A stretch of DNA of 64,000 nucleotides from Zhouia amylolytica (GTDB taxonomy: Bacteria > Bacteroidota > Bacteroidia > Flavobacteriales > Flavobacteriaceae). Below are positions 1-64,000 of this stretch, one piece after another; the stretch's first letter is position 1; each line of letters begins with the position of its first letter. The notes under the pieces are model-generated. The model searched no databases and was not told where the DNA came from. It was given only the letters and a program-made list of their open reading frames with translations. The position numbers and the translations under genes were made by a program. Location of the stretch: contig NZ_FPAG01000004.1 of assembly GCF_900116365.1 (NCBI RefSeq), positions 259,935 to 323,934 on the forward strand, written 5' to 3'.

Positions 1-2182
1 TCAATGGTCACCTGACGGAAAGAATATCGCTTATTTTTCTGATGTAAGTGGAGAATATGCCATTCACTTGAAAGATATACAAAGTGATAAGGTAACTTCT
101 ATAACCCTCGATGGAACGGGGTTTTATGCGTATTTAAATTGGTCGCCGGATAGTAAGAAATTAACCTTTGTAGATAACGGAAGGAACCTCTACGTGCTGG
201 ATGTTTCATCAAAAAGAATTAAAAAAATAGCTACCGATACCCTTTATATTCCGGGTGCTTTCAGGGATATGTTTGGTTCATGGTCGTACGACTCTAATTT
301 CATCACTTATACCGTCATTACAGAAACGAACTTTGAACAGGCATTTATATACAGCCTGAAAAACAGTAAATCATATCCTATATCTGATGGTTTGTCTAAT
401 GTGTCTGAACCAATTTTTGATCCGGGAGGAAAGTATGTGTATATGCTAGCCTCAACGGATGCCGGTCCGGTTGTAAATTGGTTTGATCAATCGAATCAGG
501 ATATGGAAATGACAAATTCCATTTACCTGGTGACCCTTAGGGAAGATATAATTTCGCCCTTGGCCAAAGAAAATGATGTAGAAGTATTGGATGAAGACGC
601 AAGTGACTCGAAAAAGGATAAAAAAGATAAATTGCTGGAAATAGATTTTGATGGTTTGCAGCATAGAATTATAGATCTACCTGTACAACCCGGAATGTAT
701 TCAGGGTTGGCATGTCCTGAAGAGGGGAACTTATATTATATGAATTTTCTACCTCATAGTGGATATTCAAGTCCGCAACCCTTGATGCATTTTGATTTGA
801 AAAAGCGGGAAGCCAAAGAAGTGCTAAAGGCGAATCAGTTTGTTATTTCAGCTGATGGTAAAAAGACTTTAATTCGTAGCGGTAGTTCGTGGAATGTAGC
901 TGATACAGGTAAAAAACCTGATAATGGGGGTGTGAAAGTAGATATGATTAAAATTAAAATAGACCCGGTTAAAGAATGGAAAAATATTTTTGATGAAGCA
1001 TGGCGGGTGAACAGGGATTATTTTTATGACCCGGGGATGCATGGTGCTGATTGGGATGCAATGAAGGCAAAATATATCGAGTTCTTACCTGATGTTGTAT
1101 GCAGAAGCGATTTGTATCGGGTAATGCAATGGATGTTTAGTGAACTGGCGGTAGGGCATCATCGGTTTCAAGGGACAGGAGATCGTTTAAATAATCCGGA
1201 AACCGTAAATGTAGGATTGTTGGGGGCAGATTATGAAATAGCTAATAACAGATATAGGTTTAAAAAGATATACGGTGGATTAAACTGGACCCCTGATTTA
1301 AGATCTCCGCTTACTGAACCGGGAGTGAATGTGAAAGAAAGGGAATATCTAATAGCTGTTGATGGTGTTGAGGTAACTGCCGATGATAATTTATTTAGTT
1401 ATTTTGAAAATAAAGCGGGTAAGATTACCTATTTAAAAATAGGAAGTAATTCCAGTGGTTCGAATGCCAGAGAGGTGAAGGTGGTTCCAATAGGAAATGA
1501 GGATGCGTTGAGAAACCGGGCGTGGGTTGAAGAAAATATTGAGAAGGTAAACAAGGCCACAGACGGGCAGGTTGCTTATGTATATGTGCCTAATACTGCC
1601 GGTGCCGGTCATGAATATTTCAAACGCTATTTCTTTCCTCAGGTGAATAAAAAGGCAATTATTGTTGATGAGCGTTATAATGGTGGTGGACAGTTAGCCG
1701 ATTATTATATTGACATTTTAAGAAAGCCTTATCAATCACATTGGAATTTTAGGTATGGGAAAGATTTAAAGGCGCCCAATGCCTCTATACAAGGTCCTAA
1801 GGTGATGCTGATTGATGAAACGGCTGGTTCCGGAGGGGATTATTTACCGTGGATGTTTAGAAAGTATGAGCTTGGTACCCTGATAGGGAAGAGAACCTGG
1901 GGTGGGCTCGTTGGTATACTCGGATATCCGGAATTTATTGATGGGGGCAGCGTTACGGCTCCTAATGTAGCATTTTATAGCGAAAAGGGATTTAGGGTTG
2001 AAAATGAAGGTGTTGCTCCTGATATAGATGTTGAACAATGGCCTAAAGAAGTTATTGAAGGACGCGACCCACAATTGGAAAAGGCGATTGAGGTTGTATT
2101 GGAAAAATTAAAAGAATATCAGCCCAATTATCCTTCTCGTCCAGCATACCCAAACAGGGTGAAAGGGCCGGATCGGAACTAG
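1..2182 (+). CDS. Tricorn-type serine protease, C-terminal part (left edge partial)
   Basis: The frame is open from the first bases (codons reading QWSPDGKNIAY), so the start, signal peptide and first propeller blades lie off the left edge. Visible parts are beta-propeller blades with SPDG/SPDS turns, then the tricorn core (FDEAWRVNRDYFYD), a histidine motif LAVGHHRF, a PDZ-like section, and the C-terminal S41-type catalytic region with the nucleophile serine in AGSGGDYLPW followed by GKRTWGG. Tricorn proteases are peptidases that trim oligopeptides. Flavobacterial homologues are usually exported, so a periplasmic peptide-degrading role is inferred. A strong terminator follows, so the gene ends its transcription unit. 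Identification is firm; substrate and exact N-terminus are unknown. Confidence 0.9.
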   Translation, partial: QWSPDGKNIAYFSDVSGEYAIHLKDIQSDKVTSITLDGTGFYAYLNWSPDSKKLTFVDNGRNLYVLDVSSKRIKKIATDTLYIPGAFRDMFGSWSYDSNFITYTVITETNFEQAFIYSLKNSKSYPISDGLSNVSEPIFDPGGKYVYMLASTDAGPVVNWFDQSNQDMEMTNSIYLVTLREDIISPLAKENDVEVLDEDASDSKKDKKDKLLEIDFDGLQHRIIDLPVQPGMYSGLACPEEGNLYYMNFLPHSGYSSPQPLMHFDLKKREAKEVLKANQFVISADGKKTLIRSGSSWNVADTGKKPDNGGVKVDMIKIKIDPVKEWKNIFDEAWRVNRDYFYDPGMHGADWDAMKAKYIEFLPDVVCRSDLYRVMQWMFSELAVGHHRFQGTGDRLNNPETVNVGLLGADYEIANNRYRFKKIYGGLNWTPDLRSPLTEPGVNVKEREYLIAVDGVEVTADDNLFSYFENKAGKITYLKIGSNSSGSNAREVKVVPIGNEDALRNRAWVEENIEKVNKATDGQVAYVYVPNTAGAGHEYFKRYFFPQVNKKAIIVDERYNGGGQLADYYIDILRKPYQSHWNFRYGKDLKAPNASIQGPKVMLIDETAGSGGDYLPWMFRKYELGTLIGKRTWGGLVGILGYPEFIDGGSVTAPNVAFYSEKGFRVENEGVAPDIDVEQWPKEVIEGRDPQLEKAIEVVLEKLKEYQPNYPSRPAYPNRVKGPDRN

Positions 2183-2203
2183 AAGTATTTGAAGCATAAT
2201 AGG

Positions 2204-2228
2204 AAAGGGGGTGTGCCCCCTTTTTTTT
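2204..2228 (+). terminator. Rho-independent terminator after the tricorn gene
   Basis: AAAGGGGG, a TGTG loop, CCCCCTTT and a run of eight T form a compact GC-rich hairpin 21 bases after the stop codon. Confidence 0.9.
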
Positions 2229-2322
2229 GTTAGATATTTTAAAGGGTGAGTAGCGATTGACTACTTATCATACCAGTTTTTCAATGTCTGTATAATGGGC
2301 TAAATTGAGCAAAAAATATAAC

Positions 2323-3594
2323 ATGAAATTATATCTTCCTGCATTGCTCTTCACTTTTGTATTCATAATTGCTTGTAATCCAAGAGGGAACCGTGGTAAT
2401 GATTCAGCTTCAATAATAAGTACTCATGAAACTGGGGTGAAAGACTTTAACCGTCCTATGATGGGATGGGCGAGCTGGAATGCATACAGGATCAATATAA
2501 GTGAAGAAATTATTCAATCTCAGGCAGATGCCATGGTGTCCTTGGGTTTGGATACGCTGGGGTATGAATTTATAAATATTGACGATGGTTATTTCGGAGG
2601 GCGGGATGAAAATGGTGCTCTTATAGCCCACCCGGTTAAATTTCCCAATGGAATGAAAGCATTGTCGGATTATATTCACAATAAAGGGTTAAAAGCAGGT
2701 ATATATACTGATGCGGGGATTAACACCTGTGCGTCATATTGGGATAAAGACACCATAGGTACCGGGATGGGGCTGTATGGTCATGAGTATAATGATTTAA
2801 GTGTTTTATTAAACAAATGGAATTATGACTTTTTAAAAGTCGACTGGTGTGGAGGTCAATGGATGGGACTCGATGAGCAAACCAGGTATACCGAAATAGG
2901 AGGTTTGATAGCGGAAATTAAACCAGAAGTTTTATATAATGTATGCAGATGGAAATTCCCTGGTAAGTGGGTTACACAGGTTGCTGATTCCTGGAGAATC
3001 TCAGGAGATATAGCCAATAACTTTAATTCTATTTTGCATATTATTGATCAAAATGCAGATTTGTGGAAGTATGCATCTAATGGTCATTATAATGATATGG
3101 ATATTTTACAGGTAGGTAGAGGGATGACCTATGATGAAAATAAGGTTCATTTTTCCATGTGGAGTATGATGCATTCACCGTTAATTTTGGGGAATGATCT
3201 AACCAAGATGAATGAGGAGACACTCCAAATTATAAGTAATAAGGAAATTATAGCCCTTAATCAGAGTTCTTTTGTGTATCAGGCCAGACGGGTGGTAGAT
3301 CATGGCGAATTGGAAATTTGGGCTAAGCCATTGGTTTCAACGGTAAGTGGCGAAGTTGCCGTAGGCTTGTTAAACAGAAGTGCCGAATCGGCCAATATCA
3401 CATTGGAGCTTGCAAAAGTTGGAATCAACTCCTCGAAAGGTTACACTATGAGAGATTTATGGGAGAAAAAGGATTATCCAGTTTCTAAGCAAGATTCAGT
3501 TACCATGGAGGTTCCTGGGCACGGTATTGTGGTGTTGAAGATAGAAGGTACTGCTATGCCTTTTAATGTGTTTCAGTATGACGATAAGGAATAG
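2323..3594 (+). CDS. GH27 alpha-galactosidase-type lipoprotein
   Basis: Secreted glycoside hydrolase family 27 enzyme, expected to release terminal alpha-linked galactose (or N-acetylgalactosamine) by a retaining mechanism. Starting at ATG 2323 gives a clean lipoprotein signal peptide ending FIIAC at residue 18; an in-frame TTG at 2305 would add six residues and is less likely. Family motifs occur in order: MGWASWNAY, INIDDGYF, GIYTDAG, the nucleophile in YDFLKVDWCGG (Asp about 174) and the acid/base Asp in SWRISGDI (about 229), then a C-terminal beta-sandwich. The length of 423 residues is normal. It is not in an obvious polysaccharide utilisation locus. Preference between galactose and N-acetylgalactosamine cannot be read here. 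Confidence 0.88.
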   Translation: MKLYLPALLFTFVFIIACNPRGNRGNDSASIISTHETGVKDFNRPMMGWASWNAYRINISEEIIQSQADAMVSLGLDTLGYEFINIDDGYFGGRDENGALIAHPVKFPNGMKALSDYIHNKGLKAGIYTDAGINTCASYWDKDTIGTGMGLYGHEYNDLSVLLNKWNYDFLKVDWCGGQWMGLDEQTRYTEIGGLIAEIKPEVLYNVCRWKFPGKWVTQVADSWRISGDIANNFNSILHIIDQNADLWKYASNGHYNDMDILQVGRGMTYDENKVHFSMWSMMHSPLILGNDLTKMNEETLQIISNKEIIALNQSSFVYQARRVVDHGELEIWAKPLVSTVSGEVAVGLLNRSAESANITLELAKVGINSSKGYTMRDLWEKKDYPVSKQDSVTMEVPGHGIVVLKIEGTAMPFNVFQYDDKE

Positions 3595-3629
3595 GCAGGC
3601 TATTGTTTAAACTTTATTAGAAGTTGAGA

Positions 3630-3661
3630 TTTGAATGCTCCGGGCCAGTTTGCTATCTTTA
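3630..3661 (+). promoter_or_regulatory. Bacteroidetes-type promoter for the SnoaL-like gene
   Basis: TTTG at 3630-3633, 20 bases, then TATCTTTA at 3654-3661, one base off TAnnTTTG. It lies 17 bases before the start codon of the next gene. Confidence 0.4.
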
Positions 3662-3677
3662 AGGAAAACGGTGTTTT

Positions 3678-4034
3678 ATGAAAGAGTCAAAGCGCTTGGT
3701 TATGGAATGGTTTTCGAAATGGAGTTCCGGAGATTTTACCAATCTGCCAATTTCTGCTAATTTCTCACATACAAGTCCTTTTGGCACCATAGAAGGAAAG
3801 CAAGGGTACATAGACTTAGTGGCTGCGAATAAGGATAAATTTCTAGGCTATACCTTTTCGATTATTGATGGTGTTTATGAGCAAGATAAAGCATGTGTGC
3901 GTTACAAGGCTGTTCAGGGTGATTTCGAATTGGAGGTGAGTGAATGGTATTATTTTAAAGAGGCAAGTATTGATAAAATTGTGGCTTATTACCATATAGG
4001 TGACATTAGAGAAGACAGGAAACTCCAGCCTTAA
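3678..4034 (+). CDS. SnoaL/NTF2-like small protein
   Basis: A 118-residue protein beginning MKESKRLVMEWFSKWSSGDF and carrying the SnoaL/NTF2-like pattern of an N-terminal helix pair followed by a beta-sheet cone (FSHTSPFGTIEGKQGYIDL, then YYHIGDIRED). No signal peptide is present, so it is cytoplasmic. The fold is used by small isomerases, hydrolases and binding proteins and does not itself give a function. It stands alone with its own likely promoter. Confidence 0.7.
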   Translation: MKESKRLVMEWFSKWSSGDFTNLPISANFSHTSPFGTIEGKQGYIDLVAANKDKFLGYTFSIIDGVYEQDKACVRYKAVQGDFELEVSEWYYFKEASIDKIVAYYHIGDIREDRKLQP

Positions 4035-4169
4035 CCGACGTATGTAATCTGGTAAACATCCAAGTTGGTTTTTTATCGTTGAGAATTTCTTTGGAGGAGG
4101 GATTTTAGTAAATTTATTAGAAGTGCCATTGACTTATCTTATGCTGGGAATAATTTAAAACCTGGCATT

Positions 4170-4703
4170 ATGAAATTCTTTTTGTTGTTTGTTTTCGTTT
4201 TAACTGCAAGTGCATCAGCTCAAAATCTTCATCAAACCACAGGGTCATTCATTCGGGTGTTTAATCTCGATGGCCAAAAAATAGCCAATGGGAAAATCGT
4301 TTCTATGACGACAGATACCCTGAGCCTCTTTAGTGCTAAAAAGGTTAGAGATATTCCATTAGAAAAAATCGGGCTATTTAAAACTAAGCGAGATATGGGG
4401 CACACGATAGGTTTAGGGGCAGCTGTAGGGTGTATTTTAGGTGGGGTTGCAGCTTATGCTGGAGATGATGGTCTTTTCATGACTCGGGGAGAGTTCGTCG
4501 TTGCCGGAGGGATATCAGGTGCTGCTGAAGGAACAGCAACCGGAAGCGTCATTGCTATTACAAAAAAGCGAAAAGTTTATGTGATTAATGGTGTCAAAAA
4601 CTGTTGGGAATTATTCAGGATATCCATGAGTTCAATTATGCCTAAAGTTAGTGAAGATTATAATGATGCATTACAACCAAAGACCAATACCATACATCAA
4701 TAA
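4170..4703 (+). CDS. Secreted protein of unknown function with glycine-rich segment
   Basis: 177 residues. The first 18 form a signal peptide (MKFFLLFVFVLTASASAQ). The next part resembles a short beta-barrel (KIVSMTTDTLSLFS and DIPLEKIGLF), followed by two glycine/alanine-rich hydrophobic stretches (GLGAAVGCILGGVAAYAG and VAGGISGAAEGTATGSVIAI) that may pack as a membrane hairpin. I do not recognise a named family. The arrangement resembles many Bacteroidetes envelope proteins. Neighbours give no clue. Confidence 0.65.
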   Translation: MKFFLLFVFVLTASASAQNLHQTTGSFIRVFNLDGQKIANGKIVSMTTDTLSLFSAKKVRDIPLEKIGLFKTKRDMGHTIGLGAAVGCILGGVAAYAGDDGLFMTRGEFVVAGGISGAAEGTATGSVIAITKKRKVYVINGVKNCWELFRISMSSIMPKVSEDYNDALQPKTNTIHQ

Positions 4704-4771
4704 AATTGATGCATAATGTGCTCTTTTCATAGTTTTGAAGGTTAAATAAATAATAGATTAAGAGCGCCTAA

Positions 4772-6076
4772 ATGTTTAGAATTATTTGGTTACTACTACT
4801 TGTGTTACTGTCCTATTTTGGGGTAGCCCAAAATACAAATGACAAGCATATAATTACCTTGCCTATTTCAGAAAAAGAAGGGTTTGGTCCCTTCTCCCCG
4901 GAGTTTAAAGAATTAACGTATGATCCTGATGAATTTATAACGGATGAATGGAGTAATACCATAGAGACTGTTAGTGGTATTCCGGAGGATTGGGATAAAC
5001 CTGTTGTTAAGCGTATTATTTTTGACATCTACCAGTTTACCTATCAAAATTATAAATTGGGAGCCATAAGTGAAGATTTCTTCAATCGAGTGAAGGTGTT
5101 GTGGCAGTGGGATCTCACTAACAGAGATCTTTCGGAGCAACCCATTCGTTGTTATACGCATATTGTAATGCATAAAACTCCTGGAGGCATCATTGAGTAT
5201 AAAATTGATACAAATAATAATGATGATTTTAGTGATGATCGCATTATTTCATCGCCGATAATGGTGGTAGCGTTGGGAAATGAGGCAGGTGAGGAATATG
5301 CTCCCATGGTGCAATATGAGGCTTTTGTAAAGGGAGGTGTGGTTAAGAAATCGATTCCGGTGTTGATAGCCCAAAGTGGAATGAACAGGTTGTTATATAG
5401 TTTTCCGGTATATAAGGAAGCTACATTCAAAGGTGAGTCTCTGATATTGAGAGGAGATATTGTAAGTACCACATTTGATAAACGTACACTTATTGGGATT
5501 AAGGCGGATAAAGAGAATTTTAAGCCTATAGCAAAGGAGGGTATTTTAAAAATTGACGGGGTAAGTTATCAGAATATGGGTGTTGATGCCAATGATCAGT
5601 TGTTGCTTTTAGGGGAGAAGCCAAGTAATAAAAAGCGTGTTTATAAAAAACCAAATGTTGGGGATGATGCCATCGCTTTTTCCGGTAATGAATTTACTAC
5701 CAACCAAAAAATAAGTCTTAGTGACTTTGAAGGTAAGTACTTATATCTTGAGTTCTGGGGGAGTTGGTGTGGTCCGTGTATGAAGGAGATCCCAAATGTT
5801 AAATACGCAAAACAAAATTTAGATCCTGCTTTGATATCTTTTCTGGGAATTGCATATGACAGGCCGGCGGAACTTGCTAAAACCATTAAAAAGAAAAAAA
5901 TCACCTGGCCACAAATCCTTCATAACGGTGATAATAAGATTGCAGATATTTACGATGTTCAGAATTTCCCAAAATCGTATTTGATAGATCCTGACGGGAA
6001 GATAATTGCTGAAGATCTCAGTGGTAGCAAATTGATAAAAATTTTACAAAAGTATATTAACAAACGGTCTGAATGA
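4772..6076 (+). CDS. TlpA-like thiol-disulfide oxidoreductase with long N-terminal region
   Basis: 434 residues with an N-terminal signal peptide (MFRIIWLLLLVLLSYFGVAQ). Residues about 25-290 are a beta-rich region without a recognised family. The C-terminal 140 residues are a TlpA/AhpC-type thioredoxin fold with the active site FWGSWCGPCMKE (CGPC at 333-336) and a cis-proline region QNFPKSYLIDPDG. It is expected to reduce or exchange disulfides in the periplasm. N-terminally extended TlpA proteins are common in Bacteroidetes. The LOG-family gene follows in the same direction. Confidence 0.88.
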   Translation: MFRIIWLLLLVLLSYFGVAQNTNDKHIITLPISEKEGFGPFSPEFKELTYDPDEFITDEWSNTIETVSGIPEDWDKPVVKRIIFDIYQFTYQNYKLGAISEDFFNRVKVLWQWDLTNRDLSEQPIRCYTHIVMHKTPGGIIEYKIDTNNNDDFSDDRIISSPIMVVALGNEAGEEYAPMVQYEAFVKGGVVKKSIPVLIAQSGMNRLLYSFPVYKEATFKGESLILRGDIVSTTFDKRTLIGIKADKENFKPIAKEGILKIDGVSYQNMGVDANDQLLLLGEKPSNKKRVYKKPNVGDDAIAFSGNEFTTNQKISLSDFEGKYLYLEFWGSWCGPCMKEIPNVKYAKQNLDPALISFLGIAYDRPAELAKTIKKKKITWPQILHNGDNKIADIYDVQNFPKSYLIDPDGKIIAEDLSGSKLIKILQKYINKRSE

Positions 6077-6111
6077 TTTAATAGCTTTGTGGTAAATCTA
6101 GCAAAGTAATT

Positions 6112-6693
6112 ATGCAAAGTATAGCAGTTTTTTGTGCTTCCAGTAATGGTTGTGACTCTGATTTTGAAAAAATAGCTTATTCAGTTGGGGTTAAATTAGC
6201 AAACCAAAAAATTAAAATCGTTTATGGTGGTTCTAATGTTGGTTTAATGGGGGCTGTGGCAGACGGTGCTTTAAATGGTGCCGGAGAGGTTACGGGGGTC
6301 CTTCCAACTTTTTTACAGGAAAAGGAGATCGCGCATGATGGTCTAACAGAATTAATTCTGGTCGACTCTATGCATGAACGGAAAATTAAGATTTTCGAAA
6401 TGTCGGAGGGGTCATTAACCTTACCGGGTGGTTTCGGTACGATGGATGAACTATTTGAAATGCTTACCTGGGCACAACTAGGAATGCATCATAAACCGAT
6501 AGGGGTTTTGAATATAAAGGGGTATTATGACCCGTTAATTCAGTTGGTTGACAGCATGACTAAAAATGGTTTGTTGAAACAGGAAAATAGAAACATGATA
6601 TTGTTTGAAGATGATTTAGATCGATTACTGCAAAGAATGGAGCATTATGCAGCTCCTAAGGTAGGTAAATGGATTACAACGAATCGGATATAA
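6112..6693 (+). CDS. LOG-family nucleoside monophosphate phosphoribohydrolase
   Basis: 193 residues of the LOG/TIGR00730 Rossmann-type family, which cleaves nucleoside 5'-monophosphates (cytokinin ribotides in some members) to base and ribose 5-phosphate. The signature is intact: YGGSNVGLMGAVADGAL near residue 38 and PGGFGTMDE at 105-113. Older annotations call these lysine decarboxylases, which is not supported. A TAGCTTTG element at 6082-6089 matches the Bacteroidetes -7 box and may be its promoter. Confidence 0.9.
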   Translation: MQSIAVFCASSNGCDSDFEKIAYSVGVKLANQKIKIVYGGSNVGLMGAVADGALNGAGEVTGVLPTFLQEKEIAHDGLTELILVDSMHERKIKIFEMSEGSLTLPGGFGTMDELFEMLTWAQLGMHHKPIGVLNIKGYYDPLIQLVDSMTKNGLLKQENRNMILFEDDLDRLLQRMEHYAAPKVGKWITTNRI

Positions 6694-6730
6694 AATTATA
6701 TAGGATCAGGTTCCAGGGATAGTTATAAAT

Positions 6731-6760
6731 AAAAAACCACGCATAAATGCGTGGTTTTTT
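6731..6760. terminator. Bidirectional terminator between LOG gene and rng
   Basis: AAAAAACCACGCAT, a two-base loop region, ATGCGTGGTTTTTT: a perfect inverted repeat with A-run on one side and T-run on the other, placed between two convergent genes. Confidence 0.9.
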
Positions 6761-8305
6761 TTATTTCAATATTTTTCCGTTTTTATCTTTGAAACGGTAT
6801 TCTAAATACGTGTAAGCGTCTCTTGGTAAAATCTTTACCCATTTTTTGTGTTCTAAAAACCATTTAGAACGGATGGATGGAAATCCTTTTGTTAGATAAG
6901 CGGCTATAAACGGGTGTGTGTTTAAAATGATTCCGTTTTTAGCTTTATCATTTTTAATAATTCTTTCAAGATCAAAAGTGATTTTATCAATCAAAACGAT
7001 AGGAGCTTCCACTTCGCCATTGGCATTAGGGTTGTCCTCTCTTGTTTTAATTGTTAACTCCTGTCTTACTCTTTGTCTTGTAATTTGTATCAAGCCAAAC
7101 TTGCTAGGGGGAAGGATCTTGTGTTTGGCTCTGTCGTCACTCATTTCTTCTCTTAAATGGTTGTATAATGTTCTTCGGTTTTCGGCATCAGACATATCAA
7201 TAAAATCTACTACGATGATACCTCCCATATCCCGAAGTCGAAGCTGTCTCGCAATTTCAGTTGCTGCAATAAGGTTTACTTCCAGTGCAGTTTCTTCTTG
7301 CGATTTAGCTTTATTGGATCTGTTACCACTGTTAACATCTATAACGTGAAGTGCTTCGGTATGTTCAATTACCAAATAGGCACCTTTACTCATAGATACA
7401 GTACGACCAAAAGAAGTTTTGATTTGACGTTCAATTCCGAATTTTTCAAATACCGGAACAGGAGCGTTGTACATTTTTACAATGGATTCTTTTTTTGGAG
7501 CGATATTGCTCAAATAATCCTTAATTTGATAATAAAGCGTTTCATCATCTACATGTATTCCGGTAAAAGTATCGTTAAACACATCTCTTAAAATAGAGGC
7601 TGCACGATTCATTTCACTTAATACTTTTGATGGCTGAGGTGCTTTATAAATTTTTTTGCACATTGCTTGCCAACGATTGAGCAAGTTTTGCAAGTCTTTG
7701 TCCAGTTCGGCGACTTTTTTGCCTTCGGCTACAGTACGGACAATAACTCCAAACCCTTTAGGTTTAATGCTTTGTACGAGCCTTTTAAGTCTATCTTTTT
7801 CATCTTTGTCTTCAATTTTCTGAGAAACAGAAATTCGATTCGAAAAAGGCACCAACACCAAGTATCTTCCGGCTATTGAAAGTTCGGAACTAATTCTTGG
7901 GCCTTTGGTTGAGATAGGCTCTTTTACAATTTGAACGAGAATAGATTGATTGGCTTTAATAACATCATTAATAACGCCATCTTTGTCTATGTCTTCTTCA
8001 AATGGGAAATCTTTTAAAGAGAAATCTTTTAATTTACCTGTGCTTACACGTTTGATAAACTTTAACAAAGAAGAGAGTTGAGGTCCGAGATCGTGATAGT
8101 GCAAAAAAGCATCTTTTTCGTATCCTACATTTACAAATGCAGCATTTAAACCCGGAACTGGTTTTCTGACTTTGGCAAGCATAATATCGCCTACTGCAAA
8201 ATCAGAACTGTTTTCTTCTTTGTGTAATTCTATCAGTTTTCCATCCTTTAATAAGGCAAAATCAACGTCAGAGGAACCAGATCGAACAATTAATTCTTTA
8301 TTCAC
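6761..8305 (-). CDS. rng: Ribonuclease G/E family endoribonuclease
   Basis: RNase E/G-type endoribonuclease for rRNA maturation and mRNA decay. An S1-like domain comes first (about 35-130), then the catalytic core with RDMGGIIVVDFIDM (metal-binding region). The large C-terminal scaffold of RNase E is absent, so this is an RNase G-size enzyme of about 514 residues. The start is chosen at GTG 8305 (reading VNKELIVRSGSS), because flavobacterial homologues begin with the same NKELI motif; an in-frame TTG at 8353 would add 16 residues and cannot be excluded. A terminator separates it from the upstream HU unit, so it needs its own promoter in about 8306-8455. Confidence 0.92.
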   Translation of the reverse strand: MNKELIVRSGSSDVDFALLKDGKLIELHKEENSSDFAVGDIMLAKVRKPVPGLNAAFVNVGYEKDAFLHYHDLGPQLSSLLKFIKRVSTGKLKDFSLKDFPFEEDIDKDGVINDVIKANQSILVQIVKEPISTKGPRISSELSIAGRYLVLVPFSNRISVSQKIEDKDEKDRLKRLVQSIKPKGFGVIVRTVAEGKKVAELDKDLQNLLNRWQAMCKKIYKAPQPSKVLSEMNRAASILRDVFNDTFTGIHVDDETLYYQIKDYLSNIAPKKESIVKMYNAPVPVFEKFGIERQIKTSFGRTVSMSKGAYLVIEHTEALHVIDVNSGNRSNKAKSQEETALEVNLIAATEIARQLRLRDMGGIIVVDFIDMSDAENRRTLYNHLREEMSDDRAKHKILPPSKFGLIQITRQRVRQELTIKTREDNPNANGEVEAPIVLIDKITFDLERIIKNDKAKNGIILNTHPFIAAYLTKGFPSIRSKWFLEHKKWVKILPRDAYTYLEYRFKDKNGKILK

Positions 8306-8456
8306 TCTGAATTGGTTTGTATCGACCCATAATTGGGAAGATGGATTAAACAAAATATTTTATTACACAGGTTCCTGTTATGAAACAGGATTAAACCCGG
8401 CGAAACCCCATAGGAAATCTATGAAATTTCTATTTCAATGAACAAACTGTTTTAAA

Positions 8457-8486
8457 AAGAAAAAGTAGTTGAAGAACTACTTTTTC
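8457..8486 (-). terminator. Terminator of the HU / 30-residue protein unit
   Basis: On the minus strand AAAAAGTAGTT, loop CTTC, AACTACTTTTT, then CTTTTT. The 5' arm contains the stop codon of the small basic gene. Confidence 0.8.
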
Positions 8487-8570
8487 TTTTTGTGGCGGTT
8501 AGCTCTTGCTCTTTTCTTACGCTTGTGCGTAGCCACCTTATGTCTTTTTCTTTTTTTACCGCTTGGCATA
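8478..8570 (-). CDS. Thirty-residue, extremely basic small protein
   Basis: A short frame starts at ATG 8570 and stops at TAG 8478-8480. It begins MPSGKKRKRHKVATHKRKKR and ends ARANRHKKKK; more than half of the residues are Lys or Arg. It lies 25 bases after the HU stop codon and its stop sits in the terminator hairpin, so it is probably cotranscribed with HU. The composition is that of a ribosomal or nucleic-acid-binding peptide. I have seen near-identical short frames at this position in other flavobacteria, but that is memory, not a search. A small ribosomal protein, bL38, has been reported from the Flavobacterium johnsoniae ribosome; whether this is it I cannot tell. Confidence 0.75.
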
Positions 8571-8595
8571 GGGTATAAATTTTATAGTTAATAAA

Positions 8596-8886
8596 TTATT
8601 TTACGTCTACGTTCGCTTTAACGCCCTCTACAAATACTTTAGCTGGTTTAAAAGCAGGAATGTTGTGTGCAGGAATCTTGATGGTTGTGTTTTTAGAGAT
8701 GTTTCTCCCGGTTTTTTCAGCTCTTGTTTTAATTATAAAACTACCAAAACCTCTTAAGTAAACATTATCTCCATTCTCTAAGGAGTTCTTTACTTCTTCC
8801 ATAAAAGTTTCTACAGTTGCCTGTACATCTCCCTTTTCCATGCCAAGTTTTTCTGAAATTTTGGCTACTAGATCTGCTTTCGTCAT
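8596..8886 (-). CDS. hup: DNA-binding protein HU
   Basis: 96 residues with the HU/IHF fold: N-terminal helices (MTKADLVAKISEKLGMEKGD), the GFGSF turn (residues 46-50), then the DNA-gripping arm TGRNISKNTTIKIPAHNIPAFKPAK, where the PAHNIPAF form of the usual P-A-x-x-x-P-x-F-x-x-G motif is typical of Bacteroidetes. It bends and compacts DNA as a dimer. It is divergent from mutY, and a TATATTTG -7 box lies 43 bases upstream of the start. Confidence 0.95.
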   Translation of the reverse strand: MTKADLVAKISEKLGMEKGDVQATVETFMEEVKNSLENGDNVYLRGFGSFIIKTRAEKTGRNISKNTTIKIPAHNIPAFKPAKVFVEGVKANVDVK

Positions 8887-8928
8887 TTTATTATTCTGTT
8901 TTTAAGACTATTATAATTTTTGGGGATG

Positions 8929-8936
8929 CAAATATA
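8929..8936 (-). promoter_or_regulatory. -7 element of the HU promoter
   Basis: TATATTTG on the minus strand, an exact TAnnTTTG match, 43 bases before the HU start codon. No convincing TTTG lies at the usual upstream spacing. Confidence 0.4.
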
Positions 8937-9023
8937 TGAATTAATTAACCAATTAAAGAAACTCAATTAAGTTAAAATTAACCATATAACTTAGTATTTT
9001 TGACGATGTTATAAAAAAAGTGG

Positions 9024-10058
9024 ATGTTTTCGAGTAAGATTATAGCTTGGTACAAGGAGAATATGAGGGTGCTTCCGTGGCGTAAAACAAGGGATCCGTA
9101 CCGTATTTGGTTGTCAGAGATTATGTTACAGCAAACCCGTGTGGAGCAAGGTTTGCCATATTATCAAAAGTTTATAAAACACTATCCTACTGTATCTCAG
9201 CTTGCTGATGCTTCGGAGGAGGAAGTTCTTAAAATGTGGCAAGGTTTGGGGTATTATTCCCGAGCGAGAAACCTTCATGCTACTGCAAAATATGTGGCTC
9301 GAGATTTAAATGGAAAATTTCCGGATACATATAAGGAATTAAAGAAATTAAAAGGGGTTGGTGATTATACGGCTAGTGCGATTGCTTCATTTTGTTTTGA
9401 CAGGCCTGAACCTGTAGTTGATGGTAATGTTTACAGGGTGCTATCTCGATACTTTGGTGTAGAAACTCCTATCAATAGTACGACTGGAATTAAGTATTTC
9501 AAGAGTCTTGCTGCCGAACTAATCGACAGATCCAGGCCTGCAGAATACAATCAGGGTGTTATGGAGTTTGGGGCCTTGCAGTGCAAACCGCAATCGCCAA
9601 GCTGCCGTGATTGTCCATTGAATGACGGGTGCGTAGCTCTGGAAAAAGACTTGATCAGTTCGCTCCCGGTTAAGCTAAAAAAAACAAAAGTTAAGGATCG
9701 GTTTTTTAATTATTTGATATTTCAATCAGGAGGAGAGACCCTAATTCAACAAAGAAAGGGGAAAGGTATTTGGCAAAATCTATATGAATTTCCTTTAATA
9801 GAGAGTGACGGAGAGCTTAGTATTGAAGAAATTGAAAATCATCCATTGTTTAAAGAGCGTTTGCAGGGGCGGGATTTTGAACTGAGCTTATATAATAGAG
9901 AAACCATTACGCATAAATTATCGCATCAACATATATATACTAAATTTTGGATTGTACATTTGCAGTCTTCAATTGAAAATGGAATTTCCTATCACGAATT
10001 AGAAGAATATCCAATGCCGGTTTTAATTGCCAACTTTGTGAAGGAATATAGTTTTTAG
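9024..10058 (+). CDS. mutY: A/G-specific adenine DNA glycosylase MutY
   Basis: Removes adenine mispaired with 8-oxoguanine in base-excision repair. The HhH-GPD domain has catalytic Glu32 in WLSEIMLQQT, the hairpin LKGVGDYTA (109-117) and catalytic Asp133 in VVDGNVYRVLSR. Four cysteines, Cys187, Cys194, Cys197 and Cys203 (C-x6-C-x2-C-x5-C), bind the 4Fe-4S cluster. The C-terminal 120 residues are the NUDIX-like domain that reads 8-oxoG. The 344-residue length is normal. It heads the conserved mutY-ssb-gldE-gldD cluster. TATTTTTG at 8995-9002 is a possible -7 box. Confidence 0.96.
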   Translation: MFSSKIIAWYKENMRVLPWRKTRDPYRIWLSEIMLQQTRVEQGLPYYQKFIKHYPTVSQLADASEEEVLKMWQGLGYYSRARNLHATAKYVARDLNGKFPDTYKELKKLKGVGDYTASAIASFCFDRPEPVVDGNVYRVLSRYFGVETPINSTTGIKYFKSLAAELIDRSRPAEYNQGVMEFGALQCKPQSPSCRDCPLNDGCVALEKDLISSLPVKLKKTKVKDRFFNYLIFQSGGETLIQQRKGKGIWQNLYEFPLIESDGELSIEEIENHPLFKERLQGRDFELSLYNRETITHKLSHQHIYTKFWIVHLQSSIENGISYHELEEYPMPVLIANFVKEYSF

Positions 10059-10103
10059 TTGTGGTAATTTTTTAATAATTTTGAGTTTAACACAAAAGTA
10101 ACT

Positions 10104-10559
10104 ATGAGCGGAACACTGAACAAAGTAATGTTGATTGGACATTTGGGAGATGAGGTTAAAATGACTTATTTCGATGGAGGAAATTGTATAGGTCGTTTTC
10201 CGTTAGCAACAAACGAATCATATACTAACAGGCAAACCGGTGAGCGTGTAACCTCTACCGAGTGGCATAATATAGTGGTAAGAAATAAGGCAGCTGAAAT
10301 CTGCGAAAAATACCTTACCAAAGGGGATAAAATTTATGTTGAAGGAAGAATTAAGAACCGTCAATGGCAGGGTGAAGATGGACAAACCCGTTATACAACG
10401 GAGATACAAGTAACTGATTTCACATTTTTATCTGCCAAGAAAGAAGAAGGAGGAATGCAGCAATCATCTGCATCTCAACCGCAACAAAGGCAAGATCACA
10501 AACCTCAGTCTAATCCGGTTGCTCAAGAACCAGAACCAGACGACGACTTGCCATTTTAA
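10104..10559 (+). CDS. ssb: Single-stranded DNA-binding protein
   Basis: 151-residue SSB: the OB fold occupies about 1-110 (MSGTLNKVMLIGHLGDEVKM, TEWHNIVVRNKAAEICEKYL, GDKIYVEGRIKNRQW), then a Gln-rich linker and the acidic tip DDDLPF, which recruits replication and repair enzymes. It follows mutY by 45 bases. A TAATTTTG box at 10076-10083 suggests an internal promoter as well. Confidence 0.96.
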   Translation: MSGTLNKVMLIGHLGDEVKMTYFDGGNCIGRFPLATNESYTNRQTGERVTSTEWHNIVVRNKAAEICEKYLTKGDKIYVEGRIKNRQWQGEDGQTRYTTEIQVTDFTFLSAKKEEGGMQQSSASQPQQRQDHKPQSNPVAQEPEPDDDLPF

Positions 10560-10582
10560 TTGTTTAACTAAACTGTACACAT

Positions 10583-11899
10583 TTGGATCCTGAGCCCTCG
10601 AGTTTTTTATCAATTTTAATGGTTGTAGATACTGTAGCAACCACCAAGGTCATAGTTTTAGCTCTATTGTTAGCGTGTTCTGCACTTATATCGGGTGCAG
10701 AGGTAGCTTTTTTTACTGTTAATGAGAACGATCTCGATGATGATAATGGTAAAAACAGTAAAGATAAATTGGTATTGAAGCTATTAGAAACTCCCAAAAA
10801 GCTTTTCAACACGATTCTGGTATTTAATAATCTGATCAATATTTCTTTTGTGCTCCTATTCAGTGCAACCGCAAATTATTTCTTTGGCACTTTATCTTCA
10901 TATTCATTAGGATTTATTGAATTGAAGTTTGTTGTTGAAGTAATTGTAGCGGCTTTCCTGATATTGATGTTTGGAGAAATTTTGCCTAAAATATATGTGA
11001 CTAAAAATCAATTGCGGTTTGCGCGTTTCATGGCGCCTTCTCTGAATGTTTTAAGTAAGATACTTTCGCCTGTAAGTGTACCGATGCGTAATGCAAACAA
11101 TTACTTTCAGGAGAAATGGGGTAAACAGAAATCTAATATTAGTGTAGATCAGCTATCCCAGGCATTAGAGTTGACCTCAGAAAGTGATACCACCTCAGAG
11201 GAGCAAAAAATCCTTCAAGGTATCGTTACTTTTGGAAATACAGAAACCAGGCAGGTTATGACACCCAGGATTGATGTGTTTGCGCTCAGTGAGGATACTA
11301 AATTTTCGGAAGTGTTTAAAGAGATCGTTAAAAATGGATATTCAAGAATTCCGGTATATAATGATCATATGGATAATATTACCGGTGTTCTGTATGTTAA
11401 AGATTTATTGCCTCATATAGATAAAAAATCTTTTAATTGGGTTTCTTTAAAGCGTGAAGCGTATTTTGTTCCGGAAAATAAAAAGCTGGATGATTTATTA
11501 TTGGAATTTCAGGAGATGAAAAGTCATCTTGCAGTTGTAGTTGATGAATATGGAGGGACCTCCGGGCTAATTACTTTGGAAGATATTATTGAAGAAATTG
11601 TCGGAGATATTTCTGATGAGTTTGATGATGAGGATCTGATTTATTCGAAACTTGATGATAAGAATTTTGTTTTTGAAGGAAAGACGACCCTGAAAGATTT
11701 CTATCGGGTTATTCAGCTTGAAAATGAATCTATATTTGAAGAGAATAAGGGAGAATCTGAAACGATAGCTGGGTTTATTTTGGAGATTGCCGGTAGTTTT
11801 CCTAAAAAAGGAGAGCGCATAAATTATGAGAACTATACGTTTGTTGTAGAGGCATTGGATAAGAAACGTATCAAGCAAATCAAACTAACTATTAACTGA
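10583..11899 (+). CDS. gldE: Gliding motility-associated GldE, CorC/HlyC-type membrane protein
   Basis: 438 residues of the HlyC/CorC (UPF0053) family. The N-terminus has four hydrophobic helices (DUF21, about 12-160), followed by a CBS pair (TRQVMTPRIDVFAL and VVVDEYGGTSGLITLEDIIEEIVGDI) and a C-terminal CorC-type FAD-binding-like domain. In Flavobacterium johnsoniae GldE is a paralogue-type helper of the gliding/type IX secretion machinery acting with GldD. The start is taken at TTG 10583, because MDPEPSS matches the N-terminus I expect for GldE; no ATG precedes ATG 10619. The stop overlaps the gldD start (TGATG), so the two are translationally coupled. Confidence 0.92.
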   Translation: MDPEPSSFLSILMVVDTVATTKVIVLALLLACSALISGAEVAFFTVNENDLDDDNGKNSKDKLVLKLLETPKKLFNTILVFNNLINISFVLLFSATANYFFGTLSSYSLGFIELKFVVEVIVAAFLILMFGEILPKIYVTKNQLRFARFMAPSLNVLSKILSPVSVPMRNANNYFQEKWGKQKSNISVDQLSQALELTSESDTTSEEQKILQGIVTFGNTETRQVMTPRIDVFALSEDTKFSEVFKEIVKNGYSRIPVYNDHMDNITGVLYVKDLLPHIDKKSFNWVSLKREAYFVPENKKLDDLLLEFQEMKSHLAVVVDEYGGTSGLITLEDIIEEIVGDISDEFDDEDLIYSKLDDKNFVFEGKTTLKDFYRVIQLENESIFEENKGESETIAGFILEIAGSFPKKGERINYENYTFVVEALDKKRIKQIKLTIN

Positions 11900-12462
11900 T
11901 GAGAGAGATCAGAGGTCTTTTAATTATATTTTTATTGTTGAATGTTATCGCTTGTAAAGAAGATACGCTTCCAAAGCCTCAGGCTGTATTAAGATTGGAG
12001 TATCCTCAACCTCATTATGTTGATTTTCATTCGGATGATTGTCCGTTTAGTATGCAGCTTAATGGCATAGCTTCGTTGGTTCCGAAGGGTCAATGTGTTT
12101 ATGATGTTAACTATGATTCTATGAAGGCTACTGTGTTTCTTACCTACAAAAGCGTTAACAATGACATTGAGAAGTTATTGAAAGATGCTGAGAAGTTAAC
12201 CTATGAACACGTAGTAAAAGCGGATGCAATAGCTCCTAAGACTTTTGTGAATGAAGAGGATGGCGTTTATGGGATGTTCTTTAAAATTAGTGGTAATGCG
12301 GCTTCGCAATCACAATTTTATGTTACGGATAGTGTCAATCATTTTATAACAGGTTCGCTTTATTTTCATGCGAAGCCTAATTATGATTCAGTTTTACCCG
12401 CAGCAGATTATTTAGAAAATGACATTCGGAAAATGATGGAATCCATCAAGTGGAAGAAATAA
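11899..12462 (+). CDS. gldD: Gliding motility lipoprotein GldD
   Basis: 187 residues. The signal peptide ends in VIACK (lipobox Cys at residue 19), followed by KPQAVLRLEYP, a conserved GldD opening. GldD is one of the lipoproteins needed for gliding and type IX secretion in Flavobacterium johnsoniae and is normally encoded directly after gldE, as here. A bidirectional terminator immediately follows. Confidence 0.93.
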   Translation: MREIRGLLIIFLLLNVIACKEDTLPKPQAVLRLEYPQPHYVDFHSDDCPFSMQLNGIASLVPKGQCVYDVNYDSMKATVFLTYKSVNNDIEKLLKDAEKLTYEHVVKADAIAPKTFVNEEDGVYGMFFKISGNAASQSQFYVTDSVNHFITGSLYFHAKPNYDSVLPAADYLENDIRKMMESIKWKK

Positions 12463-12494
12463 AAAAAAGGCTACTCCAGTGTAGCCTTTTTTTT
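12461..12494. terminator. Bidirectional terminator between gldD and convergent lipoprotein gene
   Basis: A8 then GGCTAC, a short loop, GTAGCC and T8. Both adjoining stop codons fall inside or beside the hairpin. Confidence 0.92.
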
Positions 12495-12912
12495 ATTGAT
12501 TACCAAGAAGGTCTTCGGCGTTCTTTATGCTTGAATTAATTTTTTCTTTCAGATCATTAACTTTAATATCTTCTTGTTCAAGTAATTGAATTTTTTCATC
12601 GAGACTATCTTTAGCAATAGTACCGCCAAACTGATCACCAAAATTTTTCATCCACGACATCATCATGTCATGAGATTCTTCAAGTTCTTGCTTTGCTTTC
12701 TCATAACTTTTTCCCATTTCGGTCGTGTCAATTTTACTGTCTAATTCTGTGATAAGGGTATTAATTTTACCCATTTTTGGCATCACTTCGTCATGAACTT
12801 TAAGCACTTCTTTTTTGAGAGAATCAAAAACCTCTTGTTTTGAGTTGTCATTTCCACAAGAAATCATGAGGAGTAATGCAAATAAACTGAATGCCATTTT
12901 AATTGTTTTCAT
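12493..12912 (-). CDS. Small coiled-coil lipoprotein of unknown function
   Basis: 139 residues with a lipoprotein signal (MKTIKMAFSLFALLLMISCG, Cys 19). The mature part is charged and almost wholly alpha-helical with heptad-like Leu/Ile spacing (VLKVHDEVMPKMGKINTLI and LEEEDIKVNDL-type segments), so it is probably a periplasmic coiled coil. I recognise the type as a recurrent flavobacterial lipoprotein but no function is known to me. Confidence 0.7.
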   Translation of the reverse strand: MKTIKMAFSLFALLLMISCGNDNSKQEVFDSLKKEVLKVHDEVMPKMGKINTLITELDSKIDTTEMGKSYEKAKQELEESHDMMMSWMKNFGDQFGGTIAKDSLDEKIQLLEQEDIKVNDLKEKINSSIKNAEDLLGNQ

Positions 12913-13061
12913 AGTTGTGCTTTTTAATGAGTTGTTTATTAAATAATTAATTCCTTGAAAAAACGCTTATAAGTAAAACTTATTGAGCAATTACAAAAAT
13001 AGTAATTAGGTGTATGGATAACTGTGATTTTAATGCGAATTTTGCGCCTTAACTTTTAAGT

Positions 13062-13937
13062 ATGGGTGTACAAGGTAAAAAATGGATGTACCTTTTAGTG
13101 CTCACCTTAATTTGGGGAAGCTCTTTTATTCTTATTAAGAAAGGACTAGTGGGTTTGTCGGCAATTCAGGTAGGTGCTTTGAGAATTGTATTCACGGCTT
13201 TCTTTTTGTTTTCCGTTGGTTTCAAAAGAATGGGTGAAATTAAAAAGCAGCATTGGAAATGGATTGCTTTGTCTGGATTTTTGAGTTCTTTTTTTCCTCC
13301 TTTCTTCTTTGCAATGGCCCAGACTCAAGTGGATAGTGGTGTAGCTTCTGTGTTGAATTCACTTACCCCGTTAAACACCTTGTTAGCTGGAACACTCTTT
13401 TTTGGAATTACGACTTCACGAAAACAAGCCTATGGTGTTGTAATTGGTTTTGTCGGAACTTTGATATTAATTTTGAAAGGAGCAGAATTCAATCCGGATC
13501 AAAATTACTGGTACAGTATTTTAATTATATTATCTACATTAGGTTATGCATTAAATGTAAATATTATAAAAAAGCATCTTACTGATATCAGTGCTTTAGC
13601 GGTTACGACGGGTAACTTTGTTTTTATTGTTTTACCAGCATTCATCATTTTATGGGCGACAGGTTTTTTTGAAACTGTCATGGCATCAAAAGAGATGCAA
13701 CTTTCTGTGTTGTACGTTACAATACTTTCTTTGTTTGGAACTGCATTTGCGAAAGTTCTTTTCAATAAATTGATACAAATAGCAAGTCCTGTATTTGCTT
13801 CTTCGGTTACTTATACAATGCCTTTATTGGCTATATTATGGGGCGTGCTGGATGGTGAGAGTTTTAGTTTTCTGCAGTTGATGGGGGGGTGTATTATTTT
13901 GGTTGGAGTGTATTTGGCAAATAATCGAAAGAAATGA
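13062..13937 (+). CDS. EamA-type drug/metabolite transporter
   Basis: 291 residues with ten predicted membrane helices in two EamA repeats: LTLIWGSSFILIKKGLVGLS and VLNSLTPLNTLLAGTLFF in the first half, and SSVTYTMPLLAILWGVLDGE in the second. The family exports or exchanges metabolites. Substrate cannot be inferred from sequence or neighbours. Confidence 0.88.
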   Translation: MGVQGKKWMYLLVLTLIWGSSFILIKKGLVGLSAIQVGALRIVFTAFFLFSVGFKRMGEIKKQHWKWIALSGFLSSFFPPFFFAMAQTQVDSGVASVLNSLTPLNTLLAGTLFFGITTSRKQAYGVVIGFVGTLILILKGAEFNPDQNYWYSILIILSTLGYALNVNIIKKHLTDISALAVTTGNFVFIVLPAFIILWATGFFETVMASKEMQLSVLYVTILSLFGTAFAKVLFNKLIQIASPVFASSVTYTMPLLAILWGVLDGESFSFLQLMGGCIILVGVYLANNRKK

Positions 13938-14034
13938 TATGACGGAGAATTATGTATGAAGAAGCCCTTTGCTGCGTTAACTTTTTCTGTAGCTATTTAG
14001 ATAGGTAGATAGATTCTGATATTTTGAACGTATT

Positions 14035-14062
14035 AAAAAAGGGAGCTTATTGCGCTCCCTTT
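14035..14062 (-). terminator. Terminator of the M16 peptidase operon
   Basis: On the minus strand AAAGGGAGC, seven-base loop, GCTCCCTTTTTT, located 25 bases after the stop of the second M16 gene. Confidence 0.88.
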
Positions 14063-14086
14063 CGATTTGTTAATAAGAATAAATCA

Positions 14087-16162
14087 TTAATTAAAATCGG
14101 CATCTGAAACGCCTTCGTTGATTTTTATTTCTTTTACTTCAAAGTCCATTTTTTGTGGTCCAAAAGTTTGGGACATTGTATAAGGAAATTTAATACCATC
14201 AACTTCTTTGTAGTTGTTGTAATAAATGGATGATGAAAAATCTTGTCCGTTTTGTTTGGTAGAAATTAGATCCTTAACCTTTAATCCGCTTTCAATACTG
14301 TAGAAGCTCGTTAGCTTATCAGAGACTTTTAATGCGTAAGCATCTTGCCCATCTACATTTTCAATACCGTTAAGTGATATATCACTATTGTTTATGTATT
14401 TTAATTCAGGGAAGGTGGTAGCGGTTAATTTAGATGATTTCAGATCTTCTTCGGACATTTCTTTTCTTTGACCCTGAACTACCGTATATCCTTTATCTCC
14501 GTTTACAACTTGTTTATTTAGTGAATTCCCCATCATCTTGATGTCTACAGCCATTTGATTGTTTGGAGTTGTTTTAACTTCCATGTTTATTGACATACCC
14601 TGCATTTCAGCTTCGGCAGTTTTATATATGGATTTTACCATTTTGAGTTTATCAACGCCTCCGATAGCCTTAAGATATTTTTCTACGACATTGTTTGCGG
14701 TTAGTCCTTCCGGAACCGTTTTTTTAAATTCCGGCTTTTCTACCTCCTTAGCGAACTTGTCATAGTATTTGATCACTGTCGATTTGCCATTCAATTTTGT
14801 GTTTTCAAGTCCATCGATAACATCACTGCCTTTTCCTACGATAACAATTCTGGCATTGTCATACAAGAAATATTTGTTGGCTGCGTTTTTAACGTCTGCC
14901 ACGGTAACAGCATTAATTTTTTGAAGATATGTTTCGTAGAAATCTTCAGGAAGATTTTGAGTTTTAATATTCAATGCATAGCGGGCTACCGTACTTGGGT
15001 TTTCTAGCGCCATCACAAAATTTCCAAGGTATTTAGCTTTGGCGTTTTGAAGTGTTTCTTCTTTTACGTCTTCAGTTCTGATACGATTGATCTCTTTCAT
15101 GAATTCGACCACAGAGCTGTCTGTCACCGCATTTCTCACCTTTGCTGAGGCCTGGAATAAACCGGCTCCATACTTATCCGTGTTAACCGATGATCTGGCT
15201 CCATAAGTGAAACCGTGTTCTTCTCTAAGGTTCATGTTAAGGTAGCTTCCAAAACTTCCACCCAGGATATGATTGGCCATTAAGGCGTTAAAATAGTCAG
15301 GGTCCGACATTTTTAAATCTATATTATTAACCACTTTGATTTCTGATTGAACGGCATTAGGCATGTCGACAAAATTAATCTGCGTGTATTGTAGATTGTT
15401 AGGAGCGGAGTAGGACACTTGTGGTGCCTTGGCCTTATTCCATATTGAGAAGTTCTTTTTTACTAATTTTTTAGTTTGCTTACTATCAACATCTCCAACA
15501 ATAACCAGGTAGGCTTTTTCGGGAGCAAAATACTGACTGTAAAAATTTTTAATATCATTAAGAGTGACATTATTTACAGTTTCTTCCGTAATGAATTCTC
15601 CATAAGGATGTTCTTTACCATAAGCCAGGGCATTTTTAACTCTGTTTGAAATGGCGGCAACATCTTTTTCCTGTGATTTTAACCCTGTAAGAAGTTGTTC
15701 TCTTTGTTTTTCGAACTCTTCTTGTGGGAATACAGGATTCAATGCTCCGTCAGCCATTAGTCCCAGAATCTCCTCGAAATATTTGGAAAGACAGCTTGCC
15801 GACGCTCCATTTGATCCATAATTAATACTGGCACCGAGATAATCGATTCGTTCGTTAAAGGCATCTTTGCTCATGTTTTTTGTTCCACTTCCTAAAACGG
15901 AGCCAGTTAGACTTGATACACCTGCTTTGTTGCCTTCATAGATAGGTGCATTGTCGATACTTAGACTCACAGATACTCTAGGGAGTTTATGGTTTTCAAC
16001 GATCATAACAGTTAAGCCATTGTTCAGTTGAAAAGTTTCCGGCTGTCCTAAATTAATTTTTGGGGTTGGCCCGGGTTCAGGTTGTTTCGATCTATCGATT
16101 TGCGCTTGTGTTAATACAACACAGAATAGAAAAGCTATAATGGATACTATTTTTATTTTCAT
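14087..16162 (-). CDS. M16-family protein lacking the zinc motif, with C-terminal LolA-like domain
   Basis: 691 residues with signal peptide MKIKIVSIIAFLFCVVLTQAQ. Residues about 40-460 form two M16 domains, but where active members have HxxEH this one reads AGVSSLTGSVLGSGT, so it cannot bind zinc that way and is the non-catalytic partner. The last 220 residues (VVEKYLKAIGGVDKLKMVKSIYKTAEAEM onwards) look like the beta-rich outer-membrane-lipoprotein-carrier-like domains found in exported Bacteroidetes proteins. It follows the catalytic M16 gene by 19 bases, fitting a heterodimeric processing peptidase in the periplasm. The assignment is firm; the C-terminal domain call is tentative. Confidence 0.88.
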   Translation of the reverse strand: MKIKIVSIIAFLFCVVLTQAQIDRSKQPEPGPTPKINLGQPETFQLNNGLTVMIVENHKLPRVSVSLSIDNAPIYEGNKAGVSSLTGSVLGSGTKNMSKDAFNERIDYLGASINYGSNGASASCLSKYFEEILGLMADGALNPVFPQEEFEKQREQLLTGLKSQEKDVAAISNRVKNALAYGKEHPYGEFITEETVNNVTLNDIKNFYSQYFAPEKAYLVIVGDVDSKQTKKLVKKNFSIWNKAKAPQVSYSAPNNLQYTQINFVDMPNAVQSEIKVVNNIDLKMSDPDYFNALMANHILGGSFGSYLNMNLREEHGFTYGARSSVNTDKYGAGLFQASAKVRNAVTDSSVVEFMKEINRIRTEDVKEETLQNAKAKYLGNFVMALENPSTVARYALNIKTQNLPEDFYETYLQKINAVTVADVKNAANKYFLYDNARIVIVGKGSDVIDGLENTKLNGKSTVIKYYDKFAKEVEKPEFKKTVPEGLTANNVVEKYLKAIGGVDKLKMVKSIYKTAEAEMQGMSINMEVKTTPNNQMAVDIKMMGNSLNKQVVNGDKGYTVVQGQRKEMSEEDLKSSKLTATTFPELKYINNSDISLNGIENVDGQDAYALKVSDKLTSFYSIESGLKVKDLISTKQNGQDFSSSIYYNNYKEVDGIKFPYTMSQTFGPQKMDFEVKEIKINEGVSDADFN

Positions 16163-16181
16163 TGTTTTTTGTTTGATGGTG

Positions 16182-17504
16182 TTATTTAGCAGATTCAGGT
16201 AAATACTCTAACTTCAGGCGTTGGTTCTTGTTAAGGTATTTTTTGGCGACATTTCTGATGTCTTCTCTGGTAACTGATCTGTAGATTTCGATTTCTGTAT
16301 TGATCAGGTTCGTGTCGTCGTATAACATATAGTTTCGCGCTAAAGAATTTGCGATTCCCTGAATGCTCGAATTGGAGTTAACAAAATCATTTTCTAATTT
16401 ATTTTGAAGCTTTTGATAATCCTTTTGTGAGATTAGTTCTGTTTGAAGTTTGGTGATTTCTTCATCAATTTCAGTTTCTAAAAGGCTCAATGGTTTGTCG
16501 CCTAATGGAAGTGCAAAGATGTTATACATGCTATAATCTTCTTGTGCTCTGTTGAAGGCGAATACCTGTAGTGCAGATTTGTTTTCGTCTACCATTTTTT
16601 TATACAGCTTAGAGGTTTTACCATCGCTTAAATAGGTTGATATCATATTTAGAACGTATGCATCTTTTTCTGTCATGGCAGGAGTTCGATAGCATAGTGC
16701 TAAAGCGGGAATCTGGATATTCGAGTCGTATTCGGTGACTTTAATTTCTTGAGTAATAGGCTGCTCTTTAGGGAAATTCCTGATGATTGGCTCTCCTTTT
16801 GGGACCGCACCAAAATAACCTTTAATGAGTTGCTTGGTTTCGTCGATATCAATGTCTCCGGCTACTACCAGAACAGCGTTGTTAGGCACGTAGTATTTGT
16901 TGTTAAAGGCAATAAACTCATCAAGGCTGGCGGCATCTAAATGTTCCATAGAACCTATTACTGACCAACGATATGGGTGGTTTTTGAATAAGTGTGGTTG
17001 TACTGCGGTACCATAAATAAGTCCTCCGTAAGGGGAATTATCAACGCGTTGTCTTTTTTCCTCTTTTACGACTTCGTTTTGAGTGTCGACACCAATTTGG
17101 TTAATAACAGGGTGTAGCATTCGTTCAGATTCCATCCAAAGGCCTAATTTCAGGTTGTTTGAAGGGAAGGTTTCGTAATAATAGGTTCTGTCTGTAGTAG
17201 TGTTTGCATTATTACTGCCTCCGTTTGAACTAACGATATTAAACCATTCGCCACGTTCAATGTTTTTAGTTCCTTCGAATAATAAATGTTCAAAGAAGTG
17301 TGCGAATCCTGTTCTTTCAGGGTTTTCGTCTTTTGAACCTACATGGTACATAACGGAAGTCGTGACTACCGGAGCACTATTGTCCTGATGTAAAATTACA
17401 TGTAGACCGTTTTCGAGGTCGTACTCTTCAAAAGCAACTTCCTGGGCTATACCGTTTGTTACAGTAAAAAATAAAGAAGTTATCGCTAAAATTGTTCTCT
17501 TCAT
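16182..17504 (-). CDS. Catalytic M16 zinc metallopeptidase
   Basis: 440 residues with an N-terminal signal peptide (MKRTILAITSLFFTVTNGIAQ). It has the inverted zinc motif HFFEH at residues 69-73 in TGFAHFFEHLLFEGT, and the downstream glutamate ligand in NEVVKEEKRQR. Two M16 domains are present (pitrilysin/insulinase/processing peptidase type). M16 pairs form clamshell dimers that degrade small peptides; here the second half-enzyme is the zinc-less gene directly downstream. Probably periplasmic. Confidence 0.93.
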   Translation of the reverse strand: MKRTILAITSLFFTVTNGIAQEVAFEEYDLENGLHVILHQDNSAPVVTTSVMYHVGSKDENPERTGFAHFFEHLLFEGTKNIERGEWFNIVSSNGGSNNANTTTDRTYYYETFPSNNLKLGLWMESERMLHPVINQIGVDTQNEVVKEEKRQRVDNSPYGGLIYGTAVQPHLFKNHPYRWSVIGSMEHLDAASLDEFIAFNNKYYVPNNAVLVVAGDIDIDETKQLIKGYFGAVPKGEPIIRNFPKEQPITQEIKVTEYDSNIQIPALALCYRTPAMTEKDAYVLNMISTYLSDGKTSKLYKKMVDENKSALQVFAFNRAQEDYSMYNIFALPLGDKPLSLLETEIDEEITKLQTELISQKDYQKLQNKLENDFVNSNSSIQGIANSLARNYMLYDDTNLINTEIEIYRSVTREDIRNVAKKYLNKNQRLKLEYLPESAK

Positions 17505-17693
17505 TACTATAGATGATTTGATTAATGTGTATGTTAATTAGTGTTCTTAAGTACATTAATGTTACAAAAGTTTTTTCTTACAACAAATATAGTTTTTGTA
17601 TAATGCAGGTAGAAATAAATCAGCTCTTATAACAAAAGTTTAAACCAATAGCTTAATAATTTTTCGTAAATTAATGGTGAAAATCAAAAAGTT

Positions 17694-18164
17694 ATGAAAA
17701 AAATGGGATCATTTAAAATAAATTTCAGGTATGGTGCTATAATAGCGATTGTTTTGATAGCATATTTTTTAATTGTTCGTCTTTTTGGATTACATGAAAA
17801 TCCATGGTTGAGAGTTTTGAATGGTGTCATCGTGGCCTATGGAATCTATGCAGCGATACGATTCAGACGTCTGACAGAAGGTGAAAAGTTTAATTATTAT
17901 TCAGGATTTCGCACAGGAATATTCACCGGATTTATTGCCACACTTCTTTTTGTTGGCTTCATGGCTTTGTATATGTTTCATATTGACCCTGAGTTCCCAA
18001 AAGCTATTATGAAGGGTTGGATTGAAGAATACTATCAGGGTCCGGGTATATTAGTTTTTGTTTTAATCGTTGAGGGTTTTGCCTCTACGGTAGTATTGAC
18101 CCTGGCTTTCATGCAGAAATTCAAACCAAGTTGGAACACAAAAAAATCCCCTCAAAACACATAA
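17694..18164 (+). CDS. DUF4199-type four-helix membrane protein
   Basis: 156 residues with four hydrophobic helices (AIIAIVLIAYFLIVRLFGL, VLNGVIVAYGIYAAIRF, IFTGFIATLLFVGFMALYMF, ILVFVLIVEGFASTVVLTLAF). Helix spacing and the RRLTEGEKFNYYSGFRTG loop match what I know of DUF4199. Function unknown. The gene is divergent from the M16 operon and precedes rplU, whose own strong promoter starts just after it. Confidence 0.65.
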   Translation: MKKMGSFKINFRYGAIIAIVLIAYFLIVRLFGLHENPWLRVLNGVIVAYGIYAAIRFRRLTEGEKFNYYSGFRTGIFTGFIATLLFVGFMALYMFHIDPEFPKAIMKGWIEEYYQGPGILVFVLIVEGFASTVVLTLAFMQKFKPSWNTKKSPQNT

Positions 18165-18169
18165 AAACA

Positions 18170-18200
18170 TTTGTTGTTTAGATATTTAGCGGTATATTTG
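18170..18200 (+). promoter_or_regulatory. Consensus Bacteroidetes promoter of rplU-rpmA
   Basis: TTTG at 18170-18173, 19 bases, then TATATTTG at 18193-18200: an exact match to TTTG-N19-21-TAnnTTTG, 40 bases before the rplU start. Confidence 0.7.
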
Positions 18201-18240
18201 CACTCATTTTGTGTAAAAAATAAATTTTAAACGAATCGCT

Positions 18241-18732
18241 ATGTATGCAATTGTAGAGATAGCAGGGCAGCAATTTAAAGTTGCGAAAGACCAAAAAGTA
18301 TTCGTTCACCGTTTAGGATCTGAGGAAGGTTCAAAAGTTTCTTTTGACAATGTACTTCTTTTAGATGACAACGGAAACGTTACAATTGGCGCCCCGGCTA
18401 TAGACGGAGCCGCAGTAGAGGCAAAAGTCGTTAAGCACCTTAAAGGAGATAAGGTGATAGTTTTCAAAAAGAAAAGACGTAAAGGTTACAGAGTGAAAAA
18501 TGGTCACAGACAAGCTCTTACTGAAATCGTAATTGAAAACATTGTGGCTTCTGGTTCAACGAAAAAAGCAGCAGCTAAAAAAGAAGCTCCAAAGAAAGAA
18601 GCTAAATCAGCTAACGAGTCTGAAGATTTAAGCAAAAAGACTGTAGTTGAATTAAAAGAAATGGCAAAAAGTAAAGGTATTGAAGGCTATTCTTCTATGA
18701 AGAAAGCTGAACTAATAGCTGCTTTAAGTTAA
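18241..18732 (+). CDS. rplU: 50S ribosomal protein L21 with C-terminal SAP/Rho-N-like extension
   Basis: Residues 1-103 are standard L21 ([14 protein letters not shown], then [16 protein letters not shown]), which binds 23S rRNA. The protein continues to 163 residues: a Lys/Ala linker ([17 protein letters not shown]) followed by a SAP/Rho-N-like module ([20 protein letters not shown], then [13 protein letters not shown]). Such tails occur on L21 in Bacteroidetes; their role is unknown to me. It is 26 bases ahead of rpmA, the usual partner. Confidence 0.95.
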
Positions 18733-18758
18733 TTTTAAAACCTTAAAATCTTAAAGAA

Positions 18759-19019
18759 ATGGCACATAAAAAAGGTGTAGGTAGTTCTAAGAACGGTAGA
18801 GAGTCAGAATCGAAACGCTTAGGTGTTAAGATTTTTGGAGGGCAAGCTGCTATAGCTGGAAACATTATTGTTCGTCAGCGTGGTACTGCTCACAACCCAG
18901 GTAAGAATGTTTACATGGGGAAAGACCACACATTACATGCTGCTACAGACGGTATTGTAAAATTTGAAAAGAAAAGAAACAATAAGTCATACGTTTCAAT
19001 TGAACCTTTCGAGGCATAA
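18759..19019 (+). CDS. rpmA: 50S ribosomal protein L27
   Basis: 86 residues beginning [20 protein letters not shown], the N-terminal tail that reaches the peptidyl-transferase centre, followed by [21 protein letters not shown]. Length and sequence are standard. It is cotranscribed with rplU and followed by a strong terminator. Confidence 0.97.
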
Positions 19020-19044
19020 GAATTGATTTATTTTTCAAACTTAC

Positions 19045-19078
19045 AAAGCCCTTACTGAAATTCAGTAAGGGCTTTTTG
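19045..19078 (+). terminator. Terminator of rplU-rpmA
   Basis: AAAGCCCTTACTGAA and its perfect complement separated by one base, followed by a T-run: a fifteen-base inverted repeat. Confidence 0.92.
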
Positions 19079-19175
19079 TTTGCTGTTTTATTACTTTTTT
19101 ATAACCGCTGCTTAACACCTTGGATATAGTGTGGTACTATATTGTTTGGTTTAATTGAATCAAGCTTGTTTGCGG

Positions 19176-20759
19176 ATGATTAAGGAGCGTATAGTTTTTT
19201 TAATGCTTTTGATGTTTGGCCTTCAGATGCATTACAGTCAGGATCTACCTGAAAAGGATAAATTAAATCCGGTTGGCACTTCTTTTCTCGGGTTTAAAAA
19301 TCGCCTGAAGGATGCGATTCGAAAACAAGACACTTCAAACATTATTTATAATCATATTTTACTGGCAGATTTTTATCATGATCTGGGAGTTACAAATGAA
19401 GCGGTTCATCATTATAATGAAGCATTACTTTTTCATTCAAAAGTATCAGATTCCACTCATGTGATCATTCTCAATAATTTGGGGAGTATTAATTTAGAGG
19501 CAGATCAATATGCCATTGCCAAAAGTTATTTGCAAAAGAGTTTGCGTTTATCGAGAACTATTGACTTTCAAAAAGGGGAGGCTGTAGCATATGCATCTTT
19601 GGGAGCAGTTTATGAAAAGGAAGGTGAATATGACCAGGGCTTAAAATGTCAAAATAAAAGTTTACGATTGTTTAGTGCCTTAAGTGATTATGAAGGGCTT
19701 GCTGTGGTGTATGAGAATATAGGGAGTATATATGAAGATCTTCAGCAATACGATAAGGCTTATACCTATTTTAAAAGCGCGTATGAATATTTTTATCGCG
19801 TGAATGATGACAGAAAAATTAGTATTCTCAACAACCTGGGTGATGTAAACAGGAAGAAGGGTGATTTTGAAAAGGCGTTTTTCTACACCAATAAAGCCAA
19901 ATATGAAGCTGAACAAACGAATAATGTTCATCAGTTATCTAGTGCTTTAAAGGACCTTTCTAAAACCTCTAAACTTACCGGAGATCATCTAAAGGCATTC
20001 GACTATTTAAATGCATCTATTTATAAATATAAGGAGGAGCAGAAGTTAAGGAGGATACAACAAATGAATACGCTGCAAATTGTGTATGGGGTGAAAGAAA
20101 GAGAGGCTAAGATTGCTTTGCTAACCAAGCAAAATGAGTTAAACAGAGCCAATCAAAGAACAGTGGTATTTGTGATCTTTTTAGTGATAATCATATTCGT
20201 GATTGTCTTTTTTAATTATCGGAAAAAGAAAGATCAACGGTTTAAAATAGAGCAATATAAGCAGCAACTATTGAAGGCTGATCTGGATAAGAAGATAGCC
20301 GAAGAGGAAAGTCTTCAGCGAGAGATACAAATAAAGACTTCTTCGCTTTCCAAATACAGTTTGCACCTTGCACATAAGAATAAAGTTTTATCGGATGTTT
20401 CAAGCACCTTGATAAAGCTAAAAGACAGAGAACGAATGTTTATAAAGCCTAAACTTGAAGGATTAATAGCTGAGATAAAGGCTGATATTGAGGATGAACA
20501 GGGTTGGGTAGATTTTATTAAATATTTCGAACAAATTCACCCTGATTTTTTTAAGAAGATCCATAAAGTAACTTCGGGGAACTTGAGTACAGCGGAAATG
20601 AGGTTATGTATGTTGTTGAGACTTAGCCTTACGTCAAAAGAAATAGCATCTGTTTTAAGAATTACTCCTGATAGTATTCGAATTGCACGTTATCGCTTAA
20701 GGAAAAAACTTCTTTTGGAAAAAGGGAGTAACCTTCAAAATTTTATGCTGGATTTATAA
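19176..20759 (+). CDS. TPR membrane protein with C-terminal LuxR-like HTH
   Basis: 527 residues. A signal peptide (MIKERIVFLMLLMFGLQMHYSQ) is followed by five or six TPR units (for example AIAKSYLQKSLRLSRTI, YDQGLKCQNKSLRLFSALSD, YDKAYTYFKSAYEYFYRV), one membrane helix (VVFVIFLVIIIFVIVFFNY), a coiled coil, and a DNA-binding helix-turn-helix (TSKEIASVLRITPDSIRIAR). So the sensor side is periplasmic and the regulator side cytoplasmic on one chain. ATG 19176 is preferred over TTG 19155 because it begins the signal peptide cleanly. It directly precedes a TonB receptor and a phytase, suggesting it regulates them; that link is inferred from position. Confidence 0.85.
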   Translation: MIKERIVFLMLLMFGLQMHYSQDLPEKDKLNPVGTSFLGFKNRLKDAIRKQDTSNIIYNHILLADFYHDLGVTNEAVHHYNEALLFHSKVSDSTHVIILNNLGSINLEADQYAIAKSYLQKSLRLSRTIDFQKGEAVAYASLGAVYEKEGEYDQGLKCQNKSLRLFSALSDYEGLAVVYENIGSIYEDLQQYDKAYTYFKSAYEYFYRVNDDRKISILNNLGDVNRKKGDFEKAFFYTNKAKYEAEQTNNVHQLSSALKDLSKTSKLTGDHLKAFDYLNASIYKYKEEQKLRRIQQMNTLQIVYGVKEREAKIALLTKQNELNRANQRTVVFVIFLVIIIFVIVFFNYRKKKDQRFKIEQYKQQLLKADLDKKIAEEESLQREIQIKTSSLSKYSLHLAHKNKVLSDVSSTLIKLKDRERMFIKPKLEGLIAEIKADIEDEQGWVDFIKYFEQIHPDFFKKIHKVTSGNLSTAEMRLCMLLRLSLTSKEIASVLRITPDSIRIARYRLRKKLLLEKGSNLQNFMLDL

Positions 20760-20929
20760 GCATTGCCTGCCTTTTGTAAATCGAAAGTTAAGGAGATGTT
20801 TCGAAACCTTAAATGTTGCTTTTTAGTTAAGGGTATAATGTAGTGATCTTTACATTTTGTTATCCTGATATTTAAATCCAAAGGTGTTGTAAATCATAGT
20901 TTTGAAATGAAAACCAAACCATAAAAACA

Positions 20930-23791
20930 ATGAAATTAATCAACGCTAAAAGACTGTTAATTGTTACGTTTATTTTAGGCCTCTTTACGAGTCATATTAT
21001 TGCTCAGGAGGGTGCTGTACAAGGAGTTATTGTAGATAATTATGGAATTTATGTTCCGGGTGCCTCAATTGAAATTACTTCCTTAAAAAAGGGAACTGTA
21101 TCTAATCAAAATGGTAAATTCACTATCGTCAACGTGCCAGAAGGTTCACACACTATACTTATTAAATATTTAGGATTTTCAGATAAGTCAGTTGAAGTGA
21201 AGGTGGATTCAAAGCAGACAACTTCTATAGTGGTTGAACTATCCCCATCGGATGTAGTATTAGATGATGTGGAAGTTGTGGGTAATTTTTTAGGAGGTCA
21301 GGCAAGGGCTTTAAATACGCAAAAAAACAATCCTAATATTACCAATGTGGTCTCTACGGAGCAAATCGGTAAATTCCCTGATGCGAATGTGGGTGATGCA
21401 TTAAAGCGTATACCTGGGATCACTATGCAGGTGGATCAGGGGGAAGCGAGAAATATTATTATACGAGGATTGGCTCCCCAGTTAAATTCAGTTACGCTTA
21501 ACGGAAGCAGAATTCCTTCTGCCGAGGGCGATAACAGAAATGTGCAAATGGACTTAATTCCATCGGATATGATTCAAACCATCGAGGTAAATAAGGCTGT
21601 AACACCAGATATGGATGCTGATGCTTTAGGGGGATCGGTCAATCTTGTTACACGTTCTACACCGCAGGATTTCAGACTTTCTGTTACTGCCGGTTCAGGA
21701 GTCAATACTATTTCTGATAAGGCCATTTACAACGGGTCTTTCATATTGGGGGATCGTTCAGCAAATAAAAAGTTTGGTTGGATGATTTCTGCCTCCATTA
21801 ATGATAATGATTTTGGTTCGGATAATGTCGAGGCAGAATGGACTGATGAATTCGAGTATAATACCGGTAATCAGGATGCAGATGGAGAGGATATTCTAGA
21901 GGAGATGGAAGTGAATCCATATGCCAATGTTTTTGAAATCAGAAAATATTTGGTTCAACGTATCAGGCGAAGTTTTGCTGCTAATGTTGATTATGAGTTT
22001 GATGATAATAATTATGTGTTTCTTAAAACAATGTACAATTGGAGGGATGACCGTGAGAACAGATATCGCCAGGAAAGTGAGATTTTGGATGGAGATGATA
22101 TATCGCAAGGGGATTTTATAATAAATAATGGGAATCTGGTTCGTTTTCCTGTGGAATCAAAACGACAAACGAAAGGAGGTATTGATAATAAGCGATCTAA
22201 AAACAGAAGACTTGAAGATCAAAGAATGCAAAATTACAGTTTGGGAGGAGAGCATTTGTTTGGAAGTCTTCAGGTAGATTGGCTTACCTCCTACGCAAAA
22301 GCGTCAGAAGAGCGTCCTGACGAGCGTTATCTGGAATACGAAGGTGAGTATAGTATTAATAATGAAATCAACAGCAGAGAGCCTTATTACAGTCCTGTTG
22401 ATGATGCCGACCTTGCATTAAATAATTTTGAATTTGGCGAGCTGACGGAAGAACATCAATATACTGATGAAAAGGACTTTAATTTTTTTGCAAATTTTAC
22501 CCTTCCGGCCGATTTGTTTAATAATGGGGATGGGAGTATCAAATTTGGAGTGAAAAGCCGTTACAAGAAAAAAGAGCGAGACAATAATTTTTATGAGTAT
22601 GAACCTTTAAGCGGGCTTCAAACTTTGGCCGACGTAAGTACTCAGGATTACTCAGATACTGATTTTACTGCAGGGGATAAATACCAGGTAGGAAAATTTG
22701 CTTCTTCGGAGTATTTGGGGAATTTAAATTTAAATAACTCAAGTAGTTTTGAAAGGGAGGATGTGCCTGATGAGTATTTGACCGCGAATTATAATGTTGA
22801 TGAGACAGTTTATGCCGGGTATATAATGGTGGATCAGAAACTAACGAATAAATTAAGTTTACTTGCCGGAGTAAGGTTAGAAAATACTAAGGTTGAAAGT
22901 GTTGGTAACGAATTGACATTGAATGACGATGGGGATTTTGAAGGTTCTATGGAAGTAAAAGGGGAGAGTTCATATCAAAACATAATGCCCGGACTTCATT
23001 TTAAATATAATTTAAACGAGAAAACAATATTGCGTTTAGCCTGGACAAATACACTTGCAAGACCGAACTATGAAGACTTGGTGCCTTCAAGTGAGATTAA
23101 CCAGGAAGATGAGGAGATTATAGTTGGAAATGCAGATTTAGATCCAACAACCTCCATGAATTTTGATTTTATGGCTGAGTATTATTTTCAGAATGTTGGT
23201 ATTTTATCCGGAGGGGTGTTTTATAAGGATATAGATCAGTTTATCTATACTTTCACCTATGAGGATGCAGCAACAGGGTTTGATGTTTTTACCCCATTGA
23301 ATGGTGATAATGCATATGTATATGGAGCGGAAGTCTCATTACAGCGCCAGTTGGATTTCTTGCCGGGTTTTGCTAAGAATTTTGGAGTTTATTTAAATTA
23401 TACCTATTTGAACTCTAATGCTAATGGTATAAGAAATGAGGACGGAAATGAACGTGGAGATTTGGGATTGCCGGGAGCTACTCCAAACATGTTTAACGGA
23501 TCTCTGTCATATTCAGGAAAACGCTTTACCGCACGACTTTCTGCTAACTACTCGGATGCATATCTGGATGAATTAGGGGGGAATGGTTTTGAGGATCGTT
23601 ATTACGACGATCAGTTTTTCCTTGATTTTAATGCTGCTTATGCTATTAATAAGAATTTAAGAGTGTATGCGGATATTACGAATATAACCAATCAACCATT
23701 AAGATATTACCAAGGCGTTCGAAATAGAACAATGCAAATGGAATATTACAGAAGTAGAATTAACTTAGGGTTGAAATACGACTTATTTTAA
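20930..23791 (+). CDS. TonB-dependent receptor with carboxypeptidase-like N-terminal domain
   Basis: 953 residues. After the signal peptide comes a CarboxypepD-reg-like domain (VQGVIVDNYGIYVPGASIEI), then the plug (GDALKRIPGITMQVDQGEARNIIIRGL, NLVTRSTPQDF) and a beta-barrel ending in an aromatic residue (NLGLKYDLF). It imports a substrate across the outer membrane with TonB energy. No SusD gene follows; instead a phytase lies 15 bases downstream, so phytate or an inositol phosphate is the inferred ligand. Confidence 0.93.
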   Translation: MKLINAKRLLIVTFILGLFTSHIIAQEGAVQGVIVDNYGIYVPGASIEITSLKKGTVSNQNGKFTIVNVPEGSHTILIKYLGFSDKSVEVKVDSKQTTSIVVELSPSDVVLDDVEVVGNFLGGQARALNTQKNNPNITNVVSTEQIGKFPDANVGDALKRIPGITMQVDQGEARNIIIRGLAPQLNSVTLNGSRIPSAEGDNRNVQMDLIPSDMIQTIEVNKAVTPDMDADALGGSVNLVTRSTPQDFRLSVTAGSGVNTISDKAIYNGSFILGDRSANKKFGWMISASINDNDFGSDNVEAEWTDEFEYNTGNQDADGEDILEEMEVNPYANVFEIRKYLVQRIRRSFAANVDYEFDDNNYVFLKTMYNWRDDRENRYRQESEILDGDDISQGDFIINNGNLVRFPVESKRQTKGGIDNKRSKNRRLEDQRMQNYSLGGEHLFGSLQVDWLTSYAKASEERPDERYLEYEGEYSINNEINSREPYYSPVDDADLALNNFEFGELTEEHQYTDEKDFNFFANFTLPADLFNNGDGSIKFGVKSRYKKKERDNNFYEYEPLSGLQTLADVSTQDYSDTDFTAGDKYQVGKFASSEYLGNLNLNNSSSFEREDVPDEYLTANYNVDETVYAGYIMVDQKLTNKLSLLAGVRLENTKVESVGNELTLNDDGDFEGSMEVKGESSYQNIMPGLHFKYNLNEKTILRLAWTNTLARPNYEDLVPSSEINQEDEEIIVGNADLDPTTSMNFDFMAEYYFQNVGILSGGVFYKDIDQFIYTFTYEDAATGFDVFTPLNGDNAYVYGAEVSLQRQLDFLPGFAKNFGVYLNYTYLNSNANGIRNEDGNERGDLGLPGATPNMFNGSLSYSGKRFTARLSANYSDAYLDELGGNGFEDRYYDDQFFLDFNAAYAINKNLRVYADITNITNQPLRYYQGVRNRTMQMEYYRSRINLGLKYDLF

Positions 23792-23806
23792 ATACGACTT
23801 ACAATA

Positions 23807-24826
23807 ATGATTAAAAGAATAACAAGCATAATTGGTCTGTTGGGTATTTTGGTGGTAGTTGGATGTGAGGAAAAATTATCACCTGTAGCCCCGGACGTTA
23901 TAACGGAAAAAGTAAATTATGATACGGATGATCCTGCTATATGGATTAATCCGGCGAACCCTTCAGAAAGTGTTGTCTTTGGTACCGATAAAGACACGGA
24001 TGGAGCCATTTATGCTTTTGATTTGGAGGGGAAGGTGATTGAGGATATGGTAATCAGGGGTATTCGATATCCAAATAATGTTGATGTTGCTTATAACTTT
24101 AGAGTTAATGACTCATCAATGGTTGACATCATTGCTTTTACAGAGCGGGAGCGAGGTATGTTAAGATTGTTTTCTGTTCCCAATATGAAACCTTTAGACC
24201 GAGGCGGCTATCCGGTTTTTGAAGATGAGGAAAATCCTGAATTTCGAAGACCAATGGGGATTAGCCTGTATAAGAATCCTGATAATGGTTTAACATATGC
24301 TATCGTAAGCAGGAAGAATGGGCCTAAGGAGAATTATCTATATCAATATCTTCTTTATGCGGATAGTTTAGGTGTTCATGCTAAGTTGGAGCGAAAATTT
24401 GGAAATTTTAGTGGTATAAAGGAGATAGAAGCTATAGCGGTAGATGATGAAAACGGCTATGTGTATTATTCTGATGAGGGTGTTGCTATACGCAAGTACC
24501 ATGCTAATCCGGAAATGGGTGCTACAGAATTGGCTTCATTTGGCGGGGAATATTTCAAAGATGATATTGAGGGCATTGCCATAGCTAAGCATGAGGATGG
24601 GGGCGGATATATAATCGTTTCTGATCAACAGAAGGGGCAATTCAATATTTTTTCACGAAAGGAGAATAGGTTTGTTAAAGCTATTAATTTGAGCACTACA
24701 GAGACCGATGGTTGTGAGGTGGTGACATATCCTTTGAATAAGGTTTTTTCCAAAGGCTTGTTTGTCGCCATGAATGATGATGGTACTTTTTACTTTTATA
24801 ATTACGATAAATTACAATTGGAATAG
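23807..24826 (+). CDS. Beta-propeller 3-phytase lipoprotein
   Basis: 339 residues. The signal peptide ends VVVGCEE (lipobox Cys 20). The mature protein has beta-propeller phytase marks: YDTDDPAIWINPANPSES near the N-terminus, a blade with ISLYKNPDNG, IEAIAVDDENGYVYYSDEG, and a closing blade ending VAMNDDGTFYFYNY. The enzyme is calcium-dependent and removes phosphate from phytate. As an envelope lipoprotein it would act next to the upstream TonB receptor. Cotranscription is likely (15-base gap). Confidence 0.92.
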   Translation: MIKRITSIIGLLGILVVVGCEEKLSPVAPDVITEKVNYDTDDPAIWINPANPSESVVFGTDKDTDGAIYAFDLEGKVIEDMVIRGIRYPNNVDVAYNFRVNDSSMVDIIAFTERERGMLRLFSVPNMKPLDRGGYPVFEDEENPEFRRPMGISLYKNPDNGLTYAIVSRKNGPKENYLYQYLLYADSLGVHAKLERKFGNFSGIKEIEAIAVDDENGYVYYSDEGVAIRKYHANPEMGATELASFGGEYFKDDIEGIAIAKHEDGGGYIIVSDQQKGQFNIFSRKENRFVKAINLSTTETDGCEVVTYPLNKVFSKGLFVAMNDDGTFYFYNYDKLQLE

Positions 24827-24854
24827 GTGGCGGACCTCGGGTTTAATCTTTCGA

Positions 24855-24890
24855 AAAGCATCTCTCTGTCCTGGGAGATGCTTTATTTTC
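24855..24890 (+). terminator. Terminator of the phytase operon
   Basis: AAAGCATCTC and GAGATGCTTT around a ten-base loop, followed by ATTTTCTT. Confidence 0.8.
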
Positions 24891-25014
24891 TTAATCTTCT
24901 AATTTCTAGACAGTAAAAAAGCCGGTTACTTTTTTTAAAGCACAATAGTCTGTAATAGTATGTAAAATTTTTCATATATTTAATACCGTATAACCATTAT
25001 TTAAATCATCAGAT

Positions 25015-25596
25015 ATGAAAAAATTAGCTTTATGTTCAGTGTTGTCACTGTCGTTACTTTGTACAAGTTGTTTAGGTTCTTTTAGTGCTTTTAATAATTT
25101 AAAGGACTGGAACCAGGGGGTGAGTGAGAATAAGTTTCTTAATAACCTTATTTTTTGGGGATTAAACATAATACCTGTATATGGATTGTTTTTCCTTGGT
25201 GATGCCATCATCTTTAACGTGATTGAATTTTGGTCAGGATCTAATCCAATCGCGATGAATGATGGTGAGGTTGAAACTCAGATTGTAGAAAAGGATGGGA
25301 ATACCATTGAAATGACAGCAATGAAAAACAGAATGTTTATCAAGGTTGTAGATGGTCCGAAAAAAGGAGAAAAGTTAGAGTTGTTCTACAAGCCGGATGA
25401 AAAGTCTTGGAACGCTATTAAGCCTAGTGGTGAAATGATCAAGTTGTCTTCTTTTGAGCAAGGGTTCTATTACGTGTATTTACCGAACGGAGAAAAAGTA
25501 CAATTAGACGCTAACACATCTCAGGAAGAGGGGTTAGTAATGATTAACAAAGCAGTTTCTCAGCATTATGGAGAAGGTATGGTGGCTGAGTATTAA
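25015..25596 (+). CDS. DUF3332-type lipoprotein
   Basis: 193 residues. A lipoprotein signal (MKKLALCSVLSLSLLCTSC, Cys 19) is followed by GSFSAFNNLKDWNQGVSENKF and a hydrophobic helix (NLIFWGLNIIPVYGLFFLGDAIIFNVIEFWSG), the pattern of DUF3332. The C-terminal half is beta-rich. The family is of unknown function; it is not obviously linked to its neighbours. Confidence 0.8.
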   Translation: MKKLALCSVLSLSLLCTSCLGSFSAFNNLKDWNQGVSENKFLNNLIFWGLNIIPVYGLFFLGDAIIFNVIEFWSGSNPIAMNDGEVETQIVEKDGNTIEMTAMKNRMFIKVVDGPKKGEKLELFYKPDEKSWNAIKPSGEMIKLSSFEQGFYYVYLPNGEKVQLDANTSQEEGLVMINKAVSQHYGEGMVAEY

Positions 25597-25617
25597 GAGA
25601 AGTATATTATTCCAAGT

Positions 25618-25657
25618 AAAAAACTCCTGTGTGATAACATACAGGAGTTTTTTATTT
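25618..25657. terminator. Bidirectional terminator between DUF3332 and DEAD-box genes
   Basis: AAAAAACTCCTGT, ten-base loop, ACAGGAGTTTTTT, between convergent genes. Confidence 0.9.
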
Positions 25658-25664
25658 TACGGTA

Positions 25665-26978
25665 TTACGCAATAGATATTTTTGGTGATTTTTTCTTTAA
25701 TTTTTTTCCTTGAGAAGCCTTTATAGTTAAATTGGCTTTTTCTCTTTTAATAGCTATGAAAGAGTCAAAATCATTAACTTCCATGAGTCCGAGATCGTCT
25801 TTTTTCATAAAATCAAACTGAAGGAAGTAGCCTACCAGGTCAAACTTACTTATCTTATTTTTTTTGCCCTTATTTATATGTAATGTAATGTAATCGGGTT
25901 TTCCAATGCGTGCATTTTCTTTTAAATCAAATAAAGAAGGATCTTCATCTAGATATTCAGGTACGTAATCTTCTTCAGTTAGAATAAGGATGCTTGTCCC
26001 AGAAGCTTTCATTCTGGCGGTTCTTCCGTTTCTGTGAATAAAAGAGTCTTCTTTATAAGGGATTTGATAGTGAATTACATAATCTAAATCAGGAATATCA
26101 ATACCTCGAGCGGCGATATCAGTTGCGACAAGTATTTGAACGCTACCGTTTCTAAATTTGGTTAATTCAAATTCGCGTTGTTTTTGTTCGAGACCACCAT
26201 GAAATAGTGCATAGATAATACCTCTATTGTCCAGTTGTTCGCTAATTCGATCACAAGCATCTCTATGGTTTGAGAATACGATAGCATTTTGTCCTTTTTT
26301 TAAATTGTTCAAAACTGCGATAAGTCCCTCTAGTTTTTCATCTTTCGGAACTATAATTTTTTGAATGGAAAGAGAAGCTTTTTCCTTCTCTTCAAATTCA
26401 ATGGTATAAGGGTTGTCAAAATCCAGATAGTCTGGTAATTCAATAGTCTTGGTTGCCGAAACAAGGATTTTATGCTGAACGTTATCTAATTGCTTTGTAA
26501 TGAATTTCAATTCGTTAGTAAAGCCAAATTCTAACGATTTATCAAATTCATCAAAAACTAATTGGGTAATACTGCTTGTATCAAAAGTAGCTCGTTCAAT
26601 ATGGTCTTTTATTCTTCCCGGTGTTCCCACAAGTATGGAAGGAGGAACAGAGAAGTTCTTTCTTTCAATACTAAAAGGATGACCGCCATAACAAGAATTT
26701 ACCTTTAAATCGAGTTTCATTTGCTTAAGAACACTCTCTATTTGTAAAACCAATTCTCTTGTAGGGGCAATGATAAGGGCTTGAACCTCATTTTTTTGCT
26801 TTAACTTAGGGAGTATGCTTAGTAAATAAGCTAAAGTTTTACCACTTCCGGTAGGAGCAAGAAGTATGACATTATTATTTTTGTGAGTTGCAACCTGGGT
26901 TGCTTTTTGCATCTTATTAAGAGACTCAAATCCTAAGGTTTTAAGTATCGAGGATTGATTTATTTTAATGGATTTCAT
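25665..26978 (-). CDS. DEAD-box RNA helicase with DbpA-like C-terminal domain
   Basis: 437 residues with all helicase motifs: APTGSGKT (41-48), PTRELVLQ, GTPGRI, motif II as VFDEFD (142-146 region) rather than DEAD, SAT, VATDIAARGIDIPD and HRNGRTAR. The last 80 residues (PDYITLHINKGKKNKISKFDLVGYFLQ) resemble the DbpA RNA-binding domain, suggesting work on rRNA during ribosome assembly. Divergent from the VF530 remnant. Confidence 0.92.
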   Translation of the reverse strand: MKSIKINQSSILKTLGFESLNKMQKATQVATHKNNNVILLAPTGSGKTLAYLLSILPKLKQKNEVQALIIAPTRELVLQIESVLKQMKLDLKVNSCYGGHPFSIERKNFSVPPSILVGTPGRIKDHIERATFDTSSITQLVFDEFDKSLEFGFTNELKFITKQLDNVQHKILVSATKTIELPDYLDFDNPYTIEFEEKEKASLSIQKIIVPKDEKLEGLIAVLNNLKKGQNAIVFSNHRDACDRISEQLDNRGIIYALFHGGLEQKQREFELTKFRNGSVQILVATDIAARGIDIPDLDYVIHYQIPYKEDSFIHRNGRTARMKASGTSILILTEEDYVPEYLDEDPSLFDLKENARIGKPDYITLHINKGKKNKISKFDLVGYFLQFDFMKKDDLGLMEVNDFDSFIAIKREKANLTIKASQGKKLKKKSPKISIA

Positions 26979-27031
26979 TTTACAAAGGTAATTGAACTAT
27001 ATTTAGTTAATAAAAAACACGAATTAAGAAA

Positions 27032-27266
27032 TTGAAAGAAACGCAGACTAACAATCCACTACACGGAAAGACTTTAGAAAATGATTCTTAATGAGTTGGT
27101 AGATTACTACGGTTGGGAGCATTTAAGCACAAAGGTTACTATAAATTGTTTTACTAATGATCCCAGTATTAAATCGAGCTTAAAGTTCCTTAGAAGAACA
27201 CCGTGGGCAAGGAGCAAGGTGGAAAAAGTGTATTTGGAAATGCAGGATAAAAAATCTGGTTTTTAG
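27032..27266 (+). pseudogene. VF530 family (DUF2132) gene split by a +1 frameshift
   Basis: The family begins with N-P-L-H-G and continues to the helix MILxxLVxxYGW. Here TTG 27032 opens a frame reading [15 protein letters not shown], which then runs into a stop. The rest of the protein ([15 protein letters not shown] onwards to the stop at 27266) is in another frame beginning at ATG 27081, and is directly preceded in that frame by a TAG. Removing one A from the AAAA run at 27078-27081 joins both halves. Either a real mutation, a sequencing error in the run, or use of ATG 27081 to make a 61-residue protein lacking the conserved opening. The family is a small DNA-binding-like fold of unknown role. 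Confidence 0.8.
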
Positions 27267-27292
27267 AATTTAATAGTACAATATTAATAAAA

Positions 27293-27326
27293 TAAGGCTG
27301 CCTTAATTTAAAGACAGCCTTTTTTA
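27293..27326. terminator. Terminator between VF530 remnant and ahcY
   Basis: AAGGCTG with CAGCCTT around an inner CCTT/AAG pairing, then TTTTTATTT; usable for both convergent genes. Confidence 0.8.
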
Positions 27327-27340
27327 TTTATAAGATAAAT

Positions 27341-28657
27341 TTAATACCTGTAGTATTCAGGTTTGAAAGGTCCTTCAACCTCTACACCAATATATTTAGC
27401 TTGTTCTTCGTTTAAGGTCTCCAGTTCTACCCCAATTTTTTCTAAATGAAGTCTTGCTACTTTTTCATCTAAATGTTTTGGTAGCATATAAACTTCATTA
27501 CCATATTTATCACTATTCTTCCAAAGTTCGATTTGAGCCAAAGTCTGGTTTGTAAATGAATTACTCATCACAAAGCTTGGATGTCCGGTTGCACAACCTA
27601 AGTTTACCAATCGACCTTCTGCTAAAAGAATGATATCATTACCATTGATAGTGTACTTATCTACTTGTGGCTTGATATTAACGAATGATTCTCCGTGGTT
27701 TTCCTTTAACCAGGCAACATCAATTTCATTATCAAAATGCCCAATATTACAAACGATGGTTTTGTCTTTCATTTTTTCAAAATGACGTCCAACCACAATA
27801 TCCTTATTACCTGTAGTGGTAATAACAATGTCGGCTTTATTTATGACATTGTCCAGACGTTTAACTTCGAAACCATCCATGGCAGCTTGTAAGGCACATA
27901 TCGGGTCAATTTCTGTAACGGTTACGATGGCTCCAGTTCCTTTGAAGGAAGCAGCAGTTCCTTTTCCTACATCACCATATCCGCAAACCACCACTCTTTT
28001 ACCTGCCAGCATGATGTCGGTTGCACGACGAATCGCATCAACTGCACTTTCTCTACACCCGTATTTGTTGTCAAATTTAGATTTGGTAACAGAGTCATTT
28101 ATGTTAATTGCAGGCATTGGCAAGGTGCCATTTTTCATACGTTCATATAAGCGATGAACTCCAGTAGTAGTTTCTTCTGACAATCCTTTAACGGCATTCG
28201 CTAATTCCGGATATTGGTCTAAAACCATATTGGTTAAATCACCACCATCATCAAGGATCATATTTAGCGGTTTTCTCTCTTCACCGAAGAAAAGAGTTTG
28301 TTCTATACACCAGTCAAATTCTTCTTCGTTCATACCTTTCCATGCATAAACGGGAATACCAGCAGCGGCAATTGCAGCAGCAGCATGATCTTGTGTAGAG
28401 AATATATTACATGAACTCCAGGTTACTTCAGCGCCAAGAGCTACCAATGTTTCAATTAAAACAGCAGTTTGAACGGTCATGTGCAAACAACCTGCAATTC
28501 GAGCACCTTTAAGGGGTTGCTCATCTTTATATTCTTCACGGAGTGACATCAATCCTGGCATTTCAGCCTCTGCTAATTCAATCTCTTTTCTACCCCAATC
28601 CGCCAAAGAAATGTCTTTTACTTTGTATGGTACGTATGGAATTGTTTTAGTACTCAT
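27341..28657 (-). CDS. ahcY: Adenosylhomocysteinase
   Basis: 438 residues. Hydrolyses S-adenosylhomocysteine to homocysteine and adenosine in the methylation cycle. The NAD site [21 protein letters not shown] is intact, as are [30 protein letters not shown] and the C-terminal KPEYYRY that closes the NAD pocket of the partner subunit. No SAH or SAM riboswitch is apparent in the 84-base intergenic region, which instead has a TACCTTTG -7 box. Confidence 0.97.
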
Positions 28658-28713
28658 ATTACTTTTATATTTTTACGTCTTTAAATGTGTTTAAATACAT
28701 TAATTTGTGCCTG

Positions 28714-28721
28714 CAAAGGTA
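28714..28721 (-). promoter_or_regulatory. -7 element of the ahcY promoter
   Basis: TACCTTTG on the minus strand, an exact TAnnTTTG match, 57 bases before the ahcY start; no clear -33 TTTG. TTAATTTG on the plus strand at about 28699-28706 may serve the divergent gene. Confidence 0.4.
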
Positions 28722-28741
28722 CATAATAACTTTTAGATTTA

Positions 28742-29362
28742 ATGCCTCTTTACAAAACTATAACAACCCCGGAGAACTCTAAAGTGCTGATTTGGAAGAT
28801 AGAAGAGTCTTACAGTGAACTGCAAGAGGGAATTGAGCTTACATCGAATTGTAAAGCCAGAGTTGCTTCGATGAAATCTGAGATTCATCAACGAGGATTT
28901 TTAAGTGTAAGGCAATTGTTAAAAGCGGCTGGTTATAAGGCGTCAGACTTGTATTATAATAGTAGTGGAAAACCTCATTTAAAGGATGGTAAAGAAATAT
29001 CAATTACCCATTCATTTATATTTTCCGCAATCATAATCAGTGATAAGATTATTGGTATTGATATTGAAAAACAGCGAGATAAAATTGGCATTATTGCGCA
29101 CAAGTTCGTTGATTATGAGTTTGGTTTTCTAAACAGGGAAGACATTAAAAGGCTTACGGTAGTTTGGTGTGTGAAAGAAAGCTTATATAAAGCATTCGCT
29201 ACGGATGGTATGAGTTTTAAACAGCACACTAAGGTCATTCCGTTTAACTTAAATGAAGCGCAGACGGTGGGATGGATATTTTATCATGGACAGATAGAGC
29301 GCTACAAAATAAAATTTTTAGAATTTGAGGGGTTTACCTGCGCCTATGCAATTAAATCTTAG
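28742..29362 (+). CDS. 4'-phosphopantetheinyl transferase superfamily protein
   Basis: 206 residues. Transfers phosphopantetheine from CoA to a serine of a carrier protein. Magnesium-binding acidic residues lie in IGIDIE (Asp107, Glu109) and the second motif VVWCVKESLYKAF (Trp142, Lys145, Glu146) is intact; SGKPHLKDGKEISITHS is also typical. Divergent from ahcY with overlapping promoters. It is followed after 17 bases by the thiamine-type gene group, so may share a transcript with it, though the functions are unrelated. Confidence 0.9.
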   Translation: MPLYKTITTPENSKVLIWKIEESYSELQEGIELTSNCKARVASMKSEIHQRGFLSVRQLLKAAGYKASDLYYNSSGKPHLKDGKEISITHSFIFSAIIISDKIIGIDIEKQRDKIGIIAHKFVDYEFGFLNREDIKRLTVVWCVKESLYKAFATDGMSFKQHTKVIPFNLNEAQTVGWIFYHGQIERYKIKFLEFEGFTCAYAIKS

Positions 29363-29379
29363 AAATAAATACTTAAGCT

Positions 29380-29640
29380 ATGCAGATATCGGTTGAACTA
29401 ACTTTAACTCCATTACAGGATGACTTTGAACCAGCAATTATTGAATTTATAAAAAAGTTAAGAGCTTCGGGTCTTAAGGTTTTGGAAAATCCTTTAAGCA
29501 CCCAAATTTATGGTGATTATGATCAAGTGATGGGGGTGCTTACCAATGAAATCAAGGAAGTTTTTGAGCTCATTGAAAAGGGCTTGTTGTATATGAAAAT
29601 TGTAAAATCAGACCGTAGTGATTATGAACCATTTTTTTGA
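29380..29640 (+). CDS. Thiamine-binding-protein family (MTH1187/YkoF-like, PF01910)
   Basis: 86 residues of the small ferredoxin-like fold once called DUF77: MQISVELTLTPLQDDFEPAIIEFI, SGLKVLENPLSTQIYGDYDQVM. Members characterised in other organisms bind thiamine or its hydroxymethylpyrimidine part. Position inside a run with a PnuC/PnuT-type transporter supports the thiamine reading. Its end overlaps the transporter start by 17 bases. Confidence 0.8.
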   Translation: MQISVELTLTPLQDDFEPAIIEFIKKLRASGLKVLENPLSTQIYGDYDQVMGVLTNEIKEVFELIEKGLLYMKIVKSDRSDYEPFF

Positions 29641-30262
29641 TTGGTTTTTTGCTCAATATGATGGGGTTCCCCTGCATATAGTATTTCTGGAGATCATTGC
29701 GGTAGTGTTTGGCTTTTTGAGTGTATGGTATTCTAAAAGAGAAAATATATTAGTTTACCCAACAGGAATAATCAGTACGGCAATATTCGTTTATATTTTG
29801 TGGGTATATAGTCTTTTGGGAGATATGATGATAAATGCTTATTACTTTTGTATGAGTATTTATGGATGGTATTTTTGGACGAGGAAGGTTGATGCGACCC
29901 ATTTTGTACCTGTAACCAAAACTACTTCAAGGGAGAAGAGATGGAGTTTATTGCTATTTGTAGGGACTATTGTTTTTGTTTTCCTGGTTTATTGGTATTT
30001 TGATAAATGGAATAGTTGGACAGCCTACGTGGATACGGTAACCACCGCCATATTTTTTGTTGGGATGTGGTTAATGGCAAAAAAGAAATTAGAAAACTGG
30101 GTGTACTGGATTATTGGAGATGTGATATCCGTTCCATTGTATTTGTATAAGGGATTGGTCTTTACTTCTTTTCAATATCTTCTATTCACCATAATAGCCA
30201 TATATGGTTATAAAGCATGGAAGAAAAACTTAAACAAAAGTCCGGAAACCTTATTAAGGTAG
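29624..30262 (+). CDS. PnuC-family transporter, probably thiamine (PnuT)
   Basis: About 212 residues with seven hydrophobic helices and PnuC-family features: LSVWYSKRENILVYPTGIIST near helix 2, and WVYWIIGDVISVPLYLYKG with the following FTSFQYLLFTIIAIYGY. PnuC proteins are facilitators for nicotinamide riboside; PnuT members take thiamine. The neighbouring thiamine-binding-type gene favours thiamine; the downstream NadR-like kinase would favour nicotinamide riboside. ATG 29624 is preferred over GTG 29618. Confidence 0.88.
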   Translation: MNHFFDWFFAQYDGVPLHIVFLEIIAVVFGFLSVWYSKRENILVYPTGIISTAIFVYILWVYSLLGDMMINAYYFCMSIYGWYFWTRKVDATHFVPVTKTTSREKRWSLLLFVGTIVFVFLVYWYFDKWNSWTAYVDTVTTAIFFVGMWLMAKKKLENWVYWIIGDVISVPLYLYKGLVFTSFQYLLFTIIAIYGYKAWKKNLNKSPETLLR

Positions 30263-30777
30263 TATTGTTAGGCCCCGAATCTACGGGTAAAACAACTTTG
30301 GCCAGAAGCCTTGCGACGTATTATAATACCGAGTGTGTTCCTGAATACATGCGTGAATATCTTCAAAGAAAGTGGGATTTGGAAATGAGGGTATGTGAAC
30401 CTGAAGATATGCCACCAATTGCCGTCGGGCAAATGGAGCAGGAAAATAGTTTAGCAGAAAAGGCAAATGAACTTTTAATATGCGATACGAACTTACTTGA
30501 ACTTAAGGTGTATTCTGAGGCATACTACAACGAGTATTGTGACGAACAGATAGAAAAGTATGCTATTCAAAATTTTTACGATTTATATTTGCTAACTTAC
30601 GTGGACGTGCCCTGGGTTCAGGACGATCTGAGGGATAAACCTCTGGAGCGAGACCCTATGTTTTTGAGATTTAAGAACGCACTTGATAAATTTAATAAAC
30701 CCTATCGCATAATAAAAGGCAGTAGGGATCAAAGGTTTAAAAGCGCCATTCAACACATTGATAAACTCATAAAGTAA
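30217..30777 (+). CDS. NadR-like P-loop kinase
   Basis: 186 residues resembling the kinase domain of NadR (nicotinamide riboside kinase): GPESTGKTTLARSLA (P-loop at 19-26), VPEYMREYL, ICDTNLLELKVYSE and DVPWVQDDLRD. The adenylyltransferase half of NadR is absent. It would trap the imported vitamin by phosphorylation. Whether the substrate is thiamine or nicotinamide riboside is open. ATG 30217 overlaps the transporter gene by 46 bases, with no later start before the P-loop, so the two are tightly coupled. Confidence 0.82.
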   Translation: MEEKLKQKSGNLIKVVLLGPESTGKTTLARSLATYYNTECVPEYMREYLQRKWDLEMRVCEPEDMPPIAVGQMEQENSLAEKANELLICDTNLLELKVYSEAYYNEYCDEQIEKYAIQNFYDLYLLTYVDVPWVQDDLRDKPLERDPMFLRFKNALDKFNKPYRIIKGSRDQRFKSAIQHIDKLIK

Positions 30778-30778
30778 T

Positions 30779-32338
30779 ATGAAATTATTTAGTACATCAG
30801 ACGAAAAACAAATAGCTGATCATGGAATTTCTTTAGAAAAAATAGAAAATCAATTGGAGACCTTTAAAGAGGGGATTCCTTTTGTCAATATGATCTCAAG
30901 TGCAGTAATTGGAAACGGAATCAGAAGATGTACAAATCAGGAAAAGGAAGATTATATTTCAACATTTGAGGCGAGAAAAGAGGGGTTCAAATTGCTTAAG
31001 TTTGTGCCAGCTTCAGGAGCAGCAACACGCATGTTTAAGGAGTTATTCAAGTTTCTAAAGGAATTTCATCCGCACGAGGAATCGATAAATGCTTATGTAA
31101 ACAGAACAAATGCTTCTATGGTGAGTACGTTCTTTATCGGGATGGAAAAGTTTCCTTTTTACGATGAAGTTATGCATAGCTTAAAGACGAAACATGCTGA
31201 TTACAATTTGCTGTCGGATGATATTCAAAAATATTATTTCGTTAAGGAAATGCTTTTGGAGAACGGCTTAAACTATGGAGGGTATCCAAAAGGACTTTTG
31301 CCATTTCATAAGTATACAGCCGAAACCATGACGGCTTTTGAAGAACATTTATATGAAGCAGCTTTATATGCAACATCGAATGGTGAGGCCTACCTGCATT
31401 TTACCATTTCTGAAGATCATGCCAATAAGTTTGATAAGGAGTTCGATCGAATCGAAAAAAAGGTGGAGAAAGAAACGGGAGTTTCTTTTATAATATCCTT
31501 TTCGTATCAAAAGAAATCCACTGATACTATTGCTGTTGATATGCAGGACAAGCCATTCAGGGAATCTGATAATACACTGTTGTTCAGGCCAGCCGGGCAT
31601 GGAGCATTAATTGAAAATTTGAACGAACAGGAGGGTGATGTCCTTTTTGTTAAAAACATTGACAATGTTGTTGTAGCTCGCTTACGCAGTGAAATTGCCG
31701 CGTATAAAAAAATGCTGGCAGGGATGCTCTTTGATATACAGGAGACGGCATTTTCATACAGAAGAGCTTTAGATAAAGAAAGTGTCGATGAAGTGTTGAT
31801 TAATGAGATCAAGGATTTTATTGCGAAAGAACTAAATGTAGTTGTAAAACCAGATTTCTATAAATTCAAAGAGGTTTATCAGGTGGCATATTTAAAAGAA
31901 AAACTGGATAGGCCTATTAGAATTTGTGGAATGGTAAAAAATGAAGGCGAACCTGGAGGAGGGCCTTTTTGGATTAAAGATGAGGATGGAAATGTTTCTT
32001 TACAAATTATTGAATCTGCCCAAATGGATGTGTCGAACAGTAAGCAAAGAGGTATTTTAAAAACGGCGACACACTTTAATCCTGTTGATTTAGTTTGTGG
32101 AGTGAAGAACTATGTTGGGGAAAAATATGATCTTTCTAAATTTACGAACCCCAGACAAGGCTTTATTACAGAAAAGACTAAAAATGGAAAGGCTTTAAAG
32201 GCAATGGAACTGCCCGGTTTATGGAATGGAGGAATGGCAAATTGGAATACTGTGTTTGTTGAGGTCCCTTTAATCACCTTCAATCCGGTTAAAACGGTAA
32301 ACGATCTTTTAAAGCCCCCACATCAGGTAAGTAAATAA
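30779..32338 (+). CDS. DUF4301 protein
   Basis: 519 residues, starting one base after the kinase stop. Not secreted. The N-terminal part has LLKFVPASGAATRMFKELFKFLKE, the C-terminal part ICGMVKNEGEPGGGPFWIKDEDG and FNPVDLVCGVKNYVGEKYDL. This matches what I know of DUF4301, whose function is unknown; the glycine-rich PASGAATRMFK segment resembles a nucleotidyltransferase-like phosphate loop but that is speculative. It closes the operon, with a terminator following. Confidence 0.8.
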   Translation: MKLFSTSDEKQIADHGISLEKIENQLETFKEGIPFVNMISSAVIGNGIRRCTNQEKEDYISTFEARKEGFKLLKFVPASGAATRMFKELFKFLKEFHPHEESINAYVNRTNASMVSTFFIGMEKFPFYDEVMHSLKTKHADYNLLSDDIQKYYFVKEMLLENGLNYGGYPKGLLPFHKYTAETMTAFEEHLYEAALYATSNGEAYLHFTISEDHANKFDKEFDRIEKKVEKETGVSFIISFSYQKKSTDTIAVDMQDKPFRESDNTLLFRPAGHGALIENLNEQEGDVLFVKNIDNVVVARLRSEIAAYKKMLAGMLFDIQETAFSYRRALDKESVDEVLINEIKDFIAKELNVVVKPDFYKFKEVYQVAYLKEKLDRPIRICGMVKNEGEPGGGPFWIKDEDGNVSLQIIESAQMDVSNSKQRGILKTATHFNPVDLVCGVKNYVGEKYDLSKFTNPRQGFITEKTKNGKALKAMELPGLWNGGMANWNTVFVEVPLITFNPVKTVNDLLKPPHQVSK

Positions 32339-32403
32339 GTGTGTAAAACTTATACAGTGTTACAGTTTAATTACACATAATTATACAATTTAATTCATTA
32401 GCA

Positions 32404-32450
32404 TAAAACCCATAAAAACCTGTAAATCAGGTTTTTATGGGTTTTTTCTT
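32404..32450 (+). terminator. Long terminator of the PPTase-DUF4301 operon
   Basis: AAAACCCATAAAAACCTG and its complement around a TAAAT loop, eighteen paired bases, then TTTTTT. Confidence 0.92.
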
Positions 32451-32530
32451 GGGGTTTGATTATTTGGAACAACTTTTTCATTATAGTTATCAAATTCAAA
32501 AAATTCAATAATTATAAAAATTAAAAAATC

Positions 32531-32827
32531 ATGAAAAAAATCGTTCTAACAATCGCAATAATCTTAGGTGGTCTAACTGCACAAGCATTTACTCCGGCAG
32601 CTAATCAAAGCAAAATTATTAAGATTGCGCAGGAAGAGTATAAAGAAATCGAAGTTTCTAAATTACCGACTGCGGTAACTGATGCTGTTCAAAAAGATTT
32701 TGCAGGTGCCAAGATTTCAAAAGCTTATGTAAATGAAAAAGGGGAGTATAAATTAGAGATTAGCAAGGATGGTGCTGAAAAAACTTTGTACGCTGACAAA
32801 GATGGAAACTGGATTAAAAAACAGTAA
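32531..32827 (+). CDS. PepSY-like secreted protein, copy 1
   Basis: 98 residues: signal peptide (MKKIVLTIAIILGGLTAQAF), then one PepSY-like unit (EIEVSKLPTAVTDAVQKDF, ISKAYVNEKGEYKLEISKDG, YADKDGNWIKK). The family (BLIP-like PepSY fold) is periplasmic and may bind or inhibit partners. The next gene is a close paralogue 56 bases on. A sigma-54-like sequence lies about 50 bases upstream. Confidence 0.85.
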   Translation: MKKIVLTIAIILGGLTAQAFTPAANQSKIIKIAQEEYKEIEVSKLPTAVTDAVQKDFAGAKISKAYVNEKGEYKLEISKDGAEKTLYADKDGNWIKKQ

Positions 32828-32883
32828 TGATCTCTAAATTCCCCCAATCTTACATTTATTAAATAATTTAAACAGAAAGATCA

Positions 32884-33192
32884 ATGATGAAAAAGTTAGC
32901 AGTCGTTACAGCAATTACCGTTGGAAGCTTTTCAACTTTTGCGGCCACTCCAGTAATATTTCACGATGGAGTAATGGAGGATGTTATAAGAGCACAGGAA
33001 GAGTTTACTGAAATTGAGGTTTCAAAACTACCTGCTGCAATCACTAAGGCATTGGGTAAAGATTACCCTGGCGCTAGCATTGATAAAGCATACGTAAATG
33101 AAAACGAAGAGTACAAGTTAGACGTGAGTCATAATGATGACGACCTCATTTTGTATGCCAATAAAACCGGTAATTGGATTGAAAAGGATTAA
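32884..33192 (+). CDS. PepSY-like secreted protein, copy 2
   Basis: 102 residues: signal peptide to about residue 20, then the same unit as copy 1 (EEFTEIEVSKLPAAITKALG, IDKAYVNENEEYKLDVS, YANKTGNWIEKD). A tandem duplicate of the preceding gene. ATG at 32884 and 32887 are both possible. It is followed by a terminator and then the sigma-54 response regulator. Confidence 0.85.
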   Translation: MMKKLAVVTAITVGSFSTFAATPVIFHDGVMEDVIRAQEEFTEIEVSKLPAAITKALGKDYPGASIDKAYVNENEEYKLDVSHNDDDLILYANKTGNWIEKD

Positions 33193-33217
33193 TTTTAGGT
33201 TTATCTATCCATTTTTA

Positions 33218-33256
33218 GGACAGGGGGTGCTTTTTAAGCATCCCCTGTTCTTTTTT
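33218..33256 (+). terminator. Terminator after the PepSY-like pair
   Basis: GGACAGGGGGTGCTT and AAGCATCCCCTGTTC pair with two G-T wobbles, followed by TTTTTT. Confidence 0.8.
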
Positions 33257-33357
33257 AAATTTATTAACATCTTTTTTGACCCGCCTGGACGTAAGTATAT
33301 TGAAATCGGATGTAGGACAGCGCAAAAAAGGCCATTAATTTATGGCTGAAAAATCTT

Positions 33358-34692
33358 ATGATATCAATACTATTAGTTGAAGATGACGTTAGCTTTTCAG
33401 TGATGCTTGAACGTTTTTTGAAAAAGAAAAATTATCAGGTTCAAATTGCTCATTCACTGGAGAAGGCTTATGGTATGTTGAAAAGAGCAAAATTTGATTT
33501 GATATTTACGGATCTGAGGTTGCCAGATGGAAATGGGTTAGAGCTACTGGAAAAGGTCAGAGAGGACATTCCTTCTTTACCAATTATCATGATGACAGGA
33601 TATGCTGAGGTACCTTCTGCAGTTAAAGCAATGAAACTAGGTGCCTTTGATTATATATCAAAACCCTTTAACCAGGAAGAGGTGCTTAATGTTATTAATA
33701 ATGCCGTTAATAGTGGAGGACAGTCTTTTGCACACCCTAAGGTGAAAAACAAACCGGATGAGGAAATCGTAGAAAAGTCTTCATTTGTTGAAGGTGTTAG
33801 TGCTGCCTCAAAAAAGTTGAATGAATTTGTAAGCCTGGTAGCACCTACAGATATGTCGGTGTTAATTACCGGAGAAAGCGGTACCGGTAAAGAGGTAGTA
33901 GCCAAATCGATTCATAATTATAGTCATCGAAAGAATGAGCCGTTTATAGCAGTTGATTGTGGTGCAATTCCAAAAGAAATCGCTGCCAGTGAATTTTTCG
34001 GACATGTAAAGGGTTCTTTTACAGGAGCGGTAACTGATAAATCTGGTCATTTTGAAGCGGCTAATGGAGGAACACTTTTTTTAGATGAGGTGGGCAATCT
34101 CTCGTATGAAAATCAAGTACAGCTTCTAAGGGCCTTACAAGAACGAAAAATAAAGCCGATAGGAAGTAATAAAGAAATAGAAGTTGATATTCGCTTAATA
34201 ACTGCAACCAATGAAGATCTACAGGAAGCCGTTGACCGCGGTGATTTTAGGGAGGATTTATATCATCGATTGAATGAATTTTCAATTAGTGTACCCAGGT
34301 TATCCGATCGTACCGAAGATTTACCAATATTTGCCGACTTCTTTCTTGAGCGTTCGAATGAACAACTGAATAAAAAGATTATTGGTTTTACCGATGAAAC
34401 CATAGAAATGTTTCAAGATTACCGATGGCCGGGTAATTTAAGGGAGTTTTCGAATGTAATAAAGAGAGCCGTTTTGTTAGCACAAAATGACTTTATTACT
34501 CCTGAAGTATTACCGTCGGTATTTACTCAAATAGAACCAAAGGAAGTTAGATTTTCTACCAAGGAACACGAAAAAGAATTGATTATTAGAGCCTTAAAGG
34601 AAGCCGCGAACAATAAAACTCAGGCCGCAAAATTATTAAAAATCACTCGAAAGACTTTATACAATAAGCTCAAGGAGTATGATATCCATTAA
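33358..34692 (+). CDS. NtrC-type sigma-54 response regulator
   Basis: 444 residues: receiver domain with phosphoacceptor Asp52 (FTDLRLPDG) and Lys102; sigma-54 AAA+ domain with Walker A GESGTGKE (172-179), the sigma-54 contact loop as GSFTGA (219-224, usually GAFTGA) and LFLDEVGNL; Fis-type helix-turn-helix at the end (NKTQAAKLLKITRKTLYNKL). When phosphorylated it would open sigma-54 promoters. It is convergent with two hybrid histidine kinases, whose nearer gene overlaps its end by 23 bases, making them the likely partners. Confidence 0.95.
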   Translation: MISILLVEDDVSFSVMLERFLKKKNYQVQIAHSLEKAYGMLKRAKFDLIFTDLRLPDGNGLELLEKVREDIPSLPIIMMTGYAEVPSAVKAMKLGAFDYISKPFNQEEVLNVINNAVNSGGQSFAHPKVKNKPDEEIVEKSSFVEGVSAASKKLNEFVSLVAPTDMSVLITGESGTGKEVVAKSIHNYSHRKNEPFIAVDCGAIPKEIAASEFFGHVKGSFTGAVTDKSGHFEAANGGTLFLDEVGNLSYENQVQLLRALQERKIKPIGSNKEIEVDIRLITATNEDLQEAVDRGDFREDLYHRLNEFSISVPRLSDRTEDLPIFADFFLERSNEQLNKKIIGFTDETIEMFQDYRWPGNLREFSNVIKRAVLLAQNDFITPEVLPSVFTQIEPKEVRFSTKEHEKELIIRALKEAANNKTQAAKLLKITRKTLYNKLKEYDIH

Positions 34693-37156
34693 TGAATTTG
34701 TTTAATTCTTTGGTTACCTTATGAATATGATTTTTTAAGGATTTCAATGTTTCCTGTATCGTATTCGAATTAAAACTATCCATGTTTTCTATTAATTCTA
34801 ACTCATGAACGACCCCGTTTGCATCGAGTTGTTTAAACATTGTAAGCATTTTGTGGCTTGTAGCTTTAAGTCCTTCAATATTGCGGTTCAGATAATCTGT
34901 ATTTAATTCCTCTAAATTCTTTTTGGTGTCTTTTAAAAAAATCTTCAAGACTTCTTTTAGCGCCAGGTCGTCATTTACAAATGACCTTAAGCTTTTAAGG
35001 TTTACTATTTTCGTATTGTAGTTAGGTTCGTCCTTGTGTATATAAGTGTAATTATCCTTCAAGTCTCTGCTGAATAGAGTGGTTATTTGTTGTAGGAGTT
35101 TTTCGGGTGTAAATGGTTTAAAAATCACTTCTGAAAAGCCATTTGAAGTGTAGAAGGATTGGTCTATATCTTTACGACCTGTAATGGCAATAATAGGTTG
35201 ACCCTTGTATGCTTTTACGTCATTTTTTAAAATCTCAACAAATCTGAATCCATTCATTTTTGGGAGTTGAATATCGGTAATAATCAAGTCGAACTCTTGA
35301 TGATTAATAATATTAATGGCCTCGTCACCATCTTTACAGGTATAGACTTCGCATTGATTTGACACAAGGGTTTCGGTGATAAGCTTACGTAATGTTTCAT
35401 CATCATCAATCACTACAGCCTTCAGTTTAATATTTGGAAATGGAGTAGTTTGGTCGAATTCTTTTTTAGGTTCGGTAACCTGCTGTTTTTTAGTAAATTT
35501 AACAGGGACACTTAATTTAAAACAGCTTCCTTTACCCGTTTCGCTGGTAAACACTAAATCTCCATTCAATAAATGAGCTAACTTTTTTGAAATAGTTAAG
35601 CCTAGGCCATACCCATCCTTCTTTTTATTAATATCATCATCAACCTGGGTAAATTCACTAAAGATTAAATGTTGCTTTTCTTTTTTAATACCTACCCCGG
35701 TATCTTGTACTTCTATGGTGAGTCTTGAATCTCCATCAGCAAGATCTTTTGAGGTGTATGCTTTTATGGTTATTGAGCCTTCGTCAGTAAATTTATAAGC
35801 ATTTCCAATGAGGTTGTTAAGGATTTGCTTAATACGATAGGGGTCGCTAATGATATTTCTTTTGAGTGATTGGTCAATATCCAAAATGAGGGATATATCT
35901 TTTTTTGGGTATTGTTGTTGAATATTTTGGGAGCTTTCTACAATAGTTGATTTCAAATTAAAGGAAACCAGGTCTAAGGTTATTTTTCCGGTTTCCAGTT
36001 TCGAGTAATCAAGTAAATCTTCTACCAAATGATTCATATAGGTAGATGCATTTTTGATTTTATTAATATAGTGCAATCCTTTTTCTTTATTTCCCAGGGA
36101 CTTTTGTAATAATTCCCCATATCCAACAATCGTACTTAAAGGGGATCTGAGATCGTGACTAACCATATTGACTAATTGTTCCCTGGTGTTTGCAAGCAAT
36201 TGTGCCTTTCTGGTAGTCTTTTCAAGTTGTTTTCTATAGCGTTGACTTTTCCAGAAGTCATTAAGTATTAAAACGGAGAATATTATAATGAGGGCAATGC
36301 CTATGACTGCTGCAAAAGTTATGATTTTTTTACTTCGATTGAGTGCCACTTTTCTTTGTTGACTAATTTCACTGGCATATAGAAGGACCTCATTTTCTAT
36401 GGTGGATAATATTTTTCTAATTTGTTGAGAGATCAATAAGTCGTTGGCTATTAGTTCATTCTCTTTTTGGATTATAGATGCTTGTTGTTTTGATGAACTA
36501 GTTTGCAGTTCTTGAAGTGCTTGGGTCGAGGCTCTGAATATGGAGTCAAGTGTTTTTTCATTGATCTCATTATTCGAATCTCGAGGCGTATTTTCATTTA
36601 GGTAAGTAATGTAATTAATGAGCGCACTTCTGGTTCTGGAATCCAGACTTTCCGGGTCACTTACAAAGTCTTTTAAGGTTAATCTTCCAAGTGAAGACTC
36701 CATTGTTCTCAGCTTATCGATGGTTCTTAAAATAATTGTTTCGGTGGTATCCTGAAGTTTTAATGTTTTTAAGCTTTGGATATTGCTTTCTTTTTTTTCA
36801 ATGAGCAGGGAAATACTATCGAGCAGGTGGTATTGTTCTTCGGTACTCAATAATCTTTTCAAGGTGTCGATTTCAATCAATAAACTATCGTTCATGGATT
36901 TGTATTCGTCAAAAGGAACCCAGGACTTTGATTGAATAGCTGCTCTGGCCAAGCCTTCATTTTCATACATTAAGCTTAGTACCTTTCCAACATGCAAAAT
37001 TTTATTTTGATCAGAAATATTGTCTTTTTGTAATTGGGTATAAGATTCAATTTCAGCAAAAACGAAATGACCAACTACAATAGAGAGTATTCCGAGTACT
37101 ATGTAGCTAATGAGTACCTTAAGCGTAATTTTACCTTTAGAAAAATCCATTTTCAA
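34670..37156 (-). CDS. Hybrid histidine kinase with receiver and HPt domains
   Basis: 828 residues. A membrane helix (about 11-33) precedes a helical sensor region to about 275, then a second membrane helix (277-299). HisKA has His334 in MVSHDLRSP; the ATPase region has the N, G1 (DTGVGIKK) and G2 (GYGLGL) boxes; the receiver has Asp628 (IITDIQLP) and Lys680; the last domain has the HPt histidine His768 (ATSHKMLTMFKQL). This is a full phosphorelay on one chain, expected to pass phosphate to the convergent sigma-54 regulator. A paralogue lies upstream on the same strand. Confidence 0.95.
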   Translation of the reverse strand: MKMDFSKGKITLKVLISYIVLGILSIVVGHFVFAEIESYTQLQKDNISDQNKILHVGKVLSLMYENEGLARAAIQSKSWVPFDEYKSMNDSLLIEIDTLKRLLSTEEQYHLLDSISLLIEKKESNIQSLKTLKLQDTTETIILRTIDKLRTMESSLGRLTLKDFVSDPESLDSRTRSALINYITYLNENTPRDSNNEINEKTLDSIFRASTQALQELQTSSSKQQASIIQKENELIANDLLISQQIRKILSTIENEVLLYASEISQQRKVALNRSKKIITFAAVIGIALIIIFSVLILNDFWKSQRYRKQLEKTTRKAQLLANTREQLVNMVSHDLRSPLSTIVGYGELLQKSLGNKEKGLHYINKIKNASTYMNHLVEDLLDYSKLETGKITLDLVSFNLKSTIVESSQNIQQQYPKKDISLILDIDQSLKRNIISDPYRIKQILNNLIGNAYKFTDEGSITIKAYTSKDLADGDSRLTIEVQDTGVGIKKEKQHLIFSEFTQVDDDINKKKDGYGLGLTISKKLAHLLNGDLVFTSETGKGSCFKLSVPVKFTKKQQVTEPKKEFDQTTPFPNIKLKAVVIDDDETLRKLITETLVSNQCEVYTCKDGDEAINIINHQEFDLIITDIQLPKMNGFRFVEILKNDVKAYKGQPIIAITGRKDIDQSFYTSNGFSEVIFKPFTPEKLLQQITTLFSRDLKDNYTYIHKDEPNYNTKIVNLKSLRSFVNDDLALKEVLKIFLKDTKKNLEELNTDYLNRNIEGLKATSHKMLTMFKQLDANGVVHELELIENMDSFNSNTIQETLKSLKNHIHKVTKELNKFINGYHTP

Positions 37157-37272
37157 AATTAATCAACTGCTAAGTAAATATGAATAAATATGTTTCTAAA
37201 AAGGTTCGGGGAGCTATATAAATTAACTTGGAAATAAGTTAAAAAGTATGTTGGAATAGAAAATTGGCTGTT

Positions 37273-37818
37273 TTAAGCAATTTTAAGTTTAAGATCCTCC
37301 ACGATCTCCTCGATGTGTTTATTTAAGATGAAGACAATGTTTTTCAAAATAGTTTCTTCATATGTTTTTGTGGTTTCGAGTTGTGAGAGTATAGGAATTA
37401 CCTGATAAGCCTCTATTTGTTTAAACATACCCAGCATTTTGTGACTGATCTCGTTAATGCCTTCAATATTCTTCTCTTTGACATACTTCGCTAAAAGTTC
37501 GGCATTTTTATGCGAATCTTCAATGAAGAGGGATAATATATTCTTTAAAGAATCATCATTGGAGATATAGCGTTCTAATGTTTGGATGCTATAGGTTTCA
37601 CTGGTGGAGTTTAAAGATACAGGTTTAATAGCGGCCGTTCTTTTAACCTTATGAACCGGAAATAATCCTTTTACGGTTTTTAGTAATGCTTCCGGGGTAA
37701 AGGGTTTAAAAATAACTTCTGAAAATCCTTTTGAAAGATAATGTTCCTTGTCGAAATCTTTTCTTCCTGTTAATGCAATTACCGGTTCTCCATTATAGCC
37801 ATCAATTCTGTTTAAGGT
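37273..37818 (-). pseudogene. Detached receiver end and HPt domain of the second hybrid kinase
   Basis: Continuing the frame of the upstream kinase past its TAA (37819-37821) gives 181 codons without a stop, ending at TAA 37273-37275. It reads GEPVIALTGRKDFD, GFSEVIFKPFTPEALLKTV and NEISHKMLGMFKQI, matching the C-terminus of the neighbouring paralogue (IIAITGRKDIDQ, VIFKPFTPEKL, TSHKMLTMFKQL). The whole frame from 39720 is 816 codons, close to 828 residues in the paralogue. No start codon with a plausible context lies at its beginning, so it is probably not translated. Confidence 0.9.
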
Positions 37819-39720
37819 TTACATAATATCAAAACCGCTCATATGAGGTATTTGGATGTCAGTTGTAATAAAGTCAAACGATGAATTGTTTATGGCCTTT
37901 AAGGCTTCGTCTCCACTCTTAAAACTCTTAACTTTTATTCCTGCAGTATTAAAAATTTCTTCAATCAGGATTCTTAGAGGATTGTCGTCTTCAATAACAA
38001 TGGCTTTAAGGTTACTTTTTTGAGTTTTGGAGATTGGTTTATTTGCCTCGTTATTTATAAAAATGGATTCAGGCACCTTCTTTTCCGATAGGCTTACAGG
38101 AATTTTAACGGTAAAGATGCTTCCAAAATTTTCCTGACTTTCAAAAGAAAGTTCCCCTTGTAGAATTTCTACTAATTTTTTGGTGATTGTAAGTCCGAGA
38201 CCAAACCCATTTTGAGTTACTTCATCTTGTTCTTCAATTTGCGTAAACTCATTGAATATTAAATCATGCTTTTCTTTTTTAATACCAACTCCTGAGTCTT
38301 TAACTGTTATTATTATTTCATTTAAATCGTTTATATAGGCATTGATTTTCACAAAACCTTCTTCGGTATATTTAAAAGCATTGCTGATAAGATTATTTAG
38401 TATTTGACGAATCCGATGTGAATCGCTGATGATATTTTGGTTTAAGGCATTATCTATGTTAATACCAAGTTGAATGGGTTTGTGAGAATGCTGTTGCTTA
38501 ACGCTTTGACTAACTTCATTTATTAAAAGCGAAAGGTTAAAATCATTGTTTTTGGGTTTTATTTTCCCCGCTTCAAGTTTAGAGTAGTCTAACAGGTCTT
38601 CAACGAGCCTTATCATATAGCTTGAGGCATTTTTTATTTTATCAATATAAGAATCGCGTTTGGTTTTGGTTGTGCTGGTCTGTAAGAGATCACTGTACCC
38701 TAAAATGTTGCTTAGAGGGGATCTTAAATCGTGACTTACCATCTTAATGAGGTGTTCTCTACTTTTAAGCAATGTATTAGTATAACTGCTTGATAATTCA
38801 AGTTCTTTTTTAAACTTCTGGATTTTCAGAAAATCATTTAGGATGATTATTATAAACAGTATAATCATAATAACGCCTATTATGGAAGCAGACACAAGCC
38901 TGTTCTGACTTTTTTTAATAGCGGTTTTTCTGGAAGAGCTTACATTGGTATATTCCTGAATGGTGTCTCTCTCTATTTTTGATAAGATTTCTTGAATTTG
39001 TCGGGAGATCAATAGATCTTTTGCCAGTAATTTATTTTTTTCGATTGATGCCGAAGATAGCTGATCACCTGAATTTAGTTTGAGCTTTTTTAAAATGTTG
39101 GTTGAAGCATTTAAAATAGCATTAATCGATTGCTTGTTGAGGTTTTCGCTTTGTGATGTTAGTTGATTTAAAGTAGCGATGTATTCTTCCAGGGCTTTGC
39201 GTGTTTCGGGGTGTAAAGCATTTGGGTTCGAAACAAAATCCTTTAAGGAGTAATCTTCCAGAGAGGATTTCATTTGGCTCAATTGTAGAATGGCATCATC
39301 AACAGATTCGTATGTTTCATTGTTGGTTTTTAATGTCTTAATAGCTGAGATGTTTTCTTCTTTCTGTGCGATTAAATGTTTTACACTATCCAAAAGTTTA
39401 ATTTGTTGTTCGGAGGAGTATACAACTTTTAAGGAATCGATTTCAGTAAACAGTTCGTCGTTATTAAGGAGGTATTGTTTATAGGAGCTTTGAGCGTTCG
39501 ACTGAATGGTATATTTCGAAACACTTTCGTTTTTATACATTAAGCTTATAATGTTTCCTATTTTAAAAATTTTATTTTGATCTGCAGTATTGTTTTCTGT
39601 GAGCTTCAGATACTTTTGAAATTCTGCATAAAAAATCACCCCAACAGTGAATGAAAGAAGGCACAGTAAAATATAACTTATGAATGCTTTTTGAGGAATT
39701 TTACTTATTAGTAGATTCAT
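37819..39720 (-). CDS. Hybrid histidine kinase truncated by an in-frame TAA within its receiver
   Basis: 633 codons up to the TAA. Paralogue of the downstream kinase: membrane helices near 12-32 and 276-297, HisKA His330 (MVSHDLRSP), ATPase boxes (SGVGIKKEKH, GFGLGL), and the start of a receiver with Asp621 (TTDIQIPHMSGFDIM). The receiver's conserved Lys and the whole HPt domain lie after the stop. The stop aligns near a Glu of the paralogue, so a GAA to TAA change is the simplest explanation. The kinase core is intact and could still work on the intact neighbour. Confidence 0.88.
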   Translation of the reverse strand: MNLLISKIPQKAFISYILLCLLSFTVGVIFYAEFQKYLKLTENNTADQNKIFKIGNIISLMYKNESVSKYTIQSNAQSSYKQYLLNNDELFTEIDSLKVVYSSEQQIKLLDSVKHLIAQKEENISAIKTLKTNNETYESVDDAILQLSQMKSSLEDYSLKDFVSNPNALHPETRKALEEYIATLNQLTSQSENLNKQSINAILNASTNILKKLKLNSGDQLSSASIEKNKLLAKDLLISRQIQEILSKIERDTIQEYTNVSSSRKTAIKKSQNRLVSASIIGVIMIILFIIIILNDFLKIQKFKKELELSSSYTNTLLKSREHLIKMVSHDLRSPLSNILGYSDLLQTSTTKTKRDSYIDKIKNASSYMIRLVEDLLDYSKLEAGKIKPKNNDFNLSLLINEVSQSVKQQHSHKPIQLGINIDNALNQNIISDSHRIRQILNNLISNAFKYTEEGFVKINAYINDLNEIIITVKDSGVGIKKEKHDLIFNEFTQIEEQDEVTQNGFGLGLTITKKLVEILQGELSFESQENFGSIFTVKIPVSLSEKKVPESIFINNEANKPISKTQKSNLKAIVIEDDNPLRILIEEIFNTAGIKVKSFKSGDEALKAINNSSFDFITTDIQIPHMSGFDIM

Positions 39721-39787
39721 CGTGCCATACGTGATAGGTTAACTTCAATAAATCTGAAAAACAGGGCGGTCTTTCAACTTAAGTTTT

Positions 39788-39795
39788 TAACTTTG
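39788..39795 (+). promoter_or_regulatory. -7 element just before the TPP riboswitch
   Basis: TAACTTTG matches TAnnTTTG and would start transcription within a few bases of riboswitch stem P1. No clear -33 TTTG at the right spacing. Confidence 0.45.
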
Positions 39796-39904
39796 CAACA
39801 TCTCGTAAGGGGTGCTTATATCTTCTATACATTTAAAAGAAGACAAGCTGAGATCATACCCATTGAACCTAGAACAGGTAATGCTGTTTAGGAACAAGAT
39901 GCTA
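39795..39904 (+). promoter_or_regulatory. TPP (thi-box) riboswitch
   Basis: The conserved elements appear in order: GGGGTGC (39809-39815), GCTGAGA (39847-39853), ACCCATTGAACCT (39858-39870), AGGTAATGC (39877-39885), then GGAACAAGATGCT. The ends (CAACATCTCGT and ACAAGATGCT) pair to close stem P1. This is the sensor of thiamine pyrophosphate; it stands about 130 bases before a TonB receptor start, so it should lower receptor expression when TPP is plentiful. CCCCTT at 40007-40012 could pair with AAGGGG of the riboswitch as part of a switch, unproven. Confidence 0.93.
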
Positions 39905-40032
39905 CAATAAGGCTCATTAGTGATGTATTAGTTTCTTAAAAGTAGCATAGAAATTTATTTTTTGCAAGAAAAATGTAATCAAATCGTTTTTAAACCTCAG
40001 AATAATCCCCTTTTATTCGTAAAATACTATGA

Positions 40033-42216
40033 ATGAAACAGTTATTTAGTTGTGTTGTATTGCTTTTTTTATGTGCCTTATCAACATTTGCTCAAACCAA
40101 TAAAGTAAAGGATTCGACTTTACAAGAAGATGAAACCATTTCATTGGATGAAGTTTTGGTTTCAGCTATTCGAGTAACATCAAAGACTCCGGTTACTTTT
40201 TCCAATATGAGTAAAAAAGACATAAAGAAACGAAACCTTGGACAGGATATTCCTGTTTTAATGAATTACCTGCCTTCTGTGGTTACTACTACAGACGCTG
40301 GTGCAGGTGTAGGCTATACAGGTATTCGCGTACGTGGAAGTGATGCTACCAGAGTTAATGTTACTATTAACGGGATTCCTTATAATGATGCCGAATCTCA
40401 GGGAACTTTTTGGGTTAATATGCCTGATTTTGCTTCATCTGTTGAAAATCTTCAGTTGCAAAGGGGAGTTGGAACTTCAACCAATGGTGCTGGAGCTTTC
40501 GGAGCTAGTTTAAATCTTTTGACAGATGCTATTTCTGAGGAGAGTTATGGAGAAATTTCAAGCTCTGTTGGGAGTTTTAATACACAAAAACATAATATTA
40601 AGTTTAGTACAGGGAAGTTGAATGATCATGTTGAGATCTCAGGTCGATTGTCTTTAATTGAGTCTGATGGCTACATTGACAGAGCTTCATCTGATCTTAA
40701 ATCTTATTTTCTGCAGGGAGCTTATGTTGACGAGAGCACCCTCATTAAAGCTTTGGTTTTTGGAGGGCATGAGATCACTTATCAGGCGTGGAATGGAATT
40801 GATAGTGAAATGTTGGAATCGAACCGACGTTTCAATACTGCCGGGATGTATACAGATGAAGATGGGAATGTTCAGTTCTACGATAATGAGGTGGATGATT
40901 ATAAGCAGGATCATGCGCAATTGCATTGGAACGAAAAGTGGAATAGTAATTGGAATACTAATTTCGCATTACATTATACATATGGTAGAGGATATTTTGA
41001 GCAGTATAGGGAAGATGAATCTTTTGAGGATTATAATCTGGAGCCAATCACCACGTCTGATGGAGAAATAAGTTCTACAGACCTGATAAGACGAAGATGG
41101 TTAGATAATGATTTCTATGGAACTACATTCTCTGCAAATTATCAGGATGATAATTTCGATCTTATCTTAGGAGGGGCATGGAATAAATATGAAGGTGATC
41201 ATTTTGGAGAGGTTATATGGGCAAGATATGCTTCCAATAGTGAAATCCGCGATCGCTATTATGACGATAATTCTTTAAAAACGGATTTTAATATTTATGG
41301 GAAAGTCAGTTTTATGTTGACTAATAAGTTGAGTCTGTTTGGTGACTTGCAATATAGGAGGGTTACGTATAAAGCGAATGGCGAGGATACCGGGTTGGTA
41401 GATGATGAATTTGACTTTTTCAACCCTAAAGCGGGGATCACTTATAATGTGAATAATCAAAATAGTATATATTTTTCATACGCTAGAGCTAACAGAGAGC
41501 CCAATAGAAATGACTATGAGAATGGAAGTCCGAAACCGGAAAAACTGAATGATTTTGAACTGGGATGGAGGTATGGATCCAAAGCTGTTAAGTGGAATCT
41601 GAACGCTTATTATATGCGTTACAAAGATCAATTGGTGTTAACCGGGGAGTTAAATGATGTGGGTGCTCCACTAAGAGAAAATATTGGTGATAGTTACCGA
41701 TTAGGGGTTGAGGCTGATGCAACCATTGTTTTTAACAGTAAGTTTATCGTACGCCCAAATGTATCCTTGAGCACAAATAAAAATATAGATTTTTATTTTG
41801 AGAGAGATGGAAGTTTAAGAGATTTAGGTAATACTACCATAGCCTACTCTCCAAGCTTTGTAGGATCTAATATTTTTACATATATTCCGGTTAATAACCT
41901 CCAGTTTTCATTGTTGTCTAAATATGTATCTGAGCAATATATGGGGAATATTGATTCAGATGGCTCAAAGCTTTCAAGTTATTTTGTGAATGATTTTAAT
42001 GTTCAATATGAAATTCAGACAAACACCTTCATTGATTCAATAATTCTTACAGGTTTGGTGAATAATATTTTTGATAAAAAATACGTTTCAAACGGATATT
42101 TCTATACATATGATGATAACTGGACAGACCCTAATCAGGTAACTACCATTGAAGGGGCAGGTTATTATCCTCAAGCCGGTATAAACTTTCTGATAGGAGC
42201 TACGTTTATGTTTTAG
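40033..42216 (+). CDS. TonB-dependent receptor under TPP riboswitch control, probable thiamine receptor
   Basis: 727 residues: signal peptide ending ALSTFAQ, no carboxypeptidase-like extension, TonB-box region, plug (DIPVLMNYLPSVVTTTDAGA, IRVRGSDATRVNVTINGIPYND, GVGTSTNGAGAFGASLNLLT) and a barrel ending INFLIGATFMF. Bacteroidetes genomes have TPP-regulated outer-membrane receptors for thiamine, and the riboswitch here places it in that group. A six-codon frame at ATG 40029 overlaps its start. The likely inner-membrane partner is the PnuC/PnuT gene at 29.6 kb. Confidence 0.92.
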   Translation: MKQLFSCVVLLFLCALSTFAQTNKVKDSTLQEDETISLDEVLVSAIRVTSKTPVTFSNMSKKDIKKRNLGQDIPVLMNYLPSVVTTTDAGAGVGYTGIRVRGSDATRVNVTINGIPYNDAESQGTFWVNMPDFASSVENLQLQRGVGTSTNGAGAFGASLNLLTDAISEESYGEISSSVGSFNTQKHNIKFSTGKLNDHVEISGRLSLIESDGYIDRASSDLKSYFLQGAYVDESTLIKALVFGGHEITYQAWNGIDSEMLESNRRFNTAGMYTDEDGNVQFYDNEVDDYKQDHAQLHWNEKWNSNWNTNFALHYTYGRGYFEQYREDESFEDYNLEPITTSDGEISSTDLIRRRWLDNDFYGTTFSANYQDDNFDLILGGAWNKYEGDHFGEVIWARYASNSEIRDRYYDDNSLKTDFNIYGKVSFMLTNKLSLFGDLQYRRVTYKANGEDTGLVDDEFDFFNPKAGITYNVNNQNSIYFSYARANREPNRNDYENGSPKPEKLNDFELGWRYGSKAVKWNLNAYYMRYKDQLVLTGELNDVGAPLRENIGDSYRLGVEADATIVFNSKFIVRPNVSLSTNKNIDFYFERDGSLRDLGNTTIAYSPSFVGSNIFTYIPVNNLQFSLLSKYVSEQYMGNIDSDGSKLSSYFVNDFNVQYEIQTNTFIDSIILTGLVNNIFDKKYVSNGYFYTYDDNWTDPNQVTTIEGAGYYPQAGINFLIGATFMF

Positions 42217-42247
42217 GGTTAGAAATATGAACGTAGTAGAAAGTTTC

Positions 42248-42288
42248 AAAAGACCCTGTGTACAATTACATGGGGTCTTTTTCTTTTA
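42248..42288. terminator. Bidirectional terminator between receptor and GH20-like gene
   Basis: AAAAGACCC ... GGGTCTTTTT with an inner TGTGTA/ACAT pairing; the stop codon of the convergent gene lies inside the loop region. Confidence 0.85.
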
Positions 42289-43375
42289 ACTCATTCTCAT
42301 GTATGGTTTTTATCATGGTATGGAATGAAGCGGCCTGACTTTGCTCTTTGGAGCGATTTTTTTCATTTTTATATTCATCCATGAACTTTTTTGCTGGCGA
42401 CCAAACGGTTTGAAGCATTCCCTGGTAATGTTCCTTCATTTTTTCAGTTGCATTTTTCCTGAAGAAATAAGTCATTTCTACCTGGGTTTTGGTGATTTCC
42501 GGTTTTCGCCAAGGACATGTTAGTACATCAAATCCTTTCATGGCGAAGAGGGTAGCGGTCGGTAAGGCATTTTCGTAATGCCAGTCACATATTACAACGG
42601 ACTTGTTGATTAAATCAATTGCCCTGGCTGTATTGTTCATGCTGGCTTCCCACATCCCGATTCCTGTTGTCTTACCATCGATAAGGCGGTCTCCCCATAT
42701 CCATAACCTAATGTTCTTTTGCGAAAGATGGTTTGAAATCTTATTAACCTCATTTGCAAATAACTCGGCTGGGTCTCTTCCATTACAGCGTTCACAGTTT
42801 GGATGAGCGAGATAAAATACTTCATCCATTCCAGCATGAAATGAGGTTGCCTCAAACACATCAACGATTTCATCAACTAAATTGAACACAACCTCGTGTA
42901 CTTTCGGGTGCAGGGGACAATAACTTTTACAATAAAGTCCGTCATCGTTGGGCCATTCATATTTTTTTGGAATAACAACATCAGGGGTTTCATCAAATTC
43001 CGGATAAACCTCTAAAAGTTTATTTGTTTTTTCCGCCCACGATTGATGACCTAACAAGTTAATCTGCGGGATGAGATCAATATTGTGTTTTTTGCAAACA
43101 GCAAGAATATCTTTTATTTCTTTTTTGGTTAAGGGACTGTTCCCTCTTAGTTCGGGCCTTGAGACATAGGTATAATTAAAATCGATACGCAGTACCAGTG
43201 TGTTAATTCCGTCAGGCCCTAACTCGTCGTCTATAAATTGAACAAATTCATTCACGTATTCTTTGCTCGGAGCCGCAATACATAGCCCTTTTACGGGTAA
43301 TTTCTCCTGTGCTACCAACAGGAGGGAATTAAAGAAGGTCAGGATGCAAATTGTAATAATCTTTGTTGATTTCAA
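42266..43375 (-). CDS. GH20-like (hexosaminidase-type) secreted glycosidase
   Basis: 369 residues from TTG 43375, which starts a clean signal peptide (MKSTKIITICILTFFNSLLLVAQ); the longer frame from 43414 looks less natural and no ATG is available. The body is a TIM barrel with the GH20-type catalytic pair in HAGMDEVF, preceded by LIPQINLLGHQSWAEK and CPLHPKVHEV. GH20 enzymes cut N-acetylhexosamine ends by a substrate-assisted mechanism. It has only the catalytic barrel, so specificity is uncertain. Confidence 0.78.
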   Translation of the reverse strand: MKSTKIITICILTFFNSLLLVAQEKLPVKGLCIAAPSKEYVNEFVQFIDDELGPDGINTLVLRIDFNYTYVSRPELRGNSPLTKKEIKDILAVCKKHNIDLIPQINLLGHQSWAEKTNKLLEVYPEFDETPDVVIPKKYEWPNDDGLYCKSYCPLHPKVHEVVFNLVDEIVDVFEATSFHAGMDEVFYLAHPNCERCNGRDPAELFANEVNKISNHLSQKNIRLWIWGDRLIDGKTTGIGMWEASMNNTARAIDLINKSVVICDWHYENALPTATLFAMKGFDVLTCPWRKPEITKTQVEMTYFFRKNATEKMKEHYQGMLQTVWSPAKKFMDEYKNEKNRSKEQSQAASFHTMIKTIHENELKEKDPM

Positions 43376-43450
43376 AATAAGAAGTAATTGGTTATCACTT
43401 AAAAGTAATAACAATCAGTTAGATAACAAAGTTTATTGGGTATATTGGTA

Positions 43451-43891
43451 TTAGTTAAAAATTGTTACAACGTTGTCATTTGCAGTGGTTCTGTAGATCA
43501 AGAGTTCATGGATTTTTTTATCGGCGGGAATTTCTGAGAGCATGGTTCCGTTAACCAGGCTATACTCATAATCTTCGCACGAGCACTTGCACATGTTTCC
43601 ATTAATAATAGTCATTGTAGAACAACTGGTGGGAGTATGGTTGGGACAACTTGCCTCCCATGCCAGAAATTGACCAAAACCTGCATTGTATACGAAAACC
43701 CCTTTTAAGCCAACACCTTCATTACCTATGTAAATTGCACTTCCAGGGTTTGCTAAACTTCCATATAATGGAAGGTTGAGGTTGATTTCAAAAGAGAAAT
43801 TGGTTTCCGGCAGGTATGGATTTCGGGTGCTTGAATCATTGCTGCACGCAAGAAATATAAAGGAGCATATGTACGTAATAATTTTTTTCAT
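43451..43891 (-). CDS. Degenerate Rieske-like lipoprotein
   Basis: 146 residues from ATG 43891 (a TTG at 43909 is a worse start). Lipoprotein signal ends FIFLACS (Cys 16). The mature part has a Rieske-like layout: SCPNH (Cys82, His85) and later CKCSCEDYEYSLVNG (Cys101, 103, 105), but not the second C-x-x-H that would complete iron-sulfur ligation. Perhaps a Rieske fold without the usual cluster. Next to greA, divergently placed. Confidence 0.72.
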   Translation of the reverse strand: MKKIITYICSFIFLACSNDSSTRNPYLPETNFSFEINLNLPLYGSLANPGSAIYIGNEGVGLKGVFVYNAGFGQFLAWEASCPNHTPTSCSTMTIINGNMCKCSCEDYEYSLVNGTMLSEIPADKKIHELLIYRTTANDNVVTIFN

Positions 43892-43942
43892 TTTCAAAAT
43901 TTTTAGCAAAATACAACAAAAACAAACTTCAATAAAATTTTG

Positions 43943-43950
43943 TATATTTG
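43943..43950 (+). promoter_or_regulatory. -7 element of the greA promoter
   Basis: TATATTTG, an exact TAnnTTTG match 54 bases before greA; no TTTG at the usual -33 spacing. Confidence 0.4.
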
Positions 43951-44004
43951 TCTAAATCCTCTTTGGAATGAAGGGGATTTTTTCTATTTATAAACGATGA
44001 AGTT

Positions 44005-44478
44005 ATGAGTAACGTATCTTATTATACAGCAGAAGGATTAAAAAAATTAAAAGAAGAGTTGGATCACTTGAAGAGTGTCGAACGTCCAAAAGCATCTCAG
44101 GCGATTGCAGAAGCCAGGGATAAAGGAGATTTGTCCGAAAATGCAGAATATGATGCCGCGAAGGAAGCACAGGGTCTTTTAGAAATGCGTATCTCAAAAT
44201 TAGAAGAAACGGTTGCCAACGCCAGGCTTATTGATGAAAGTCAGCTTGACACTTCAAAAGTACTGGTGCTCTCGACCGTAAAAATAAAAAATCAGGCAAA
44301 TGGCATGGAAGTTAAGTATACTTTGGTGGCAGAAAGTGAAGCTGATTTAAAGAGTGGTAAAATATCGGTTAATTCACCAATTGGGAAGGGACTGTTAGGT
44401 AAAAAAGTAGGAGATGTAGCTGAAGTTAATGTGCCAAACGGAACTCTCAAATTTGAAATTTTAGAAATCACCAGATAA
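44005..44478 (+). CDS. greA: Transcription elongation factor GreA
   Basis: 157 residues: N-terminal antiparallel coiled coil (YYTAEGLKKLKEELDHLKSV, AIAEARDKGDLSENAEYDAAKEAQG, with the acidic tip that enters the RNA polymerase channel) and the C-terminal FKBP-like domain (SPIGKGLLGKKVGDVAEVNVPNG). It rescues backtracked polymerase by stimulating transcript cleavage. Followed by a terminator and HIT gene. Confidence 0.96.
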   Translation: MSNVSYYTAEGLKKLKEELDHLKSVERPKASQAIAEARDKGDLSENAEYDAAKEAQGLLEMRISKLEETVANARLIDESQLDTSKVLVLSTVKIKNQANGMEVKYTLVAESEADLKSGKISVNSPIGKGLLGKKVGDVAEVNVPNGTLKFEILEITR

Positions 44479-44502
44479 ATAGTAGGATATCTGAATTAAA
44501 GG

Positions 44503-44536
44503 AATCCTTTCTGTTCAGGAAAGGATTTTTTATTTT
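44503..44536 (+). terminator. Terminator after greA
   Basis: AATCCTTTC and GAAAGGATT around a seven-base loop, then a T-rich tail. Confidence 0.82.
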
Positions 44537-44560
44537 TATAGGATCACAAAAGCAGAAAAA

Positions 44561-44956
44561 ATGGCAAGTATATTTACAAAAATAATCAATGGAGAAATTC
44601 CTTGTTATAAGGTAGCTGAAAATGAAAATTTTCTGGCGTTTCTGGATATAAATCCCAATGCCAAGGGCCATACCCTGTGTATTCCAAAAAAGGAAGTGGA
44701 TAAGATCTTTGATATGGATGAAGAGACCTATATGGAGCTTATGGCTTTTTCAAGAAAAGTAGCAAAAGCTATAGAGAAGACTGTTGTATGTAAACGTGTC
44801 GGAATCTCCGTTATAGGTTTAGAGGTGCCGCATGTTCATGTGCACTTAATTCCTCTCAATGAAATGAAGGACGCTACCTTTCAACATAAAGTTAGTTTAG
44901 ATCAGGAAGAATTCGTACAAATTGCTGAAAAGATAAACGCAGCCTTAACAGAATAA
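44561..44956 (+). CDS. HIT-family nucleotide hydrolase
   Basis: 131 residues starting MASIFTKIINGEIPCYKVAE, with the catalytic triad motif HVHVHLIPL. HIT proteins hydrolyse nucleoside phosphoramidates or dinucleotides; bacterial members of this size usually act as purine nucleoside phosphoramidases. Conserved neighbour of greA in flavobacteria. Confidence 0.93.
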   Translation: MASIFTKIINGEIPCYKVAENENFLAFLDINPNAKGHTLCIPKKEVDKIFDMDEETYMELMAFSRKVAKAIEKTVVCKRVGISVIGLEVPHVHVHLIPLNEMKDATFQHKVSLDQEEFVQIAEKINAALTE

Positions 44957-44963
44957 AGTAAAT

Positions 44964-45299
44964 TCAATACCACAAAAGCAGTGCTGCTATAACTGATAGT
45001 AATAGTGTTGCTATTAGTATAATACCTAATTTTGTTAGCTTAAAAGCTGATTTGGGCGATAAGGTTTTATAATAGAAATCGTATACTCGTTCAATATCCT
45101 CGGTCCATTTAACCGGGTATATCTGTTGTTTACATTTTTCGCAGAAAATTGAATGATTTATTTTTTTAGTTAGCTTTTCAAAAAAACCATTTTTAATCTG
45201 TTCCTGATAAAAGGTTAGTACCATTGCTTCCTGAGCATAACACTCAGGACAGTTATTCGCTAAAGTAAAATCTTCAATTTTAAGTTTATTGGGCTTCAT
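44964..45299 (-). CDS. Zinc-ribbon membrane protein of unknown function
   Basis: 111 residues with two CxxC pairs (NCPECYAQ and FCEKCKQQI) that can bind one zinc ion, and a C-terminal membrane helix (LGIILIATLLLSVIAALLLWY). The N-terminal domain faces the cytoplasm if it is tail-anchored. Eleven bases separate it from the histidine kinase gene, so it is probably cotranscribed with it. I do not recognise a named family. Confidence 0.75.
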   Translation of the reverse strand: MKPNKLKIEDFTLANNCPECYAQEAMVLTFYQEQIKNGFFEKLTKKINHSIFCEKCKQQIYPVKWTEDIERVYDFYYKTLSPKSAFKLTKLGIILIATLLLSVIAALLLWY

Positions 45300-45310
45300 G
45301 AGTTAATTTA

Positions 45311-46465
45311 TTAATCTTCTTTCTTTAAAATAATTTGAATAGTTGTTCCTTTATCGATTTCAGAGTTAAGAACTTTTACTTTCCCTTTGTGATAATCTTC
45401 AATGATTCTTTTAACCAGGGAAAGGCCTAATCCCCAGCCTCTTTTTTTGGTAGTAAATCCAGGTTCGAAAATCTTATTATATAGTTGTTTTGGTATGCCT
45501 TTCCCTGAATCGGATATAAGAATACTGACATAGTTTTTATCGTCAGTTACCTCTATGATTAGCAATCCTCGTCCTTTCATTGCATCTATCGCATTTTTAA
45601 CCAGGTTTTCAATTGTCCAGCTAAAGAGTTGTAAGTTGATTAAGGCATAAATTTTTTGGTCAGGCGCTTTAAATTTAAATTCGATTAGGTCAGAACTTCT
45701 CGCTTTAAGATATTCGTAGCTTTTTCTTGTTGCATCAACAATATCATGTCTTTCTAAGTCCGGGATAGATCCTATTTTAGAAAACCTCTCAGTAATGGTA
45801 TGTAATCTGCTTATGTCTTTTTCAATTTCACTAATAATGGTATTGTCTACATTTTCGGATTTTAAGAACTCTGTCCATCCAAGCAAGGAAGATAAAGGAG
45901 TTCCGATCTGGTGAGCTGTTTCTTTAGCCATGCCGGCCCATAGTTTGTTTTGTTCCGACATTTTATTGGTTTTGTAATAAAAATAAACAACGGTACCGAA
46001 TAGTAAAAAGATGAGTAAAAGAGCAATTGGATAATATTTTAATTTTCTTAATAGGTCAGAGTTCCCATAATAGAGGGTTCCCATAAACTTATCTTTATAG
46101 GAAATTCTAATCGAAATGTTTTCTTGTTCAAATTCTCGGATTTTTCGTTTCAGGTATAAGGTGTCTTTTGATTTTTCAGAGTCGAGATTTCTCGGTTCCA
46201 TTTTACCATCTGCCCTTAGGTAAATCATGGGAGTGGAATTGTTATTTTTAAGCACCTCCAGTGTAAGATTCCCAAGGTCTTTATTGAGATCGACCGTTTG
46301 AATAAATTCAGCGTATGCTGCAGCCCACACTCTCATTTTGGCCTCTTCTTCTTCCTTAAATCGCTGAAAGAATATGTATGTATTCCATAGAATCAACGAT
46401 GTAATGATAAACGAAGCTGCAATCAATATCCATCGCGTTGTGCTTTTCTGATCGCTATAATCCAT
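45311..46465 (-). CDS. Membrane sensor histidine kinase
   Basis: 384 residues. Two membrane helices (about 11-32 and 145-165) frame a small periplasmic domain; HisKA carries His185 in MAKETAHQIGTPLSSLLGW; ATPase boxes follow (NLVKNAIDAM, SDSGKGIPKQ, GWGLGLSL). The H-x-x-G-T-P form of the H-box is common in Bacteroidetes. No response regulator adjoins it, so it is an orphan kinase in this window. Confidence 0.93.
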   Translation of the reverse strand: MDYSDQKSTTRWILIAASFIITSLILWNTYIFFQRFKEEEEAKMRVWAAAYAEFIQTVDLNKDLGNLTLEVLKNNNSTPMIYLRADGKMEPRNLDSEKSKDTLYLKRKIREFEQENISIRISYKDKFMGTLYYGNSDLLRKLKYYPIALLLIFLLFGTVVYFYYKTNKMSEQNKLWAGMAKETAHQIGTPLSSLLGWTEFLKSENVDNTIISEIEKDISRLHTITERFSKIGSIPDLERHDIVDATRKSYEYLKARSSDLIEFKFKAPDQKIYALINLQLFSWTIENLVKNAIDAMKGRGLLIIEVTDDKNYVSILISDSGKGIPKQLYNKIFEPGFTTKKRGWGLGLSLVKRIIEDYHKGKVKVLNSEIDKGTTIQIILKKED

Positions 46466-46561
46466 ATACGTAAAAAAATCTTTACAACATAAATATAAAG
46501 GAAAACCATTAAATTTATTGTTTTGACATATTAAACATTTTTCAGGCTCTTGCAGATTGGT

Positions 46562-46569
46562 TATTTTTG
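46562..46569 (+). promoter_or_regulatory. -7 element before the flavin reductase gene
   Basis: TATTTTTG, an exact TAnnTTTG match 16 bases before ATG 46585. It overlaps the alternative TTG 46567, which argues against that start. Confidence 0.4.
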
Positions 46570-46584
46570 CTCAAAACTATACAC

Positions 46585-47460
46585 ATGCTATCAATTAATC
46601 CTAAAGAAATCCCTACGGCTCAATTACATGGTTACATGTTGGGGGCTGTTGCGCCCAGGCCAATAGCCTTCGCCAGCACAATTGATGAGGAGGGAAGGCC
46701 AAATTTGTCTCCATTTAGTTTCTTTAACGTATTTAGTTCTAACCCTCCGGTTATGATTGTTTCTCCCAATAGACGTGTACGAAACAATACGACAAAACAT
46801 ACTTATGAAAATGCAAAGGCGACCAAAGAGATGGTAATCAATGTGGTTAATTACGACATTGTTCAACAAATGTCTCTGGCAAGTACGGAATATCCCGAAG
46901 GTGTAAATGAGTTTGAGAAAGCCGGGTTAACAATGCTTAAATCTGAAGAGGTAATACCATTCAGGGTTGCGGAATCTCCAGTACAGTTTGAGTGTAAAGT
47001 TCGTGAAATCATCGAATTGGGGAATGAGGGCGGCTCTGGAAATCTTATTTTGTGTGAGGTTGTTAAGGTTCATGTGAATGAAGATATCTTGACCTCAGAT
47101 GGCAAGATTGACCAGTATAAAATTGATCTTGTTAGCCGATTGGGAGGAAATTGGTATGGCAGAAGTCGGGAAGGGCTTTTTGAAGTACCAAAACCATTAT
47201 CTACTATGGGAATTGGGGTAGATCAGTTGCCTGATCATATTCGCCTGAGCAAGGTCTTGACTGGAAATGACCTGGGGAAATTAGGAAATATAGAAGCATT
47301 GCCAACAGCAAATGAAATTGAAGATTTTATTAATTCAGAGATTAAATTAAATGGTACTTTAGAGGAAATAACCGAGGATGAGCTTCATAGGTTGTCTCAG
47401 AAATTTTTAAATAATAATGATGTGCTTTCTGCCTGGAAAGTTTTACTTGCAAAAAAATAG
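46585..47460 (+). CDS. Flavin reductase-like FMN-binding protein
   Basis: 291 residues of the FMN-binding split-barrel family (MLSINPKEIPTAQLHGYMLG, VAPRPIAFASTIDEEGRPNLSPFSFFN, NNTTKHTYENAKATKEMVIN). It would reduce flavin or an oxidised substrate with NAD(P)H. ATG 46585 is chosen over TTG 46567. Six bases before the DUF3127 gene. Confidence 0.9.
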   Translation: MLSINPKEIPTAQLHGYMLGAVAPRPIAFASTIDEEGRPNLSPFSFFNVFSSNPPVMIVSPNRRVRNNTTKHTYENAKATKEMVINVVNYDIVQQMSLASTEYPEGVNEFEKAGLTMLKSEEVIPFRVAESPVQFECKVREIIELGNEGGSGNLILCEVVKVHVNEDILTSDGKIDQYKIDLVSRLGGNWYGRSREGLFEVPKPLSTMGIGVDQLPDHIRLSKVLTGNDLGKLGNIEALPTANEIEDFINSEIKLNGTLEEITEDELHRLSQKFLNNNDVLSAWKVLLAKK

Positions 47461-47465
47461 AAATA

Positions 47466-47843
47466 ATGGAAATACAAGGAAGAATTAAAATGATTGAAGA
47501 AACTAAGACCTATGGAAGTAATGGTTTTAGAAAAAGAGAGTTGGTGGTAACAACGGAAGAGCAATATCCACAACATATTTTAGTGGAGTTTGTTCAGGAT
47601 AAAACCGATTTGTTAAACAACTTTAATGAAGGACAATTGGTGAAAGTGAGTATTAACCTAAGGGGTAGAGAATGGGTAAACCCACAAGGTGAAACTAAAT
47701 ATTTTAATTCTATTCAGGGTTGGAGAATAGAAAACTTACAACAAGAACAGCAGGCGCCCGATCTTCCACCTGTTCCTCCAGCAGATGCTTTTGAGCCGAC
47801 AAACGATTTTAAAGAAGAGAATTTTGATGACCTGCCATTTTAG
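47466..47843 (+). CDS. DUF3127 OB-fold-like protein with SSB-type acidic tip
   Basis: 125 residues. Residues 1-88 are the DUF3127 beta-barrel (MEIQGRIKMIEETKTYGSNG, VKVSINLRGREWVNPQGETK, FNSIQGWRIE), then a Pro-rich linker, and the tail FKEENFDDLPF. The last residues (DDLPF) match the tip of this organism's own SSB (DDDLPF), through which SSB contacts partners. DUF3127 is thought to be nucleic-acid-binding by similarity to SSB. Confidence 0.88.
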   Translation: MEIQGRIKMIEETKTYGSNGFRKRELVVTTEEQYPQHILVEFVQDKTDLLNNFNEGQLVKVSINLRGREWVNPQGETKYFNSIQGWRIENLQQEQQAPDLPPVPPADAFEPTNDFKEENFDDLPF

Positions 47844-47863
47844 TAGGTCGCATAATAAAATTT

Positions 47864-47890
47864 AAAGAGGGGCGGTTGTCCCTCTTTTTT
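47864..47890 (+). terminator. Terminator after DUF3127
   Basis: AAAGAGGG, eight-base loop, CCCTCTTT, then TTT. Confidence 0.85.
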
Positions 47891-47934
47891 GTTTATATGG
47901 TTTTCAGTAATTTGATCAAAATATTTTTCACCAT

Positions 47935-49305
47935 ATGAACTTCACCGCTTTTATCGAAAACATATTTAGAAAATATGTGCCCTCTCCATTTACGATTGCT
48001 GTATTGCTGACCTTGTTAACTATATTGTTAGCTTTTATCTCTATACCGGGGCATGATGCTGATGGATTTATACAGGTTTTGAGATTCTGGGAAGCAGGTG
48101 TTTGGAATAATAGTTTGCTGGTTTTTGGGTATCAAATGATGCTTATTCTGGTTCTCGGGCATATTTTGGTTTTAAGTAAACCCATGAGTAGGCTTATTTC
48201 TCTGTTGGTGGAGCGTGTTAAGGATACTGGCAGTGCTGTTGTTTTGGTGAGTATTAGTACCATGCTGGTGTCATTTTTTAATTGGGGACTTGGTCTTATT
48301 TTTGGAGCTATCATAGCCAGAAAGGTCGGGGAATATGCTCAGAAAGAAAACATTCCAATTAATTACCCTTTGGTTGGGGCTGCGGGATATGTAGGTCTGA
48401 TGATATGGCATGGAGGTTTAAGTGGATCTGCACCCTTAAAAGTCGCCGAAGAAGGGCATCTAAAAGATATAATGAGCGGTGCTGAACCTGAATTACTAAG
48501 TCAGTTACCTACTCAGATAGGCACCTACGAAACGATTTTCAGTTGGTGGAACTTAATGCTCTTTGGAGTGTTACTTATGGTAATCCCCATTGTATTAAAA
48601 TACCTGGCTATAAAAACAAAACCTAAAAAGACTTATTTAAAAACATATAAATTAAGAACAAATGAAAAGTTAAAGGGAAATGGAGCAGAGCAACTTGAAT
48701 TCTCCCCTTGGGTTGCATTATTGTTTGGGGTTATCATTTTGCTGGCATTTATTGCACGGTATTGGCAATCATTATCTCAATTAAACATTACCCCTAACAT
48801 GCTTAATTTTTTTATGTTGGGATTAGGGATTTTGCTTCATGGTAATTTTCATAGTTTTCTAAAAGCTTTGAATGAAGCCATTAAAGATACCTCGGGAATA
48901 TTAATTCAGTTTCCCTTATATTTTGGAATCATGGGACTAATGAGTGAAAGTGGGATGATAACTCAAATTTCAGATTTCTTTGTATCTGTAGCGAATGACT
49001 TAACTTTACCTGTTTTAACATTCGTTAGTGGCGGACTGGTTAATATTTTTGTGCCAAGTGGAGGCGGTCAATGGGCCGTTCAGGGGCCTGTTGTTTTAGA
49101 ATCAGCATTAAAATTGGGGGTGCCACTTCCGAAAGCTATAATGGCCCTTGCCTATGGGGATCAAATAACAAATATGTTACAGCCTTTTTGGGCTTTGCCT
49201 TTATTGGCTATTACAAAATTAAAGGCTAAGGAAATTTTGCCTTATACTCTTATTTTGATGTTGGTAGGATCTGTAGTTTATTTGACAGGACTTTTATTGC
49301 TATAA
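47935..49305 (+). CDS. atoE: AtoE-family short-chain fatty acid transporter
   Basis: 456 residues with about eleven to twelve membrane helices. Starts MNFTAFIENIFRKYVPSPFTIAVLL and carries FNWGLGLIFGAIIARKVG, WHGGLSGSAPLKVAEEGH, FVSGGLVNIFVPSGGGQWAVQGP and YGDQITNMLQPFWALP, all characteristic of the TIGR00366/AtoE family, which imports short-chain fatty acids. Not next to fatty acid metabolism genes here. Confidence 0.92.
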   Translation: MNFTAFIENIFRKYVPSPFTIAVLLTLLTILLAFISIPGHDADGFIQVLRFWEAGVWNNSLLVFGYQMMLILVLGHILVLSKPMSRLISLLVERVKDTGSAVVLVSISTMLVSFFNWGLGLIFGAIIARKVGEYAQKENIPINYPLVGAAGYVGLMIWHGGLSGSAPLKVAEEGHLKDIMSGAEPELLSQLPTQIGTYETIFSWWNLMLFGVLLMVIPIVLKYLAIKTKPKKTYLKTYKLRTNEKLKGNGAEQLEFSPWVALLFGVIILLAFIARYWQSLSQLNITPNMLNFFMLGLGILLHGNFHSFLKALNEAIKDTSGILIQFPLYFGIMGLMSESGMITQISDFFVSVANDLTLPVLTFVSGGLVNIFVPSGGGQWAVQGPVVLESALKLGVPLPKAIMALAYGDQITNMLQPFWALPLLAITKLKAKEILPYTLILMLVGSVVYLTGLLLL

Positions 49306-49332
49306 AAAATCCCGTTAAAGAATAACGGGATT
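49305..49332 (-). terminator. Minus-strand terminator with no annotated minus-strand gene
   Basis: On the minus strand AATCCCGTT, short loop, AACGGGATT followed by TTTTTATAG. On the plus strand the tail is AAATG, so the T-run is only on the minus side. Confidence 0.7.
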
Positions 49333-49412
49333 AAATGTTGTGGTTTTAGGTTTACCTTTACATCAAACTCAAAAAGCAATGATGAAAATAATATTAACAG
49401 AATGTAAAGGTA
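49306..49412 (-). ncRNA. Candidate small RNA on the minus strand
   Basis: On the minus strand: a promoter-like pair (ATTG at 49448-49445, 20 bases, CACTTTTG at 49424-49417), then an 11-base inverted repeat (TACCTTTACAT at 49412-49402 and ATGTAAAGGTA at 49363-49353, 38-base loop), and finally a terminator (see separate entry). No minus-strand gene precedes it, so the terminator has no other obvious user. Predicted length about 105 bases. No homology search was possible. Confidence 0.35.
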
Positions 49413-49505
49413 TGAACAAAAGTGAGTAATTTTTTCTATAAAAGCAATACAAAAATCATTTTTTTCCTGTTTTTCAATCAACTACTAAATTTATTTATTT
49501 GAAGG

Positions 49506-50153
49506 ATGTTTTTTTTAAGTGATAAAATAGAATTTCCGGCCCTGGAGTTAGCTTCTTCAGATGGGCTTTTGGCAGTTGGAGGAGATCTTTCTTCTGAAAG
49601 GTTGATTTATGCTTATCAGCATGGTATTTTTCCGTGGTTTGATGAAGGCTCAATGATATTATGGTGGAGTCCGGATCCGAGAATGGTGTTATATCCTGAT
49701 CGATTGAGACTGTCTAAAAGTATGAAGCAAATCTTGAGAAGCGGAAAGTTTAGAGTTACTTACAACCAGAATTTTGAAGAAGTGGTGCGTAATTGTTCAA
49801 CAATTAAGCGTAAAGGAGAGGACGGTACCTGGATTACTAATGAGATGATTACTGCCTATAAGAGGTTGCATGATTTGGGTTATGCCAAATCTGTGGAGGT
49901 TTGGAATGGTGATCACCTTGTTGGAGGTTTGTATGGTGTGGATTTAGGACATGTGTTTTGTGGAGAGAGTATGTTCTCTAAGGAAAGCAATGCATCTAAA
50001 GTTGCGTTTATTTCTTTAGTTAAAGATCTTATACATAAAAATTATCAATTGATAGATTGTCAGGTATATACCGATCATCTTGCCAGCCTGGGTGCCGAAG
50101 AGATACCCAGAGATGAATTTTTAAAAGTTTTAAATAAAACGGTTAAGGGATAA
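49506..50153 (+). CDS. aat: Leucyl/phenylalanyl-tRNA-protein transferase
   Basis: 215 residues. Adds Leu or Phe to N-terminal Lys/Arg so the protein enters the ClpS/ClpAP N-end pathway. Motifs: LLAVGGDLSSERLIYAYQHGIFPWF, ILWWSPDPRMVL, VEVWNGDHLVGGLYGVDLG and FCGESMFSKESNASKVAFISL. Overlaps the convergent tag gene by 11 bases. Confidence 0.95.
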   Translation: MFFLSDKIEFPALELASSDGLLAVGGDLSSERLIYAYQHGIFPWFDEGSMILWWSPDPRMVLYPDRLRLSKSMKQILRSGKFRVTYNQNFEEVVRNCSTIKRKGEDGTWITNEMITAYKRLHDLGYAKSVEVWNGDHLVGGLYGVDLGHVFCGESMFSKESNASKVAFISLVKDLIHKNYQLIDCQVYTDHLASLGAEEIPRDEFLKVLNKTVKG

Positions 50154-50715
50154 CTTCCTTATATCTGAAGCAACTCATCTCGTGATCATTTACCATCCCG
50201 GTCGCCTGCATGTGGGCATAAATTACTGTAGAACCTACAAATTTAAAACCACGTTTTTTCAGGTCTTTACTGATTTGATCTGATAGTTCTGTATTGGCTG
50301 GGGCTTTTTTGTAATTTGTTAATTGGTTTTGAATCGGTTGTCCATTAACATATCCCCATATATAATTACTAAAGCTTCCAAACTCATTTTGAATTTGTAT
50401 AAATGCCTGAGCATTGGTTACCGTTGCTCTTACTTTTAGTTTGTTTCGTATAATTCCTTCGTTTTCCAGTAGTTCTTGTATTTTCGTTTCGGAGTAGCTG
50501 GCTATTTTTTTATAATCAAATTCGTCGAATGCTTTTCTGAAATTTTCTCGTTTTCTTAAAATTGTAATCCAGCTAAGTCCTGCCTGAAAAGTTTCAAGAG
50601 TAAGGAATTCAAAAAGTGTTTCGTCGTCATAAACAGGAACTCCCCATTCTTCATCGTGATATGCTTCATATAATTGATCTCCTTCGCACCATCCACAACG
50701 TTTTTTTTCTTTCAT
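50143..50715 (-). CDS. tag: DNA-3-methyladenine glycosylase I
   Basis: 190 residues from ATG 50715 (the upstream frame to 50781 reads poorly). Zinc ligands are present as in Tag: CGWC at the N-terminus, YHDEEWG, and NDHEMSC at the C-terminus; the substrate pocket has WGVPVYDDETLFEFL and FQAGLSWITILRKRE. Removes 3-methyladenine from alkylated DNA. The adjoining gene is unrelated, arranged tail to tail. Confidence 0.95.
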   Translation of the reverse strand: MKEKKRCGWCEGDQLYEAYHDEEWGVPVYDDETLFEFLTLETFQAGLSWITILRKRENFRKAFDEFDYKKIASYSETKIQELLENEGIIRNKLKVRATVTNAQAFIQIQNEFGSFSNYIWGYVNGQPIQNQLTNYKKAPANTELSDQISKDLKKRGFKFVGSTVIYAHMQATGMVNDHEMSCFRYKEVIP

Positions 50716-50874
50716 GTTTTCTTTTTTAAGAACCCTTAAAAGTACTATTTTTTTATGACCAAGGCAGATGTAAGTTTTCAAATAATGAAACGTCCAAGAT
50801 ACTTCATGGCTTAAAAATAAAAGCTGATAATTGTTAGCTTTTTTTAGTCAGGGATGTGTTTATTTTGCAGATGT

Positions 50875-51504
50875 ATGGAAGTATTGGTAAATAAAACAAT
50901 TGAGCGTAGCTTGGAGCAAGCTATCTCATACGGGAAATATAGGGAGTTGGTTGAGTTCCTTGCTTTGGAAGGAAAGTCAAGTGCTCCGGAACAAAGTGAA
51001 TCGATGACTGAATTTACGGTGTTGAATGACCGGCGAATGAAAAGATGGGATAAAACCATAAGCCTTACTGAAGAGGTATTGGCAACGGTTAAGGGGTTGA
51101 ACAGGTCGGTTCGGTGGTTAGTTCTTACTGAGAGTTGGTGTGGTGATGCAGCACATGCCTTACCGGTAATGAACAAGATTGCAGAACAATCTGATAAAAT
51201 ACAATTGGAAATTGTTTTCAGGGATCAGCATGAGGATCTTATGAATATGTTTTTAACCAATGGAGGTAAATCGATTCCGAAACTTATTGCGATTGACATA
51301 GATAGTCAAGAAATTATTGGTACCTGGGGGCCTCGACCTGCGACAGCCACCCAAATGGTCGAGGATTACAAAGAAAAATACGGTAAGCTAACTCCTGAAT
51401 TAAAGCAGGACCTTCAGGTATGGTATAATAAAGATAAGGGACAATCAATAGCAAATGAGTTATTGGAGTTACTCCCCCTGGAATTGGTAGGTGATGGTTC
51501 CTAA
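50875..51504 (+). CDS. Thioredoxin-like protein with WCGDAAH active-site variant
   Basis: 209 residues from ATG 50875; ATG 50854 would add MCLFCRC upstream, but TTATTTTGC just before 50875 looks like a -7 box, favouring the later start. The thioredoxin fold is at about 75-170 with ESWCGDAAHALPVM in the active-site position, so only one cysteine instead of CxxC, followed by a cis-proline loop SIPKLIA. Cytoplasmic. Single-cysteine members of this group (Thioredoxin_9 type) have no known redox role to me. It overlaps the convergent gene by 36 bases. Confidence 0.82.
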   Translation: MEVLVNKTIERSLEQAISYGKYRELVEFLALEGKSSAPEQSESMTEFTVLNDRRMKRWDKTISLTEEVLATVKGLNRSVRWLVLTESWCGDAAHALPVMNKIAEQSDKIQLEIVFRDQHEDLMNMFLTNGGKSIPKLIAIDIDSQEIIGTWGPRPATATQMVEDYKEKYGKLTPELKQDLQVWYNKDKGQSIANELLELLPLELVGDGS

Positions 51505-52188
51505 CTGATCTGGTTTTTGCAAGTCTTTATTAAATTTTGCCTGAAGTGCATAGTTAATGGCATTGTCAATAAGGCAGCCATTTGAGGTGGTTGAGCTGGA
51601 TTTGTTATATGTAGCTTCAACCACATTGCCATAAGAATCCACTTTGATATTTATAACTACCTTACCAAAGGAGTCACATGTATAAACGGGATTAGGGATG
51701 ATTCTTTTTGATCGACCGATCAAAGAGTATGAAATGGTAGTTTTACGCTTAATATTAACATCCTTGTCTTCGGAAGATTTTTTGTTGAGTTCAGCCATTT
51801 TTTGGCGTTGCTCTTTTAGTTTTTCTTTATACTTGGCAGTAGCACTGTTTAAAGATAAATCATTGAGTTCATCAGGGCTGTCTTCTCCTTTTGCTTCTTG
51901 TTGTTCTTGTTGAAGTTCTTCTAGCGTTTTGAACTCTTCAAGTTCATCGTTGAAACGACTTTTTACTTCTTTTTCAGCTTCATTATAGGCTTCGTGGGTT
52001 TCCAGTTCAGCAAGATCAGGTTTAAGTTCTTCTTTGAATTCCTCAGGAATCTCTTCCTCGTACACCATTTCATAGCGTATCTCGTCCTCCTGTTTCCCTT
52101 GTAATCGAATATTGAAAAGGGTCAATACGAATAGGGCCAAAATGAAGAACGAAATCATTAATGATAATTGTTTGTTGTTGGGGCTCAT
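51469..52188 (-). CDS. TonB-like C-terminal domain protein with acidic/charged linker
   Basis: 239 residues: one N-terminal membrane helix (LSLMISFFILALFVLTLFNI), a long Glu/Lys-rich helical linker, and a C-terminal domain (VYTCDSFGKVVINIKVDSYG, CLIDNAINYALQAKF) resembling the TonB/TolA C-terminal fold. The linker lacks the proline repeats usual in TonB. It may span the periplasm and energise an envelope process. No ExbB/ExbD genes are here. Confidence 0.72.
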   Translation of the reverse strand: MSPNNKQLSLMISFFILALFVLTLFNIRLQGKQEDEIRYEMVYEEEIPEEFKEELKPDLAELETHEAYNEAEKEVKSRFNDELEEFKTLEELQQEQQEAKGEDSPDELNDLSLNSATAKYKEKLKEQRQKMAELNKKSSEDKDVNIKRKTTISYSLIGRSKRIIPNPVYTCDSFGKVVINIKVDSYGNVVEATYNKSSSTTSNGCLIDNAINYALQAKFNKDLQKPDQLGTITYQFQGE

Positions 52189-52236
52189 GATTACAATTTC
52201 TTCTCCCTAAATATAAAAGAAAAATAGAAATATCCT

Positions 52237-52923
52237 CTATAAACTTTCTGCAAATGCTTCGGGCGTTATTGCTTTATCTACGTTGAAATCCCCTATTTTG
52301 GTTCTTCTCAATTCAGATAAATGAGCACCGCTGTTGAGAGCTTTGCCAAAATCATGCGCTAACGATCGGATGTAGGTACCTTTACTACAAACCACTCTAA
52401 AATGTATTTCAGGCATTTCTATCTTTGTGATTTCAAATTCTGAAATTTTGATGATACGAGGATTAACTTTTACTTCTTTGCCTTCCCTCGCAAATTCGTA
52501 AAGTCGTTTGCCATCTTTTTTTAAGGCTGAAAAGACAGGTGGAATCTGTTCGATTTCTCCAATAAATTTATTGGTTGTATCAAGGATAAGTTCCGAAGTA
52601 ATATGTTCTGTAGGGTAGGTTTGGTCTATAGTTGTTTCCAGGTCGTACGAAGGTGTCGTTGCGCCGACTGTAAATGTTCCGGTGTATTCTTTTATTTGTC
52701 CCTGGAGTTCAGGGATTTTTTTAGTGTATTTACCAACACATATAACCAGCAATCCTGTGGCCAACGGATCAAGAGTTCCGGCATGACCAATCTTAATTTT
52801 TTTGATCTTGAATTTTTTGAGGATTGCCCATTTCATTTTATTTACCGCTTGAAATGAACTCCAATTCAATGGTTTGTCAATCAACAGTATTTTTCCTTCC
52901 TTCAATTCTTCTAGTGCGTACAT
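52237..52923 (-). CDS. truB: tRNA pseudouridine-55 synthase
   Basis: 228 residues from ATG 52923, which lies one base after the uppP stop. Catalytic Asp is in GHAGTLDPLATGLL; KRLYEFAREGKEV and CSKGTYIRSLAHDFG are further TruB motifs. Makes pseudouridine 55 in the T-loop of tRNA. Last gene of the ftsX-DUF3098-uppP-truB operon. Confidence 0.96.
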   Translation of the reverse strand: MYALEELKEGKILLIDKPLNWSSFQAVNKMKWAILKKFKIKKIKIGHAGTLDPLATGLLVICVGKYTKKIPELQGQIKEYTGTFTVGATTPSYDLETTIDQTYPTEHITSELILDTTNKFIGEIEQIPPVFSALKKDGKRLYEFAREGKEVKVNPRIIKISEFEITKIEMPEIHFRVVCSKGTYIRSLAHDFGKALNSGAHLSELRRTKIGDFNVDKAITPEAFAESL

Positions 52924-52924
52924 G

Positions 52925-53722
52925 TTAACTGTAATAAAAAGAATAAACAATAGCAATTGTGCCAACGATCAGGCAATAAATAGCAAAGTAAGTCAGTTTG
53001 CTGCTTTTTACCAATTTTATCATCCAGGTACAGGCTAATAGCCCGGATATAAATGCTGCTATGAAACCTATAGCCAACGGGGTGAATTGCTGTGATTCAA
53101 AAGTGATGTTGCCTGAGGCAACTTCTTTACAGATGCTTCCAAAAATTAAAGGAACCACCATTAGAAATGAGAAACGCGCGGCTTTAGTTTTATCAATTCC
53201 CAGTAAGACTGAGCTTGAAATTGTTGCCCCGCTCCTTGAAATTCCCGGAAGCATCGCAACCGCTTGAGATATTCCAATAATAAAGGCGTTTCCATAAGTT
53301 ACATTTTTGGAAGTGTCTTTAGCACGATCTGCCAGAAATAGTAAAAGGGCAGTTATCATAAGCATAAAACCAACTAACTGAATGTTTTCACCAAATAACT
53401 GTTCTAGCTGTTCCTCGAAGAAAAGACCTATAAAAACAGCCGGAATCATAGAGACTATAATCTTTAGAGAGAAAATGGTTTCTTTATTCCATTTAAACTG
53501 AAACAGGCCTTTAAGAATGTCACGCACATCTTTTCTAAAAACTACTATGGTACTCAACGCAGTTGCAAAATGTAAGACGACTGTAAAAATTAAACTTTCC
53601 TGGGGAATGGAATCATCCCCTAAAATAAACTTCCCAAGTTCTAAATGTCCGCTGGAAGAAACGGGTAAAAATTCGGTTAATCCCTGGATTATTCCAAGAA
53701 TTATGGCATCAATTATATCCAT
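52925..53722 (-). CDS. uppP: Undecaprenyl-diphosphatase
   Basis: 265 residues with about eight helices. Motifs GIIQGLTEFLPVSSSGHLELG and PGISRSGATISSSVLLGI carry the catalytic residues that recycle undecaprenyl pyrophosphate, the lipid carrier for cell wall synthesis (also BacA, linked to bacitracin resistance). Operon with ftsX, DUF3098 and truB. Confidence 0.97.
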   Translation of the reverse strand: MDIIDAIILGIIQGLTEFLPVSSSGHLELGKFILGDDSIPQESLIFTVVLHFATALSTIVVFRKDVRDILKGLFQFKWNKETIFSLKIIVSMIPAVFIGLFFEEQLEQLFGENIQLVGFMLMITALLLFLADRAKDTSKNVTYGNAFIIGISQAVAMLPGISRSGATISSSVLLGIDKTKAARFSFLMVVPLIFGSICKEVASGNITFESQQFTPLAIGFIAAFISGLLACTWMIKLVKSSKLTYFAIYCLIVGTIAIVYSFYYS

Positions 53723-53736
53723 TTAATCTGGTGTGG

Positions 53737-54012
53737 CTATTTGGTGTTTTTGTTTTCCTTGTTCGGGTTTAACAGAATTCCATAAGCTTCAATGGCAAAA
53801 CCAATTAATACCAGAGTTGGCGCAAGCCTGATTCTTCGGAAACTAAAAATTTCAGGATTAAAAACATTTGGATCCTCACTGCCACCTCCGCTCATCAGGA
53901 TAAACCCAAGAGCAATAACAGCCAGACCGATAAACATTACGATGTAATTCTTCTTTTGAAAAACGAAATCGTGATTAAATTTATGATGTTCTTTTTGTTG
54001 ATTCTTTTTCAT
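53737..54012 (-). CDS. DUF3098 small membrane protein
   Basis: 91 residues with two membrane helices (YIVMFIGLAVIALGFILMSGG and LAPTLVLIGFAIEAYGILL) and the connecting FNPEIFSFRRIRLAP segment typical of DUF3098. Found between ftsX and uppP in many Bacteroidetes; probably an accessory envelope protein, role unknown. Confidence 0.9.
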   Translation of the reverse strand: MKKNQQKEHHKFNHDFVFQKKNYIVMFIGLAVIALGFILMSGGGSEDPNVFNPEIFSFRRIRLAPTLVLIGFAIEAYGILLNPNKENKNTK

Positions 54013-54021
54013 AATGTGATT

Positions 54022-54900
54022 TTAATAGTACAGATCGTCTGTTCTAAGGTTCAGGAACCTTTGAGTTGCAATAAAGGTACTTATTGTGGTAATTACAATA
54101 CTGATGATAAAAATACCTATAAATAATACTACCAGCCAAACCGGATCATCCAGGATATCGAGTTGGGGTAAACGGCCATCAGCATAATAGAGTACTCCTG
54201 ACATGGCCAAAATTGAAACGGTTGCACCGACCATGCCAAGTTTAACATTTCGCCAAATAAATGGTTTTCGAATAAAAGCTTTCGTAGCCCCAACCATTTG
54301 CATGGTTTTAATAATAAATCGGTTGGAGTACACCGATAAGCGTATGGAGCTGTTTATTAAGAGGACGGCTATAAGCGTGAAAACACCACTGGCTATCAAG
54401 ATCCATAAACTAATTCTCTTTATATTATCATTAAGAAGTGAGATTAACGGTTGGTCGTATGCTACTTCGTCAACATAATTTTTCTCTGTAAGACCTGTGG
54501 CAATATTTTGAAGGCTGTCAGGATGAACATAGGCTGCTTTCAAATGGACATCAATTGAATTTTGTAATGGATTGTACCCTAGAAAATCCATAAAGTTTTC
54601 GCCAATTTCCTTGCTGTGTTTTTCAGCTGCCTCGTCTTTTGAAACGAATACTGCAGATTTTGTGTAGTCTGCCATGGCTAAACTTTGCTGAAGCTGCTTG
54701 ATTTCAACATCTTTAGCCTGATCTTTTAAAAAAACAGTAACCGCAACCTGCTCTTTAAAATGATCCGCCAGTTTTTTAGTGTTTAAAATCAAGATCCCCA
54801 ACATTCCCAGTAAAAATAATACTAAAGCTATACTTAGTACTACAGAAAAGTAAGATGAAATTAATTTTCGTTTTTGGTAACGTTCAAAAGAATTGCTCAT
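54022..54900 (-). CDS. ftsX: Cell division ABC-type permease FtsX
   Basis: 292 residues: N-terminal helix (SYFSVVLSIALVLFLLGMLG), an extracellular domain (about 50-165), then three helices (SLWILIASGVFTLIAVLLIN and following). With ATPase FtsE it activates septal peptidoglycan hydrolases. ftsE is not adjacent here. First gene of the four-gene operon. Confidence 0.94.
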   Translation of the reverse strand: MSNSFERYQKRKLISSYFSVVLSIALVLFLLGMLGILILNTKKLADHFKEQVAVTVFLKDQAKDVEIKQLQQSLAMADYTKSAVFVSKDEAAEKHSKEIGENFMDFLGYNPLQNSIDVHLKAAYVHPDSLQNIATGLTEKNYVDEVAYDQPLISLLNDNIKRISLWILIASGVFTLIAVLLINSSIRLSVYSNRFIIKTMQMVGATKAFIRKPFIWRNVKLGMVGATVSILAMSGVLYYADGRLPQLDILDDPVWLVVLFIGIFIISIVITTISTFIATQRFLNLRTDDLYY

Positions 54901-55131
54901 TATTAATACGATTGCTGGTGTAAAAGTAATAATACCATTTATAATTTGAAATTGCTGTACAAAAAATGAATTATTTTTTGTGTAAAGTGCAAGGAGAGAA
55001 GAACCTTTAGCGTGTGTTTCTCATTCGATTTGACTTTTGACCGTGATATAAAAGGTAACATTTTAAATAGATTATTATTAGTTTAATGTGTATTGTAGTA
55101 ATTTTATCATTAATAATAATAACTCAAAGTC

Positions 55132-56064
55132 ATGCGGATTGTTGTATACGGGATAGGTGGAGTTGGCGGATATTTTGGGGGGAAATTGGCGAAAACCAGT
55201 CATAAGGTAAGTTTTATTGCGAGAGGAAGACATCTGGAGGCTATTCAGAGAAATGGGCTTCAGGTAAAAAGTATTTATGGAGACTTTGTCGCTGCGCCTA
55301 ATACTGTTACCAGTGATGTTCATTCTTTGCATGCTGCAGATCTGATTATCGTGTGTACTAAATCGTGGCAGGTAAATGATGTGGCCAGAGATATTAAGCC
55401 TTTGGTTTCGGAACATACGATGGTGCTTCCATTACAAAATGGGGCAGACAATGTGGATAAATTAATTAATGTCCTTGGAAAGGACAACGTTATCGGAGGG
55501 TTATGTCGAATTATTAGTTTCGTGGAATCTCCTGGTGTCATACATCATAAAGCATTTCATCCACAGGTGATGTTTGGAGAATTGAATAATGAAAAGTCAG
55601 AGCGAATTCAGCTTCTTAAAAAAGTTTTTGATGAAGCTGGTTTTGACAATTTGATTGCTGATGATATTCAAGCCGCCATATGGAAAAAGTTTTTGTTCAT
55701 ATGTACGATTAGTGGAATTGGGGCATTGACCAGAGCGGAAATGGGAGTGATGCGTGAAAATTCGTTTGTAATGGAGGTGATGCGTAAGACAGCGGATGAA
55801 ATTTTGAAATTAGCTCAAGCCAAGGGAGTTCATTTAACTCAAAAAGATGTAGAAGCTGTTTTTGAAGGAATAGCGAATCAGGATCCTCATACCACTGCGT
55901 CTATGCAGCGGGATATCATGGAAGGAAAGCCATCCGAGCTAGAGGATTTTAATGGTTATGTGGTTAGAGAGGCAAAGAAATACGGGATTGAAGTGCCGGT
56001 GAATGAATTTATATATCATTTATTACTTCCACAAGAGAAGAGAGCGAGGGCAAAATTTAAATAG
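55132..56064 (+). CDS. panE: 2-dehydropantoate 2-reductase
   Basis: 310 residues. NADPH site GIGGVGGYFGGKLAKTSHKVSFIARG; catalytic region IQAAIWKKFLFICTISGIGALTRAE and HTTASMQRDIMEGKPSELEDFNG. Makes pantoate for pantothenate and CoA. Overlaps the convergent patatin by 8 bases. Confidence 0.92.
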   Translation: MRIVVYGIGGVGGYFGGKLAKTSHKVSFIARGRHLEAIQRNGLQVKSIYGDFVAAPNTVTSDVHSLHAADLIIVCTKSWQVNDVARDIKPLVSEHTMVLPLQNGADNVDKLINVLGKDNVIGGLCRIISFVESPGVIHHKAFHPQVMFGELNNEKSERIQLLKKVFDEAGFDNLIADDIQAAIWKKFLFICTISGIGALTRAEMGVMRENSFVMEVMRKTADEILKLAQAKGVHLTQKDVEAVFEGIANQDPHTTASMQRDIMEGKPSELEDFNGYVVREAKKYGIEVPVNEFIYHLLLPQEKRARAKFK

Positions 56065-56827
56065 TGCCTAAAATTACATTCATTTCTTTCAAGGCGTGTT
56101 CGTAGCCCATGCTGAATGCTTTGTCGATCATTTTTGTGTCCAAAACACTAATTTTTTCTATGTCTTCAGGCAGGAAAACATAATTACAGCTTTTGAATTT
56201 ATTGTAATAATTCGCATCTAATCCTATATGATATACCCGTTGAATTAATTTTAAGGTGGTATTAACTTCTGATTTTTCTACTTTTCGGATTGGGTTGACA
56301 AAACTTCCTAAAATGACCTCACAATCTTTTCTCAAAGGAGCTATTGGAAAATTATTCAGGATACCTCCGTCAGAGTATAAATCACCATTGATTTCGATTG
56401 GAGAGAAATAAGGGGGTAATGCCGAAGAGGCGATTAGGGGCCTGATAAGTTCTCCGGAATTGAAGAACTCGGCTCGGCCTGTGGTAATATTTGTTGCGGT
56501 AACCGTAAGAGGTATTTCCAATTCTTCAAAGTTAATTGCTTTGAAGTATTTTTTAAAAATATGATGGTATTTGGCACTGTCCATAATCCCAGGTTTGTTC
56601 ATAGCGAACAGTGAAAACTTGAAAACAGGCGTTTCCTTGAAAAAAGAAATCATTTCTTCATGGTCATAGCCAGAGGCGTATAAAGCCGCAACCAAAGCTC
56701 CGCCACTTGTGCCAGACATCGCAGTAGGTTCAATTCCGTGTTCTTTCAGTGCTTTTAGAAATCCGACATGTGCCAAGGCTTTAACCCCTCCGCCAGAGAG
56801 CACAATTCCAATTTTCTTTTCAGACAT
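56057..56827 (-). CDS. Patatin-like phospholipase
   Basis: 256 residues. Oxyanion loop SGGGVKALAHVGFLKAL, nucleophile Ser in SGTSGGALVAALY, and the Asp of the dyad in DGGILNNFP. No signal peptide, so cytoplasmic or membrane-associated. Acts on phospholipids or other acyl esters; substrate not known. Confidence 0.92.
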   Translation of the reverse strand: MSEKKIGIVLSGGGVKALAHVGFLKALKEHGIEPTAMSGTSGGALVAALYASGYDHEEMISFFKETPVFKFSLFAMNKPGIMDSAKYHHIFKKYFKAINFEELEIPLTVTATNITTGRAEFFNSGELIRPLIASSALPPYFSPIEINGDLYSDGGILNNFPIAPLRKDCEVILGSFVNPIRKVEKSEVNTTLKLIQRVYHIGLDANYYNKFKSCNYVFLPEDIEKISVLDTKMIDKAFSMGYEHALKEMNVILGTI

Positions 56828-56942
56828 GCAGCGTTAATTTTGAGTAAAAGTAAGAATTTTTAGCGTTTTTGAATGTGTTTGTTGCTGATGTTTAATCGGT
56901 TAAAGAAGTATTCATTTCTTTTTCAGAGTCATGCATTAATCG

Positions 56943-56950
56943 TATTTTTG
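56943..56950 (+). promoter_or_regulatory. -7 element of a likely leuS promoter
   Basis: TATTTTTG matches TAnnTTTG and lies 155 bases before the leuS start, so it would give an unusually long leader. No clear -33. Confidence 0.3.
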
Positions 56951-57104
56951 CCCACCGAATTATAATAATTGTTTGTTAGATCAAACCAGAGGTCAGAGTT
57001 TTAAAAAAGATGAAGCCGACTTACTGAAATAGTCTTACCAATTATAAGGTTGTTTTAGTTAATGAGGTTGCATGTGACTGTTGAAAAGCAATAAAAAGAA
57101 ACAC

Positions 57105-59918
57105 ATGAAATACAATTTCAACGAAATTGAAGCCAAGTGGCAGAAGTATTGGAGAGAAAACAAAACATTTAAGGCTGAAAATAACAGCGATAAGCCAAAA
57201 TATTATGTGCTTGATATGTTTCCTTACCCGTCAGGGGCGGGACTGCATGTGGGGCATCCGCTTGGTTATATAGCTAGTGATATTTACTCGCGATTTAAAC
57301 GTCATCAAGGGTTTAATGTATTACATCCAATGGGGTATGATTCATTTGGATTACCTGCTGAACAGTATGCGATCCAAACTGGTCAGCATCCTGCAATTAC
57401 TACCGAGGCGAACATCACAAGATATAGAGAGCAGCTCGATAAAATTGGTTTTTCTTTTGATTGGAGCCGAGAGGTGCGTACCTCTAATCCTGATTATTAT
57501 AAATGGACCCAATGGATTTTTATTCAGTTGTTTAATTCCTGGTATAATGTTGATGCTGATCGTGCGGAGGATATTGCAAGGTTGATTTCTGCTTTTGAAG
57601 TAGCGGGGAATGCACAAGTAAATGCTGTATGTGATGATGATGTAGCGGTTTTTACAGCTGCAGAGTGGAACGAATATACCTGGGAGGAAAAGCAGTCAAT
57701 TCTGCTAAAATACAGGCTTACATATTTGGCAGAAACAGAGGTGAACTGGTGTCCGGCCTTAGGTACTGTTTTGGCCAATGATGAAATTGTTAATGGAGTT
57801 TCAGAGCGAGGAGGTCATCCGGTCGTGCGTAAAAAGATGATGCAGTGGAGTATGCGCATAACAGCCTATGCTCAAAGACTACTGGATGGTTTAGACAGGC
57901 TTGATTGGCCACAGCCTTTAAAAGAATCTCAAACTAATTGGATTGGTCGTTCGAAAGGGGCGTCAGTGAAGTTTAAGATTGATGGTCATGATGAGTTTAT
58001 TGAGGTGTTTACTACACGTCCTGATACCATATTTGGGGTTACTTTTATGACTTTAGCACCAGAATTGGAGTTGGTAAAGGCAATAACAACAGCCGAACAG
58101 AAGGAAGCGGTTGAGTCGTATATTGAGGCTACAGCTAAACGAAGCGAACGTGACCGTATGGCTGATGTGAAAACTATTTCCGGAGCTTTTACCGGAGCTT
58201 ATGCAATTCATCCGTTTACTGAAGAAAAAATCCCGATTTGGATTGGGGATTACGTACTGGCTAGTTATGGTACCGGAGCTGTAATGGCGGTTCCTTGTGG
58301 CGATCAGCGTGACCATGATTTTGCAAATCATTTTAATATTCCAATAAAAAATATTTTTGAAGGTGTTGATATCACCGAAGAGGCATTTGCTGATAAAGAC
58401 AATACTAAAATTGCCAATTCAGACTTTATTACCGGATTAGGTTTTAAGGAAGCGACCCAGCTGGTAATTGAAAGACTGGAGGCTATGGGACAGGGTGAAG
58501 GGAAAATTAATTATCGCTTGAGAGATGCAGTTTTTAGTCGTCAACGCTATTGGGGTGAGCCATTTCCTGTATATTATAAAAATGGTATACCGCAGATGAT
58601 CGAAGCGGAACATCTGCCAATTCGTTTGCCGGAAGTAGAGAAGTATTTACCAACTGAAACAGGAGAGCCGCCATTAGGTAATGCCAATGTATGGGCTTGG
58701 GATACGGATAAGAATGAAGTGGTGAGTAATGACCTTATCGATAACGAGACCGTATTTCCATTAGAACTTAATACCATGCCTGGCTGGGCCGGATCTTCCT
58801 GGTATTTTAATCGCTATATGGATGCAATTAATGAAAATGAATTTGCGTCTCAGGAGGCTTTAAATTATTGGAAAGATGTCGATTTATATATAGGCGGAAG
58901 CGAGCATGCTACCGGGCATTTATTGTACAGTCGCTTTTGGCAGAAATTCTTGTTCGACAGAGAGTTATTGCCTGTTGATGAGTATGCGAAAAAACTGATA
59001 AACCAGGGAATGATTTTGGGGACCAGTGCTTTTGTTTACAGGGTAGAAGGAGAAAATAAATTTGTTTCCAAAGGTTTAAAGAATAATTATAAAGTACAGG
59101 CAATACATGCGGATGTTTCTTTTGTAAATGCATCAGATGAGTTGGATGTTGAAGCCTTTAAGAACTGGCGTCCTGAATTTAAAGATGCAGAGTTTGTTTA
59201 TGAAGAGGACAAGTATCTGGTTGGACGAGAAGTTGAAAAGATGTCGAAGTCTAAGTACAATGTTGTTAATCCTGATGATATTTGTGAAGAATACGGAGCA
59301 GATACTTTGCGATTGTATGAAATGTTCTTAGGGCCATTAGAACAGGCAAAACCATGGAATACTGCTGGAATTACCGGTGTTGCAGGATTCTTGAAAAAGT
59401 TATGGCGTTTGTATTTTGACGATAACGGATTGGTGGTTACCGATAATGAGCCGAGTAAAGAATCTTTAAAAACTTTGCATAAGACTATTAAGAAGGCTAC
59501 AGAAGATGTTGCTAATTTTTCATTCAATACTTCAGTATCCGGTTTTATGATTGCTGTTAACGAGTTGACCGCTCATAAATGTCACGAGCGAGCCATTTTG
59601 GAACCTTTGGCTATTTTGATTTCGCCATATGCTCCTCATATTGCGGAGGAATTATGGGCAAGCCTCGGTCATGCAGAATCGATAAGTACGGCAAAATGGC
59701 CTGAGTTTGATGAGAAGCATTTGGTAGAAAGTAGTAAGGAGTATCCAGTGTCTTTTAATGGTAAAATGCGTTTCAAAAAAGAATTACCATTAGACCTTAC
59801 TAAGGAAGAAATAGAAAAGGTAATTATGGCGGATGAGCGAACTCAAAAACAATTGAATGGAAGAACTCCGAAAAAGGTGATTGTAGTTCCCGGAAAGATT
59901 ATTAATATCGTCGGTTAA
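57105..59918 (+). CDS. leuS: Leucyl-tRNA synthetase
   Basis: 937 residues from ATG 57105 (TTG 57081 would add eight residues). Class I motifs: HVGH in PYPSGAGLHVGHPLG (about 48-51 from the ATG) and KMSKS near residue 712. The editing domain has TTRPDTIFGVTFM. Bacteroidetes-type insertions are visible, with an extra segment after FNSWYNVDADRAEDIARLI and another before KMSKS. Charges tRNA-Leu. A strong terminator follows. Confidence 0.96.
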   Translation: MKYNFNEIEAKWQKYWRENKTFKAENNSDKPKYYVLDMFPYPSGAGLHVGHPLGYIASDIYSRFKRHQGFNVLHPMGYDSFGLPAEQYAIQTGQHPAITTEANITRYREQLDKIGFSFDWSREVRTSNPDYYKWTQWIFIQLFNSWYNVDADRAEDIARLISAFEVAGNAQVNAVCDDDVAVFTAAEWNEYTWEEKQSILLKYRLTYLAETEVNWCPALGTVLANDEIVNGVSERGGHPVVRKKMMQWSMRITAYAQRLLDGLDRLDWPQPLKESQTNWIGRSKGASVKFKIDGHDEFIEVFTTRPDTIFGVTFMTLAPELELVKAITTAEQKEAVESYIEATAKRSERDRMADVKTISGAFTGAYAIHPFTEEKIPIWIGDYVLASYGTGAVMAVPCGDQRDHDFANHFNIPIKNIFEGVDITEEAFADKDNTKIANSDFITGLGFKEATQLVIERLEAMGQGEGKINYRLRDAVFSRQRYWGEPFPVYYKNGIPQMIEAEHLPIRLPEVEKYLPTETGEPPLGNANVWAWDTDKNEVVSNDLIDNETVFPLELNTMPGWAGSSWYFNRYMDAINENEFASQEALNYWKDVDLYIGGSEHATGHLLYSRFWQKFLFDRELLPVDEYAKKLINQGMILGTSAFVYRVEGENKFVSKGLKNNYKVQAIHADVSFVNASDELDVEAFKNWRPEFKDAEFVYEEDKYLVGREVEKMSKSKYNVVNPDDICEEYGADTLRLYEMFLGPLEQAKPWNTAGITGVAGFLKKLWRLYFDDNGLVVTDNEPSKESLKTLHKTIKKATEDVANFSFNTSVSGFMIAVNELTAHKCHERAILEPLAILISPYAPHIAEELWASLGHAESISTAKWPEFDEKHLVESSKEYPVSFNGKMRFKKELPLDLTKEEIEKVIMADERTQKQLNGRTPKKVIVVPGKIINIVG

Positions 59919-59943
59919 GACGCTAAAGAGTTTTTATGTATAG

Positions 59944-59992
59944 GGGTCAATGGTGTAAATATTAACATTTATACCGTTGACCCTTGTTTTTT
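59944..59992 (+). terminator. Terminator of leuS
   Basis: A 40-base hairpin: GGGTCAA ... TTGACCC with inner GGTGTAAAT/ATTTATACC pairing, then TTGTTTTTT. Confidence 0.9.
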
Positions 59993-60106
59993 AGGGGGGG
60001 TATTATCTTAAAATCAGTATTTTATCGAATAATTTGATGTTTTTTGAGCAGCGTCTATGTTTTATGAGTAATTGTAACGAAATTTAAGTTGATAAAAAGC
60101 TACATC

Positions 60107-61207
60107 ATGAAAATAGGAGTTCCAAAAGAGATTAAAAACAATGAAAATAGAGTGGGGATGACTCCGGCGGGGGTGTTTGAACTCACAAAAAATGGGCATA
60201 CGGTGTATGTAGAATCAACCGCTGGCGGAGGCAGCGGTTTTTTTAATGCTGATTACGAAAGTGCAGGTGCTACCATTTTGAATTCGATCAGGGAAGTTTA
60301 TCTGTTAAGTGATATGATTGTGAAGGTAAAGGAACCGGTGGAAGAAGAATATGAGTTGGTTCGCGATAACCAGGTGCTGTTTACGTATTTTCATTTTGCT
60401 TCCAGTGAAAAATTGACCAAAGCGATGTTGAAAAGTAAAGCTGTTTGTATTGCCTATGAAACTGTTGAGGACGATAATGGAACGCTACCCCTTTTAACTC
60501 CGATGTCCGAGGTGGCTGGTAGAATGGCGGTGCAGCAGGGAGCAAAATATTTGGAAAAACCCATTAAGGGAAGAGGAGTGCTATTAGGAGGCGTACCGGG
60601 TGTTCCTCCTGGTAAAGTTTTAATTCTTGGGGCTGGAGTTGTTGGAATACAGGCTGCAAAGATGGCTGCCGGATTAGGAGCTCATGTTACGATATTGGAT
60701 GTTAATATGAAGCGTTTGCGGTATGTTAATGATGTAATGCCTAATCATGTGGTAACGGAATTTTCTAATGAGTACAATATCAGAAAGCATATAAAAACTC
60801 ATGACCTTATTGTTGGAGGAGTATTGCTCAAAGGAGCCAAAGCACCAAAATTGATAACCCGTGACATGATAAGTGAGATGCGCCCCGGAACGGTTATTGT
60901 TGATGTTGCAGTAGATCAGGGAGGTTGCGTGGAAACTTCAAAGCCCACTACCCATGAGGCGCCCACCTTTATTATTGATGATGTGGTACATTACTGTGTG
61001 GCTAATATGCCTGGTGCAGTTCCTTATACTTCAACCCTGGCTCTGACTAATGTTACCTTGCCATATATCCTGCAATTAGCCAATAAAGGTTGGGAAAGAG
61101 CGTGTGATGAAGATCCCTTTCTCGCAAAGGGAGTTAATGTAGTTCATGGTAAGGTTGTGTACGATGAAATTGCAAACGCCTTTGGCTGGAATGTCAGTAT
61201 AGCTTGA
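60107..61207 (+). CDS. ald: Alanine dehydrogenase
   Basis: 366 residues from ATG 60107 (TTG 60089 would add six residues). Interconverts alanine and pyruvate with NAD. Motifs: VPKEIKNNENRVGMTPAGV, TYFHFASSEKLTK with catalytic His, GAGVVGIQAAKMAAGLGAHV for NAD, and VDQGGCVETSKPTTHEAPTF. An Lrp/AsnC-type regulator is 1 kb downstream on the other strand and could control it. Confidence 0.95.
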   Translation: MKIGVPKEIKNNENRVGMTPAGVFELTKNGHTVYVESTAGGGSGFFNADYESAGATILNSIREVYLLSDMIVKVKEPVEEEYELVRDNQVLFTYFHFASSEKLTKAMLKSKAVCIAYETVEDDNGTLPLLTPMSEVAGRMAVQQGAKYLEKPIKGRGVLLGGVPGVPPGKVLILGAGVVGIQAAKMAAGLGAHVTILDVNMKRLRYVNDVMPNHVVTEFSNEYNIRKHIKTHDLIVGGVLLKGAKAPKLITRDMISEMRPGTVIVDVAVDQGGCVETSKPTTHEAPTFIIDDVVHYCVANMPGAVPYTSTLALTNVTLPYILQLANKGWERACDEDPFLAKGVNVVHGKVVYDEIANAFGWNVSIA

Positions 61208-61387
61208 TTTAAATAACATCAGGAATCTGCAGCTTTCTGTTTAAACTCCGATTGTTTTAGTGTTGTAGGGTGAGTTTACTGTTTTGGACATCTAGATAAT
61301 TTCATCTGAATTTAAGCTTTTTTGTTTTCTTTACCTACCCTGAATAAATCAAAAAGTGATAGGCAGCTGACAAAACTTCATATTGTT

Positions 61388-61416
61388 AAAACCTCCCTAA
61401 TTTGGCGAGGTTTTTG
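61388..61416 (+). terminator. Hairpin with T-run between ald and metallopeptidase genes
   Basis: AAAACCTC and GAGGTTTTT around CCTAATTTGGC. It is 180 bases after the ald stop, in a 249-base gap (61208-61456) that otherwise shows no gene. Confidence 0.65.
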
Positions 61417-61456
61417 TTTTCTTCGTTGTATATTTATCAAAGTAAATTTTTAAAAT

Positions 61457-62152
61457 ATGTTAGGATATTATATTCTTATAGGTGGAATTGCTCTTATAAG
61501 TATGTTGGTTAGTTCTAAGCTTAAAAGTAAGTTTAAGCATTATTCTCAGGTTTATCTGAGAAATGGAATGAGTGGTAAGGAGATTGCCGAAAAAATGTTA
61601 GCTGATAATGGTATTTACGACGTAAAGGTGATTTCAACACCAGGTATGTTGACTGACCATTACAATCCCAAAAATAAAACAGTTAATCTTAGTGAGGCTG
61701 TATATAATCAGCGTAATGCTGCATCAGCTGCCGTTGCGGCACACGAATGCGGTCATGCGGTTCAGCATGCCAATGCATATGAATGGTTGGAAATGCGTTC
61801 TAAATTAGTGCCTGTTGTGAGTATTACTTCAGGAATGTCTCAGTGGTTAGTCTTTGGAGGGTTGATTTTAGGAGCCGCTTCGGGTGCTGGATTTGGCTAT
61901 TGGATAGCCGTAGCCGGACTTGTTTTTATGGGAATGGCCACGTTGTTTAGTTTTGTAACTCTACCTGTAGAATACGATGCCAGTAACAGAGCTCTTGCCT
62001 GGTTGCAGAATAAAAATATGGTGAGTCAGCAAGAGTATAAGGCTGCTGAGGATTCATTAAAGTGGGCCGCAAGAACTTATGTAGTAGCAGCTATAGGTGC
62101 ATTAGCCAACCTGGTTTATTGGGCGTTACAGGTTTTTGGAGGAAGAGATTAA
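61457..62152 (+). CDS. YugP-type neutral zinc metallopeptidase
   Basis: 231 residues: N-terminal helix (ILIGGIALISMLVSSKLKS), the zinc motif AAHECGHAVQH (HExxH in the HECGH form), and further helices. PF04298-type membrane metallopeptidase of unknown substrate; YugP of Bacillus subtilis is a homologue. The TATATTTA box at 61429-61436 may drive it. Confidence 0.9.
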   Translation: MLGYYILIGGIALISMLVSSKLKSKFKHYSQVYLRNGMSGKEIAEKMLADNGIYDVKVISTPGMLTDHYNPKNKTVNLSEAVYNQRNAASAAVAAHECGHAVQHANAYEWLEMRSKLVPVVSITSGMSQWLVFGGLILGAASGAGFGYWIAVAGLVFMGMATLFSFVTLPVEYDASNRALAWLQNKNMVSQQEYKAAEDSLKWAARTYVVAAIGALANLVYWALQVFGGRD

Positions 62153-62179
62153 ATTTTTAGTGTTAATAAATAGGAAGAG

Positions 62180-62207
62180 CGTCCGGTATATCCGGACGTT
62201 TTTTTGT
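62180..62207 (+). terminator. Terminator after the metallopeptidase
   Basis: CGTCCGG, TATAT loop, CCGGACG and T7. Confidence 0.9.
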
Positions 62208-62263
62208 TAACTCAATTCAACTAATCTCGTCATATAATTTTGAGTTGGAGTAAGGATATTTTT

Positions 62264-62734
62264 TTAGATACTAATTTGTCTGTCGATTTGCTGAGCTAAA
62301 GAAATAAAGGTTTCTGTTCTGGAAACACCTTCTATGCTTTGTATTTCATGATTTAAAAGATTCATCAAGTGTTCGTTGTCTTTACATATAATTTTAGCAA
62401 GGATACTCCAGTTTCCGGTTGTGTAGTGACATTCGAGTACTTCAGGTATTTTACGTAGTTGTTTTACAGCCTCTGGATTTCGCATGGCTTTATCTAAATA
62501 GATTCCGATAAAGGCTACTGTTGTATAGCCTAAAACTTTGGGATTTATTATGAATTTGGAGCCCGCAATAAGTCCGCTTTGTTCCAGTTTTCTAAGCCGC
62601 TGATGGATTGCTGCTCCTGAAATTCCAATTTTTCGGGCAATTTCGAGTATCGGTTTACGGGCATCTTCCATGAGATAACGAAGAATCTCTTTGTCAATAC
62701 CGTCAATTTCTATTTTATTGTCGTTCACTTTCAT
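62264..62734 (-). CDS. Lrp/AsnC-type transcriptional regulator
   Basis: 156 residues from ATG 62734 (a longer TTG frame at 62767 adds eleven residues). N-terminal helix-turn-helix (DKEILRYLMEDARKPILEIA, GISGAAIHQRLRKLEQSGLI) and a C-terminal ligand-binding RAM domain (TTGNWSILAKIICKDNEHLM). These regulators respond to amino acids; ald and the saccharopine-type dehydrogenase on either side are natural targets, which is inferred. Confidence 0.94.
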   Translation of the reverse strand: MKVNDNKIEIDGIDKEILRYLMEDARKPILEIARKIGISGAAIHQRLRKLEQSGLIAGSKFIINPKVLGYTTVAFIGIYLDKAMRNPEAVKQLRKIPEVLECHYTTGNWSILAKIICKDNEHLMNLLNHEIQSIEGVSRTETFISLAQQIDRQISI

Positions 62735-62787
62735 TTTATTGGTTTTAATTTGAAAGTAAATATACAAAATTGGTTATAAAATGAAAC

Positions 62788-62822
62788 AACCTCCCGCTTA
62801 ACCCTTAAACAAAGTGGGAGGT
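62788..62822 (-). terminator. Terminator of the saccharopine-type gene
   Basis: On the minus strand ACCTCCC ... GGGAGGT around a loop of about 20 bases, then TGTTTCATTTT. The T-run is interrupted. Confidence 0.6.
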
Positions 62823-62846
62823 GTGTTATATTGGTTGTAAGGTTGG

Positions 62847-64000
62847 TTAGCCTGCTACATTGTTTGGATTATACCCCTGGTAGGGTAATTGATGTTCTTG
62901 AAAAACGATATTATACTGTTCTAATTCCTTCAATACGGGGAGGTAAATATCCTTTTGCAAGGGCATTTGAACTCCTGGCTTAGTATATTTTTTATTGAGG
63001 ATTTGTAATGTTGCTATTCCTAAAGGTAATCCAACTGTTTTTGACATTGCTGTATACGTTTTATCGTCACCTATAACCACAAGGTTAGCATCTATTTGAT
63101 GTTTTACACCATTGAGTTCATAACCGAATTTGTGATACATCGCGATCATGTCTTTGTCATTCTCTGAAAGTGACCAGCTGTCTTGTAAAATCTTTTGCAG
63201 AATTTGAGCAGGTGTAGCTTTTATGAGATTTACTTTTTTATCAGGATTAAAAATGTCTAATTCAACCAGTTTATCCCACATAATATCATCCTGGTCTATC
63301 TTTAAATAATGTCTTAGTTTTAGTTCTACAGAGTCAGAAGGCGAATAGGGTAAAAATGCATTTACAAAGTCGCGGTAGCTCATGTTTTCGGAATCTTCGA
63401 TAACGTAGCTATCATCTGTCATTCCTAGTTGAACAAACATGTTCCATGCTTTGGAGAATCCAACTCTCCTTAAGGTTCCTCTATATAAAGTCAGGATATT
63501 GTCGAGTCCATAAGCCGACCTGTATTTAAGGGAGTCCCGGTTGGCATAACCTTCGAAATTACCATATCCTTCTATGTTTAAGAATTCTGTTCTTCTGAAT
63601 AATTTGTGATAGGGGATATATTTATAGGATCCTTCCTGAATAAATTTTGCGGCTCCTCCTTGTCCGGCTAAAACTACGTTTCTGGGATTCCAGGTGAATT
63701 TATAGTTCCATAGATTGTTATCGCTTTCCGGAGCAACAAGTCCCCCGGTAAAAGATTCGAATAAAATCATTTTACCTTCCTGATCTCTTACTTCATCAAT
63801 GATTTTCATTGCGCTCATATGGTCAATTCCGGGGTCGAGTCCTATTTCATTCATAAAGACAAGACCTTTATTCTTAACTTCTTCATCCAAGGACATCATC
63901 TCATCACTGATATAAGAGGCGGTAATAAGATTCTTTTGGAGACTAAGACAAGTTTTGGCTATTTCTATGTGGAATCGTGCAGGAACCATGGAAATGACAA
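62847..64000 (-). CDS. Saccharopine/lysine dehydrogenase-type protein (right edge partial)
   Basis: The frame continues past the right edge (VIS before MVPARFHIEIAKTCL), so the N-terminal NAD-binding domain is not here. Visible are FMNEIGLDPGIDHMSAMKIIDEV, SFTGGLVAPESDNNLWNYKFTW, GYANRDSLKYRSAYGL and a C-terminal KTVGLPLGIATLQIL. The family includes saccharopine and lysine 6-dehydrogenases. It is divided from the Lrp gene by a terminator. Confidence 0.85.
   Translation of the reverse strand, partial: VISMVPARFHIEIAKTCLSLQKNLITASYISDEMMSLDEEVKNKGLVFMNEIGLDPGIDHMSAMKIIDEVRDQEGKMILFESFTGGLVAPESDNNLWNYKFTWNPRNVVLAGQGGAAKFIQEGSYKYIPYHKLFRRTEFLNIEGYGNFEGYANRDSLKYRSAYGLDNILTLYRGTLRRVGFSKAWNMFVQLGMTDDSYVIEDSENMSYRDFVNAFLPYSPSDSVELKLRHYLKIDQDDIMWDKLVELDIFNPDKKVNLIKATPAQILQKILQDSWSLSENDKDMIAMYHKFGYELNGVKHQIDANLVVIGDDKTYTAMSKTVGLPLGIATLQILNKKYTKPGVQMPLQKDIYLPVLKELEQYNIVFQEHQLPYQGYNPNNVAG

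Follow-up and report, generated by a model that had tools for sequence, protein, structure and literature searches.

The window analyzed here, i.e., the whole 64,000-nucleotide stretch of Zhouia amylolytica DNA, carries two tandem hybrid kinase genes on its minus strand, an intact copy A and an interrupted copy B, together with a gene for a sigma-54-activating response regulator whose open reading frame (ORF) overlaps the end of copy A by 23 bases (Table 1). The minus-strand frame of copy B (39720–37273) spans 816 codons: 633 sense codons, a TAA at 37821–37819 that is the sole internal stop, 181 further sense codons, and the final stop. This recovers exactly the frame and the single interruption described in the initial annotation. 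We examined the stop column in an alignment of 55 rows, 45 of them distinct: a sense codon stands there in both paralogue A and the copy B orthologue from a second genome of the genus (G001), and the flanks on both sides of the stop align with each, in agreement with the match to the intact paralogue reported earlier. Beyond the TAA, reading resumes without a shift, and the lesion is thus of the substitution type rather than a homopolymer indel.

Table 1 Features of the tandem kinase locus, in window positions.
Feature	Coordinates	Strand	Support
Truncated hybrid kinase B, 633-aa ORF (sensor, HisKA, HATPase, first receiver half)	37819..39720	-	ORF, Pfam, same start as same-genus orthologue
HisKA, residues 321-385	38566..38760	-	Pfam PF00512, E 2e-16
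HATPase_c, residues 433-542	38095..38424	-	Pfam PF02518, E 1.7e-24
Receiver, split by the stop	37672..38001	-	Pfam PF00072 halves: E 5.8e-12 before, 6e-05 (below cut-off) after
Single in-frame internal stop, TAA	37819..37821	-	Amino acid in 54/54 other aligned rows
181 open codons and original stop (second receiver half, linker, HPt)	37273..37818	-	Frame, Pfam, model
Linker and HPt of copy B, as compared between species	37276-37665	-	Versus end of L055:11109-11651
HPt four-helix domain, invariant His at 37443-37441	37276..37605	-	AlphaFold, Foldseek/VIA, Pfam, alignment
Intact paralogue A, same architecture as B	34670..37156	-	ORF, Pfam, alignment; 116-base gap downstream of B
Sigma-54-activating NtrC-type response regulator	33358..34692	+	Pfam; convergent with A

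Ahead of the stop, copy B encodes a sensor in which residues 10–35 and 271–303 form hydrophobic stretches, HisKA and HATPase_c domains recognized by Pfam, and a receiver up to the end of its first half, and the earlier claim that sensor, HisKA, and ATPase are spared therefore holds. The same annotation had the stop remove the conserved Lys of the receiver and the whole HPt domain. Both do lie after it, yet this understates the loss, as the entire second half of the receiver goes with them: the PF00072 profile is matched at positions 2–60 before the stop and 70–110 after it, with the second half scoring 23.6 bits against a cut-off of 30.2. The Asp motif of the receiver precedes the stop, while the Thr motif, the Lys motif, and the HPt His follow it. 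The predicted 633-aa product lacks a complete receiver (Asp, Thr, and Lys), which exists only in the DNA frame, and the HPt domain with its phospho-accepting His, which is encoded after the stop. Since the whole second receiver half is lost, no working receiver should remain in the product of copy B.

The HPt of copy B is weak by sequence and, judging from its predicted structure, clear by fold. Pfam reported an Hpt domain at E ≤ 1 in 26 of 45 family members (best E 2.3e-07), with copy B at E 0.013, below the cut-off, and the HPt His is conserved in all 45 distinct sequences. An AlphaFold model of the copy B tail reached a mean pLDDT of 89.6, and its top Foldseek matches were HPt proteins, none of them under E 0.001 (best 1.9e-03). 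A structural comparison with VIA placed HptB (7c1i) first, with Z 16.1 and an rmsd of 1.8 over 108 aligned residues, a value that exceeds the roughly Z 13 attainable by helical bundles. ArcB and BarA/GacS are tripartite (“unorthodox”) sensor kinases with the order HisKA–HATPase–receiver–HPt, which the copy B frame shares. The tail model aligned, in addition, with the HPt of ArcB (1a0b, Z 12.9, rmsd 3.2, 110 residues) and that of BarA (3iqt, Z 11.7, rmsd 2.9, 110 residues), both Z values being within the reach of helical bundles. Unlike ArcB and BarA/GacS, the flavobacterial kinase comes with a convergent sigma-54 regulator and forms a tandem pair in this genus, with copy B cut within its receiver. 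Among the titles returned by our searches, no paper on this flavobacterial kinase family was found.

Next, we evaluated how the kinase is distributed among relatives. At E ≤ 1e-100, 397 genomes of the family, apparently Flavobacteriaceae, yielded 117 matches in 115 genomes, and copy B of the window was the only one with an internal stop. With at most two candidates scored per genome, two kinase copies were found solely in the two genomes of this genus. A first homologue set comprised 23 of 46 loci (the long matches L056–L078), the other 23, 20–35% identical and mostly partial, being left out; from the 117 matches, the 28 best outside the genus (L104–L131) were aligned along with the genus’s own four. 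Several of these relatives could be linked through identical proteins to named contigs, which points to Flavobacteriaceae as the family; among them, the L106 protein is identical to that of Pustulibacterium marinum and the L111 protein to that of Robertkochia solimangrovi. In G001, copy B has an intact orthologue of 817 aa in conserved gene order. In a tree rooted on L074, copies A and B of both genomes grouped together with a support of 100, and the stem of B was longer than that of A, both before the stop position (0.88 vs 0.47) and after it (1.20 vs 0.36). By these stem lengths, B is the copy that diverged more after the duplication.

The sigma-54 regulator was convergent with and downstream of the kinase at 50 of 51 family loci, in 48 cases no more than 150 bases away from the kinase match, and the one exception was a metagenome-assembled genome (MAG) of Capnocytophaga. 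Repeated sequences were retained in this count; the 51 loci represent 41 distinct proteins and 10 repeats, without which the figure is 40 of 41. Given this near-constant arrangement, we infer that kinase and regulator belong to one pathway, with the regulator as the presumed target of the relay. Beside the regulator, two related proteins of ~100 aa are encoded on the plus strand (32531–32827 and 32884–33192), in an order kept in G001. The first has a weak PepSY-like Pfam match below the cut-off, the second none, and both are possible targets of the kinase pathway. A scan for sigma-54 promoters returned 4 one-mismatch sites, with 3.0 expected by chance.

Within the family, the tail of this kinase is normally its less conserved part. 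After removal of repeated sequences, tail identity was below kinase identity in all 820 pairs formed by 41 sequences (tail/kinase ratio: mean 0.53, maximum 0.91), and HPt identity was below kinase identity in 20 of 20 disjoint pairs. Copy B departs from this pattern, with a ratio of 1.01 between the two species. Its sensor was 60% identical, its kinase core 79%, its receiver 81–82%, its linker 80%, and its HPt 79%. Copy A compared between the same two species resembles the relatives (kinase 0.72, HPt 0.51, linker 0.23). This comparison is descriptive rather than a formal test, the pairs being non-independent and copy B a single case. A nucleotide element or an opposite-strand gene was rejected as the source of the tail conservation, since third positions are about as diverged after the stop as before it, indicating a constraint acting on the protein. 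Gene conversion from copy A was likewise rejected, the B and A tails being only 36% identical. On these identities, the nonsense mutation thus seems to have cost copy B a part that was among the most tightly conserved, a loss more easily reconciled with a recent accident or a base error than with slow decay.

The age of the stop can be bounded from the codons that follow it. Compared with G001, the 181 post-stop codons show 37 differences over both lineages, with no gap and no second stop, and an amino acid identity of 80%. Chance was rejected as an explanation for so long an open frame: the alignment is gapless with 37 of 181 positions differing, while a neutral model predicts ~29 stop gains per substitution per site. 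Under the same model, these codons would on average acquire 2.9 new stops and 38 amino acid changes at 0.1 substitutions per site, and the chance of no further stop would be 6%. At codons for the same residue, third positions were identical at a frequency of 0.542 after the stop and 0.514 before it, with 0.44 expected at saturation; dS (NG86 or YN00) was mostly undefined through saturation, and no ratios were drawn. Since third positions are near saturation between the species while the tail is still open, the stop appears to be young relative to the species split. Polarized changes after the stop numbered 8 v 5, 5 v 7, and 3 v 3 on the window and G001 branches for three outgroup choices, and maximum-likelihood branch lengths for copy B (window v G001) were 0.159 v 0.099 after the stop and 0.393 v 0.161 before it. 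By these measures, the tail shows no special acceleration on the window branch and no mark of long relaxed selection.

The sensor (38791–39720, minus strand) changed about twice as fast in copy B of the window as in that of G001, with 37 v 19, 40 v 19, and 32 v 15 polarized changes (p 0.022, 0.009, and 0.019 for the three outgroup choices). No comparable asymmetry was seen in copy A before the stop position (branches 0.209 v 0.262).

The stop is probably a nonsense mutation that arose recently in the sequenced strain, striking the genus-specific tandem duplicate B of a widespread flavobacterial kinase–receiver–HPt protein, which would make it an ordinary kind of gene loss. The idea of a recent loss, raised at first annotation, gains support from the intact syntenic orthologue, the lack of any other lesion, the lack of post-stop acceleration, and the short age bound. 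Further disruptions in close relatives would have spoken against it; in G001, the one same-genus genome examined, copy B is intact. Specifically, the kinase would have been duplicated in tandem within the genus, and copy B later hit by one nonsense mutation. Drawing on known two-component biochemistry for the subsequent steps, the 633-aa product would still be inserted in the membrane, dimerize, and autophosphorylate. Its half receiver would be expected neither to fold nor to accept phosphate, and with no HPt either, copy B would have no His–Asp–His relay of its own. Copy A, complete and adjoining the convergent sigma-54 regulator, would then be the only full relay left of the pair, while truncated B could be inert, interfere with A through mixed dimers, or donate phosphate to the receiver of A in trans. 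Two points stand against a recent nonsense mutation: a strong constraint on exactly the lost part is equally what continued production of that part, or a base error at the stop, would lead one to expect, and the faster change of the sensor in the window copy is left unaccounted for.

The main rival, which we regard as unlikely, is a single-base error of sequencing or assembly, in which case copy B would be intact in the organism. Copy B does resemble a gene under strong constraint except at one base, and one wrong base is possible in a draft of 17 contigs. However, the substitution-type lesion, with its unshifted frame, argues against an error of the homopolymer kind, and a good draft usually contains more genuine nonsense mutations than consensus errors. 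We further surveyed the surroundings of the locus (about 224 kb) using the 106 ORFs of G001 that are matched in the window genome at 55% identity or more; copy B was the one clear mid-gene interruption. Three of the 106 were flagged, namely copy B, an ORF lying antisense to a shorter ORF of the window (10104–10559), and one of 211 residues with a stop at residue 47; the reverse survey flagged 1 of 107, a partial match of 55%. With so few flagged ORFs, the assembly appears clean here, which favors a real mutation without proving it. The third flagged ORF (G001:C1:864202-864837, compared with G000:C10:349333-349857) has its stop near the start, and may merely begin at a different codon. A second broken regulator, suspected from an entry reading “1 TAG”, was rejected, the gene being an intact 441-aa ORF. 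The case serves mainly as a warning and as a natural experiment on a small scale, one stop in a kinase otherwise under constraint being nothing out of the ordinary.

The constraint on the tail may itself bear on how the pair works, as the tail of B was unusually constrained after duplication, in a family whose tails usually vary more than the kinase. This suggests a possible division of labor between tandem tripartite kinases through their HPt domains. One guess is that the HPt of copy B is held by a shared or new phosphotransfer partner. In the more specific version, a long shot in our estimation, this tail would serve in the genus as a shared phosphotransfer hub for B, for A, and perhaps for other kinases. 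Such a hub would explain why the linker and HPt of B are as tight as the kinase core while the HPt of A drifts as in its relatives, and it would make the window strain a natural hub knock-out.

A highly improbable alternative is that the truncated kinase has been kept because it is useful, as a modulator of A that acts through mixed dimers or by phosphorylating the A receiver, without a relay of its own. The HisKA and ATPase domains are complete in the 633-aa ORF, and the kinase core is unrelaxed on the window branch (7 v 13, 5 v 10, and 2 v 9 changes, window v G001). As for cross-phosphorylation, a published account reports receiver exchange among related Pseudomonas hybrid kinases: those of 3 of 9 donor kinases functioned in GacS, and such receivers could reportedly be phosphorylated by the donor kinases (PMC8175716). 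However, A and B are only about 44–46% identical, and a young stop leaves too little time for a modulator constraint to appear, so that these data fit a plain loss as well. Least probable is readthrough of the stop, or a separate start of the tail, by which the receiver end and HPt would still be made: the 181 open codons and the frozen tail are as this would have them, but the stop is unique to the window copy (0 of the 116 other family matches), not conserved as a programmed readthrough site would be, and the RNA after it folds little better than shuffles (z −1.0; 37 of 200 shuffles matched or bettered it). Nor could a restart at ATG, GTG, or TTG yield a separate HPt protein with its His, since the first such in-frame codon after the stop, at 37437, lies beyond that residue; the earlier suggestion that the two pieces are still used thus finds no footing here.

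A recent nonsense mutation in copy B would resemble known cases of loss in some respects. Young bacterial nonsense pseudogenes likewise show one lesion, a conserved frame, and an intact orthologue in a sister species, but the part lost from copy B was not already drifting, being the most conserved tail relative to its kinase among the pairs compared. Spontaneous mutations in Gac/Rsm genes have been reported for P. fluorescens F113 and P. brassicacearum NFM421 (PMC7695008). The Gac pathway likewise has a tripartite sensor kinase at its head. The Gac mutants are variants described with a phenotype, whereas copy B is known from one genome sequence alone.

Finally, we scanned the surrounding DNA for regulatory elements. 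Between 36900 and 40040, predicted promoters and terminators were about as frequent as in shuffled sequences (11 vs 13.1 and 2 vs 1.6, respectively), and at the gathering score Rfam gave no match in the whole window. Below that score, a TPP riboswitch (THI element) was matched at 39798–39911 on the plus strand (42.7 bits against a gathering score of 54.3, E 3.6e-07), and the same match recurs at the G001 locus (34.5 bits, E 3.9e-05), with 272 of 334 bases around it identical between the two species. The match lies upstream of a TonB-dependent receptor gene at 40033 (Pfam barrel and plug), whose product may import a thiamine compound.
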